A program made the position numbers and the translations under genes. Shown here in pieces: positions 1-49,788 of a stretch of 49,788 nt of DNA; the first letter of the stretch is position 1, and each line of letters starts with the position of its first letter. Origin of the DNA: Wenzhouxiangellaceae bacterium (GTDB taxonomy: Bacteria > Pseudomonadota > Gammaproteobacteria > Xanthomonadales > Wenzhouxiangellaceae); assembly GCA_007695005.1 (NCBI GenBank), contig REEQ01000052.1, forward strand, positions 1 through 49,788. The letters run 5' to 3'. The notes beneath the pieces were generated by a model. That model did not search any database. It saw only the letters and a program-made list of their open reading frames with translations, and had not been told where the DNA came from.

Positions 1-8
1 CCCTGCAT
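1..8 (-). CDS. Extreme 5' end of a divergent gene running off the window
   Basis: On the minus strand a good Shine-Dalgarno sequence (GGAGGGA, complement of 15-21) lies 6 nt before an ATG at 8-6. An in-frame ATG at 14-12 sits too close to the ribosome site. Only the first two codons are inside the window, so nothing can be said about the product. Confidence 0.3.
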
Positions 9-147
9 GATCATTCCCTCCAGGCAGCACCAAGGCTGGTCTGTCCGCTCCAGCCCGTCGTCAAAGTCAACAAGCGCATGATTCTAGCCTCTGTGGCGGC
101 GAGCTGCCTATACTGGGCAGACAGCTGAACAAACCTGTACAGGCGGC

Positions 148-1008
148 ATGACTCAAGATAACAACTACCAGCCACCAAGACAGTGGCGTTGGGAGCCCGG
201 CAACGGCGGCAAGTTTGCCAATATCAATCGACCAACGGCAGGCGCCACCCACGACCAGACGCTGCCGCGCGGCAAGCATCCGCACCAGCTCTACTCCCTG
301 GCCACGCCCAACGGTGTCAAGGTCACCATCCTGCTGGAAGAATTGCTGGCAATGGATCGCGAGCAAGCCGAATACGATGCCTGGCTGATCAACATCGGCG
401 AGGGCGACCAGTTCGGCTCGGGCTTCGTTGCCGCCAACCCCAACTCCAAGATCCCCGCCCTGATCGACTACAGCATGGAGTCGCCAATCCGGGTGTTTGA
501 ATCCGGCGCGATCCTGCTCTACCTGGCCGAGAAGTTCAACGCATTCATCCCCAGCAACTGGGCTGAACGCAGCGAATGCCTGAACTGGCTGTTCTGGCAG
601 ATGGGCGCCGCGCCCTACCTGGGCGGCGGCTTCGGGCATTTCTACGCCTACGCTCCAATCAAGATCAAGTACGCCATCGACCGCTTTGCCATGGAAACCA
701 AGCGCCAGCTGGACGTGCTCGATCGGGAACTCGCCGCCAAACCCTACCTGACCGGAGACAGCTATACCATTGCCGATATCGCCGTCTGGTCCTGGTATGG
801 ACAGCTTGCCCTCGGCCGCCTGTACGAAGCCGGCGAATTCCTTCAGGTACAAGGCTACCGCCACGTTCAGCGCTGGGCTGAGGCGATCAGGCATCGCCCC
901 GCCGTACGCCGCGGTCTGCTGGTCAACAAGGTCTGGGGCGACGAAAGCCAACAGCTCGCCGAGCGTCACAGCGGCGCTGATATCGATGCCTTACTGAGCC
1001 GAGACTAA
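148..1008 (+). CDS. yghU: YghU-type glutathione S-transferase / disulfide-bond oxidoreductase
   Basis: This 286-aa protein is a cytosolic glutathione transferase of the Nu class (YghU/YfcG group), which reduces disulfides and organic peroxides with glutathione. The length is close to that of E. coli YghU. The N-terminal extension (residues 1-45) is followed by a thioredoxin-like domain with the active-site loop SLATPNGVKV near residue 50, the cis-Pro segment NSKIPALID, and ESGAILLYLAEKF, which binds the gamma-glutamyl part of glutathione. An all-alpha C-terminal domain follows, with the usual SYTIADIAVW motif. The ATG at 148 is the first start in frame. The gene stands alone and its stop overlaps the convergent membrane-protein gene by 4 bp. 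The family assignment is firm; the physiological substrate is not known. Confidence 0.93.
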   Translation: MTQDNNYQPPRQWRWEPGNGGKFANINRPTAGATHDQTLPRGKHPHQLYSLATPNGVKVTILLEELLAMDREQAEYDAWLINIGEGDQFGSGFVAANPNSKIPALIDYSMESPIRVFESGAILLYLAEKFNAFIPSNWAERSECLNWLFWQMGAAPYLGGGFGHFYAYAPIKIKYAIDRFAMETKRQLDVLDRELAAKPYLTGDSYTIADIAVWSWYGQLALGRLYEAGEFLQVQGYRHVQRWAEAIRHRPAVRRGLLVNKVWGDESQQLAERHSGADIDALLSRD

Positions 1009-1613
1009 GTCGTTTCAGAATAGGCCATCAGTCGTTTGCTTGGCCAATGCACCGGCCAAAGTACCAGCAGCACCCAGCCCAGCGCCAGTGCCGGCAGGTA
1101 CAAGGCGGTAGGGATGGGTGCCTGATCCATGCCAAAAGGGGCATAAACCCAATTAATGTTTCTATCGGGGTCGGTCAGCCAGAACGACAGGCCAACTACC
1201 AGAATTGTCAACAGACCCTGGTAGCGCAGTGCGCGGGCATCATAGCCCAGCCGCCAGACCGCAAAGCCTGAGACGAGGGGCAGCAGCAGGTGATAAAACG
1301 ACAGCCAGCGGGTCAGCTCCGGAAACTCGGGATCAAACATATAGGCTGTGCCGCCAAACGGGTGCCAACCAGTGGCCGCGGCAACGCCAAGGTCCAGACC
1401 CCACAACAGGCCAACCAGGGCGACGGCCAGCCACTGCATGGATAGCAGCAGGCGATGATCCAACCAAAGTCCAACCAGAATCAAGAAATTGGCCAGGTTG
1501 CATAGCCAGAAGAAGTTCTGCGGGCCCAGAATTCGGGCATAGGACACCGCCCACAGCATGACCCAGAGGGTGAAGGCAATCTTCAGGCCCAATGGCAGAA
1601 ATCCTCTGTTCAT
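1005..1613 (-). CDS. Small multipass membrane protein, function unknown
   Basis: The 202-aa product is very hydrophobic, with about six predicted membrane helices, many Trp and Tyr residues and little soluble sequence. I recognise a general resemblance to conserved uncharacterised membrane proteins (segments such as FFWLCNLANFLILVGLW and GWHPFGGTAYMFDP) but no named enzyme family. Its start codon overlaps the stop of the upstream HIT gene by four bases (1610-1613, ATGA), so the two are probably co-translated. It ends tail-to-tail against yghU with a 4-bp overlap, leaving no room for a separate terminator. Confidence 0.75.
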   Translation of the reverse strand: MNRGFLPLGLKIAFTLWVMLWAVSYARILGPQNFFWLCNLANFLILVGLWLDHRLLLSMQWLAVALVGLLWGLDLGVAAATGWHPFGGTAYMFDPEFPELTRWLSFYHLLLPLVSGFAVWRLGYDARALRYQGLLTILVVGLSFWLTDPDRNINWVYAPFGMDQAPIPTALYLPALALGWVLLVLWPVHWPSKRLMAYSETT

Positions 1614-2038
1614 TTCAGTGCGAGAACCAGTTGCTCAATCCAGCCCCGGTCATCATCACCATACGGCTCGGCCTGGCCCACGCCCCAGACCGGTGCCGGC
1701 CAGGCGTCATCTGTCCGGTGACGGGCAATCACATGGACATGCAGCTGGGCAACCTGGTTGCCCAGCGCCGCGATATTGAGTTTGTCTGCCGAAGTGATGG
1801 ACTGGAGCACCCGGGCCACGTCCCGAATCTCGGACCAGAGCAGAAGCTGATCCTCAGGGGAGAGATCCAGTATCTCGACGCAATCAGCACGCCGCGGCAC
1901 CAGCAACAGCCAGGGAAATCGGCGGTCATTCATCAAACACAGGCGGCATAGCTCAAGCTCGGCAAGCGGAAGGGAATCAGCCGCCAGTCTTTGATCAAGT
2001 GCAAAAGCTTCCACGTTTTCGGCCCAGTCATCCAGCAA
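1610..2038 (-). CDS. HIT-family nucleotide hydrolase/transferase
   Basis: A 142-aa protein of the histidine-triad superfamily, close to the short diadenosine-polyphosphate-hydrolase-like proteins of proteobacteria. These cleave nucleotide phosphoanhydride or phosphoramide bonds in the cytosol. The N-terminal half carries the usual CRLCLMNDRRFPWLLLVPRR strand region. The C-terminal half has the triad as QLHVHVIARH at about residues 97-106, matching H-x-H-x-H poorly at the first position but keeping the core His-Val-His. The first usable start in frame is TTG at 2038; a GTG eight codons later would also fit the family N-terminus. It is the first gene of a two-gene unit with the membrane protein downstream. 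Confidence 0.85.
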   Translation of the reverse strand: MLDDWAENVEAFALDQRLAADSLPLAELELCRLCLMNDRRFPWLLLVPRRADCVEILDLSPEDQLLLWSEIRDVARVLQSITSADKLNIAALGNQVAQLHVHVIARHRTDDAWPAPVWGVGQAEPYGDDDRGWIEQLVLALK

Positions 2039-2170
2039 CAGCCGCTACCATACCACCGTGCTCCCGGGCCGGATCAGGGATGCGACATGGCCAGTCTCGA
2101 CACGCGAAAACTGTGCTCCAATAGCAATCCTTGCAAGCCTGCCCAGTCAACAACATTCCGCGGAGCCCGA

Positions 2171-4032
2171 ATGTCACCCAAGTCCGGCATATTTGTTCTT
2201 GCCAGCCTGATGGCGCTTGCTGCTACGGCATCCGCGCCAGATCCTGCAGAGCCTCTGCCCGCCACCGTTGAAGAAGCCATCGAGCGCTGCCAGGCGCTGG
2301 AGCACGCCGATCCGCGCGCGGCAATGCAGATCGCCACCCACGGGCTGCAGCTGGACGCGCTGCCAACACCCGGCCAGAAGGCTTCATTGCTGGGCTGCCA
2401 GACCTGGTCCAACTACTACCAGGGCGAGAATGATCAGGCCCGCGCCATGACCTTCGAGATCGACCAGCTGACCATGGCGGTCGATGATCCGGAAGAGCGC
2501 CTCGAGCTGCTGGTTCTGGCCGCATCGCTGCACTTTCGCGGCGGTGATCAGGTGTCTGCGCTTGAGTATGTTTACGAGGCCCAGACCCTTGCCGAATCGA
2601 ATGAGCTGGCTGCACACCTGCCCCTGGTCCTGGGCCACCTGGCCATTTATCTGACCGAGGCCGGCAAGTTCGACGCGGCAATCAGCCATCTCAGTACTCT
2701 GCTTGATCTGGCCGAAAGCGCACCAACAGCGTCAGCTCCCATCGTTCCGATCCGCTACAACCTGGCCAGGGCGCTGGTGCTGGGTGGCCGGTCCGAAGAG
2801 GCAGTGCCCCACCTGCAATGGCTGATCGAAGCAATGCAGGAGATGGGCCTGACCTCACGTGTGGCCTCGGCCCAAAGCATGCTGGCCAGAAGCTGGCGGG
2901 AAGCAGGCGGGAAGCAGGCGAGCATGCCCGGGCCGGAGAGCTGCTCGAGCAGGCAAGCCAGTTACATCAGGAGCTCGATGATCCGGGCGAACTGGCCGCC
3001 CTGCGCGGCGAACAGGCCTGGCTGGCGCTGGCCCGGGATGAACTGGAGCAGGCTGAACATTTTGCCCGCGAAGCGCTGACCCTGGCGCGCGCCATCGATT
3101 ACGATCGCATGATTGCTGAGTCGCTCAGCCGCCTGGTCGATATCCTCGCCCGGCGCGGCGACTATGCCGAAGCCCTGGCACTGCACCGCGAGTTTGCCGA
3201 GCTGCAATACAACATGCTGCAAGACAGTCAGCGCTCGCGGCTGGATACGCTGGAAACCCGCCTTGGCTTCCAGCGCCAGGCTCTGGAGCTGGCCGACCTG
3301 CGCCAGACCACGGAAGTCCAGGCCTTGCGTCTGCGCGAAGAGTCGTTGCGTCGCCGACTTGCCTGGGCAGCCCTGCTTGGCGTGGTCTTCATTGCGTTGC
3401 TGCTTGCTGTCTGGCAGCGCGCCAATCAGCAACGTCTGTTGCAGGCCAGCCGCACCGATGCCCTCACCGGACTGGCCAACCGCCGCCACCTCACCCTGCA
3501 GATGCAAAGCCTGCCGAAGCCGGACCAGGCCGTGGTGATGCTGCTGGACCTGGATCACTTCAAGCGCATCAACGACCAGCATGGCCATGATATCGGCGAC
3601 CGTGTCCTGCTCGAAGTCAGCGCCATCATCAGGCAGATTGCCGATCGCAGTCAGGTCCTGTGCGGTCGCTGGGGCGGCGAGGAGTTTGCCCTGTTCCTGC
3701 CCGCTGCCAACGCCGAAAAAACCAGTGATCTGGCAGCACAGATCCTTGGTGGCATTGCATCACTCCGCGTACTTGACGACCACAAGCAGGCTGTTCAGAT
3801 CACGGCCAGTCTCGGCTTTGCGCCGATCAAGGGCCTGATCAGGGATTCCGGTCAGGAAAACTGGGAAGCAGCGCTGAAGGCGGCTGACCAGCTCCTTTAC
3901 CGGGCCAAGAATGCCGGTCGCAACTGTGGCTACGGAGTCTGGCCGACCGAGCCGGCGCAAGCGGTCAACCCCCTGGCCCTGGACAGCGCGATCCAGTCTG
4001 GAGCCCTGCGGCTGATCGAAGTGGCAACCTGA
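2171..4032 (+). pseudogene. TPR-GGDEF diguanylate cyclase broken by an 11-bp duplication
   Basis: The intact parent would be about 617 aa: a signal peptide (MSPKSGIFVLASLMALAATASA), a periplasmic TPR region, a transmembrane helix (LAWAALLGVVFIALLLAVW, about position 3360-3415) and a cytoplasmic GGDEF domain. The cyclase domain has DALTGLANR, LDLDHFKRIND and an intact GGEEF near 3676, without an RxxD inhibitory site. The 5' part is read from the ATG at 2171, preceded by GGAG at 2162-2165. At 2895-2916 the 11-mer GGCGGGAAGCA occurs twice in tandem and shifts the frame, so translation from 2171 runs into a wrong frame ending at 3079. Deleting one copy restores continuous sequence (SWREAGEHARAGELLEQ). 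It may be a true frameshift, a reversible slippage site or an assembly error. Compare the same architecture at 29824. Confidence 0.85.
2895..2916. repeat. Tandem 11-bp duplication causing the frameshift
   Basis: GGCGGGAAGCA occurs at 2895-2905 and again at 2906-2916, and a third partial copy (GGCG) follows at 2917-2920. Since 11 is not a multiple of 3, an extra copy moves the TPR-GGDEF gene out of frame. Short perfect tandem copies of this kind can expand or contract by slipped-strand mispairing. Confidence 0.95.
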
Positions 4033-4034
4033 GC

Positions 4035-5198
4035 TCAGACCGCCCGCAGAGCCTTGATCGCCGGTAACTCCTTGCCCTCGACGTACTCGAGAAAGGCGCC
4101 GCCAGCAGTCGAGATGTAGTCAATCCGATCAGCAACCTTGAACTTTTCGATCGCGGCAATGGTGTCACCGCCCCCGGCCAGGGTAAAGCCTTCACAGGCC
4201 GCCACGGCGTGGGCAATGGACTGGGTGCCGGAGCGGAAGTTCTCGAATTCGAACACGCCGACCGGGCCATTCCAGATCACGGTGCCGGCACTGCGAATGA
4301 CGGCGGCCAGCTTGCCGGCCGTCTCCGGGCCAATATCGAGAATCATCTCGTCGGCATGGACACGGGCGACATCGCGCAGGCTGGGGTGAGCATCCTGATG
4401 GAAGCGCTCGGCAGTGAGCACATCGCCAGGCAGCGGAATACTGGCGCCCTTGGCTTCGGCCTTGGCGATCAGACCACGGGCTGTCTCGACCAGATCGGGT
4501 TCATGCAGGGAGGCACCGATCCGATAGCCCGCCGCCGCCAGAAAAGTATTGGCGATGCCGCCGCCGACTATCAGCTGGTCGACCTTGTCAATCAGGGCCT
4601 CAAGCACCTGCAGCTTGCCAGATACCTTGGCCCCGCCAACGATCGCCACCAGCGGTCGGGCCGGATCAGCCAGCGCCTTGTCCAGTGCAGCCACTTCGGC
4701 CGCCAGCAGGGGGCCGGCACATGCGGCCGGGGCGAAGCGGATCACGCCCTCGGTCGAGGCCTGGGCGCGGTGCGCGGTGGCAAAGGCATCCATCACGAAC
4801 AGGTCGCACAGCGCCGCCATTTTTTTTGCCAGACCTTCATCGTTGGCTTTTTCGCCTTTCAGAAAACGGACGTTTTCCAGCAGGGCAAGCTGTCCGGGCT
4901 GCACGTCAACACCGTCAATCCAGTCCTCGACAAGGGCAACGGGTTGACCGACCAGTTCGGTGAGCTTCTCGGCCACGGGCTTGAGCGAGAACTCGGCCGC
5001 CGCCACGCCCTCGGTCGGGCGACCCAGGTGCGACATGACCAGCACGGCAGCGCCCGCGTCCAGTGCCCGGCGCATGGTCGGCAGCGAGGCCTGGATGCGC
5101 GCGTCGCTGCTTACCTGGCCGTCGCGAATGGGCACATTGAGATCGGAGCGGATCAGCACCCGCTTCCCCTTGAGATCAAACTGGTCCAGCGTTTTCAT
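4035..5198 (-). CDS. pgk: Phosphoglycerate kinase
   Basis: The enzyme transfers phosphate between 1,3-bisphosphoglycerate and ADP in glycolysis and gluconeogenesis. The 387-aa length is normal for bacteria. Seen in the sequence: the N-terminal substrate loop [14 protein letters not shown], the hinge and nucleotide region [13 protein letters not shown] with [11 protein letters not shown], and the C-terminal GGGDT phosphate loop. I set the start at 5198 ([15 protein letters not shown]), preceded by GGAGG six bases upstream; an 18-codon extension exists in frame but does not resemble the family. It lies 127 bp downstream of gap on the same strand. It converges on the TPR-GGDEF gene with a gap of only two bases. 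Confidence 0.98.
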
Positions 5199-5325
5199 CC
5201 ATAGCCTCCAGTTCCAAACCGATATTTTTCTCGCCAAGCCGCAAAGGCGCATGGAAGAAATCCGAAAGGCCCTTGATTTTCATCAGCGCCTCCGCGTCCT
5301 GTCGAGAACACTGCTGTATTGCCAG

Positions 5326-6333
5326 CTAGGCTTTTGCCAGCACGGTGGCGGTATCGAGCATGCGGTTCGAAAAGCCCCACTCGTTGTCGTACCAGCTCAA
5401 GACCTTGACCAGTCGACCGCCGGATACCTTGGTCAGCGTTGCGTCGAAGACCGACGAGCGGGGGTCATGGTTGAAATCGATCGACACCAGCGGCTGGTCG
5501 TTGTAACCGAGAATTCCCTTCAGCTCGCCTTCACTGGCGGCCTTGACCACGCGATTGACTTCTTCCACCGTGGTGTCGCGGCTGGCAATGAAGCTCAAAT
5601 CCACCACCGAGACGTTGATGGTCGGAACCCGCATCGCGAAACCATCCAGCTTGCCATCCAGCTCCGGCAATACCAGGCCAACCGCGGCCGCAGCACCCGT
5701 CTTGGTTGGAATCTGGCTCATGGTAGCTGATCGTGCCCGCCGAAGATCCTTATGGAAGACGTCAGTGAGCACCTGGTCGTTGGTGTAGGCATGGATGGTC
5801 GTCATCAGACCAGACTCAAGACCAATCGACTGGTGCAAGGGCTTGACCAGTGGCGCCAGACAATTGGTAGTGCAGGAGGCGTTCGAGACGACATGATCAT
5901 CGGGGCCGATCACATCGTGGTTCACGCCATAGACCACGGTCGGCAGATCCTTGCCGGCCGGGGCCGAAATCAGCACCTTGCGAGCACCTGCCTTGAGATG
6001 CGCTGACGCCTTTTCCTTGCTGTTGAACAGGCCGGTGCACTCGAACACGATATCCACACCCATTTCGCCCCAGGGCAGCTGGGCCGGATCGCGCTGGGCC
6101 AGCACCCGAATCCGGTCGCCGTTGACGATCAGATCATCGCCATCGACCTGAACATCGGCATTGAACTTGCCGTGGGCGGTATCGAAACGGGTCAGGTGCG
6201 CATTGGTAGCACTGTCTCCGAGGTCATTGACGGCGACAATCTGGATTTCCGAGTTGCGCTGGTTCTCATAGACCGCTCGCAGAACGTTGCGGCCAATGCG
6301 GCCGTAACCATTGATGGCGACTTTGATAGGCAT
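5326..6333 (-). CDS. gap: Glyceraldehyde-3-phosphate dehydrogenase
   Basis: A 335-aa NAD-dependent phosphorylating dehydrogenase of glycolysis. The Rossmann motif is at the N-terminus ([14 protein letters not shown]), the catalytic Cys is in [13 protein letters not shown], and the C-terminal domain ends with [14 protein letters not shown]. The acidic residue of AVNDLGD at the end of the second beta strand suits NAD. The gene precedes pgk on the minus strand, as is common, but the usual transketolase and pyruvate-kinase neighbours are absent here. An 82-bp gap separates it from the TPR-methyltransferase gene upstream. Confidence 0.98.
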
Positions 6334-6415
6334 GACTCTTCTCCGTGAACTGTTAGGAAACTCTGCTAGTGATTTTACTGAGCCGCAAAACCGTCGGCCA
6401 GTGGCGAATGGGAAC

Positions 6416-11602
<5,187 letters not shown>

Positions 11603-11669
11603 CTAACCGAAAACCCCGTCTCGAGCGCCGCTGGCACCGCACATGTCGCTGCGCCGGGTTTTGCCAAGT

Positions 11670-11732
11670 GAACCACGAACGACACCAAGGCGATCTGGAA
11701 AAACGTCGTGCGCTTCGTGGTTCGCTTTTTTT
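11670..11732. repeat. Long inverted repeat with a T-run, between pyrG and pgeF
   Basis: GAACCACGAA (11670-11679) pairs perfectly with TTCGTGGTTC (11714-11723), with an inner CGAC/GTCG pair, and seven T residues follow on the plus strand (11726-11732). The T-run is on the wrong side to end the minus-strand pgeF transcript in the usual way. The motif resembles the CCACGAA-type intergenic repeats that recur in many environmental genomes. I see no gene in 11564-11760. Confidence 0.55.
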
Positions 11733-11760
11733 GCTACGGCCTGCGATTCAATCCCGGCAC

Positions 11761-12492
11761 TCAGACATCGCGCCAGATCAGGGTGGCCTGGCGGCCGGTG
11801 TGGCCGTGATCGCGTCGATAGGAATAGAAGCGATCGGGCTCGCTGGCGGTGCAGAGGCCGGCATCGGTAATCTCGGGCACCCCTGCCTGGTGCAAGGCGT
11901 TGACGGCCAGGCGCTTGAGATCGGCCAGCCAGTGACCGGGGCGATTGCGCTCGAAACATGCCTGCGCATCGGGCGCGGCTGCCGTCAGGGCCGATTTGAC
12001 CAGGTCATCAACCTCATAGGCGGTCTGGCCGATCCCGGCACCTATCCAGGCCCGAAGATCAGCCGCTGCGATCGGCAGTCCCGTCACCGTTTTTTTGAGT
12101 ATGCCGGCGGCCAGACCGCGCCAGCCGGCATGAACGGCAGCAACGATCGTGCCGTCGGTGCTGGCCAGCAGTACCGGCAGGCAATCGGCCGTAAGAATGG
12201 CCAGGACCTGGCCGGGTCGATCCGTCCAGGCGGCATCGGCTTCAATGCCGGGCTGCCAGTCCTCCGGGCCGACCAGGGCCGTGCCGTGGACCTGGCGCAA
12301 CCAGCGCGGCGGTGCCGGCAGCTGACTGCTCAGACGGCGCCGGTTTTCAGCCACCGCCCGTTCATCATCGCCGCAGTGCAGGCCGAGGTTGAAGCTGGCC
12401 CATGGACCCTGGCTGACGCCGCCGATCCGGGTCGTTGCCAACACCCGCACCGCCCCCGGGCCAGGCCAGTCAGGCTGAATCATGGTCGTCAT
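11761..12492 (-). CDS. pgeF: Laccase-domain purine nucleoside phosphorylase (YfiH/PgeF type)
   Basis: This 243-aa protein belongs to the COG1496 family, formerly called polyphenol oxidase. E. coli YfiH/PgeF corrects misincorporated L-Ser in peptidoglycan, and other members act on purine nucleosides. The zinc-site residues are visible: His in RQVHG, Cys in LTADCLPVLLAS and His in VAAVHAGWRGLAAGI. The C-terminus has SYRRDHGHTGRQA. Three in-frame starts (GTG 12495, ATG 12492, ATG 12483) all lie inside the end of rluD; I chose the middle one. The overlap with rluD is the conserved order in gammaproteobacteria. Confidence 0.93.
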   Translation of the reverse strand: MTTMIQPDWPGPGAVRVLATTRIGGVSQGPWASFNLGLHCGDDERAVAENRRRLSSQLPAPPRWLRQVHGTALVGPEDWQPGIEADAAWTDRPGQVLAILTADCLPVLLASTDGTIVAAVHAGWRGLAAGILKKTVTGLPIAAADLRAWIGAGIGQTAYEVDDLVKSALTAAAPDAQACFERNRPGHWLADLKRLAVNALHQAGVPEITDAGLCTASEPDRFYSYRRDHGHTGRQATLIWRDV

Positions 12493-13429
12493 CACTCAGC
12501 CGATCGATCAGGTTGCGCATGTCATCCGGCAGCGCTGCCCGGGCAGCGACCGGCTCCAGTCCGGCCGGATGGGGGACAAGAATATGGGCTGCGTGCAAGG
12601 CCTGGCGCGGAAAGGCCTGCCAGACTTCTCGTTGATGCTCATCCAGGCCACCCGGCACACCGCGCCGGCCATAGACCGGGTCGCCGACTATCGGTAACTG
12701 GATGTGCGCCAGATGGACCCGTATCTGATGGGTGCGCCCGGTCTCAAGGATGACATCGAGCAAGGTGCTGGCAGCCAGGCGGCGCGCAACCCGATAATGG
12801 GTCACGGCGCTGCGGCCATCGGCACGAACGATCTGGCGACGCCGATCCACCGGGTGGCGCCCCAGCGGCGCATCGATGGTTCCGCCGGCAATGACCTCAC
12901 CCCAGACCAGGGCCTGGTAGTGGCGCTTGATTTCGCGCCGCTTCATCGCCGCAACCAGAAAGCGGTGCGCGCCGGTGGTCCGGGCAACCACCAGGCAGCC
13001 ACTGGTGTCCTTGTCCAGGCGATGGATCAGTCCGGCCCGCGGCAGCGGCGCCAGCGCGGGGTCGAAATGCAGCAGGGCATTGACAAGGGTGCCATCCGGG
13101 TTGCCCGAGCCCGGATGCACGACCAGACCGGGCGGCTTGTTGATGATCAGCATCTGCTCATCACAGTACAGCACATCCAGCTCGATGGCCTGCGGCTGCG
13201 GATTGTCCGGATGGGCCTCCAGCCTCGCTTCCAGCACCACGGACTCACCCATGCTGACGGCGTGGCGAGGCTTGACCACGCGCCCATCGACCCTGACCTT
13301 GCCATCCCTGATCCAGCCGGCCAGGCGCGAACGCGAGAAGTCGGGCCAGCGCTCGGCAAGCACCTGATCCAGGCGCCGGCCGGTATCGACGGCATCGATC
13401 TCGATCCTCTCTGTGGCGATTTCGGACAT
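12470..13429 (-). CDS. rluD: 23S rRNA pseudouridine synthase RluD
   Basis: The enzyme makes pseudouridines in helix 69 of 23S rRNA. An N-terminal S4 RNA-binding domain (about residues 12-75, RRLDQVLAERWPDFSRSRL) is followed by the RluA-type catalytic domain with the Asp nucleophile in GLIHRLDKDTSG. TGRTHQIRVHLA and PIVGDPVYG follow. At 319 aa it has the expected size. I take the ATG at 13429; a GTG five codons upstream is possible and neither has a strong ribosome site. The gene is divergent from bamD and overlaps pgeF, the standard RluD neighbourhood. Confidence 0.95.
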   Translation of the reverse strand: MSEIATERIEIDAVDTGRRLDQVLAERWPDFSRSRLAGWIRDGKVRVDGRVVKPRHAVSMGESVVLEARLEAHPDNPQPQAIELDVLYCDEQMLIINKPPGLVVHPGSGNPDGTLVNALLHFDPALAPLPRAGLIHRLDKDTSGCLVVARTTGAHRFLVAAMKRREIKRHYQALVWGEVIAGGTIDAPLGRHPVDRRRQIVRADGRSAVTHYRVARRLAASTLLDVILETGRTHQIRVHLAHIQLPIVGDPVYGRRGVPGGLDEHQREVWQAFPRQALHAAHILVPHPAGLEPVAARAALPDDMRNLIDRLSDDDHDSA

Positions 13430-13511
13430 TGGACGGATTGGCACCCGGTTAACGGACTTTTACCTGCGCTTCTGGCATCATGGTAGGTCACGCTGGTGAC
13501 AAACCCTGAAC

Positions 13512-14333
13512 ATGACCCTGATTATGCAAGAAGACCATCGTTCTTTGCCGCGACTTTTCCTGATGATACTCGCCCTGCTGATGCTTGCCCTGGCCAGCGG
13601 TTGCGCCCGTGACCGCAATGACGATGACGCCGGTCCGGAGGCACTGTATGCAGAAGCACAGCGCGCGCTCAACAGCCGGCAGTACGATGCCGCGATCAAT
13701 CTGTACCGACGCCTGACCACCCGCTATCCCTTCGGCCGGCACGCCGAGCAGGCCCAGCTTGACATGGCTTATGCCATGCATCGCGCCCGCCGCCCGGAGG
13801 CAGCAATCACGACCCTGGACCGGTTCATCCGCACCTATCCCACCCACCCGAATGTCGACTACGCCTGGTATCTGAAGGGCCTGGTTCATTACGATCAGGC
13901 CATGGGCCTGCTGCGCCGCTTCATGCCCGGCCAGCTGGTGGATCGCGACCAGGAGAGCGCGCGCCGCGCCTTCATGGATTTCCAGGAGCTGACCCAGCGT
14001 TTTCCGCAAAGCCGCTACGTGGCTGATGCGCGCCAGCGCATGGTTTTCCTGCGCAACTCCATGGCCGAGTCCGAAGTGGTGATCGGCGAATACTATTTCC
14101 GCCGCGGCGCTTACGTAGCCGCGATCAACCGGGCGCGATATGTGGTCGAGCACTTCCCTGGAGCGCCAGCCAACATTGATGCGCTGGACCTGATGCAGCG
14201 CTCTTTCGACCGCCTCGAGCTGACCGAGCTGGCCGCCGACACCCGCGGCGTGATCGACTTGAACTTCCGCGACGAGCTTGATGCCCGCGAACCGGAACGA
14301 AGCGGTCTGAGGCGGATCTGGCCCTTCAACTGA
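13512..14333 (+). CDS. bamD: Outer membrane assembly lipoprotein BamD
   Basis: An essential subunit of the BAM complex that inserts beta-barrel proteins into the outer membrane. The 273-aa precursor has a signal peptide ending in a lipobox (LASGC, Cys about residue 31), then a chain of TPR helices. Typical segments are LYAEAQRALNSRQYDAAI, RYPFGRHAEQAQLDMAYA, YYKGL-like WYLKGL, and GEYYFRRGAYVAAINR. The start at 13512 gives a long n-region; an ATG at 13524 or the one just before the hydrophobic stretch may be the true start. The divergent partner is rluD, as in most gammaproteobacteria. Confidence 0.95.
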   Translation: MTLIMQEDHRSLPRLFLMILALLMLALASGCARDRNDDDAGPEALYAEAQRALNSRQYDAAINLYRRLTTRYPFGRHAEQAQLDMAYAMHRARRPEAAITTLDRFIRTYPTHPNVDYAWYLKGLVHYDQAMGLLRRFMPGQLVDRDQESARRAFMDFQELTQRFPQSRYVADARQRMVFLRNSMAESEVVIGEYYFRRGAYVAAINRARYVVEHFPGAPANIDALDLMQRSFDRLELTELAADTRGVIDLNFRDELDAREPERSGLRRIWPFN

Positions 14334-14360
14334 CCCGGCACGGACTCAGGCGGAGAACCA

Positions 14361-15266
14361 TTGTTGAGCAGGCAGGAAAACGCTGCGCAGCCCTTCGCGC
14401 AGCGCGTTGACAGCATCATCAAACGGGTGGAAGCCTGCCTGGACGAGCATCTGGCCGGCAGCGACCAGCTCAGCCATGCCATGGCCTACAGTGTGTTCAA
14501 CGGCGGCAAGCGCCTGCGGCCGCTGCTGGTGCATGCCAGCGGCGAGTTGCTCGATATCGATCCCGATCTGCTCCTTGCGCCCGCTTGCGCGGTGGAATTG
14601 ATTCACTGCTATTCGCTGGTCCATGACGATTTGCCGGCAATGGATGACGATGCGCTCAGGCGCGGCCGACCCACCACCCATCTCCAGTTCGATGAAGCAA
14701 CGGCGATACTCGCTGGCGATGCGCTGCAGGCCATGGCCTTCGAGATTCTGGCCAGTGAACCGGCCTTGACCGCACGCCCGAATTCGGCCCTGCGGATGTG
14801 CGCCACCCTGGCTCGCGCCTGTGGTGCCCAAGGCATGGCCGGCGGTCAGGCCCTGGACCTGGACATGGAGGGCCAGCGGCCGGACAAGACAGCGCTGGAA
14901 CACATGTTTGCGCTAAAGACCGGCGCCCTGATACGGGCCTCGATCCTGCTGCCAGCCTGCCTCAGGCCCGAGCTGCCCGCCGCAGCGCATGCTGATCTGA
15001 CCAAGTTCGCCGACTGTCTCGGCCTGGGTTTTCAGATCTGTGACGATCTGCTCGACATCGAAGGAGAGACCGCCGTCATCGGCAAGACCGCCGGCTCTGA
15101 CCAGGCCCTGGACAAGGCCACCTGGCCGGCACTGTTCGGGTGCGACCCGGCTCGAAGCCGAATTGCCGAACTGGCCGCGGAGGCCAGCATCTGCCTGGAT
15201 CGAGTCGGCGGCAATACCGAAGCGCTGAGCTGGCTGACCGACCGCCTCCTCAATCGCGATCGTTAA
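14361..15266 (+). CDS. ispA: Farnesyl/geranyl diphosphate synthase
   Basis: A short-chain trans-isoprenyl diphosphate synthase that condenses isopentenyl diphosphate with allylic diphosphates, feeding quinone and undecaprenyl synthesis. It has [10 protein letters not shown], the first aspartate-rich motif [10 protein letters not shown] followed by [16 protein letters not shown] and the second motif [11 protein letters not shown]. The 301-aa size and the two residues inserted in the first motif fit IspA. The best start is TTG at 14361, with GGAG five bases upstream. The usual xseB and dxs neighbours are not adjacent. Its last 17 bp overlap the convergent queC. Confidence 0.95.
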
Positions 15267-15963
15267 CCTCTTTTCTTTGCATCAGAGAGGCATAACGCGT
15301 CGGGTCCGGAATGCCGGCCTGCTCAAAGCCCTGACGGCGCAGCCGGCAGGAGTCGCAGCGGCCACAGGCACGACCCTCCGCATCAGCCTGGTAGCAGGAC
15401 ACGGTAAGCGCGTAATCAACCCCGAGCGCCACACCGCGACGAATGATGTCTGCCTTGCTCAGGTGAATCAGCGGCGTGTGCACGGCGAAACGACTGCCCT
15501 CCACCCCCGCCTTGGTCGCAACCTGGCACAGCGCCTCGAAGGCGGCGATGAACTGCGGCCGACAGTCCGGATAGCCGGAGTAATCCACCGCATTGACGCC
15601 GATCCAGAGATCAGTGGCCGCCAGCACTTCGGCATAGCCCAGCGCCAGGCTTAGCATCAGGGTATTGCGGGCCGGGACATAGGTGACCGGAATCCCTTCT
15701 CCCGGCTCGGTAGGCACCTCGATGTCATCGGTCAGGGCCGAGCCGCCGATGGCCCGCAGGTCAACGCCCAGGACCTTGTGCGAGTGGGCGCCCAGCGCCG
15801 TGCTGACGCGCTTGGCAGCGACCAGCTCGGCGCGATGCCGCTGGCCGTAATCAACAGCGAGGGTGTGGCAAACATGGCCCGCAGCGCGGGCCTCGGCCAG
15901 CACCGTAGCCGAATCGAGGCCACCGGAGAGCAGGATCACGGCCGGGCGGGACGACTGAGACAT
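15250..15963 (-). CDS. queC: 7-cyano-7-deazaguanine synthase QueC
   Basis: An ATP-dependent enzyme of queuosine biosynthesis that converts 7-carboxy-7-deazaguanine to preQ0. It begins with the PP-loop motif [13 protein letters not shown], contains DYGQRH and [12 protein letters not shown], and ends with the zinc-binding cysteines [21 protein letters not shown] start it at the ATG of MSQSSRP (15963), which has AGGA eight bases upstream; a 14-codon extension in frame lacks support. The length of 237 aa is typical. It is convergent with ispA (17-bp overlap) and divergent from the CBS-domain gene. No other queuosine genes are in the window. Confidence 0.96.
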
Positions 15964-16029
15964 GGCTTGTTTCCTGAGCGGTGCAAAGCGTGCATGGTAA
16001 GCCACTGTCGTGGCCTTCAGGCATCGGGC

Positions 16030-16035
16030 TATACT
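16030..16035 (+). promoter_or_regulatory. Possible -10 element (TATACT) upstream of the CBS-domain gene
   Basis: TATACT lies 39 bp before the start codon, in the short divergent spacer. I see no good -35 hexamer at the matching distance, so this is only a suggestion. Confidence 0.25.
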
Positions 16036-16073
16036 GATTCTCCCGTACGATCCCTGACTCCAAGGAGCCAGCC

Positions 16074-16502
16074 ATGCACAATGTTCAGCACATTCTTGAT
16101 GACAAGGGTCACGAGATCATCTCCGTCGCGCCCGATGAAATGGTCATCGAGGCGGTCAAACGCATGGCCGAAAAGAGCATTGGCGCCCTGCTGGTGCTTG
16201 CCGACGGCGAAGTCAAGGGCATGTTTTCGGAGCGTGATTATGCGCGCAAGGTCATCCTCGCGGGCCGGGCATCGCGTGAAACCCGGGTCGAGGAAGTCAT
16301 GACGTCGCCGGTGATCACGATTTCGCCACTGCTGACCGCTGCCGAGGGGCTGGAACTGATGACGCGCAAGCGTATCCGCCACCTGCCCGTGATCGATGAG
16401 GGCAAGCTTGTCGGAATGGTGTCGATCGGCGATCTGGTCAACGCCGTGATCGACGACCAGCGCGTACTGATCGAGCAGCTGGAAGCCTACGTGCGCGGCT
16501 GA
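16074..16502 (+). CDS. CBS-pair domain protein
   Basis: The whole 142-aa protein is a tandem CBS (Bateman) module. CBS1 covers about residues 8-65 ([32 protein letters not shown]) and CBS2 about 75-132 ([33 protein letters not shown]). Such stand-alone modules bind adenine nucleotides and often sense energy state, but the partner is unknown. A strong ribosome site (AAGGAG) lies eight bases before the ATG. It stands alone between queC and the nqr operon. Confidence 0.92.
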
Positions 16503-16641
16503 TCCGGCACCCGCTCCTCGACCCTGATCGGTCGCCAAAAGACAACAAGTCAGTTAAAAGTTGGTCAAAATCACTGGCTTTGGACGGCGATTTTTGGGAA
16601 AATAGCGGGTCGAGTATTCGCTTTCTGGTTGATTAGACACC

Positions 16642-17994
16642 ATGATCCGCATTCGGAAGGGTATGGACCTGCCGCTGGCAGGCGCGCCCGAACAGAAGAT
16701 TTCCAGCGCCAACCCGGTTCGCCGCGTCGCCCTGCTCGGCGGCGACTACCCGGGCATGCGCCCAACCCTGCATGTCGCCGAAGGCGACCGGGTCAAACGC
16801 GGTCAGCTCATCTTCGACGACAAGAAGACCGAGGGCGTTCGCTACACTGCCCCGGCGGCCGGGCGGGTCGTGGCGATCAACCGCGGTGCCAAGCGCTTCA
16901 TGCAATCGGTGGTCATCGACACCACCGACGGCGATGGCGATCAGCCGTTTGAAGCCTGGCGGGAAGGCCTGGTCGCCAGTACCGACGGCGATCAGATCCG
17001 CAAGCTTTTGATCGAATCCGGGCAATGGACCGCCATTCGCACCCGGCCCTTCGGCCAGGTGCCGGCAGTCGACAGCCAGCCGGACGCGATCTTCGTGCCG
17101 GCCATGGATACCAACCCGCTGGCGCCCGATCCCGAAGTGATCATCAGCGAGCAGCCAGAGGCTTTCCGCAATGGACTTCGCGCCCTGTCCTGCCTGACGG
17201 AAGGGCCGGTCTGGCTGTGCCGGGCCGATGGCTCCAGCCTGGAAAGCTTCGCCGAGGGCAATATCCGCGAAGAAAGCTTCGCCGGGCCGCACCCCGCAGG
17301 CAACCCCAGTACACACATTCACTTCCTGCATCCGGTCAGCCGGCATAGGGAAGTGTGGGTGGTCGGCTATCAGGACGTGATCGCCATCGGCAAACTGCTG
17401 GCTACTGGCAAGCTGTACACCGACCGCGTCGTCGCCCTGTGCGGCCCCCGGGCCAAGCAGCCGCGCCTGGTTCGCACCCGCTTGGGCGCGGCCATGGAAG
17501 ACATCTGTCGCGACGAGATGATCGGCGAACCGGAGGACAACCGTGTCGTCTCGGGCTCGGTTTTCAATGGCCACCACGCACGTGGACCGCTGGCCTTCCT
17601 GAGCCGCCTGGCCAACCAGGTCACGATTCTGCGTGAGGGCAACGACCGCCGCATGTTCGGCTATCTGTCGCCTGGCCTGAAGCGGCACTCGGCGATGAAC
17701 ATCTACCTGTCGAAGCTGTGGCCAGGCAAGCGCCTCGAGCTCGACACCAGCACCAATGGCAGCGAGCGCGCCATGGTGCCATTGGGGCAGTACGAGAAGG
17801 TTATGCCGCTCGATATCCTGCCCACCCAGCTGCTGCGCTCGCTGATCGTCGGCGACATCGAAATGGCCGAGTCACTCGGCGCACTGGAACTGGTCGAAGA
17901 GGACCTGGCCCTGTGCACCTATGTGTGTGTCGGCAAGTACGAGTACGGCCCGATCCTCCGTGACAACCTCGAACGCATACAGAAGGAAGGTTAA
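16642..17994 (+). CDS. nqrA: Na+-translocating NADH:quinone oxidoreductase subunit A
   Basis: NqrA is the peripheral cytoplasmic subunit of the sodium-pumping Nqr complex, thought to take part in quinone interaction. The 450-aa protein starts IRKGMDLPLAGAPEQ and has the biotinyl/barrel-sandwich-like segment KRGQLIFDDKKTEGVRYTAPA. It also has HPAGNPSTHIHFLHPV and the C-terminal ALELVEEDLALCTYVC with GKYEYGPILRDNLE. It opens the operon nqrABCDEF-apbE-nqrM. The 139-bp leader has an AT-rich tract near 16590-16605 that could hold the promoter, but I cannot fix it. The ribosome site is weak. Confidence 0.97.
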   Translation: MIRIRKGMDLPLAGAPEQKISSANPVRRVALLGGDYPGMRPTLHVAEGDRVKRGQLIFDDKKTEGVRYTAPAAGRVVAINRGAKRFMQSVVIDTTDGDGDQPFEAWREGLVASTDGDQIRKLLIESGQWTAIRTRPFGQVPAVDSQPDAIFVPAMDTNPLAPDPEVIISEQPEAFRNGLRALSCLTEGPVWLCRADGSSLESFAEGNIREESFAGPHPAGNPSTHIHFLHPVSRHREVWVVGYQDVIAIGKLLATGKLYTDRVVALCGPRAKQPRLVRTRLGAAMEDICRDEMIGEPEDNRVVSGSVFNGHHARGPLAFLSRLANQVTILREGNDRRMFGYLSPGLKRHSAMNIYLSKLWPGKRLELDTSTNGSERAMVPLGQYEKVMPLDILPTQLLRSLIVGDIEMAESLGALELVEEDLALCTYVCVGKYEYGPILRDNLERIQKEG

Positions 17995-19251
17995 GTGGGA
18001 CTCCGCGCTTACATAGACCGGCGCATCGCGCCGCACTTCGAGAAAGGTGGCAAGTACGAACGCTTTTACGTGTTCTACGAGATGTTCGACACCATGCTCT
18101 ACAGCCCGTCGAGCACGACCCGCGCCACCGCCCATGTCCGCGACGGTCTTGACCTGAAGCGGGTCATGATGACCGTTTGGTTCGCCGCCCTGCCGGCCCT
18201 GATTTTCGGCATGTTCAATGTCGGCTACCAGGCCAACCTGCAGATCACGGAGTTCGGCTATGCGCCGATCGAAGGCTGGCGCACCGATCTGGTGGCGATG
18301 CTGGCCGGTTTCGACCATACCAACTGGCTGCACAACTTCATCCATGGGGCCGTCTACTACGTGCCGATCTTCATCGTCACCTACCTTGGCGGCTTCATCT
18401 GGGAAGGCCTGTTCGCCTGGAAGCGGGGCCATGAAGTCAACGAAGGCTTCTTCGTCACCGGCATCTTGTTCACCCTGATTCTGCCGCCGACCATTCCGCT
18501 GTGGATGGTATTTCTCGGCATCAGCTTCGGCGTGGTACTGGGCAAGGAAGTTTTTGGCGGCACCGGCAAGAACTTCCTCAATCCGGCCCTGACCGGGCGC
18601 GCCTTCCTGTTCTTCGCCTACCCCGCTTATCTGTCCGGGGACTCGATCTGGACTGCCGTTGACGGATTCTCCGGCCCGACACCGTTGGCCCTGGCTGCCA
18701 CCGGGGACCTCGACTTCAGCGTTGGTCTGACCGAAAACGCCGCCACCATACCCGAAGTCGACCTGACCTGGATGCAGACCGCACTCGGCGGCATCCAGGG
18801 CTCGATCGGCGAGACTTCGACCCTGCTGATCGCCCTGGGCGCACTGGTCCTGCTGACTACGCGTATTGCCTCGTGGCGGATCATGCTCAGCGTACTGCTC
18901 GGCATGATCGCGATGAGCCTGGTCCTGAACCTGGCCGGCAGCGACACCAATCCGATGTTCGCCATGCCCTGGTACTGGCATCTGACCGTGGGCGGCTTTG
19001 CCTTCGGCCTGGTGTACATGGCGACCGACCCGGTGTCGGCATCGATGACTGACATCGGCAAGTACATCTTCGGTGCCTTGATTGGCGTCATGGCTGTCCT
19101 GATTCGGGTCGTGAACCCGGCCTTCCCGGAGGGCATGATGCTGGCCATTCTGTTTGCCAACCTATGCGCCCCGCTGATCGACTACATGGTCGTCAAGGCC
19201 AACATCGCCCGCCGGCGCAACCGTTTGCAGGAGGCCGTCAGTGAAGGATAA
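17995..19251 (+). CDS. nqrB: Na+-translocating NADH:quinone oxidoreductase subunit B
   Basis: A 418-aa multi-helix membrane subunit that carries a covalently bound FMN and riboflavin and is central to Na+ transport. It shows the long N-terminal region with DTMLYSPSSTT, GGTGKNFLNPALTGRAF, GSDTNPMFAMPWYWH and GFAFGLVYMATDPVSAS. The flavinylation site is DGFSGPT, Thr229, with Pro where the usual ApbE target motif has Ala. Translation starts at GTG 17995, directly abutting the nqrA stop, and the gene overlaps nqrC by 11 bp. Confidence 0.97.
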   Translation: MGLRAYIDRRIAPHFEKGGKYERFYVFYEMFDTMLYSPSSTTRATAHVRDGLDLKRVMMTVWFAALPALIFGMFNVGYQANLQITEFGYAPIEGWRTDLVAMLAGFDHTNWLHNFIHGAVYYVPIFIVTYLGGFIWEGLFAWKRGHEVNEGFFVTGILFTLILPPTIPLWMVFLGISFGVVLGKEVFGGTGKNFLNPALTGRAFLFFAYPAYLSGDSIWTAVDGFSGPTPLALAATGDLDFSVGLTENAATIPEVDLTWMQTALGGIQGSIGETSTLLIALGALVLLTTRIASWRIMLSVLLGMIAMSLVLNLAGSDTNPMFAMPWYWHLTVGGFAFGLVYMATDPVSASMTDIGKYIFGALIGVMAVLIRVVNPAFPEGMMLAILFANLCAPLIDYMVVKANIARRRNRLQEAVSEG

Positions 19252-20023
19252 AAACAGTATTTCCAATACGATCAAGGTGGCTACCGGGGTTTGCCTGGTG
19301 GCTGCGATCATCGTGTCAACGGCTGCGGTCACCCTGCGTCCGCACCAGGAAGAAAACCGCAACGCTTTCCGTCAGCTTAACGTGCTGCAGGCTGCGGGCA
19401 TGTTCACGCCCGGCATGGACGTGGCGGCCGCTTTCGAGCGCATCGAGCGTCGTTTCATCGAGTTCGAAACCGGTGAGTATGTCGAACTGGACGCGAGTTT
19501 CGACCCGGTCCGGGCTGCGCGCGATCCCGCCCGCAGTCGCGCCCTGCAGGAGGACCCGGCAGGGATCGGTCGCCAGGCCCGTTATGGTGAGGTATTCCTG
19601 GCCCGAGACGAAGACGGCGAACTCACCCGGGTGATCTTCCCGGTTCACGGTTATGGTCTGTGGTCGACCATGTACGGCTTCATCGCCCTGGAACCCGATC
19701 TCAACACCATCGCCGGCATCAGCTTCTTTGATCACGGTGAAACGCCCGGCCTGGGCGGCGAGATTGAAAACCCGAGCTGGCAGCAGAACTGGGTCGGGAC
19801 TCGCCTGCGCAATGAGCAGGGCGACCTGGTTTTCCGGGTTGATCGCGGCCGCACGCCCGAGGGCGTTCCAGATGCCGACTACCGGATCGACGGCCTGTCC
19901 GGCGCCACTATCACCGCCAACGGCGTCCAGGCCATGGTCCGCTTCTGGTTCGGTGCGCAAGGCTACGAAGCCTACCTGCGCCGTCTTGGCGAACAACTGA
20001 ACAACGCAGAGGTGTTGATCTGA
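19241..20023 (+). CDS. nqrC: Na+-translocating NADH:quinone oxidoreductase subunit C
   Basis: A 260-aa subunit with one N-terminal membrane helix (about residues 11-32) and a periplasmic FMN-binding domain. FMN is attached by ApbE to Thr223 in the canonical motif [28 protein letters not shown] and [14 protein letters not shown] are also characteristic. The start is GTG at 19241, inside the end of nqrB, with AGGAGG well placed. The stop shares one base with the nqrD start (TGATG), suggesting tight translational coupling. Confidence 0.97.
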
Positions 20024-20691
20024 TGTCCGAGCACAAACCCCGCGAGGTGCTGCTGGCACCCATCTTCGCCAACAACCCGATCGCACTGCAGATCCTCGGC
20101 ATCTGCTCGGCGCTGGCGATCACGACCAAGATGAGCACCACGGTGACCATGTGCATCGCGGTGATATTCGTGATGACCTTCTCGAATTTCTTCGTGTCGC
20201 TGATCCGGAACATCATTCCGTCCAACATTCGCATCATCGTCCAGATGACCATCATCACCGCGCTGGTGATTCTGGTCGATCAGGTGCTGCAGGCCTTTGC
20301 TTTCCAGCTTTCGCGCGAACTCAGCGTGTTTGTCGGACTGATCATCACCAACTGTATCGTCATGGGTCGCGCGGAAGCCTTCGCCATGCAGAACCCACCG
20401 CTGATCTCGGCTGTGGACGGCTTCGGCAATGCGCTCGGTTACTCGGTCGTGCTGTTGATCGTCGGTTTCTGTCGAGAGTTGTTCGGTTCCGGCAGCCTGT
20501 TCGGTGTCCAGATCATGCCGCTGAGCACCGAGGGTGGCTGGTACGTCGCCAACGGCCTGATGCTGCTGCCGCCGAGTGCTTTCTTCCTGATCGCCGGGTT
20601 CATCTGGGTGCTGCGTACTTTCCGTACCGAGCAGGTCGAGAGCGAAGAGTTTGAAATTGGCCCCAACACCCGGGTCAGCCCGGCATTCTGA
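20023..20691 (+). CDS. nqrD: Na+-translocating NADH:quinone oxidoreductase subunit D
   Basis: A 222-aa integral membrane subunit with about six helices, one half of the pseudo-symmetric NqrD/NqrE pair. That pair coordinates an intramembrane iron centre through one Cys from each of two half-helices per subunit. Family markers are [22 protein letters not shown], with the Cys in ILGICSAL, and [14 protein letters not shown]. The sequence [15 protein letters not shown] follows. It starts on the last base of nqrC and ends 14 bp before nqrE. Confidence 0.97.
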
Positions 20692-20705
20692 GGACGAAGT
20701 AGATC

Positions 20706-21326
20706 ATGTTTGAGGAATACCTGAGCCTGTTCATACGGGCCGTCTTCGTTGAAAACCTTGCCTTGGCCTTCTTCCTGGGCATGTGTACTTTCCTGGCCAT
20801 TTCCAAGAAAGTCGAGACCGCCTTTGGCCTGGGCGTTGCCGTCATTGTCATTCTCGCCCTGACGGTGCCGATCAACAACCTGGTCCTGCACAACTTCCTG
20901 GATGAGGGCGCGCTGGCCTGGACCGGTATTGCCGCGCTGGAGACCGTCGACCTGCGCTTCCTCGGCCTGATGTGCTACATCGGCCTGATTGCCGCTTCAG
21001 TGCAGATCCTTGAAATGGTGCTCGACAAGTACGTCCCTGCCCTGTACAACGCCCTGGGCGTGTTTTTGCCGCTGATTACGGTGAACTGCGCCATCCTCGG
21101 CGGCAGCCTGTTCATGGTCGAGCGCAATTACGATTTCGGTGAGTCCGTGGTATTCGGTTTTGGCGGCGGCGTCGGTTGGGCACTGGCCATCGTCCTGCTG
21201 GCCGCGATTCGCGAAAAACTCAAGTACAGCGACGTTCCGCACGGCCTGCGCGGACTTGGCATCGTCTTCCTGATTACTGGTCTCATGTCGCTGGGTTTCA
21301 TGTCATTCGCCGGGGTACAACTGTAA
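20706..21326 (+). CDS. nqrE: Na+-translocating NADH:quinone oxidoreductase subunit E
   Basis: A 206-aa membrane subunit, homologous to NqrD and RnfA. It opens with [20 protein letters not shown] and has the Cys-containing half-helix [14 protein letters not shown]. The second Cys is in [13 protein letters not shown], and the C-terminus has [26 protein letters not shown] precedes the ATG. The stop overlaps the nqrF start by one base (TAATG). Confidence 0.97.
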
Positions 21327-22558
21327 TGTTCGTGGAAATCACCGCCGGAGTCATCATGTTCGTCGGCGCCGTGCTGGTCATGGTCGCCCTCATTCTGGTT
21401 GCGCGCTCGCGCCTGGTCAGCACCGGCGAAGTCACCATCGACATCAACGGCGACCCGGAAAAGGCCATCAAGACGCCAGCCGGCAGCAAGCTGCTGGGCA
21501 CCCTGGCCGACGGCGGCATTTTCCTGTCCTCGGCCTGCGGCGGCGGCGGCACCTGCGGCCAGTGCATCTGCAAGGTCATTGAAGGCGGCGGCGAAGCACT
21601 GCCGACCGAGCGCGAAAAACTGACCCGCGGCGAAATCCGCGAGGGCCTGCGCCTGTCCTGCCAGGTCGCGGTCAAGCAGGACATGAAGATCGAGGTCCCG
21701 GAAGAGTTCTTCGGCGTCAAGAAAATCGAGTGCGAAGTCATCTCCAACGACAATGTGGCCACCTTCATCAAGGAGCTGGTGCTGCGTCTGCCCAAGGACC
21801 TGGACATCGAGTTCCGCGCCGGCGGCTTCATGCAGTTCGCCATTCCCGGCTTTGAAGCCCAGTTCGATAACTTCGACATCCCCAAGGAGTATCGCGACGA
21901 CTGGGAACACTTCAATCTGTTCGACCTGAAGCTGAAGAATTCGGCCGAAGAGACGGTACGCGCCTATTCCATGGCCAACTATCCGGAAGAAAAGGGCGTG
22001 TTGAAGTTCAACATCCGCATCGCCACGCCGCCCCCCGGCAAGTCGGATCTGCCGCCGGGCATTGCCTCGACTTTCCTGTTCAATCTGAAGCCGGGCGACA
22101 AGGTCACCGTGTTCGGACCGTTTGGCGAGTTCTTCGCCAAGGACACCGACAACGAGATGGTGTTCATCGGCGGTGGTGCCGGCATGGCGCCGCTGCGCTC
22201 GCACATCTTCGACCAGCTGCTGCGCCTGAACTCCAAGCGCAAGATCACCTTCTGGTACGGTGCGCGCTCGCTGCGCGAAGCCTTCTACGTCGAAGAATTC
22301 AACGAGCTGCAGGAAAAGTTCGACAACTTCACCTGGCACCTGGCCCTGTCCGATCCGCTGCCGGAAGACAACTGGGAAGGCTACAAGGGTTTCATTCACC
22401 AGGTCGCGCTGGACAACTATCTCAACGACCACCCGGCGCCGGAAGACTGCGAGTACTACCTTTGCGGTCCGCCGATGATGAATGCCGCCGTGCTCAAGAT
22501 GCTCGACGATCTGGGCGTGGAACCGGAAAACATCCTGCTCGACGACTTCGGCGGCTGA
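21326..22558 (+). CDS. nqrF: Na+-translocating NADH:quinone oxidoreductase subunit F
   Basis: The electron-entry subunit: it oxidises NADH through FAD and passes electrons to a 2Fe-2S centre. The 410-aa protein has an N-terminal membrane anchor (about residues 5-26) and a ferredoxin domain with Cys71, Cys77, Cys80 and a fourth Cys in RLSCQV. An FAD domain (RAYSMANYP) and an NADH domain ([21 protein letters not shown]) follow. The correct start is the ATG at 21326 overlapping nqrE; an in-frame open extension upstream lies inside nqrE and is not used. Confidence 0.97.
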
Positions 22559-22560
22559 TC

Positions 22561-23580
22561 ATGCTTGCCCGCACCGCCCTGCCGGTGCTCATCCTGCTGC
22601 TGGCCACGGCCTGCAGCAGGGTGCCGCAGGACCCGATCGTATTGAGCGGCTACACCATGGGCACCACCTGGACGGTGCGCCTGGCCGAACCCCCTGGCGA
22701 ACCCTCCGTGCCGCAACTTCGCGCCGAAATCGAAGCCCTGCTCGAACAGGTCAACGATGAAATGAGCACCTGGCGCGACGATTCCGACATCAGCCGGTTC
22801 AATCACCTGTCCGCCGGTGACGAGATGGTCGTTCCGGAAAGCTTTGCCTTTGTCCTGGAGATGGCGCTGCAGGTCGCTGAACTAACCGACGGTGCCTACG
22901 ATCCAACCGTCGGACCGCTGGTCAACCTCTGGGGCTTCGGCCCGCCGCAGCGTCACGACCGCGCCCCTGACCCTGAGGCCGTTGCGGATGCCCTGGCGCG
23001 CGTTGGTTTCCAGCGCCTGGAGTTTGATCGCGAGCAGCGGCGCCTGGTGCAGCCGGGCGGCCTGTTTCTGGATTTCTCATCCATTGCCAAAGGCTGGGGC
23101 GTGGATGTGCTTGCCGAGTACCTGCTGAGCCAGGGTATCGACAACTTCCTGATTGACATTGGTGGCGATATCCGCAGCCAGGGACAAAGACTGGACGGTC
23201 CCTGGCGCATTGCCATCGAGCGACCTTCACCGGCCACCCGCGAAATACACCAGATCATCGAGCCCGGGACCGCCGCCGTCGTCACCTCGGGCACCTATCG
23301 GCAATTTTTCGAGTCCGATGGCCAGCGCTTTTCCCACACCATCGATCCGCGCAGCGGCTATCCGGTCGACCATCATGCCGTCTCGATCACGGTGATTGCC
23401 GACAATGCGACCTGGGCCGATGCCTGGGCGACCGCGCTGAGTGTGCCGGAACCGGAACACGCTTACCGGATTGCGGTCGAAAACAAGATAGCCGCCCTCT
23501 GGATACTGGAAATCGACGGCGAGCTGCACGAGCGCCATACCGACCGCTTCGCACCGTACCTGGAACTGGAATCAGACTGA
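22561..23580 (+). CDS. apbE: FAD:protein FMN transferase ApbE (lipoprotein)
   Basis: ApbE cleaves FAD and attaches FMN through a phosphoester to Thr in target proteins, here surely NqrB and NqrC. The 339-aa precursor starts MLARTALPVLILLLATACS, a signal peptide with lipobox, so the protein is anchored on the periplasmic side. It has GYTMGTTWTVR, LVNLWGFGP, FLDFSSIAKGWGVD, FLIDIGGDIR and the Mg-site region HTIDPRSGYPV. The ATG at 22561 follows the nqrF stop by two bases. Confidence 0.97.
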   Translation: MLARTALPVLILLLATACSRVPQDPIVLSGYTMGTTWTVRLAEPPGEPSVPQLRAEIEALLEQVNDEMSTWRDDSDISRFNHLSAGDEMVVPESFAFVLEMALQVAELTDGAYDPTVGPLVNLWGFGPPQRHDRAPDPEAVADALARVGFQRLEFDREQRRLVQPGGLFLDFSSIAKGWGVDVLAEYLLSQGIDNFLIDIGGDIRSQGQRLDGPWRIAIERPSPATREIHQIIEPGTAAVVTSGTYRQFFESDGQRFSHTIDPRSGYPVDHHAVSITVIADNATWADAWATALSVPEPEHAYRIAVENKIAALWILEIDGELHERHTDRFAPYLELESD

Positions 23581-23581
23581 C

Positions 23582-23764
23582 ATGCTTACCACGTTCATCC
23601 TCAGCGCCGCACTGATGCTCGTCGTGGTCGCCGCCATGGCGATTGGAGTGATCATGGGGAGGAAACCCATTTCCGGCTCCTGCGGCGGCCTCGGCAGCAA
23701 GGCTGGCTGCCCCTGCGGCCGCAAACCCGGCGACCCCTGCTCGAAAACCTCAGCGCGCTATTGA
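23582..23764 (+). CDS. nqrM: NqrM, Nqr maturation factor (DUF539)
   Basis: A 60-aa protein of the NqrM family, required for assembly of the Nqr complex and believed to deliver iron to the NqrD/NqrE centre. It has a single N-terminal membrane helix (residues 4-24) followed by GRKPISGSCGGL. Cysteines occur at 34, 43, 45 and 53 in the family spacing (SGSCGGL, GCPCGRKPG, PC). The start lies one base after the apbE stop. It completes the operon, which therefore contains every known Nqr-specific gene. Confidence 0.95.
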   Translation: MLTTFILSAALMLVVVAAMAIGVIMGRKPISGSCGGLGSKAGCPCGRKPGDPCSKTSARY

Positions 23765-23844
23765 CCCGGCAATCAAACAGATTGCCGGGTTAATGCCCGG
23801 CCGGAACGGCCGGGACCGCGCAGCGAGGGCCTACACGGACATGT
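23764..23844. repeat. Two-hairpin dispersed element, copy A
   Basis: Hairpin 1 is ACCCGGCAATC (23764-23774), loop AAACA, GATTGCCGGGT (23780-23790). Hairpin 2 is CCCGGCC (23796-23802), loop GGAAC, GGCCGGG (23808-23814). The conserved tail ACCGCGCAGCGA follows, and the element ends near ACATGT (23839-23844). It begins at the nqrM stop codon and could end transcription of the operon, though no T-run follows. A second copy lies at 46466-46550. The rest of the gap to 23960 shows nothing I can name apart from a T6 run near 23934. Confidence 0.8.
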
Positions 23845-23959
23845 GCCGCAAATGCCGTTCAACGAATACCGCAGGTATTTCGTTGCCGAGTTAATAAATT
23901 TTGGGGTGTCGCCCTTCGCAGCTGGCTGAAAGACTTTTTTCTGTTGCCTGACCCGAGGG

Positions 23960-25630
23960 TCAGTTTGCAAAGGCGCGCTCGATGATGGCAGCACATTCCA
24001 CGGCGCGGGGCAGGGTGCCGTAGTTGCGGGTGCCGGTGCTGCCCAGGCGGCTGGCGCAGAAGGCATCGGCGACATAGCCAGGGGCCTGCTGAACCAGCAG
24101 GGCGGCCTGCAGGCTCAAGGCCATGCGATCGGCCAGGTCGCGCGCCCGGTAATCCAGTGCCTCACCGTCGGCCAGGTCGCGCTTCAGTTCTGCAACATGA
24201 CGATCCAGCGCGGCATTGCCACCAGCGCCTCGCTCCAGCTCGGCAAACCAGACATCCACCACCTCCGGCTCACGGGCCATGGCGCGCAGCATGTCCAGGC
24301 ACTGAACATTGCCGCTGCCCTCCCAGATCGCATTGATCGGTGACTCACGAAACAGTCGCGCCATGATATGGCTTTCCATCACCCCTGTACCGCCGACGAC
24401 CTCCATGGCCTCATAGGCATGGTTGGGGGTGCGCTTGCAAATCCAGTATTTGCCAACTGGTGTGGCCAACCGCGCCAGCAGGCGCTCGTGCTCATTGTCC
24501 GGCTCATCCAGCGCCCGCGCCACGCGCATCGCCAACGTCATGGCCGCTTCGCTTTCCAGGGCCAGGTCGGCGAGCAGGTTCTGCATCAAGGGCTGGTCGA
24601 TCAGCCAGGCGCCGAAAGCCCGGCGATGACGGCAATGATGGATGGCCTGCACCAGGGCCTGGCGCATGCCGGCCGCCGAACCGATCATGCAATCGTAGCG
24701 GGTCGCGGCCACCATTTCGATGATGGTGCGCACGCCGCGCCCCTCCTCCCCCACCATCCAGGCCAGGGCACCGCGCAGCTCGGTCTCGCAGGACGCATTG
24801 GCCACGTTGCCCATCTTGCGCTTGAGCTGTTGAATCTGCAGCGGGTTCTTGCTGCCGTCCGGCCGCCAGCGCGGCAGCAGAAAGCAGGAAAGCCCGCCAT
24901 CCGTCTGTGCCAGCACCAGGAACAGATCGCACATCGGCGCTGACACGAACCACTTGTGCCCAAGCAATTCATAGGCCTGTCCCGGCCCGGGCTGGTCGAC
25001 AGGCCAGGCGCGCGTTGTGTTGGTACGCACGTCCGAACCGCCCTGCTTCTCGGTCATCGCCATGCCCACGGTCAGACCAGCCTTGTCGCCATCCGGGCAA
25101 TTGCGCGAATCGTACACTCGAGACGTTATCTTCCCGGCGAAGCGCGCCAGCAGGTCCGGCTGGTGGCGCAAGGCGGGAATGGCCGCATAAGTCATGGTGA
25201 TCGGGCAACCGTGAGCGGCTTCAACCTGGGTATGCAGGTAATAGCGTGCAGCCCGAACGAGCTGGGCTCCGAGCCGGGCTTCCGACCAGGGACTGGCATG
25301 CAGCCCCTGCTCGATGGCATAACGCATCAGTTGGTGATAAGCAGGATGAAACCGCACCTCATCGATACGGTGACCATAACGATCATGGGTCCACAGTTCC
25401 GGCGGATGGGAGTTGGCGACCACACCCAACTCGATCATTTCGGCGCTGCCGGCCCTGGCTCCAAAAGCCTCCAGATCCCCAGCTAAATGATCAAGGCCCG
25501 ATCGCGCAAGCGTCCCGCACAAGGCCGGGTCGGCGAGGAAAGCGTTGTAGTCGACCAACACTGGCGGCTGGTTTTCCACCCGGTGGGTTTCGGCCAGAAA
25601 GCCGCCGCTAAAGATGTGAGCATTGTTCAT
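23960..25630 (-). CDS. aidB: AidB-like acyl-CoA dehydrogenase
   Basis: This 556-aa flavoprotein matches the AidB subgroup of acyl-CoA dehydrogenases, which is linked to the adaptive response to alkylating agents in E. coli and may act as an isovaleryl-CoA dehydrogenase. Segments typical of the group are HPAYHQLM, HGCPITMTYAAIPALR, GMAMTEKQGGSDVRTNTT and LLGHKWFVSAPMCDLFLVLAQT. Also present are MVGEEGRGVRTIIEMV and the C-terminal GSGNVQCLDMLRA. The start is ATG 25630. It is unlinked to ada or alkB here and stands alone, divergent from the histidine kinase gene. Confidence 0.93.
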   Translation of the reverse strand: MNNAHIFSGGFLAETHRVENQPPVLVDYNAFLADPALCGTLARSGLDHLAGDLEAFGARAGSAEMIELGVVANSHPPELWTHDRYGHRIDEVRFHPAYHQLMRYAIEQGLHASPWSEARLGAQLVRAARYYLHTQVEAAHGCPITMTYAAIPALRHQPDLLARFAGKITSRVYDSRNCPDGDKAGLTVGMAMTEKQGGSDVRTNTTRAWPVDQPGPGQAYELLGHKWFVSAPMCDLFLVLAQTDGGLSCFLLPRWRPDGSKNPLQIQQLKRKMGNVANASCETELRGALAWMVGEEGRGVRTIIEMVAATRYDCMIGSAAGMRQALVQAIHHCRHRRAFGAWLIDQPLMQNLLADLALESEAAMTLAMRVARALDEPDNEHERLLARLATPVGKYWICKRTPNHAYEAMEVVGGTGVMESHIMARLFRESPINAIWEGSGNVQCLDMLRAMAREPEVVDVWFAELERGAGGNAALDRHVAELKRDLADGEALDYRARDLADRMALSLQAALLVQQAPGYVADAFCASRLGSTGTRNYGTLPRAVECAAIIERAFAN

Positions 25631-25812
25631 CGCTGTCTTGAGTCTGAATCCATCAGCCCAAAATTACCACGGCGACAACAGCGGCGCAGCAGCTGCCTTG
25701 ACGAATAAACTCAATGTCGACAGCGCTGGCCCACTCTGGCTTGCAATGCTTGCCGCTGTTGCCCTACCCTGAGCGGACCAGAGTTGACTCCATCAAGGGT
25801 CGGGGCGGTGCC

Positions 25813-26874
25813 ATGGATGGCAACAGTTGCGTGCAGACGATAAGGCGAGAAGCCAATCTGGCAGCAGCCCGTATTGTTCTGACCTACGCCATCTTCGCTC
25901 TGCTCTGGATCCTGTTCTCCGACAAGGCACTTTTCCTGTTCATCAGTGATCCGGATCGTATCGTCCAGGCCAGCATCATCAAGGGCTGGGCTTTCGTGCT
26001 GATCACGGGTGCAATTCTGTTCGTCCTGGTCGCCCGGTTGATCTACCAGATCAAGCTGGCCGCTGAACAGGACCGCCGTAATCGCCAGCGAAAGGGAGCC
26101 GAGTTTCGCGCCCACAGCGAGCGCGTTCATGCCCAGCTTGAAGATCGTGTTGCCGCTCGCACTGCCGAGCTTGAGGCCGCCAACCGCGAGCTGGACGCCT
26201 TCGCTTATGCCGTATCGCACGATCTGCGCGCTCCGCTCAGGGCGATGTCGGGGTTTTCCGAAGCGCTGGTTGAAGATCACGGCGAGCAGCTCAACGGCCA
26301 GGCCCGCCAGTACCTGGACCAGATCGTACTGGCCAGCCACAAGATGAGCGAACTGATTGATGGCATCCTCGTGCTGTCACGCAGCAGTCGTAATAGCCTC
26401 GAAGTTTCCCGGGTAAACCTCAGCCGGCTTGCGCAAAGACAGATCGAGCGTCTGCGCCAGCTCGACCCGGATCGGAGGGTGGATGCAGACATCGAACCGG
26501 ACCTGATCGTGCAGGCCGATCCACCGACCATCGAGGTGGCATTGCACAATCTGCTGGAAAACGCCTGGAAATACACCGGCCACACCAGTGATCCGCGGAT
26601 CCGGGTCTATGCAGGCGACATTGACGGCGAGCCAGCCATTTGCGTCGAAGACAACGGTGCAGGATTCAACATGGCCCACGCCGACAAGCTGTTCAAAGCC
26701 TTTCAGCGCCTGCATCGACAAGACGAGTTCCCGGGTACCGGGATCGGCCTGGCTACCGTTCAACGGATCATCTGTCGTCACGGCGGGCGTATCGAAGCGA
26801 GTGCCAGCCCGGGCCAGGGCGCTTGCTTCCGCTTCAGCCTGCCGTCGAGACGCCAGAGCGAGGGCTCGCCATGA
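25813..26874 (+). CDS. Membrane sensor histidine kinase
   Basis: A 353-aa kinase. Two N-terminal membrane helices (about residues 18-37 and 58-76) frame a short conserved loop (LWILFSDKALFLF). A coiled segment leads to the HisKA domain with the phospho-acceptor His136 in AYAVSHDLRAPLRAMSGF. The ATPase domain has the N box NLLENAWKYT, VEDNGAGFN and GTGIGLATVQRI. The style is that of phytochrome-like kinases that pair with Rcp1-type regulators. I prefer the ATG at 25813, just before the first helix, to the upstream ATG at 25714. The stop overlaps the next gene by four bases, so kinase and regulator are surely coupled. Confidence 0.92.
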   Translation: MDGNSCVQTIRREANLAAARIVLTYAIFALLWILFSDKALFLFISDPDRIVQASIIKGWAFVLITGAILFVLVARLIYQIKLAAEQDRRNRQRKGAEFRAHSERVHAQLEDRVAARTAELEAANRELDAFAYAVSHDLRAPLRAMSGFSEALVEDHGEQLNGQARQYLDQIVLASHKMSELIDGILVLSRSSRNSLEVSRVNLSRLAQRQIERLRQLDPDRRVDADIEPDLIVQADPPTIEVALHNLLENAWKYTGHTSDPRIRVYAGDIDGEPAICVEDNGAGFNMAHADKLFKAFQRLHRQDEFPGTGIGLATVQRIICRHGGRIEASASPGQGACFRFSLPSRRQSEGSP

Positions 26875-27311
26875 ACGATGCAAGAGTTCTGCTGGTGGAA
26901 GACAACCCCCAGGACGAGCTGCTGACCTTGCGCGCCCTGCGCAAGGCCAGGCTGGCGAATCGCATCGATGTAGTCCGGGATGGCCAGCAAGCCCTGGACT
27001 ACTTGTTCAACCAGGCCGAATTCGCCGACAGCGCACCGCAGGAGCTGCCGGTGGTCGTACTGCTGGATATAGGCCTGCCGCGCCTGTCGGGCCTGGAAGT
27101 ATTGGAGCGGTTGCGGGCCAACCCACGAACCCAACTGCTGCCCGTCGTCGTGCTCACCTCCTCCGACGAAGCCTCTGACCGCTTGCGAGCCTACCGATCC
27201 GGCGTCAACAGCTTTGTCCGCAAGCCGGTGAACTCAGCCGACTTCACCGAAACCATCGCCCGTCTCGGGCTGTACTGGATTGCCACCAACGAGCCCCCCG
27301 ATGCCCACTGA
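26871..27311 (+). CDS. Single-domain response regulator (Rcp1-like)
   Basis: A 146-aa stand-alone receiver domain with no output domain. The acidic pocket is VEDN (residues 9-12), the phosphorylation site is Asp66 in VLLDIGLPRLSG, the Thr/Ser switch is in VVVLTSSDE and the conserved Lys in SFVRKPVN. The long insert before the phosphorylation site (FNQAEFADSAPQELP) is typical of Rcp1-like regulators that shuttle phosphate from phytochrome-type kinases. It overlaps the kinase gene by 4 bp and the following c-di-GMP gene by 11 bp, pointing to one phospho-signalling unit. Confidence 0.95.
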   Translation: MNDARVLLVEDNPQDELLTLRALRKARLANRIDVVRDGQQALDYLFNQAEFADSAPQELPVVVLLDIGLPRLSGLEVLERLRANPRTQLLPVVVLTSSDEASDRLRAYRSGVNSFVRKPVNSADFTETIARLGLYWIATNEPPDAH

Positions 27312-29433
27312 TAACCCCACGGCTGTTCGCCTGCTGATCGTCGAAGACAGCGAAGCCGACTATCTGCTCATTCAGCGGCAATTGCGCACCGAAGGAATGG
27401 TCTTCGAGTCGCTGCGGGTCGACCACTTTGATGCCGTAGACAAGGCCCTGGAGCAGCCCTGGGACGTCATCCTGTATGACTATGAAATCCCTGGCCTGGA
27501 CTTCGACGATGCCCTGCCGCTGATCAAGTCCAGGGCCACGGACACCCCCATCATCCTGGTCTCAGGCACGGTTGATGAACGTATGGCTGCCGGGCTGCTC
27601 AGGCAAGGGCTGGATGACTTTGTCCTCAAGGACAAGCTGTTGCGGCTGAGCACCGCCATTGACCGCGTGCGACGCGAACGTCTGGAACGTTCCGGTCGCC
27701 TGGCAGCTGAAGCCGAGCTACGCAAACTGGCCATGGTGGTCGAACAAAGCCCGGCAAGTATCCTGATCACCGATACTCGCCCTGCCATCGAGTATGTCAA
27801 CGATGCCTTTGTGCAAAACACAGGTTATGAACCCGAAGAGGTAATCGGGCGCAACCCGTCTGTACTCAATACCGGTAATACACCTGCATCCACCTATCGT
27901 GCGCTGTGGTCCGCGCTAAACCAGGGCCAGACATGGCGAGGCGAGTTCTACAACACCCGCAAGGACGGCAGCGTTTATGTCGAAGCGGCCGTGGTCGCGC
28001 CGATCCGGCAAGTGGACGGCAGCATCAGTCATTACGTCGCCATCAAGGATGACATCACCGCCCAGCGCGAATCCGAGGCCCTGATACATCGCCTGGCCTT
28101 TTATGATCAGCTCACCGGCCTGGCGAACCGCTCACTACTCATGGAGCGCCTGGACCAGGCAATGAACAAGTGCCGCAAAGCTGGGCAGCAAGGCGCGGTT
28201 CTGATGCTTGATATCGACAGCTTCCGCTTCATTAATGACATCCATGGCTATGACATAGGCGACCATGTGCTACGAGAATTCGGTCGCCGCCTGCAACGCG
28301 AACTGGCAGACACCGACACCGTCGCCCGCATTGGCGGCAACCACTTTGCCGTCATCGTCGAGCGGCTGGGCGCAACGGAAGCAGAGGTGACCGATCGCAT
28401 CAAGCAGCTGACGACACGGCTCCATGAGCGTGTGCAGCAACCCTGTAACCTACCCGACGGCTCCGGCCAGCTTCGCCATGCAACCAGCATGGGCATCTGC
28501 TTGTTTGACGGCCATGAGGAGGGACCGGAGACCCCGCTGAACCGGGCTGAGCTGGCCTTGCAGAAAGCCAAGGACGATGGCCGCAACATGGCACGCCAGT
28601 TCAGCCATGAACTGAAGGTTCAGGTTGAGGAGCGCGCATTGATGGAGGCCCGGCTGCGCAGTGCAGTCATCAATCGCGAGCTCGACATGCATTTGCAGTC
28701 GCAGTTCGACATCGAAGGTCGTCTGCTCGGTGCCGAGCTGTTGCTGCGCTGGCCACAGGCCGATGGCAGCTTTATCTCGCCCATGGTTTTCATCCCTTTG
28801 GCGGAAGTCACCGGCCTGATCCTGCCGATCGGGCAGCAAGTATTCGACCAGGCAATCAAGCTGCTTCAGGACTGGCAATCGAAGCCTGCCACGCGATCGC
28901 TGCAACTATCGATCAACGTCAGCGCCCGACAGTTTCACCAGCCTGATTTTGTCGACCAACTACGCACACGCTTGCAAAAGAGCACCATTGATGGCTCCCG
29001 CCTGGTGCTGGAGTTGACTGAGAGCGTTGTCCTCGACGAGTTCGGTTCAACCGGAGAAAAAATGCGCGCGATCCGCGAACTTGGGGTCGGCATCGCACTG
29101 GATGACTTCGGCAAGGGTTACTCTTCCCTGTCCTATCTCAAGCACCTGCCCTTTGACGTCCTCAAGATCGACCGTTCATTCATAGCAGACATGCTGGCAA
29201 GTCCCAGCAGCGAAGCCATCGTCCGCGCGATCCTGGCGATGGGGCATGCGCTGAAGATGCATATCATCGCCGAAGGCGTGGAAAACGAAGCGCAGTGGGA
29301 TCTGCTGCGTCGGGAGCGTTGTGCAGGGTATCAGGGCTATCTGTTTGCTCGACCGGTCGGCATGGATCAATGGCAACCGGGGGATTTTTCCGCAAACGGC
29401 AGCCCGTCGGCCCAGGTAAACCGCAAAGAATAG
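27301..29433 (+). CDS. REC-PAS-GGDEF-EAL protein, probable c-di-GMP phosphodiesterase
   Basis: A 710-aa cytosolic regulator with four domains. REC is about residues 8-125 (phospho-acceptor Asp60 in LYDYEIPG). PAS is about 140-255, with GRNPSVLNTG and DDITAQ. GGDEF is about 262-430 and EAL about 445-695. The GGDEF signature is degenerate, GGNHF at 345-349, so cyclase activity is unlikely. The EAL domain keeps Glu479 (AELLLRW), NVSARQF, LELTES, IALDDFGKGYSS, LKIDRSFI and IIAEGVEN, so it is probably an active phosphodiesterase. The ATG at 27301 lies inside the end of the receiver gene. The output would therefore be lowered c-di-GMP in response to the upstream kinase. Confidence 0.95.
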   Translation: MPTDNPTAVRLLIVEDSEADYLLIQRQLRTEGMVFESLRVDHFDAVDKALEQPWDVILYDYEIPGLDFDDALPLIKSRATDTPIILVSGTVDERMAAGLLRQGLDDFVLKDKLLRLSTAIDRVRRERLERSGRLAAEAELRKLAMVVEQSPASILITDTRPAIEYVNDAFVQNTGYEPEEVIGRNPSVLNTGNTPASTYRALWSALNQGQTWRGEFYNTRKDGSVYVEAAVVAPIRQVDGSISHYVAIKDDITAQRESEALIHRLAFYDQLTGLANRSLLMERLDQAMNKCRKAGQQGAVLMLDIDSFRFINDIHGYDIGDHVLREFGRRLQRELADTDTVARIGGNHFAVIVERLGATEAEVTDRIKQLTTRLHERVQQPCNLPDGSGQLRHATSMGICLFDGHEEGPETPLNRAELALQKAKDDGRNMARQFSHELKVQVEERALMEARLRSAVINRELDMHLQSQFDIEGRLLGAELLLRWPQADGSFISPMVFIPLAEVTGLILPIGQQVFDQAIKLLQDWQSKPATRSLQLSINVSARQFHQPDFVDQLRTRLQKSTIDGSRLVLELTESVVLDEFGSTGEKMRAIRELGVGIALDDFGKGYSSLSYLKHLPFDVLKIDRSFIADMLASPSSEAIVRAILAMGHALKMHIIAEGVENEAQWDLLRRERCAGYQGYLFARPVGMDQWQPGDFSANGSPSAQVNRKE

Positions 29434-29491
29434 TCCTGACGGCGGGTTGCTGACGCTTTCTGACGATCCGCCATCTCGCCCCGACAAGCCT

Positions 29492-29591
29492 TATACTCGT
29501 TTTATTGGCCGACCAGACCAAAAGCCCGCCCTTTGAAGCCGCCGCACCTGGGAGGAATGTGCGGGCTTCACTACCAGTCTAAGGAGAAAAC
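29492..29591 (+). promoter_or_regulatory. Leader of the borosin operon: -10-like element, alternative hairpins, strong RBS
   Basis: A TATACT box at 29492-29497 could be a -10 element; no convincing -35 is visible. In the transcribed leader AAGCCCGC (29522-29529) can pair with GCGGGCTT (29561-29568). CCGCAC (29542-29547) can instead pair with GTGCGG (29559-29564). The two stems share 29561-29564 and exclude each other. A strong Shine-Dalgarno sequence (AAGGAGA, 29581-29587) precedes the ATG at 29592. The independent promoter is inferred from the 158-bp gap after the EAL gene. Confidence 0.35.
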
Positions 29592-29807
29592 ATGTCTGAA
29601 CTCAAGCGGTTGCTGATCGATCTTGCCGAGCAGCCCGATTTGCAGAAGGCCTACAAGGCAGACCCTGAAGCCGTCATGCGAAGCTATCGCCTCAGTGAGG
29701 AGGCCATTGCCGCCATGCTGGCCAAGGATGTGGAGGCAATCAAACGTCTCAGCGGGCTGGACTCGATCCGATCAAACGGAACCGTCCAGGCTCACGATTA
29801 CCGTTAG
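29592..29807 (+). CDS. Split-borosin RiPP precursor peptide (SonA-like)
   Basis: A 71-aa peptide. Residues 1-55 look like the helical borosin-binding leader: YKADPEAVMR at 21-30, a Leu-rich helix (LSEEAIAAMLAKD) and RLSG at 52-55. A short flexible tail, LDSIRSNGTVQAHDYR, forms the candidate core. From memory, Shewanella SonA has PEAVMR and LSG at the same residue numbers and is N-methylated on the backbone at 63 and 65. Here these are Gly63 and Val65. Automatic annotation may call this a LigA-type dioxygenase subunit because of the shared helical fold, but no LigB is near. The matching methyltransferase is two genes downstream. The methylation itself is inference. Confidence 0.85.
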   Translation: MSELKRLLIDLAEQPDLQKAYKADPEAVMRSYRLSEEAIAAMLAKDVEAIKRLSGLDSIRSNGTVQAHDYR

Positions 29808-29823
29808 CAGGTAGCAGTCCGGC

Positions 29824-31569
29824 ATGTTCCGTTTCTGGGTACTGCTGGCGGTCGCACTGACCGCCCCTGCCCGGGCCGATACAGGGAGTATTCTGGACGC
29901 GGAGCAGTTCCAGTATCAACTCGATCATGCCGCCGCACTCAGTACCAGCGCGCCCTGGCGCGAAACCGAAGCGGTGCTTGATCAGCTCCGCCCCTATCTC
30001 GACAGGGGCAGCGCGCAACAGCGAGCCGAGTTCGCCTGGCTGGAAGCGCGCATCCGAGCGCTGTCCGGAGACATGCTCGGAGCACTGGAGGCAGCCGAGG
30101 CCCTGCTCCGGCAAGACTTGACACCGGAACTGCGCCTGCGCAGCCATCGCCTGGCGGCCAACGCGGCCTTGCTGGCCCGACGTTTCGAAGAGACTTTCAT
30201 CCATCTCGGCCAGGGCCTGCGAATGCTTCAGGACCCGGCCTTGCGTCCTGATGGCGAAGCCCTTTACAGCCTGGCAGCCTATGCCTACACACTGGTTGGT
30301 GAGAGCGAGCGCGGACGTCAGTTCGGAGAAATGGCGGTAGCCCTGGCAGAAACAGGCGGCGACGAGCGAGCGATTTGCACGACCAATCAGCGCCTGGCCT
30401 TTGTCCACAAGAAACTCGGCAACAATGACAATTCCCTGGAGCACTATCGCCGCGCCTTGCGATACTGTGAAACAGCTGGCGACGGCCTGATCACCGGCGT
30501 CGTGCAAAACGGCATTGGCGACCTGATGCGCCTGGCCGGCGCAGACGAAGAAGCCCGGCAGTATTTCGAGCAGGCGCTGAATCTGCTCGACGCCCACGGC
30601 TTCGACACCGGGCGGGCAGAGGCGCGCCTGTACTTCGCGCGCCTTGAGCTGGAACTCGGCAATCACGATCGGGTTCGGGAGCTGCTGCATCCCAGTCTTG
30701 AGCTGCTGTCCAATTCAGAGGTCTGGGACTACCTGGCCGAAGCCCATGCCATGCTTGGTCAGATCGCTCGGGCTGAAAACGACTACGAGGCCGCCCTGGA
30801 ACACTACGATCACAAACTCATGGCTCGCGCCCGCGCCCATGATCAAGAGCGCCGCCGCCGAATCACCTTCCTGGAGGTGGAATTCAATCTGTTGCACAAC
30901 CAGCAGCAGATTGCCTTGCTTGAGGAGCAGGCTCGGGTTCGTCAGCTGGAAGAAAGCGCGCGTCTTCAGGGGCAGCGCATCCGCAACGCGGCCTACGCCG
31001 CAGCCGGCCTGCTGATCATCTGCCTGTTGCTGTTGCTGTTGCACACCAGTCGCGAACGGCGCCGCTATCGCAGAATGTCCCAGTTCGATGGACTAACCGG
31101 CGCGCTCAACCATACCCGCTTTTTTGCCGTTGCCGGACAGCGTCTGGAGACTGCGCTGCGTCAGGACAGCTCCTTCTGGATCCTGCTGGGAGACATCGAC
31201 TTCTTCAAACAGGTCAATGATTTGCATGGCCACGCCACCGGCGACCGCATCCTGCGCCGGGTCGGTCGGCGCCTGCACGATTGCTTCGGCGCACACGGTG
31301 CAATCGGTCGCATCGGTGGCGAAGAATTCGCCATTGCCCTGAACGGCAAGGACCGGGCTGCCATCCTTGACCTGCTCGATCGCTTTCGCAGCCAGCTGGC
31401 AACTCCCAGAGACGACGCACCAACCGTTACCATGAGCTTTGGCTTGGCAGCCTGGCGCAGCCCCGGTGATTCCGTTCAGGCGATCTGCCAGCGCGCCGAC
31501 CAGGCCCTGTACCAGGCCAAGCGCGACGGCCGAAACCAGGTTGTCTGCCAGCATGATGATACCGAATGA
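29824..31569 (+). CDS. Membrane TPR-GGDEF diguanylate cyclase in the borosin operon
   Basis: A 581-aa protein. A signal peptide (1-18, cleaved after APARA) and a periplasmic TPR array (about 25-335) lead into a long helix or coiled coil (340-385) and a membrane helix (389-407). A cytoplasmic GGDEF domain follows, with DGLTGALNHTRF at 422-433, GDIDFFKQVND, and an intact GGEEF at 498-502. No RxxD inhibitory site precedes it, so product feedback is unlikely. It should make c-di-GMP in response to something bound outside. The ATG lies 16 bp after the precursor stop and its own stop is 40 bp before the methyltransferase, so the three genes form one unit. The architecture equals the broken gene at 2171. 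Confidence 0.93.
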   Translation: MFRFWVLLAVALTAPARADTGSILDAEQFQYQLDHAAALSTSAPWRETEAVLDQLRPYLDRGSAQQRAEFAWLEARIRALSGDMLGALEAAEALLRQDLTPELRLRSHRLAANAALLARRFEETFIHLGQGLRMLQDPALRPDGEALYSLAAYAYTLVGESERGRQFGEMAVALAETGGDERAICTTNQRLAFVHKKLGNNDNSLEHYRRALRYCETAGDGLITGVVQNGIGDLMRLAGADEEARQYFEQALNLLDAHGFDTGRAEARLYFARLELELGNHDRVRELLHPSLELLSNSEVWDYLAEAHAMLGQIARAENDYEAALEHYDHKLMARARAHDQERRRRITFLEVEFNLLHNQQQIALLEEQARVRQLEESARLQGQRIRNAAYAAAGLLIICLLLLLLHTSRERRRYRRMSQFDGLTGALNHTRFFAVAGQRLETALRQDSSFWILLGDIDFFKQVNDLHGHATGDRILRRVGRRLHDCFGAHGAIGRIGGEEFAIALNGKDRAAILDLLDRFRSQLATPRDDAPTVTMSFGLAAWRSPGDSVQAICQRADQALYQAKRDGRNQVVCQHDDTE

Positions 31570-31609
31570 TGATGCTTGTTTGCATTGGCGTTAGCCGTCT
31601 TTCGAGCTG

Positions 31610-32407
31610 ATGGCGGAAGGAGAGCTGGTCATTGTCGGCTGCGGTCTGCAGGCAGCCCGCCACATCAGCCGGCGTGCCCTGGCCGAAATCCACAGCTCGG
31701 ATATCGTGCTGGCTCTGGCCGAACCCTTTGCCATGGACTGGCTGCGTGAGCAGCATCAGCAAGTCATCCCTCTCGGCAAACACTATCGAGACGATCTCGA
31801 CCGTCGCCGCAGCTATCAGGCCATGCAGGACGAGATTCTGGAGCAGGTTCGGGCGGGCCACCGGACCTGCCTGGTGCTCTACGGTCACCCGGGCGTTTTT
31901 GCCCAGGTTGGACGCAAGGCACTGGCGCAGGCACGTAGCGAAGGCTACAGCGACTGGATGGAACCGGCCATCTCTGCAGCCGACTGTCTCTACGCCGATC
32001 TGGACATCGACCCTGGTGAGTACGGCATCCAGTCCCTGGAAGCCACCCAGTTCCTGATCCAGGACCGGGTGCTGGATCCAGCAGGCTTTGTCCTGCTCTG
32101 GCAACTGGCTCACACCGGCAAGCTTGACTGCACCGGCTTCGAAGCCGATCGCCGCGCCCTGCAGTGCCTGGTCGGCAAATTGAAGCGCTGGTATGCCGCC
32201 GAGCATGAGGTCATCCTCTATGAGGCACCTGTCCTGCCCATCCTCGAAGCGCGCGCCGAGCGCCTGCCACTGAGCCGCCTGGCGCTGGCCGGCATCAACG
32301 AGATCACGACCCTGGTCATCCCGCCGGCGAGGCCTGCCCGGCCGGATCATGACATGCTCGATGAGCTCATCGCTGTCCAGCTGAACCGGCCCATCGCTTT
32401 CATCTGA
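31610..32407 (+). CDS. Borosin peptide-backbone N-methyltransferase (SonM-like, trans-acting)
   Basis: A 265-aa SAM enzyme of the tetrapyrrole-methylase fold. Motifs: VIVGCGLQAARHIS (7-20), a Y-R-Y catalytic cluster (Tyr59, Arg65-67, Tyr69 in HYRDDLDRRRSYQAM), VLYGHPGVFAQVG (89-101) and ISAADCLYADLDIDPGEYG (121-139). QSLEATQFLI follows at 141-150. The SAxDCLYADLxIDP signature is that of borosin methyltransferases rather than of cobalamin or siroheme enzymes, and no tetrapyrrole genes are near. Borosin enzymes methylate backbone amides of a peptide iteratively; here the substrate would be the 71-aa peptide at 29592, in trans. The start ATG has only a weak ribosome site. Confidence 0.87.
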   Translation: MAEGELVIVGCGLQAARHISRRALAEIHSSDIVLALAEPFAMDWLREQHQQVIPLGKHYRDDLDRRRSYQAMQDEILEQVRAGHRTCLVLYGHPGVFAQVGRKALAQARSEGYSDWMEPAISAADCLYADLDIDPGEYGIQSLEATQFLIQDRVLDPAGFVLLWQLAHTGKLDCTGFEADRRALQCLVGKLKRWYAAEHEVILYEAPVLPILEARAERLPLSRLALAGINEITTLVIPPARPARPDHDMLDELIAVQLNRPIAFI

Positions 32408-32426
32408 ATTTCATCTCTGCTCAAGT

Positions 32427-32440
32427 TTGCGTTCACGCAA
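32427..32440. promoter_or_regulatory. Palindrome upstream of the second kinase-regulator pair
   Basis: TTGCGT-TC-ACGCAA is a perfect 6-bp inverted repeat in the 138-bp gap between the methyltransferase and the histidine kinase. It has the size of a dimeric regulator site. No clear promoter hexamers were identified around it. Confidence 0.35.
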
Positions 32441-32545
32441 GGACCGCAACAGCTGCCATCGAAGTCGGTTACGATCCGCCCCTGGTCTTTGCGGTCTCGA
32501 GGCTTCGGCACCGTCGGCCGCGTCAGCCCGCAGGAGCCCGTCTGC

Positions 32546-34144
32546 ATGTTTCGCCAACGTCTGATTTACTCTCTGGGTGCGCTACTGGCCATTATCCTCA
32601 CCCAGAGCCTGATCGCACTTTGGGCCTTTGACGCCGTCAATCGGCAAATCGATCACAGCCGAAGCTCGCAGCAGATGCTGACCGAACTGCTGGAGTTCAG
32701 AGCCGACTCCAAGCGCCTGAAAGTCTGGCTGGCTGAATACCTGATCACCGAAAAGCAGGAAACAGCTCCGCGCGACGAGCTGTTTGCCAGGATGCTGGGT
32801 CAGCTGGAGCGCTTGCAGGCGCTGTCTGCAACCGCATCAGACCCGGCCCAGCCAGGCGCAAGCCCGGCGATCCACGCAAGCGACGCCAACATCGAACTGC
32901 TGCGCGGCAATCTCGAGAACCTGCAGCGCGCCCTGCAGACTCGCGAGATCAACCGACTTGAAACCGATGCCGCCCGCTGGCAAACCCTGATGGAGCTGTT
33001 CGACAAGTTCCAGGGCACGGACATCGCCGAACTGGTCAATGAATCGGTGAAGCTGCAGCAGCAACGCACCGAGCAGGCGGATGACGCCGCCCGACGTGCA
33101 CTGCGCCTGACCTTCATCAGCCTGCTGGTATCCGTTGGCCTTGCCCTGCTGTTGTTCCTTGCCCTGAGCATGCGCCTGTCGCGTCATCTCAACCAGCCAC
33201 TGGAGCGGCTGCTGGCCGGCACAGACCGCATTGCCAACGGCGACTACAGTCAGCCAATTGCCGAAACCGGCGCCGGCGAGTTCGCCGAGCTGGCCCGGCG
33301 CTTCAACCGCATGGCCAGCGCCGTTCAGCAGGCCGAAACCCGCCAGCGCCAGCTGCAGGACGCGACCGAGGATCGAGTGCGCGAACGCACCGCCCAGCTA
33401 CAGGAAGTCGTCAACCAGCTCCAGCAGTCCGAAGCCCGCCAGCAGCGCTTCGTGATGGATATATCGCACGAGCTGCGCACACCCACCACCACCATTGTCG
33501 GCGAGGCGGAGCTGGCACTACGCAGCAGCGCAGCCGATGACCCGCGCCGGCCCGGCCTCGAACACATCGTCGATTGCTGCCGCCAGCTCGCTTCGCGAAT
33601 CGACGACCTGCTCATGCTTGGTCGCGGCCATCATGCGCTGGTCTCGGTACGCCTGCAAAGCCAGACCATCAGCGCTGTCTATACGCATGTCGGCGACAGA
33701 ATCCGCACACAGGTGGCGCATCATCCCGTCCAGCTGCGCATCCAGCCCCTGGCCACCCCGACCGGCCTGGATCCTGAGCGCTGGACCTTGCTGGTCGACC
33801 TCGAAAAGCTGGATCTGGTCTGCCGCATCATTACCGAGAATGCGCTGCAGTACCGCTGTCAATCCGAGCAGCTGGAAGTGGCCGGCACGGTCATGGACGA
33901 GCAGCTAACGATCGAACTGATCGACCAGGGCCTGGGTCTGAGCCCGGAAGAAATCGAGCAGCTCTTTCAGCGCCACTTTCGCGGCCAGCGCGCCCGAGCC
34001 GAACGGCCCGACGGACTGGGTATCGGTCTGCCCATCGCCCGCAGCCTGATGCAGGCTCACGACGGAGACATCCAGCTACTGCCGAATGCGCCGGCCGGCG
34101 CCCGCGCCGTGCTCACCCTGCCCTGCTTCGAGCCGGAGGATTAA
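32546..34144 (+). CDS. HAMP-containing sensor histidine kinase
   Basis: A 532-aa transmembrane kinase. Helix 1 is at 5-27, followed by a helical periplasmic sensor region (about 30-185), helix 2 (189-208), HAMP (about 209-262) and a coiled coil. HisKA has His308 in DISHELRTPTTTIVGEAELAL, and the ATPase domain has the N box IITENALQYR, DQGLGLSPEE and GLGIGLPIARSL. The ATG at 32546 has AGGAG nine bases upstream; a 19-codon extension upstream is not supported. The response regulator follows after two bases. Whether this pair controls the borosin genes just upstream cannot be told from sequence. Confidence 0.94.
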   Translation: MFRQRLIYSLGALLAIILTQSLIALWAFDAVNRQIDHSRSSQQMLTELLEFRADSKRLKVWLAEYLITEKQETAPRDELFARMLGQLERLQALSATASDPAQPGASPAIHASDANIELLRGNLENLQRALQTREINRLETDAARWQTLMELFDKFQGTDIAELVNESVKLQQQRTEQADDAARRALRLTFISLLVSVGLALLLFLALSMRLSRHLNQPLERLLAGTDRIANGDYSQPIAETGAGEFAELARRFNRMASAVQQAETRQRQLQDATEDRVRERTAQLQEVVNQLQQSEARQQRFVMDISHELRTPTTTIVGEAELALRSSAADDPRRPGLEHIVDCCRQLASRIDDLLMLGRGHHALVSVRLQSQTISAVYTHVGDRIRTQVAHHPVQLRIQPLATPTGLDPERWTLLVDLEKLDLVCRIITENALQYRCQSEQLEVAGTVMDEQLTIELIDQGLGLSPEEIEQLFQRHFRGQRARAERPDGLGIGLPIARSLMQAHDGDIQLLPNAPAGARAVLTLPCFEPED

Positions 34145-34146
34145 CC

Positions 34147-34830
34147 ATGAAGATCATCATCGTTGAAGACGACCCGCGGGTTGGCGATTTCCTCCGCCGC
34201 GGACTGGATGCCGAGGGCCACAGCACCGAGCTGGTCTGCGACGGCCGCCAGGCCCTGGCATTCATCCGCCATGGCGAGCCCGACCTGGTCATTCTTGATC
34301 GCATGCTGCCTGGCATTGACGGCATCCAGATCTGCACCGAGATTCGCAGCCTGGGCCTGCCCTGCCGCATTCTGATGCTCTCGGCTCTGGCTGAAGTCGA
34401 GGACCGGGTCAAGGGCCTGCGCAGCGGAGCCGACGATTACCTGAGCAAGCCTTTCCATCTCGAAGAGTTGCTGGCCCGCATTGACGCGGTGATGCAGCGT
34501 GATCGCCAGGCCCAGCCACGCGACACCGTGCTGCGCTATGCCGACCTGGCCATGGACCTGGAGCGTTATACGGTCAGTCGCGGAGAACGCACGCTGGGCT
34601 TCACCGCCAAGGAGCTGAAGATTCTTGAGCTGTTGCTGCGCAACCCGGAGCGCGTGCTCAGTCGGGAACGCATCCTGAACCAGGTCTGGGGCATGAATGA
34701 AGACCCCTTGACCAATGTCGTCGACGTCTACATGGCCCGGCTGCGCAAGAAGATCGACACGGATGGTCTGACTCGACTGATCCATACCCGGCGGGGGCTG
34801 GGGTATGTGTTGTCGTCTAGCGGCAGCTGA
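34147..34830 (+). CDS. OmpR-family response regulator
   Basis: A 227-aa DNA-binding regulator with a receiver domain (1-120; VEDDP, phospho-acceptor Asp51 in LVILDRMLPGIDG, MLSALAE, KPFHLEEL). A winged-helix domain (about 128-225) follows with GFTAKELKILELLLRNPERVLSRE, the recognition-helix region VVDVYMARLRKKID and the wing RRGLGYVL. It is the cognate partner of the HAMP kinase two bases upstream. A GC-rich hairpin (CCCGGCC/GGCCGGG, 34841-34860) lies 10 bp after the stop without a clear T-run. Confidence 0.96.
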   Translation: MKIIIVEDDPRVGDFLRRGLDAEGHSTELVCDGRQALAFIRHGEPDLVILDRMLPGIDGIQICTEIRSLGLPCRILMLSALAEVEDRVKGLRSGADDYLSKPFHLEELLARIDAVMQRDRQAQPRDTVLRYADLAMDLERYTVSRGERTLGFTAKELKILELLLRNPERVLSRERILNQVWGMNEDPLTNVVDVYMARLRKKIDTDGLTRLIHTRRGLGYVLSSSGS

Positions 34831-34874
34831 GCAGAAATGCCCCGGCCGCGCTGGGCCGGGCTTCGGTTTGGATG

Positions 34875-34906
34875 AAAAAACCGGCCACCTTGATGGTGGC
34901 CGGTTT
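34875..34906 (-). terminator. Rho-independent terminator of the NTF2-like gene
   Basis: A 12-bp perfect stem (AAACCGGCCACC at 34878-34889 with GGTGGCCGGTTT at 34895-34906) has a 5-nt loop. Read on the minus strand it is followed by six T residues (complement of 34875-34880), just downstream of the minus-strand gene ending at 34932. It may also block read-through from the plus-strand regulator. Confidence 0.85.
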
Positions 34907-34931
34907 GGTTGCGATAAAGCGATTGCGCCAA

Positions 34932-35486
34932 TCAGCCGGTGAAAGGCAGCGACGAATGATGCAGCACGATGCGCAGCTGGCCATCATCGAAGCGCTGGAA
35001 GCCCCAGGTCTTGTCCACCTTGGTGGTGTTGCCGTCCGCGTCGGTCAGCATCACATGCCCCATGGTCAGCGCCATCTGGCCGTTGATAACCACGCCGGCA
35101 TTCTCGATCTGGAAAGATTCCCAGCCCTTCAGGGCAAAACCCGGATCACCCAGCCGGTCGTTGCCGCCGACGAAGTACGACAAGGCATACTCCTTCTGGT
35201 TGCGGAAGGTGTGCTCACCGCTGGCCAGGGTCGGCTTGAACAGCACTTCGCCATGCTGGAAGGCATAGGCCGTTTCAAGCACGGAGCGGGCCGTCTGCTG
35301 CGCCTTCTCCAGGCCGCCGTAGTTGAAGTCACGGCTGATCTGGATCAGCGCCTCGCCCCAGGCCTGCTGTGCCGCCAGCACTTCGGCCTCGGTAATCTTG
35401 TTCCGATCCCCGTAACCGGCCATCGCCGAATGGCTCAACAACGCAGCGCCAACAGCAGCAGTCAGCAAACAAATCTTGGTACGCAT
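34932..35486 (-). CDS. Secreted NTF2/SnoaL-like protein
   Basis: A 184-aa exported protein. The signal peptide is MRTKICLLTAAVGAALLSHSAMA, then a cone-shaped NTF2-like domain. Recognisable segments are ITEAEVLAAQQAWGEALI, EVLFKPTLASGEHTFR, ALSYFVGGN, ENAGVVINGQMALTMGHVM and the C-terminal LRIVLHHSSLPF. Homologues are sometimes annotated as phosphoribosyl-AMP cyclohydrolase, which I think is a misannotation because the HisI motifs are missing. The function is unknown. The ATG at 35486 has GAGGAGG upstream and replaces a longer 20-codon extension. Confidence 0.88.
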   Translation of the reverse strand: MRTKICLLTAAVGAALLSHSAMAGYGDRNKITEAEVLAAQQAWGEALIQISRDFNYGGLEKAQQTARSVLETAYAFQHGEVLFKPTLASGEHTFRNQKEYALSYFVGGNDRLGDPGFALKGWESFQIENAGVVINGQMALTMGHVMLTDADGNTTKVDKTWGFQRFDDGQLRIVLHHSSLPFTG

Positions 35487-35651
35487 GTCTTTGACCTCCT
35501 CTAGCAAAGTGATGGATTCATCGCCAGCCCGGATCATCCGGAGCACCTCTGCGACGGTGATCAGACTAAAGGTCGGACATTAACACCGTCGATCAGTCAC
35601 GGTTAACTCCCTCTGAGCGCTGGATTAAAACAACATGAACGGGGCTGTGAG

Positions 35652-36125
35652 TCAAACGAATGCGACCCAGCGACCGGCCAGGACCACGGCCACCCACAGG
35701 AGCAAGGAGCTGGCTGCCAGCAGGCGCAGCACGGCTGATGCCGGCCGGCCCGCCTTGACCCGCTGCCACGGGGCGCTCAGGTGGACCACGGCAATATTGA
35801 TCATGACCAGGACCATCAGCCCAAGCTTCAGCAAGAAGGCACTGTTGCCGAGATAATGCGATGGCTGGACGCTGAACAGAACCAATCCCGACAGCACTGC
35901 CGCGATCAAGGCGAACCCGGCCAGTCGGCTCAAGACTTGCACCAGCGGCGCCAGCGCCAGGCTGCGAAACAAACCCAGCAATCGCAAATCCAGCACCAGC
36001 ACAAACCCAATCAAGGCGCCCAGGGCAAGAATGTGGGCCGCACTCAGCCACGGATAATGCTGGCCAATCAGCGCGGGCGCGCCTGACAACCAGCCATCCA
36101 GGCGCGCCCCCAGGGCATCGATCAT
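35652..36125 (-). CDS. DUF6644-type membrane protein
   Basis: A 157-aa protein with four predicted helices (AAHILALGALIGFVLVLDLRLLGL, AGFALIAAVLSGLVLF, FLLKLGLMVLVMINIAVVHL, LRLLAASSLLLWVAVVLAG). It resembles the small CopD/DUF2214-like proteins that travel with DUF6152 lipocalin-sized exported proteins. That is the case here: the DUF6152-like gene is 53 bp upstream on the same strand. A link to copper or redox traffic at the membrane is possible but not shown by the sequence. Confidence 0.78.
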   Translation of the reverse strand: MIDALGARLDGWLSGAPALIGQHYPWLSAAHILALGALIGFVLVLDLRLLGLFRSLALAPLVQVLSRLAGFALIAAVLSGLVLFSVQPSHYLGNSAFLLKLGLMVLVMINIAVVHLSAPWQRVKAGRPASAVLRLLAASSLLLWVAVVLAGRWVAFV

Positions 36126-36178
36126 CGCCGCAAAGCCGTTACGCCAGGCGGATGACGACCTGTCCCGTGATCAAGGCT

Positions 36179-36556
36179 TCAGTCCTCCCGCAGCAAATGC
36201 GGATAGAAGGTGAATTGCTGGCCGTCGATGGTAATCCGCACCGCCTTGATCAACTGCTGCTCGCTGTCCAGGGAACGATGACCACGGACCAGTACCTTGT
36301 CACCCACGGATGCGGAGTGCTCATCGAAACCAGCAGCGGCGGTTTGCCGCGGGTTGCCGAGATCGACCTGCCAGCGGCCCTCGTCTTCCGTCTCGATCAT
36401 CAGACGCGGATGTGGGTAACCAACAAAGATGTCCTCGATCGTTCCCGTCATCTCGGTCTGCTCATCCTCAGCCCAGGTCCAGCCATGGTGGGCCCAGGCC
36501 GTACCGAGCACCAGCGCCAGTACAACAGCGGTTCCAAGTTTGAAAGTGATGTGCAT
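36179..36556 (-). CDS. DUF6152-family exported protein
   Basis: A 125-aa exported protein. The signal peptide ends at TAWA, followed by HHGWTWAEDEQTEMTGTIEDIFVGYPHPRLMI, which is characteristic of the DUF6152 group, and a small beta-barrel. VGDKVLVRGHRSLDS lies near the C-terminus. The His-rich N-terminus (AHHGW) might bind a metal. It precedes the DUF6644-type membrane protein, with which it is usually paired. The biochemical role is unknown. Confidence 0.82.
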   Translation of the reverse strand: MHITFKLGTAVVLALVLGTAWAHHGWTWAEDEQTEMTGTIEDIFVGYPHPRLMIETEDEGRWQVDLGNPRQTAAAGFDEHSASVGDKVLVRGHRSLDSEQQLIKAVRITIDGQQFTFYPHLLRED

Positions 36557-36610
36557 GGATTCATTCCTGAATGTTGATGGCCTTCCAGTGTAACCGCTGA
36601 CTGTCAGCTG

Positions 36611-37033
36611 TCAGACGCGAAGCCAACCGCGACTCCGCGCCATCAAGGAAAACCACAGCAGACCGGCACCGATGGCAAAAATCAGCAGCGGAAACGGCAA
36701 GGCAGCCGCCACACCGATGCGCCCGATGGCATCCATCACGAACAGCACATAAACAAACTGCACGATTACGAATACCAGCGAAACCAGAAAGGCGTGAACA
36801 GCCCAGCCCCGGCGCAGCACCAGACCGATGGCGCCGGCCAGCCCGGCAAAGACAGCAGCGCCATAGACCACGAACAGCCAGGTCGGGCGAGCCAGGAACA
36901 GCTCACGCTCAGCCTCGCTCATCGCAGCCAGAGTCTCGTCGCTGGTGAGCGGGTCCATCACAAAAGCCAGCGCCCCGAACAGCATCCACAGCAAGGCGAT
37001 TACCGCAACTGCCCAGTACCAGCGAGGAACCAC
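36611..37033 (-). CDS. Small four-helix membrane protein, function unknown
   Basis: A 140-aa protein with four membrane helices (about residues 6-27, 50-72, 78-103 and 112-133). The first and second helices are separated by a loop rich in acidic residues (DPLTSDETLAAMSEAERELF). It resembles uncharacterised proteins found in marine gammaproteobacteria but no named family. The start is GTG at 37033, one base after the stop of the lipoprotein methyltransferase, so the two are probably coupled. Confidence 0.72.
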   Translation of the reverse strand: MVPRWYWAVAVIALLWMLFGALAFVMDPLTSDETLAAMSEAERELFLARPTWLFVVYGAAVFAGLAGAIGLVLRRGWAVHAFLVSLVFVIVQFVYVLFVMDAIGRIGVAAALPFPLLIFAIGAGLLWFSLMARSRGWLRV

Positions 37034-37034
37034 C

Positions 37035-37988
37035 TCAGCGTTCCGGCTTGACGAACTTAAGCGTCATCCGGTGTGACTCTCCAATAGCCAGCTTCCGGGC
37101 ACGCAGCTCGTCATCCTCGTCTTCGGCCATCAAGGTCGGCGGCAGGCGCCAGACGCTGTCGTCCACCGTCGGTTGATCGGCGGGGTTCTCATTGATCGGG
37201 CTCTCCCCGACCAACTCGAAACCGACCGCCTCGGCCTGGGCAATTACGAAGGATTTTTTCAGGTAACCATGGGCACCGCTGGCCCAATCATCGGGCATTT
37301 CCTCGCGCGCTTCATGCTGCACGACCCCCAGCACCCCGCCGGGCCTGAGCACCGCAAAAGCGTCGGCAAAGGACTGATCAAGGAAATCATCAACGCCCTC
37401 TTTCTGGTAGCGCGCCAGATTCTGCAGCACGCGGATAAACAGCACGGCATCGGCCGTACCTTGCATCTCCGATGGCAACTCTCCCAGCCAGAAGGCGTCA
37501 ACCCGGGCGCAGTCACCCACGCACATTTCCTGTGCGTTCTCGGCAAAGGTCTGCGGCCAGGCCGGCAAGCCGGCCAGAAATTCCTCGCTGGCCCAGTCAA
37601 ACTGCCCGAACAGCGCCATCGGATAGTTGGCCGCGATCAGCTTGCCCTCTTCGCCCAGAAACGGCAGCAGTATGCGGGTATACCAGCCACCGCCCGGCAA
37701 GGCCTCGACCACGGTCATGCCGGGCTCGATGCCGAAGAAGTTCAAGGTCTCATACGGGTTGCGGTAGGGAAAGCGCGCCTGAACAGTCGGCGCCTGCTCC
37801 GCAAGCACCCTGGCCAGACGATCCTCCTCCGGCTCCGGCTCAGGCTCAGGCTCAGGCTCAGGGGCAGCCCGCTCCGGAAGCATTTCGGGCGCAGCGGCCT
37901 CGGACATCTGCTCAACATCGGCCGGCTCGTCGGCAGGTTGGCAACCCACCATCAGCACCAGGAACAACACAAAAAGAATGTGTTTCAT
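37035..37988 (-). CDS. Predicted methyltransferase lipoprotein (COG4798-like)
   Basis: A 317-aa precursor with a signal peptide and lipobox (LVLMVGC, Cys16). A Glu/Pro-rich linker containing a run of PE dipeptides (encoded by 37831-37860) is followed by a class I methyltransferase-like domain starting FPYRNPYETLNFFGIEPGM. It has VVEALPGGGWYTRIL as the SAM motif and VLRPGGVLGVVQHEAR later. Such periplasmic COG4798 proteins are common, and it is uncertain whether they ever see SAM. GGAGGG lies seven bases before the ATG at 37988. Confidence 0.87.
   Translation of the reverse strand: MKHILFVLFLVLMVGCQPADEPADVEQMSEAAAPEMLPERAAPEPEPEPEPEPEEDRLARVLAEQAPTVQARFPYRNPYETLNFFGIEPGMTVVEALPGGGWYTRILLPFLGEEGKLIAANYPMALFGQFDWASEEFLAGLPAWPQTFAENAQEMCVGDCARVDAFWLGELPSEMQGTADAVLFIRVLQNLARYQKEGVDDFLDQSFADAFAVLRPGGVLGVVQHEAREEMPDDWASGAHGYLKKSFVIAQAEAVGFELVGESPINENPADQPTVDDSVWRLPPTLMAEDEDDELRARKLAIGESHRMTLKFVKPER
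37831..37860. repeat. Hexanucleotide repeat coding for a PE run
   Basis: Five copies of GGCTCM (GGCTCC then four GGCTCA) in tandem encode alternating Glu-Pro in the linker of the lipoprotein. A 6-bp unit can change length without breaking the frame. Confidence 0.9.
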
Positions 37989-38071
37989 CTCCAGACCCTC
38001 CATCAAGTGGAACCCCATTATCGACCTCGAACCCGCTGTCGGCAAGTAACTGCGCAAACGTGGCCAGAGAT

Positions 38072-38353
38072 TCAGGTCAGGGGAGCCGCAGTCGCCCGCA
38101 GGTGGCCAAACGGATCTCGCAGCTGGCCGTAGCGCATGCCCCAGAACTGATCTTCCAGGGGCATCGTCTGTTCGGCGCCGGCAGCCAGCGCCCTGGCCCG
38201 CGCCTGATCCGCATCATCGACATTCAGATGCAGCGAGCAGGTGACCGCGTCCAGGCAGGTCGGTGACCGGGCCGAATCCTGACCGCAGAATTCGGGGAAT
38301 TCGCCATGAAGAAACAGTTGGCCATCACCGATTGCCAGCGTTGCATGCATCAC
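38072..38353 (-). pseudogene. N-terminally truncated VOC/PhnB-like protein
   Basis: The 93-residue reading frame matches the second part of PhnB-like glyoxalase/VOC proteins (MHATLAIGDGQLFLHGEFPEF, then RALAAGAEQTMPLEDQFWG and RYGQLRDPFGHL). Members of the family are usually about 130-150 aa and begin with a first beta-alpha-beta unit (PYL.F..A..A..FY) that is missing here. A stop codon in the same frame lies only ten codons upstream of the GTG (38356-38354) and ATG. It may still make a short protein, but looks like the remnant of a deletion that also produced the debris upstream. Confidence 0.65.
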
Positions 38354-38380
38354 AAGCCTTGCCCGGAAGGACCGAGCGCT

Positions 38381-38479
38381 TCAAGCCATCAGGGCCAGCA
38401 CGGTAAAGCCAGCAAAAATGACAATCAGCGCGATGAAGCGGCGCGGGGTGAGTTCGGGGTCATGAGCGGGAATCAGCAT
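38381..38479 (-). CDS. Possible 32-aa membrane peptide
   Basis: A short frame, MLIPAHDPELTPRRF followed by a 17-residue hydrophobic helix, has an AGGAG-type site about ten bases before the ATG. It could be a small membrane protein, or chance coding in a decayed region, because its first part overlaps the hydrolase remnant. Confidence 0.3.
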   Translation of the reverse strand: MLIPAHDPELTPRRFIALIVIFAGFTVLALMA

Positions 38480-38621
38480 TAGAGTGGTCTCCTTCCAGCA
38501 CGCCGCGATACCCGGCCGGACCTGCCACACAAACGCAGAACGCCACATGCAATCCGGCCAATTGCGACAGCAGCACCGCGCCGGCACCCATCGAGTGTCC
38601 GAGCAGGCCTTGCAGAATTAT
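38460..38621 (-). pseudogene. Remnant of an alpha/beta hydrolase
   Basis: Between two stop codons the minus strand encodes ILQGLLGHSMGAGAVLLSQL and 30 further residues. GHSMGAG is the nucleophile elbow of an alpha/beta hydrolase (G-x-S-x-G), and the sequence around it fits the family, but only about 45 residues are left. No intact start, acid or His region is present. The rest of 38622-38857 shows no gene, only decayed sequence and the promoter region of the HiPIP gene. Confidence 0.6.
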
Positions 38622-38815
38622 TCAAGGGCTCCCTGGCTACTGATAGCAAGATTTGCAAAATAGGTGAAAGCTCGCGACACACACTATGCGACTTCATGCC
38701 CTGCCAGGATTGCTCGTGCCACAACAGGGTAAGGGCCTGACAGCATCGCCACCTGAACCGTCAAGAACCGAAAACCGAAAACCTGGGCCAGCAAGAGACT
38801 TCAGGGCTGATTTGT

Positions 38816-38831
38816 GTCAGACTCGTCTGAC
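38816..38831. promoter_or_regulatory. Operator-like palindrome upstream of the HiPIP gene
   Basis: GTCAGAC-TC-GTCTGAC is a perfect 7-bp inverted repeat with a 2-bp spacer, ending 26 bp before the HiPIP start codon. The position suits a regulator binding site overlapping the promoter. The regulator is unknown. Confidence 0.45.
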
Positions 38832-38857
38832 TGCACTTTTGCGGATGAGGGCATGAA

Positions 38858-39331
38858 ATGAATGAACAGAACGGAAGTCTTGAGCTGATTGTTGGAGAGC
38901 AGCGGCGCCGTTTCCTTCGGCTGGCCGGCAGCGCTGCTGCATTGCTGCCGATTGTCGCGATTACCGGATGCGGTAGTGATGCACCGCAAACACCACCGGC
39001 TGCCGCATCGCCCTCCTCGCCCGCAGAACAAGACGCCCAGCCGGAGCGGGCACTGGAGACGGCACCCGAGCCAGCCGCGGATGTGGCGAGCCAGGCGCTT
39101 CCCGAACTTGAGCTCGACAATCCGACGGCGCGGGCGCTGGGTTACCAGCACGATGCGAACCTGATCGATGCGCAGCAGTATCCGCAACGTCAGCCTTCCC
39201 ATCTGTGCAGCAACTGCGCGCTTTACAGTGGACGCGAAGGCGATGAGTGGGGGCCTTGCAGCCTGTTCCCCGGCAAGGCGGTTAACGCCGGCGGCTGGTG
39301 CACTGCCTGGGCGCCTCGCGGAAGTGGATAA
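38858..39331 (+). CDS. High-potential iron-sulfur protein, Tat-exported, probably lipidated
   Basis: A 157-aa precursor of a HiPIP, a periplasmic 4Fe-4S electron carrier. The N-terminus has a twin-arginine motif (RRRFLRLAG, 16-24) and a hydrophobic stretch ending in ITGC, a plausible lipobox with Cys38. A Pro/Ala/Glu-rich linker (40-85) leads to the HiPIP domain with the cluster ligands Cys117, Cys120, Cys134 and Cys148 (LCSNCALY, GPCSLFPGK, GGWCTAW) and NPTARALGYQHDA before it. GAGGG precedes the ATG by seven bases. It could serve as an electron carrier between a bc1 complex and an oxidase or reaction centre. Confidence 0.93.
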   Translation: MNEQNGSLELIVGEQRRRFLRLAGSAAALLPIVAITGCGSDAPQTPPAAASPSSPAEQDAQPERALETAPEPAADVASQALPELELDNPTARALGYQHDANLIDAQQYPQRQPSHLCSNCALYSGREGDEWGPCSLFPGKAVNAGGWCTAWAPRGSG

Positions 39332-39378
39332 ACACTGCCTCGCCCAAAACCCAGGCAACAGATCACTTGCTCACACGC

Positions 39379-39412
39379 CAACCATCGGCCGCTGTCATGC
39401 GGCCGATCGTTG
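39379..39412. terminator. Hairpin between convergent HiPIP and protease genes
   Basis: CAACcATCGGCCGC (39379-39392) pairs with GCGGCCGATcGTTG (39399-39412), leaving one C-C mismatch and a 6-nt loop. It fills the short space between two convergent genes and can act in both directions, though no T-run follows. Confidence 0.5.
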
Positions 39413-39413
39413 A

Positions 39414-41621
39414 TCAGGGACGCAGGTCGCGTTCGGTAATGCGCAAGGTGCCTGGGGCGAAGCCGCCGCTGCTGTAGGTGGCTACCCAGATATCGAATTG
39501 ACCCTCGCGCTGACCGTTCAGACGCAGCAGCGGGTTCAGGGTGCCGCCACCGGCATCGTCGTTGCACAGCCAGCGGCCGTCAGGGGTATTGATGATCAGC
39601 ACGGTATCGTCGCTGGGCGAATCGGCTTCGAACAAGACCCGAAGGCGGCGGGTGTTGCCGGTCCAGTGCAGACGCACATCCGGCGCGCCGGAAGCGTGAC
39701 CACGGCAATCCTGGCCGAGATTCAGTGCCGACACATCTACACTGCCACCGGCGGTCACGCGAACCTCGTGCGGGTCGCGGAGGAAACCGGCCTCGAGACT
39801 CACGGTACCGGCGTGCGGGCTGGCAGACACATCCAGTCTGCGCCGCGGCGGGTCATTGCCGGCCTGGGAACGTGACGCCGGGCTCAAGGTCGTCTCGGTG
39901 ATCAGGAGCTCACCCGCGATCAGCTCTCCGGCCCGATAGCTGGCAACCCAGATATCGTACTGGCCTTCCTGGGGCCCGGGAATGACCACCATCGGATCCA
40001 CCGTGCCGGAATGAGCGTCGTCGTTGCAGATCCAGCTGCCGTCCGGTCGATTGACCAGCAGCACGGTGTCGTCGCCGGCTTGTTCGGATTCGAACAGCAG
40101 GCGTAATTCGCGGCTGCTGCCGGTCCAATCGAGACGGAAATCCGGGGCGCGGGAGGCATGGCCGGTACAGCCGATGCCGAGATAGCTGTCGGAAACATCG
40201 ACGCTGCCTCCTGCGGTGAGTGCGACCCGGTGTGGGTCGGGCTGGAAACCGGCTCGCAACGCGATGCGGCCATAGTTCGGTGCCAGACTGAAATCGAGGC
40301 CGGCGTCACCCCGGGCAGCGCCCATGCCAGGGGAAAGATCGAGCTCGGTAATGACCAGCTCACCGCTGTGATAGTCGTCTTCACTAAAGCTGCCTACCCA
40401 GATGTCGTACTGCCCTGGCTGGGCGTTGGCAATGCTGATCAGCGGGTTCAGACCGCCGCCGGGCGCGTCGTCATTGAACAGCCAGCTGCCATCCGGTTGA
40501 TTGATCACCAGCACGGTATCGGAGCCGACCTGATCGGCCTCGAAGAAGATCCGCAGGGTCGCACCTGAGCCGCTCCAGTGCAGGCGGAAGTCCGGGCTCT
40601 CGGCGGCATAGCCGGCGAAATCGCCACCGAGGTAGTCAAGGTTGACCGCGCCGCCGGAGATTACCCGCTCGCGGTGCGGATCAGGCATGAAGCCGCTGCT
40701 CAAGCGCAACTCGCCGAAGTTGGGGTCCAAACTGAAGTCGAGCTGGCCGGCCAGGCCGGCGTACTCGCTGAAGCGCTGCGAACCCCAGGTGGTAGCCAGG
40801 GCATCGCGGGCCATGACCGAGCGCACCACATCCATGGACAGGAGGTTGCCGAGCCGGCCAAGGGTGCGGTTCTCGGCACTGACCCAGGTCGGGATACCGA
40901 TCATCTCGCCAACGTCATTGGTCGCCACGCCGCCGCTGTTGCCCGGAGACATCTCGGCGTTGGTCCGGTACCAGATCGGCATACGCACACCATTGACCTC
41001 ACCATACTGCACCGAAGCGATGATGCCGGTAGTCTTGATCAACTCGTTCTGACCTATGCCCGGATACCCGAAAATGGCAATCGCATCGCCGCGCCCCGGC
41101 GGATCGCCCGCTGCCAGCCGCAGCGAGGGCGCAATTCCGCCACGCTGACGAATCAATGCATGCGGATCGGAAACCGGACGGCCATCCAAATCGGAAGTAA
41201 TGCGCAGAACCGCGAAATCGTAGTCTTCCGAGTAGCCGACCAGCTCGGCCTTGAACAGCGGCGCGGCCGGTTCGTTGGGATCGAGCAAGACATGGACATC
41301 GAACTCGTAGAAACCCTCGACCACATGACGATTGGTGTAGACCAGCGCACTACCCTCGACCAGGCTGCCGGAACCCTTGCCATCGGGCGCGTGAATCTGG
41401 ACCACGGCAGCGGAGATGGCGTCGATGCGCTCACGGCTGAAGCCGCCCGGTCCGGCCTTGTCAGCGCTGGCAAGGACATCACCGAAGCTCAGGGCCGTGG
41501 CGACAAGAGCCAGTAAAAGCAACGGATACAAGCTGGACCTTGGCCGGGCTTCAGTCGTGGAGATGAGTTGAGCAATAGTGCACACGTTCGGGCCCTGGAG
41601 GGTGAGGGGAGGAGCGTTCAT
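39414..41621 (-). CDS. Secreted trypsin-like serine protease with three C-terminal repeats
   Basis: About 735 aa. After a hydrophobic N-terminal segment (about residues 30-50), a DegP/trypsin-like domain carries the triad His99 (YTNRHVVEG), Asp135 (EDYDFAVLR) and Ser229 (MSPGNSGGVA). Residues about 297-735 form three tandem repeats of roughly 130-140 aa. Each starts LDFSL-x-PN-x-G and contains GF-x-PDPH, a GG-x-V segment, PDFRL-x-W-x-G, DTVL-x-N-x-PDG, DD and GQYDIWV-x-S. They resemble pre-peptidase-like jelly rolls that hold the enzyme on the cell surface or on substrate. The start is uncertain: I use the ATG at 41621, whose leader is long for a signal peptide. Confidence 0.85.
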   Translation of the reverse strand: MNAPPLTLQGPNVCTIAQLISTTEARPRSSLYPLLLLALVATALSFGDVLASADKAGPGGFSRERIDAISAAVVQIHAPDGKGSGSLVEGSALVYTNRHVVEGFYEFDVHVLLDPNEPAAPLFKAELVGYSEDYDFAVLRITSDLDGRPVSDPHALIRQRGGIAPSLRLAAGDPPGRGDAIAIFGYPGIGQNELIKTTGIIASVQYGEVNGVRMPIWYRTNAEMSPGNSGGVATNDVGEMIGIPTWVSAENRTLGRLGNLLSMDVVRSVMARDALATTWGSQRFSEYAGLAGQLDFSLDPNFGELRLSSGFMPDPHRERVISGGAVNLDYLGGDFAGYAAESPDFRLHWSGSGATLRIFFEADQVGSDTVLVINQPDGSWLFNDDAPGGGLNPLISIANAQPGQYDIWVGSFSEDDYHSGELVITELDLSPGMGAARGDAGLDFSLAPNYGRIALRAGFQPDPHRVALTAGGSVDVSDSYLGIGCTGHASRAPDFRLDWTGSSRELRLLFESEQAGDDTVLLVNRPDGSWICNDDAHSGTVDPMVVIPGPQEGQYDIWVASYRAGELIAGELLITETTLSPASRSQAGNDPPRRRLDVSASPHAGTVSLEAGFLRDPHEVRVTAGGSVDVSALNLGQDCRGHASGAPDVRLHWTGNTRRLRVLFEADSPSDDTVLIINTPDGRWLCNDDAGGGTLNPLLRLNGQREGQFDIWVATYSSGGFAPGTLRITERDLRP

Positions 41622-41818
41622 CGCCGCAGTATATCGTTCAACGGCGCAGCCTGACCATGAGCCCTTATTGAAAACGATCAGCAACAGGCGTCCTCCATCC
41701 CGACACCGACCCACAGGATTCCGGACCGCATCATCAGGGCCCGGTCCTGGCACTTCATATTCAAAGCCGCCACAAATTGTCATAGACTGCGACCTGGACC
41801 ATTGCCGGTAACTTCGCC

Positions 41819-42187
41819 ATGTACGCTCGACTGCTCATTCTGTCTGCTCTCCTCTTTTCCGGCTCTGCCTTCGCCTTTCAGTCCGGCGATTGGGTGCTCG
41901 CTCAGTGGCAGGGGGCCCAGTACTGGTTCCCCGGCGTCGTGGAGCGGGTCGATGGCAACTCAGTGATCGTGGCTTATGACGACGGCACCCGCGAAACCCG
42001 CCCCATCAACCAGGTCAAGCCCTACGACTGGACCGTTGGCACTCGTGTCGAATGTCGCTGGGCCGGCGGGAGAACCTGGTACTCCGGACGTATTACCGCC
42101 GCCAGCGCCAACGGCAAAGACCTCAGAATCCTCTATGACGACGGCGACCGCGAGGAAACCACGACGGCGATGTGTAGGTCACGCTGA
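41819..42187 (+). CDS. Exported Tudor-like (DUF4537-type) protein
   Basis: A 122-aa protein with a clear signal peptide (MYARLLILSALLFSGSAFA) and two Tudor-like half-barrels: WVLAQWQGAQYWFPGVVERV with IVAYDDGTRE, then VECRWAGGRTWYSGRI with ILYDDGDREE. Tudor-like barrels usually bind peptides or nucleic acids; what a periplasmic one does is unknown. It is divergent from the protease gene. Confidence 0.8.
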   Translation: MYARLLILSALLFSGSAFAFQSGDWVLAQWQGAQYWFPGVVERVDGNSVIVAYDDGTRETRPINQVKPYDWTVGTRVECRWAGGRTWYSGRITAASANGKDLRILYDDGDREETTTAMCRSR

Positions 42188-42274
42188 GCACTGCCCAGAA
42201 AACTGCAACTGATAGATGTGACTAAGGAAACCATACTGACGAGTTCATTGATTAGGGATCAGCTTGAAGGACCA

Positions 42275-43174
42275 CTAGCCTGCGCGGCAAACCCGGTTTC
42301 GGCCACCCTTCTTTGCAGCGTAAAGCGCCGAGTCGGCTCGCTTGAGCGCGTCGAGGCAATCGGCGTCGGCAGGCCTCGGCGCAGAAACACCGATACTGAT
42401 GGTGACCCGAGACCCCCCCTGATATCCCTTGATTCGAATGTCGCTGATCGCGTGGCGCAGCCGCTCGGCGATCGCCATGGCCGGTAATTCATCGACACCC
42501 GGCAACAGTACACCAAACTCTTCACCGCCTATTCTGGAGACGATGTCATAGGGGCGCAAAAGGCCGGCACATTTTTCTGCCAATGCTTGAAGAACAGCAT
42601 CGCCCTGGTCATGCCCATAGGTATCGTTGATCATCTTGAAGTGATCGATGTCCATGTAGAGGATTGAGTAGTTGGCAAGCTTGCGCTGGTACATGGAAAA
42701 ATGTTCCCGCAACACCTGGTCGAAGGCGCGCTTGTTCAAAAGCTCGGTCAGGTAATCGGTCGTCGACAGCCTGGCCAACTTGCTGACATGTTCCTTTTCG
42801 GCAGTTACATCCCGTTCGATGGCCGCGAAATGAGTAAGGTCTCCGGCGTCGTTTCGGAGAGGGATGATGCTCAGGTCCAACCAGTAGGCCCGACCCGTCT
42901 TGGAAATATTTCGAATGCTTGTTCTGACGGGTTGTTGAGCAAGCAACGCAGCTCGAATCTTGCTTGTCGTGGCCGGATCGGTTTCCTTGAACTGCAGCAC
43001 TCGCGGATTCTTGCCGATCATTTCCTCGGCCGAGTAACCGGTCAGTTCGGTGAAGGCCCGATTGACATAGACGATTTCCGGGCCCGGCGGATCAATCGGT
43101 GAGGCCTTGGTCACGATGACGATGTCGTGGGCTGAATCGACAATATTCTTGAAGCTGAAGCCAAGATTATGCAT
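42275..43174 (-). CDS. PAS-GGDEF diguanylate cyclase
   Basis: A 299-aa cytosolic enzyme. The PAS domain (about 8-125) has a LOV-like pattern (VNRAFTELTGYSAEEMIGKNPRVLQ, SIIPLRNDAGDLTHF), but the position of the flavin-reactive Cys in GxNCRFLQ is Pro. Photochemistry is therefore unlikely. The GGDEF domain has STTDYLTELLNKRAF, MDIDHFKMINDTYGHDQGD, an inhibitory site RPYD and an intact GGEEF five residues later, so it is probably active and feedback-controlled. The ATG at 43174 has GGAGGG upstream. It is divergent from the propeller-FGE gene. Confidence 0.93.
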   Translation of the reverse strand: MHNLGFSFKNIVDSAHDIVIVTKASPIDPPGPEIVYVNRAFTELTGYSAEEMIGKNPRVLQFKETDPATTSKIRAALLAQQPVRTSIRNISKTGRAYWLDLSIIPLRNDAGDLTHFAAIERDVTAEKEHVSKLARLSTTDYLTELLNKRAFDQVLREHFSMYQRKLANYSILYMDIDHFKMINDTYGHDQGDAVLQALAEKCAGLLRPYDIVSRIGGEEFGVLLPGVDELPAMAIAERLRHAISDIRIKGYQGGSRVTISIGVSAPRPADADCLDALKRADSALYAAKKGGRNRVCRAG

Positions 43175-43331
43175 ACAGCAGCGCCCTCCAAGCTTTTGTG
43201 GTATTGATTTTACATCTTTCCCGCAGCTGCCTGCTGAATGCACCGGAGCTCAGTTTTCGCGGACCTGACTGACCCGTGGCGGAAGTCAATCGCGTTCTTC
43301 CTTTTGTCTGTTCTTTTGAAAGGAAAATGCG

Positions 43332-45563
43332 ATGCCCCGCGACTTGACCCATCGGCTGCGACGACTGCTCCTGTTGTCTGTCTGTCTTCCGCTTTCGACG
43401 GTAATGGCTGATTCGACCTTGCCCCTGACCAGCACCCAGACTCAGGGACTGGGCTACGAGCCTTTTTTCCTGAGCGCGATCCTCGAGCCGGCTTTCGATG
43501 AGGGGACCAATCCCGGCACCTGGCCTGATTACGGCTACAGCGTGGCATTGGATGGTGACTGGCTGCTGGTCGGTGTGCCGTACTTTCGAAACAGCAATCA
43601 AGACCTGACAGGCGCGGTGTTCCTCTACCAGCGCCAGGGCGCTGACTGGGTGCAGCGCCGTCGCATCCAGTTTGCCGCTGGCGGTAACGCGCTTTGCGGT
43701 TCCTCGGTAGCGCTGAACCGAAACATCGCCGTCATCGGCTGCCCGTTCCATACCAGCGATGGTCTGACTGCACGTGGCCGGGCGCTGATCTACCGGCTGG
43801 ATCCGACCTTGGGCGTGTTGACATTGGAAAGGACGGTGCTGGGTGAGGCAGCCGAAGAGCAGTGTGGCTATGCCGTTGCCACTGACGGCACCGGCCTTGC
43901 AAACAGTCCCTACGCGGCGATCGGCTGTCCGGGGCGCGGAAGCGTGGGCGGCGGCGGTTCCCGCGGCGGTGTTAGCCTCTATCGCTACACGCTCAACCCG
44001 GGCAACCAGACGCTGGAATGGCTGTCCTGGGGCAACCTGTCCCCGGACGATGAAGGCGACCCGCAATCCGCCAACTGGCGCTTTGGCGCGGCACTGTCAT
44101 TGCAGCGAATAGAAGGCGACTCTCCGGTCATGCGCCTGCTGGTCGGGATGCCCGCCGGCAGGCCAGACGGCATCCTTGCCGCCGGTCTGGCCTATCTCTA
44201 TGAGCGACCAGTATCCAGCGGCTCCTGGGCCCAGGTGCGCCGATTCTCCAGACCCGGCGGAAGCCAGTCAGGGGCAGAGTTCGGGCGTGCGGTCAGCCTG
44301 TCAGGCGCACGGGTGGCGATAGGCGCGCCGGGTGCAGGCCATGACGCCACGGCCGCGCGCGCCGGCATGGTTTACAGCTACTTGAGAATCCAGCTATCAG
44401 GAGGAGCCACCAGTTGGCAACCCTTGGCTTCGGTTGGCGCCGAGATGGCACAGCTCAATCCCTCTGGCAACGGTCGTTTCGGCCACGCCGTGGCCCTGTC
44501 AGGAACGGATTTATGGATCAGCCAGCCGTTTCGGGTTGACCAGGAGCACCGGGCCTCGGTCTGGCGCTATCGATTCAGCGGCACGGGCACAGACCGATTG
44601 TTGACCGATATTCACCAGCTTTCCCTGCTGCGACAAGGTGTGACCGGTGAAGAGCTCGGCTATGCGCTGGGCGTGGATCGTAACTCCAGCCGAATTGCCG
44701 TCGGCGCTCCGAGCAGCTTGCTTTCGGAAAACAATGCGACCGGACTGGTTGTAGTCTATGAGCGCTCGGAACGCTTGTTCGCCGATCGTTTCGGCACCGG
44801 TCGTCTGCTACCCGGCGCCCAGCTTCGCGACTGCCAGGATTGCCCGCAAATGGTGATGATCCCCGCCGGCAGTTATGCCCAGGGAAGCCCGCCAGGCGCT
44901 GCGCTGAGTTTTCCACACGAAAGACCCCAGCGCCAGGTCAACATCCCTGCATTTGCCATTGGCATGACCGAAGTGACCTTTGCTCAGTGGGATGCCTGCG
45001 TCGCTGACGGCGGCTGCACGCACAGCCCCAGCGACGCTGGCCAGGGCCGTGGATCTCGACCGGTGGTCGGCGTCAGCCGGGACGATGTGGCAGAGTACCT
45101 TGCCTGGCTTGGCGCCAAGACCGGCCGGGTTTATCGCCTGCCGTCGGAGTCCGAATGGGAATATGCTGCTCGAGCCGGCACCACCTCCCTTTTCAATACG
45201 GGCAACTGCATTGCCACAGACCAGGCCAACTTCAGAGGTCCGAACCCGGCTCCGAGTTGCCCGGAAGGCGTCAATCGCGAGCGTGCCCTGCCCGTCGCCA
45301 GCTTTGCTCCCAACGCCTTTGGACTCTACGACACCCACGGCAACGTTTCTGAATGGGTTCAGGATTGCTGGAACGACAACTATGCTGGTGCCCCCACCAA
45401 CGGCAGCGCATGGATGACGGGCGATTGCAGCCTTGCCGTTTGGCGCAGCGGCAACTATGTCAACTTCGGTGGCGTCGTGCGCTCGGCCTATCGCGGCTCC
45501 CATCCGCGCGACAGCCGCTTCCTCAACCATGGGTTTCGGGTAGCCAGATCGACGTCGCCCTGA
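43332..45563 (+). CDS. Secreted seven-bladed FG-GAP-like propeller fused to an FGE-sulfatase-like domain
   Basis: A 743-aa exported protein with a signal peptide (1-26). Seven propeller-blade motifs of the type (A/S)V-x-L-x-G...VG-x-P lie between residues 68 and 475 (for example YSVALDGDWLLVGVPY, AVSLSGARVAIGAPG). A short junction motif, LFADRFGTG, is near 481. The C-terminal domain (about 500-743) belongs to the FGE-sulfatase fold: MVMIPAGSYAQGS, GMTEVTFAQWDAC, RLPSESEWEYAARAG, THGNVSEWVQDCW and HGFRVARS. The Cys pair of genuine formylglycine-generating enzymes is missing near YRGSHPRDSR, so it is not expected to act on sulfatases. The ligand is unknown. Confidence 0.87.
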   Translation: MPRDLTHRLRRLLLLSVCLPLSTVMADSTLPLTSTQTQGLGYEPFFLSAILEPAFDEGTNPGTWPDYGYSVALDGDWLLVGVPYFRNSNQDLTGAVFLYQRQGADWVQRRRIQFAAGGNALCGSSVALNRNIAVIGCPFHTSDGLTARGRALIYRLDPTLGVLTLERTVLGEAAEEQCGYAVATDGTGLANSPYAAIGCPGRGSVGGGGSRGGVSLYRYTLNPGNQTLEWLSWGNLSPDDEGDPQSANWRFGAALSLQRIEGDSPVMRLLVGMPAGRPDGILAAGLAYLYERPVSSGSWAQVRRFSRPGGSQSGAEFGRAVSLSGARVAIGAPGAGHDATAARAGMVYSYLRIQLSGGATSWQPLASVGAEMAQLNPSGNGRFGHAVALSGTDLWISQPFRVDQEHRASVWRYRFSGTGTDRLLTDIHQLSLLRQGVTGEELGYALGVDRNSSRIAVGAPSSLLSENNATGLVVVYERSERLFADRFGTGRLLPGAQLRDCQDCPQMVMIPAGSYAQGSPPGAALSFPHERPQRQVNIPAFAIGMTEVTFAQWDACVADGGCTHSPSDAGQGRGSRPVVGVSRDDVAEYLAWLGAKTGRVYRLPSESEWEYAARAGTTSLFNTGNCIATDQANFRGPNPAPSCPEGVNRERALPVASFAPNAFGLYDTHGNVSEWVQDCWNDNYAGAPTNGSAWMTGDCSLAVWRSGNYVNFGGVVRSAYRGSHPRDSRFLNHGFRVARSTSP

Positions 45564-45599
45564 GGATTGCGCAAACACATCGGCACCCGGCGGCACATT

Positions 45600-45626
45600 C
45601 CGGCCCGGCTCAACTGACCGGGCCGG
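45600..45626. terminator. Hairpin after the propeller-FGE gene
   Basis: CCGGCCCGG (45600-45608) and CCGGGCCGG (45618-45626) form a perfect 9-bp stem with a 9-nt loop, 36 bp after the stop. There is no T-run, so termination is only likely by analogy. Confidence 0.4.
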
Positions 45627-45740
45627 GCAATCGTGCCACCCAGGATTGACCACTGGCGCTACCTGGCTACTTCGCCTACACTCACAATCGTGACGATGGA
45701 CTGGCCGTCGAATCAAACTTTCTACTTGAGACCCACCCCA

Positions 45741-46424
45741 ATGACCACAAAGCACTCGTTTGTTTTCGGCCTGACCATTCTGGGCTTCACGCTTGTTCTT
45801 TCAACATCGGCGCTAGCCCAGTTTGACGGCGATTACGCCATTGCCAATTGGACAGAAATACGGGAGGGCACTCCCCCGGCCGGTGGCGGAGAGATCGACA
45901 CGTCCGGGGCACCCGCCTCTATTTTGCTTCAAGGTGGAGACGATGGATGTGATGATGGCGGCGTCCCCGAGTCCGACGCTTCCGGCCGCGGCGCGGTCAT
46001 TCTGGGCGGGCCGCCTTCAGTTTCATGCCTGCTGCTATTCCTGGTAGAAATCACGGCTAGCGGAACATTGAGCTTTCAATGGGACTACGAGACTGAAGAT
46101 GTCGACGGCCCAGAGTATGATGTTTTTGGCTATGTGCTGAACGGTCTGCAAACTCAGTTGAGCGATGATGAGGGTGGCGATATTCAGTCCGGCACAGCCA
46201 GCCTGAGTGTTTCCGAAGGAGACGAATTCGGTTTCTACATGGACTGCACCGATTGTCAAGAAGGCCCCGCCAGCATCATTATCAGTCAGTTCTCGGCGCC
46301 AAGCGGAACAACCCCGCCTCCGCCACCTGCGATAGCAGTCCCTGCCAACTCACCGTCCGCCCTGATCCTGCTGGCCCTGCTCCTGGCCGGATTGGCGCTG
46401 GTCTTCATTCGAAGCGGCCAATAA
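45741..46424 (+). CDS. Exported protein with C-terminal sorting-like tail
   Basis: A 227-aa protein. The signal peptide ends at STSALA, followed by an acidic, Gly-rich beta-type domain with paired Cys (DDGCDDGG, CLLLFLVEITASGTLSFQWDY, DCTDCQEG). After a proline run it ends in VPANSPSALILLALLLAGL and a basic tail. The pattern of short motif, hydrophobic helix and basic end is that of C-terminal sorting signals of the IPTL/PEP-CTERM kind, which suggests cell-surface anchoring. I chose the ATG at 45741 directly before the signal peptide. I do not recognise the main domain. Confidence 0.75.
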   Translation: MTTKHSFVFGLTILGFTLVLSTSALAQFDGDYAIANWTEIREGTPPAGGGEIDTSGAPASILLQGGDDGCDDGGVPESDASGRGAVILGGPPSVSCLLLFLVEITASGTLSFQWDYETEDVDGPEYDVFGYVLNGLQTQLSDDEGGDIQSGTASLSVSEGDEFGFYMDCTDCQEGPASIIISQFSAPSGTTPPPPPAIAVPANSPSALILLALLLAGLALVFIRSGQ

Positions 46425-46465
46425 CGCTTGTTCGGCAAGCCGGCGACAAAACACCTACCGCATCA

Positions 46466-46550
46466 TTAACGCGGCAATCAAATGGATTGCCGCGTTAATG
46501 CCCGGTCGGAACGGCCGGGACCGCGCAGCGAAGGCATTTGCAGTACATGT
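46466..46550. repeat. Two-hairpin dispersed element, copy B
   Basis: A 14-bp perfect stem, TTAACGCGGCAATC (46466-46479) with GATTGCCGCGTTAA (46485-46498), is followed by CCCGGTC (46501-46507), loop GGAAC, GGCCGGG (46513-46519), the tail ACCGCGCAGCGA and ACATGT (46545-46550). Where it differs from copy A in the stems, the differences keep pairing (C-G against G-C, and a U-G wobble). It lies 41 bp after the stop of the upstream gene. Confidence 0.8.
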
Positions 46551-46571
46551 CGATTCAGGCCTCCGCTCATT

Positions 46572-47016
46572 GGCATGGACCGTCGGGGGCGTTGCCCCGA
46601 CCTACGGGCACCGGCGTTCAACATGGATCAGGCGTCGGCCCCGGTTCCGTAGGCCGGCCTGACACGGCCGGCGGTCGATGTTCGGGGTATCGCCGTCAAT
46701 GGCGATGCGTGATTGAACCCGGGCCGCGCTCCGGTCGGGTTCGGCCACGCGAACATCGCGGTGGAGATGGATTCCGGCATGGACCGTCGGGGGCGTTGCC
46801 CCGACCTACGGGCACCGGCGTTCAACATGGATCAGGCGTCGGCCCCGGTTCCGTAGGCCGGCCTGACACGGCCGGCGGTCGATGTTCGGGGTATCGCCGT
46901 CAATGGCGATGCGTGATTGAACCCGGGCCGCGCTCCGGTCGGGTTCGGCCACGCGAACATCGCGGTGGAGATGGATTCCGGCATGGACCGTCGGGGGCGT
47001 TGCCCCGACCTACGGG
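46572..47016. repeat. 204-bp tandem array of REP-like palindromes
   Basis: Two identical 204-bp units (46572-46775 and 46776-46979) and the first 37 bp of a third (46980-47016). Each unit contains a palindrome GTCGGGG...CCCCGAC with a GTAG head on the minus strand (unit 1: 46582-46605). It also holds GTAG followed by GCCGGCC...GGCCGGC on the plus strand (46649-46672), and ATCGCC...GGCGAT (46689-46706). An outer pair CGATGTTCG/CGAACATCG (46676-46684, 46750-46758) encloses the last. GTAG-headed palindromes in opposite orientation are the layout of REP/BIME elements mobilised by RAYT transposases; no RAYT gene is in the window. The stretch 46425-47063 otherwise holds only copy B and no gene. Confidence 0.9.
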
Positions 47017-47063
47017 TGCCAGGGGCGCGAAAGTTGGCGACATCGTCAAGTGCATCGGCCGTA

Positions 47064-47810
47064 TTAGTCACAAGGCATGCCCGCATCAACCCACTGCTCG
47101 ACCAAACTGCGCCACTGTCCTATGTCATTGGGTGGTGCGGTCTGCAGGGTTGGAAAACCGAACGGCACGCGACCATCGCCGACCGCCCACAGCACGAGCT
47201 TGTCTTCGGTCATGTGCTCCAAAGGCGAGTGACCGCTGACCGGTTGACTGGCCATGGCACACAAGCTGGCCATGCTTTGGCTGCGAAAATCAAAGGCTGC
47301 CGGCGCCGACTGCCAGCCCGGGTCTATGTTGCCTTCGGCGGGCAACAGACTCGCGGCATGACAGCCGACGCAGTTCGTAGACGCAGTGACTTCCGGATGG
47401 GCCGCCGGCAAGACGCCCGGCGGTGTATCGATAACGCGTCGAAAGTCTGTTGCTGCCACCGCATGACAGGTCACACATCGCGGGTGCAAGAAGGTTGGTC
47501 CCAGCTGCTTGCTGAACGAGAATGCCGGTGCCTCTGGCATCTCGAAACGATCCTGAAAAATCTGGTCCAGTGCGATGGACGACGCGAGTACGGCCCAAAA
47601 ACCACCAGTCAGTTGCCAACCATCGCCGGCAAGCGCAGCAGACGAGGTCGCATCTGCCTGTCCAATCGTGGCCGACAAGGTCCAGTCACCGCCGGTGGTC
47701 TGAAGCGAGCCACCACCGTCAATGCTGTACCAGTCCACCGACCAGTCTGCCTGAGCGCAGTGGCTGATTGCCAAGGCAGTTGCCAATAGCAGCAATCGAT
47801 GGGGTTTCAT
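47064..47810 (-). CDS. Exported diheme c-type cytochrome-like protein
   Basis: A 248-aa precursor with a signal peptide (about 1-21). A short beta-rich segment (GGGSLQTTGGDWTLSATIGQ) and a junction motif IFQDRFE (84-90) precede a cytochrome part with two heme sites, CVTCH (112-116) and CVGCH (147-151). The C-terminal half has MTEDKLVLWAVGDGRVPFG and ends PCD. The number of hemes (two) and the secreted location are seen; the redox partner is unknown. Its ATG overlaps the stop of the upstream adhesin gene by four bases, so the two are translated together. Confidence 0.8.
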   Translation of the reverse strand: MKPHRLLLLATALAISHCAQADWSVDWYSIDGGGSLQTTGGDWTLSATIGQADATSSAALAGDGWQLTGGFWAVLASSIALDQIFQDRFEMPEAPAFSFSKQLGPTFLHPRCVTCHAVAATDFRRVIDTPPGVLPAAHPEVTASTNCVGCHAASLLPAEGNIDPGWQSAPAAFDFRSQSMASLCAMASQPVSGHSPLEHMTEDKLVLWAVGDGRVPFGFPTLQTAPPNDIGQWRSLVEQWVDAGMPCD

Positions 47811-49675
47811 GGCTGCTGCGCCTTGGCCAGCGCTCGTACTTCGACCAGCAAGTCCTCCAGGCTGGCAATACGCTGCTCAGTCGCTTCACGCAGCTCGGCC
47901 AGGGTCTGCTCCAGGGTCTCGATACGCTGCTCGCGATCGGCCAACTCCAGTGCCAGCCCCTGAATGGCGGCCAGAGCGACGCCGTCGACATCAATGGTAG
48001 TCAGGCGCAATTCATCCTGGCCAAGGCCGAAGGCCGCGTGAAAGTCCTGCGCCAACGGACCCATGTGCAGGGTACCCTCGGGCTGTTCTTTGTAACGCCA
48101 GGTCTTGATCGGCACTTGCAAAAGAGCTCGCAGTACTGCGCGTTCGTCGACATCGGCGAAATCGGTCTTGGCCGCACGGTCGGACAGGTTGGCCCACGAA
48201 CCAGCGCCGGGTGCCAGCACGACGCCGGTGCCGAGATTGGAGCTGCTGAAGAACCGGGCACCGCCGCCGGCTTGTACGGTGAATTGATTGGCGGCAGTCG
48301 ACTGCACGGTGTCCGTACTCGAATCACCCCAGACGAAAGCACCGTTGTGTAGCGCCTCGGCACGGCGACCGGCGGCGAACGAGCGCTGACCCTGGGCGAT
48401 GCTCTGAGATCCTCCGACGACCATGGACTGCAAGCCGGTTGCCTCGTTAGAACTCCCGCCACCTACAAAGGCATTGGTTTCGGTGGCCTTGTTTGAAGAG
48501 CCACCGACCACTACGGCATTCCCGCCTGTGACTTCATTTCCGCTACCTGCGCCAATAAATCCACGATTGTTATCGACCAGATTGTTTTCACCAGCGCCGA
48601 TAAAGCCGCGATTATTGTGAATGCGGTTGTTTTCACCGCCAGCGATTGCTGAATAGCTACCCTGGCCTGGTGAGCTGCCCTGCGAGATTGCGTTGAATGA
48701 ACCTCCACCAATGAATGAGTGGGAAGCAGTTGGCTGAATCAAATTGATTTGTCCGCCGGCGACAGCGCCATAGTCGGCAGCCACAAGATTCGACGAACCG
48801 CCGCCGACAAAGCCCCAGTCCCCGGATACGGCGTTGGAGAAACCACCAGCGACAACGGCGCGCGAGGCACCGCCAAGAATCATGTTCTCAAAGCCACCAC
48901 CGATCACGCTTTCGGTGCCGTTGAGGATATTGCCCGCGCCGCCCCCGATCACACTGTAGTTGCCGTCAATCTGATTGCTCGAGCTGTCTCGTCCACCCCC
49001 GGCGATGACATTACCGTTGGCGTTGGCCTGCATCTGGTTCTCCCAGTAACCACCCAGTGCATTGGGCGCATCACCGCCGCCGAGAAAGCGCATGGCCGTC
49101 TGGTTGCTGACCACGAAGGTCAGCGGGGTACCCGCCGGCAGACTGTGTCCCAGCCAACCCGTCAGCGCGATATTGCCGGTGACGTTCAATCTTTGCGGGG
49201 TTGTGGCAGTGCCAATCCCGACGTTACCCGCGGTGTAGTAGATGTTGCTGCCACTGATGCTCCATGAACCATTGCCGCCACCACCGCCCTCAAAGGAGCG
49301 GATACTGAATGGCGTAGCAGTAATCCGGTGGCGCTCGGGCAGCGGCTGACTATTGACTGCGATCTGAAGAAATCGCTCGCCTGACCAATCGGCATTGGCG
49401 ATGTAGACCTCGGTCATGAACAAACCGTTTTCCACACCCACTGTGGCATTCCACGGCTCGCCGATCTGGGCACCCCCGGAAGCCTGATCCCAAAGGGTAA
49501 AGGTCATGCTGACCGTGCCCTGATGGGGAGCACCCTGGTTGGTCAGTTGTCCCTGGTAGCTGAAAGTGTCCTGGTAAGGCGTGGTCATGCCGGCCAGTGC
49601 TGTGGCCATGGTTAAAAACAGAACGCTTATGCCAATCGTCATTGCCTTGCAGTTTCGTATAGCGGCAGTTTTCAT
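47807..49675 (-). CDS. Adhesin with YadA-like head repeats and S74 chaperone domain
   Basis: A 622-aa exported protein. The signal segment (about 12-29) is followed by a beta domain (FSYQGQLTNQGAPHQGTVSMTFTLWD) typical of bacterial tail-fibre-like surface proteins. A left-handed roll of about fifteen G-G-G-x-x-N/S repeats (about 215-435) comes next. The C-terminal Peptidase_S74 intramolecular chaperone (about 495-622) keeps Ser and Lys of LSDRAAKTDF, GPLAQDFHAAFGLG and VDGVALAAIQGL. A coiled coil (LETLEQTLAELREATEQRI-like) ends the chain. S74 domains fold trimeric fibres and then cut themselves off. The ATG at 49675 has a weak ribosome site. Confidence 0.88.
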   Translation of the reverse strand: MKTAAIRNCKAMTIGISVLFLTMATALAGMTTPYQDTFSYQGQLTNQGAPHQGTVSMTFTLWDQASGGAQIGEPWNATVGVENGLFMTEVYIANADWSGERFLQIAVNSQPLPERHRITATPFSIRSFEGGGGGNGSWSISGSNIYYTAGNVGIGTATTPQRLNVTGNIALTGWLGHSLPAGTPLTFVVSNQTAMRFLGGGDAPNALGGYWENQMQANANGNVIAGGGRDSSSNQIDGNYSVIGGGAGNILNGTESVIGGGFENMILGGASRAVVAGGFSNAVSGDWGFVGGGSSNLVAADYGAVAGGQINLIQPTASHSFIGGGSFNAISQGSSPGQGSYSAIAGGENNRIHNNRGFIGAGENNLVDNNRGFIGAGSGNEVTGGNAVVVGGSSNKATETNAFVGGGSSNEATGLQSMVVGGSQSIAQGQRSFAAGRRAEALHNGAFVWGDSSTDTVQSTAANQFTVQAGGGARFFSSSNLGTGVVLAPGAGSWANLSDRAAKTDFADVDERAVLRALLQVPIKTWRYKEQPEGTLHMGPLAQDFHAAFGLGQDELRLTTIDVDGVALAAIQGLALELADREQRIETLEQTLAELREATEQRIASLEDLLVEVRALAKAQQP

Positions 49676-49730
49676 GAGCCTGCTTTCCCGGTGGTTATCG
49701 AGCCTTCAGAGTGCGCCCTGACGGCCTGGC

Positions 49731-49766
49731 AAATCTTGAAGAAAGATTGAACAAATCTTGAAGAAA
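49731..49766. promoter_or_regulatory. 22-bp-spaced direct repeat upstream of the adhesin operon
   Basis: AAATCTTGAAGAAA occurs at 49731-49744 and 49753-49766, a period of 22 bp (two helical turns), 56-91 bp before the adhesin start codon. Direct repeats of this spacing suit a regulator that binds side by side on one face of DNA. The window ends 22 bp further on. Confidence 0.45.
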
Positions 49767-49788
49767 CACTGACGAACAGTCATTTCAG

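Follow-up and report, generated by a model that had tools for sequence, protein, structure and literature searches.

The window analysed here, a stretch of 49,788 nucleotides from a Wenzhouxiangellaceae bacterium (GCA_007695005.1, contig REEQ01000052.1), raises the question of what a gene for a predicted membrane receptor is doing between a putative peptide precursor and the enzyme expected to modify it. The original prediction described this region as a split borosin locus of two genes. Both of its ORFs, peptide and enzyme, were found where it had placed them and the pair was rightly recognised, but the middle TPR-GGDEF gene (29824-31569), which recurs with the pair and makes up 62% of the interval 29592-32407, had been left out. 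Judging from sequence comparison, we put at roughly 0.7 the probability that the three genes form a split borosin cassette in which the borosin pair is functionally coupled to the receptor.

Table 1. Features of the cassette, with positions in the window
Feature	Position	Strand	Basis
Shine-Dalgarno-like AAGGAG, 5' of peptide start	29581..29586	+	Sequence
Split borosin precursor peptide, SonA-like, 71 aa, ATG start	29592..29807	+	PDB SonA, Pfam LigA, family neighbourhood
C-terminal tail, residues 56-71, predicted core	29757..29804	+	Register with SonA
Predicted methylation sites G63 and V65	29778-29780 (G63), 29784-29786 (V65)	+	Register with SonA Leu63, Ile65
TPR - transmembrane - GGDEF protein, 581 aa, predicted membrane receptor and diguanylate cyclase	29824..31569	+	Pfam, hydrophobicity scan
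Receptor N-terminus, signal-peptide-like, residues 1-18 (ARA before D19)	29824..29877	+	Read from sequence
Receptor transmembrane segment, residues 386-412	30979..31059	+	Hydrophobicity scan
GGDEF domain of receptor	31081..31539	+	Pfam
SonM-type peptide backbone N-methyltransferase, 265 aa; active-site Y59, R65, Y69, Y91	31610..32407	+	PDB SonM, alignment

Sixteen bases separate the peptide ORF from the receptor ORF, and 40 the receptor ORF from the enzyme ORF. A scan of 29400-32600 gave no promoter-like site on the + strand and no terminator-like site, no Rfam family matched 27000-36000 at its gathering score, and Pfam searches of eight window genes between 25714 and 34830 revealed neither a transporter nor a protease among them. 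The cassette sits within a run of signalling genes. The adjoining two-component genes and the upstream GGDEF-EAL protein were considered as further parts of the cassette and rejected, since they did not cluster with genes from the flanks of the relatives' loci.

The chemistry of the pair is near certain by homology to be of the SonM type. In the PDB the best match of the enzyme was SonM (E 4e-60), followed by fungal OphMA-type enzymes (about 2e-34 to 4e-32), and all 25 matches with E 0.001 or better were borosin methyltransferases. The motifs YGHPGVF and SAADCLYADLDIDP are present, as had been noted, and Y59, R65, Y69 and Y91 align to SonM Y58, R67, Y71 and Y93, the mutation of which reduces catalysis (PMC8429565). 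The window enzyme keeps all four residues, as do 26 of 27 family relatives, the 27th being a fragment without that part, and Y59, R65 and Y69 are invariant among 26 aligned enzyme sequences. A siroheme or cobalamin enzyme was considered and rejected: none was among the PDB matches, the NCBIfam YabN, precorrin-3B and siroheme models scored 15-32 bits against cut-offs of 391-525, and in a tree the borosin enzymes stood apart from the two other TP-methylases of this genome, with weak support (77) and long outgroup branches.

The peptide matched the PDB chains of SonA at E 4e-8 to 2e-7, with E 5e-8 for the gap-free alignment across residues 2-61, which bears out the residue-for-residue correspondence that had been proposed for it, and PEAVMR and LSG occupy residues 25-30 and 53-55. 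It is separately encoded and parted from the enzyme by one gene, so that adjacency is loose. With a SonA-like leader, a SonM-like enzyme with four mutation-studied active-site residues, and separate genes for the two, the split borosin reading of the original prediction is supported. Its expectation that routine annotation would overlook the pathway also holds: Pfam LigA (2.5e-6, 28 bits against a cut-off of 25.3) and TP_methylase, the labels it had named, both score above cut-off, and neither protein reached the cut-off of any NCBIfam model or matched PHROGs.

In SonA the methylated residues are Leu63 and Ile65 (PMC11285071), with which G63 and V65 of the window peptide are in register. Across the window's layout and the fused group described below, all 39 sequences (window included) have I or V at position 65 and most have G, S or H at position 63, and the tail consensus in the two groups is roughly N-x-x-[IV]-x-A-[HY]-[DE]. 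Backbone methylation of the tail is predicted most likely to fall at G63 and V65. Mean entropy over the last ten columns was compared with that of the leader and came to 1.53 against 1.54 bits in the window's group (19 sequences), 1.17 against 0.97 in the fused group (20), 1.30 against 1.09 in the DISM group (9) and 1.95 against 0.96 in the Shewanella-type group (16); by these figures the Shewanella group has a variable tail and the window's group does not. Tails also vary with receptor class, being short and hydrophobic beside 7TMR-DISM proteins, and longer and acidic in many loci ordered enzyme, peptide, receptor.

The middle gene encodes a protein with GGDEF (1.7e-35) and TPR_12 (1.3e-15) domains by Pfam, a GGEEF motif at residue 498, no RxxD inhibitory site and one strong hydrophobic segment. 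Its signal-peptide-like start falls under the threshold of the hydrophobicity scan in the window and above it in many relatives. We infer a topology with a periplasmic TPR domain, one transmembrane helix and a cytoplasmic cyclase. Searches of the genome yielded a single precursor and a single clear borosin enzyme, yet two receptor paralogues elsewhere in it (contigs C204 and C208) group with the receptors of the cassettes; these may be orphan receptors.

Does this receptor belong with the pair? At E 0.001 or better, the enzyme was found in 22 of 43 Wenzhouxiangellaceae genomes, own genome included (two of the 22 by weak matches only). Around the enzyme matches 27 loci were drawn, one of them an enzyme fragment at a contig end and two (L036 and L061) copies of one region. 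The peptide accompanies the enzyme in the window and in each of the 26 loci where the enzyme is complete. Peptide, TPR-GGDEF gene and enzyme occur together in 18 of the set made up of the 26 loci plus the window, that is, in 18 of 18 of the window's type, window included. The gene order of the window is kept in 17 of these 18, the exception being L040, where the peptide comes after the enzyme, with one TPR-GGDEF gene to each side. A second layout, found in nine family loci, runs GGDEF protein, flavin amine oxidase, peptide, enzyme; its GGDEF proteins form one cluster, the two that were scanned with Pfam being 7TMR-DISM-GGDEF proteins, and both amine oxidases scanned were PF01593. Flanking genes mostly differ between family loci, with some subsets sharing a few, such as a recQ-type helicase in five loci.

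A dedicated receptor gene is linked to the peptide gene across loci that were mostly chosen by similarity. The count covered 121 enzymes, window included, after the removal of nine repeated loci and with one identical pair left in; a recognisable precursor accompanied 99 of them. Among loci picked mostly for their similarity to the window, and with sensors labelled by profile score, 96 of these 99 had a sensor within 3.5 kb (95 of 98 if the identical pair is counted once): 63 TPR-GGDEF proteins, 20 TPR-GGDEF proteins fused to the methyltransferase, 10 DISM-like GGDEF proteins and three TPR kinases. Nine of the ten DISM-like cases are the family loci of the second layout; the tenth, L138, has its GGDEF gene on the opposite strand and takes its label from the profile score alone. 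Two of the remaining three enzymes lie near a contig end, and the third, L160, with a weak precursor, has no sensor. The 22 enzymes without a recognisable precursor comprise 13 with a sensor, four near a contig end and five with none. For comparison, this genome of 3.31 Mb holds 39 GGDEF matches above cut-off and three full-length TPR-GGDEF genes, from which simple arithmetic gives a rough chance level, within 3.5 kb either side of a gene, of about 9% for GGDEF and below 1% for TPR-GGDEF.

The association extends beyond the family. In the best 80 of 559 related stretches, which were chosen by similarity and come from named genomes of Luteimonas, Lysobacter, Pseudoxanthomonas, Rubrivivax, Shewanella, Alteromonas, Colwellia, Luteibacter and others, a GGDEF domain lay within 3.5 kb of 77 of 82 enzymes, 22 of them as a fusion, and the other five were near a contig end. 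An even sample of the class had the enzyme in 10 of 369 genomes, own genome included; among the nine other loci GGDEF was present in two and absent from six, with one near a contig end. Five of these nine enzymes had no sensor of any class, and four of the five also had no recognisable precursor; universal linkage of a sensor to the enzyme was rejected on this count. An even sample of the phylum had the enzyme in 15 of 398 genomes, among them the window's own and two that had already appeared in the class sample, and of the 14 added enzymes 11 had GGDEF, two had none and one was near a contig end. Three loci without GGDEF (L154, L195 and L197) carry a TPR histidine kinase directly after the peptide. 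Twenty further loci with 24 enzymes, hand-picked from matches in two related groups, had a TPR kinase beside 12 enzymes, TPR-GGDEF beside 10 and neither beside two (a sensor beside 22 of 24), and in L232, one of the two sensor-less cases, a TPR ORF is cut by the contig end. Pfam TPR and kinase domains were found in L154, L195, L223, L224, L229 and L242.

The output swaps, GGDEF in some loci and a histidine kinase in others, with a 7TMR-DISM sensor in another clade, while a membrane sensor persists; this swapping of output domains suggests that the sensor and not c-di-GMP is the constant part. In an enzyme tree built with FastTree from 121 rows and two outgroup rows, the smallest starred set around the window has 13 rows, all with the receptor upstream, and the fused form requires two changes. 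The DISM clade shares a starred group of 18 rows with nine GGDEF-less rows, which include the three TPR-kinase loci of the set; this grouping suggests that sensors have been exchanged. Distances between receptors correlate with those between enzymes (r 0.86, 93 pairs; 0 of 2000 permutations as high), a correlation that shared ancestry alone could be enough to yield.

We propose the following model. The helical leader of the peptide would dock onto the enzyme, which would use SAM to methylate backbone amides in the C-terminal tail, both steps being expected by homology. A protease encoded outside the cassette would then free the short methylated tail, and methylation may lend this tail stability and let it pass through membranes, which would make a dedicated exporter unnecessary. 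Binding of the tail by the predicted periplasmic TPR domain of the receptor could in turn alter how much c-di-GMP the cytoplasmic GGEEF domain makes; in related cassettes a histidine kinase would serve as the output under the same logic. That the peptide-enzyme pair is functionally coupled to the receptor in some way is likely. Our best single guess, and a tentative one, is that the receptor has the mature peptide as its ligand. More doubtful again is the general proposal that proteobacterial split borosins are autoinducer-like signals, in which a methylated ribosomal peptide would act on a periplasmic receptor, mostly through c-di-GMP and elsewhere through a phosphorelay, with methylation replacing an exporter.

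A somewhat unlikely alternative is that the receptor senses some other periplasmic cue and switches maturation of the peptide via c-di-GMP, a phosphorelay or contact with the enzyme, the peptide being an effector rather than the ligand. Such cytoplasmic control stays viable because the enzyme and cyclase are fused in one protein in some loci; the fused form puts the enzyme beside the cytoplasmic GGDEF domain and fits this alternative too. Covariation of the tail bears on the choice, and was examined by partial Mantel tests. Partial Mantel tests tend to overstate significance. With GGDEF, enzyme and leader distances removed, the tail tracked the sensor part across 80 loci (partial r 0.38, 0 of 1000), and did so too in the 36 whose receptor lies downstream (0.44, 0 of 1000). 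The window's group and the fused group, 44 loci together, showed no such relation to the sensor (0.024, 361 of 1000); there the tail tracked GGDEF (0.243, 0 of 1000) and the enzyme (0.262, 5 of 1000), as control of biosynthesis by the receptor would have it. Covariation of tail and sensor was accordingly set aside as proof of ligand binding, failing as it does in the window's own subgroup. Against receptor control of biosynthesis stand the swapping of GGDEF and histidine kinase outputs while the TPR sensor persists, and, in the window's group, a tail whose conservation roughly equals that of the leader.

It is improbable that the product is an ordinary borosin, for example antimicrobial or metal-related, and the sensor a plain regulator in a mobile or co-inherited cassette. 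Signalling genes are frequent in this genome, as its GGDEF count attests, and a run of them includes the cassette, yet the chance levels given above are far from 96 of 99, and differing sensor classes occur beside the pair. That a LigA-like protein and a tetrapyrrole methylase are merely chance neighbours is hardly credible: both Pfam families do score above their cut-offs, but the PDB matches are borosin enzymes throughout, the tetrapyrrole models score far under their cut-offs, and peptide and enzyme stay together in every family locus with a complete enzyme.

Coupling of the pair to a receptor would matter in several ways. A sensor beside nearly every examined precursor-bearing enzyme points to a testable function, signalling via c-di-GMP or a kinase, and the receptor as a third mark would alter the mining of borosin clusters. 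If the coupling is true, RiPP chemistry would be tied to second-messenger control in many Gammaproteobacteria, including the genetically tractable Shewanella; the autoinducer-like reading, if true, would provide a function for bacterial borosins and a new class of peptide signalling in Gram-negative bacteria. As of 2021, according to PMC8429565, no type IV borosin pathway had been tied to a final natural product.

Split borosins are an already known kind of system, and a GGDEF domain in one borosin architecture has already been published: it is named in the legend to Figure 1 of PMC11395268, the only work in the literature searched that pairs GGDEF with borosins, or with RiPPs and an N-methyltransferase. 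That architecture is perhaps the fused form found here; its legend says nothing of sensors or function, and the window encodes receptor and enzyme separately. For the receptor association and the kinase form, no paper was found in the literature searched, which excluded the two surveys likeliest to cover them. The words GGDEF, diguanylate and c-di-GMP are absent from the main text of PMC8429565. In the fused fungal borosins typified by OphMA, the methyltransferase is homologous to the window enzyme (E about 2e-34), but precursor and enzyme are one protein (PMC8429565), unlike in the window. The closer counterpart is SonM-SonA, the type IV split borosin of Shewanella oneidensis, in which precursor and enzyme are likewise separate (PMC8429565). 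The leader aligns gap-free with residues 2-61 of the window peptide, the active-site residues are shared, and in the Shewanella relatives examined a TPR-GGDEF gene also lies beside the pair (confirmed with Pfam for L105). The order there is enzyme, peptide, receptor, whereas that of the window is peptide, receptor, enzyme, and the tail of the window peptide differs in sequence from that of SonA.

The RRNPP peptide receptors of Bacillota contain TPR and are cytoplasmic. These receptors, for example in Rgg/SHP, resemble the proposed system by description in responding to a short ribosomal peptide (PMC13361665, PMC12445099). In contrast to these, the TPR domain of the window receptor is predicted to be periplasmic and the peptide is predicted to be backbone-methylated.

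The cassette of precursor, TPR-GGDEF receptor and borosin methyltransferase sits within a run of signalling genes, with a kinase, a response regulator and a GGDEF-EAL protein upstream and a kinase and an OmpR-type regulator downstream; the window, 50 kb long, contains four GGDEF domains. In the TPR region of the receptor, residues 185 and 215 are cysteines that are invariant in all 45 of the 45 aligned TPR-GGDEF receptors, and these possibly form a disulfide. Two TPR-GGDEF paralogues are encoded elsewhere in the same genome (L176 on contig C204 and L177 on contig C208). The tree places both of them among receptors that belong to cassettes, and no precursor gene was found near either. It is possible that these paralogues are orphan receptors.

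Features of the window and of other loci are listed below.

Features of the window and of the relative loci
Feature	Location	Remark
Run of signalling genes	window 25714-34830	contains the cassette
TPR-GGDEF receptor	window 29824-31569	cysteines 185 and 215
Tandem pair of borosin enzymes	L224:7119-8823	followed by a single precursor and a TPR histidine kinase
Tandem pair of borosin enzymes	L226	as at L224
1174-aa protein	L198:5340-8864	begins with a borosin-like methylase domain; remaining content unrecognised
Flavin amine oxidase-like gene (example)	L058:6990-8534	beside precursor
~170-aa family upstream of enzyme	L112, L122, L124, L132, L135, L187, L230, L235, L237, L238, L241	

In nine Wenzhouxiangellaceae loci (L051-L059) the precursor is adjoined by a flavin amine oxidase-like gene. 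Both of the encoded proteins that were scanned contain PF01593, and the protein is a candidate for a further tailoring enzyme. The enzyme is preceded by a family of ~170-aa proteins in 11 loci (14 proteins in total), two of which, L124 and L238, are repeats of each other. All three members scanned, of the 14, are GNAT acetyltransferases, and the family perhaps provides another tailoring step.
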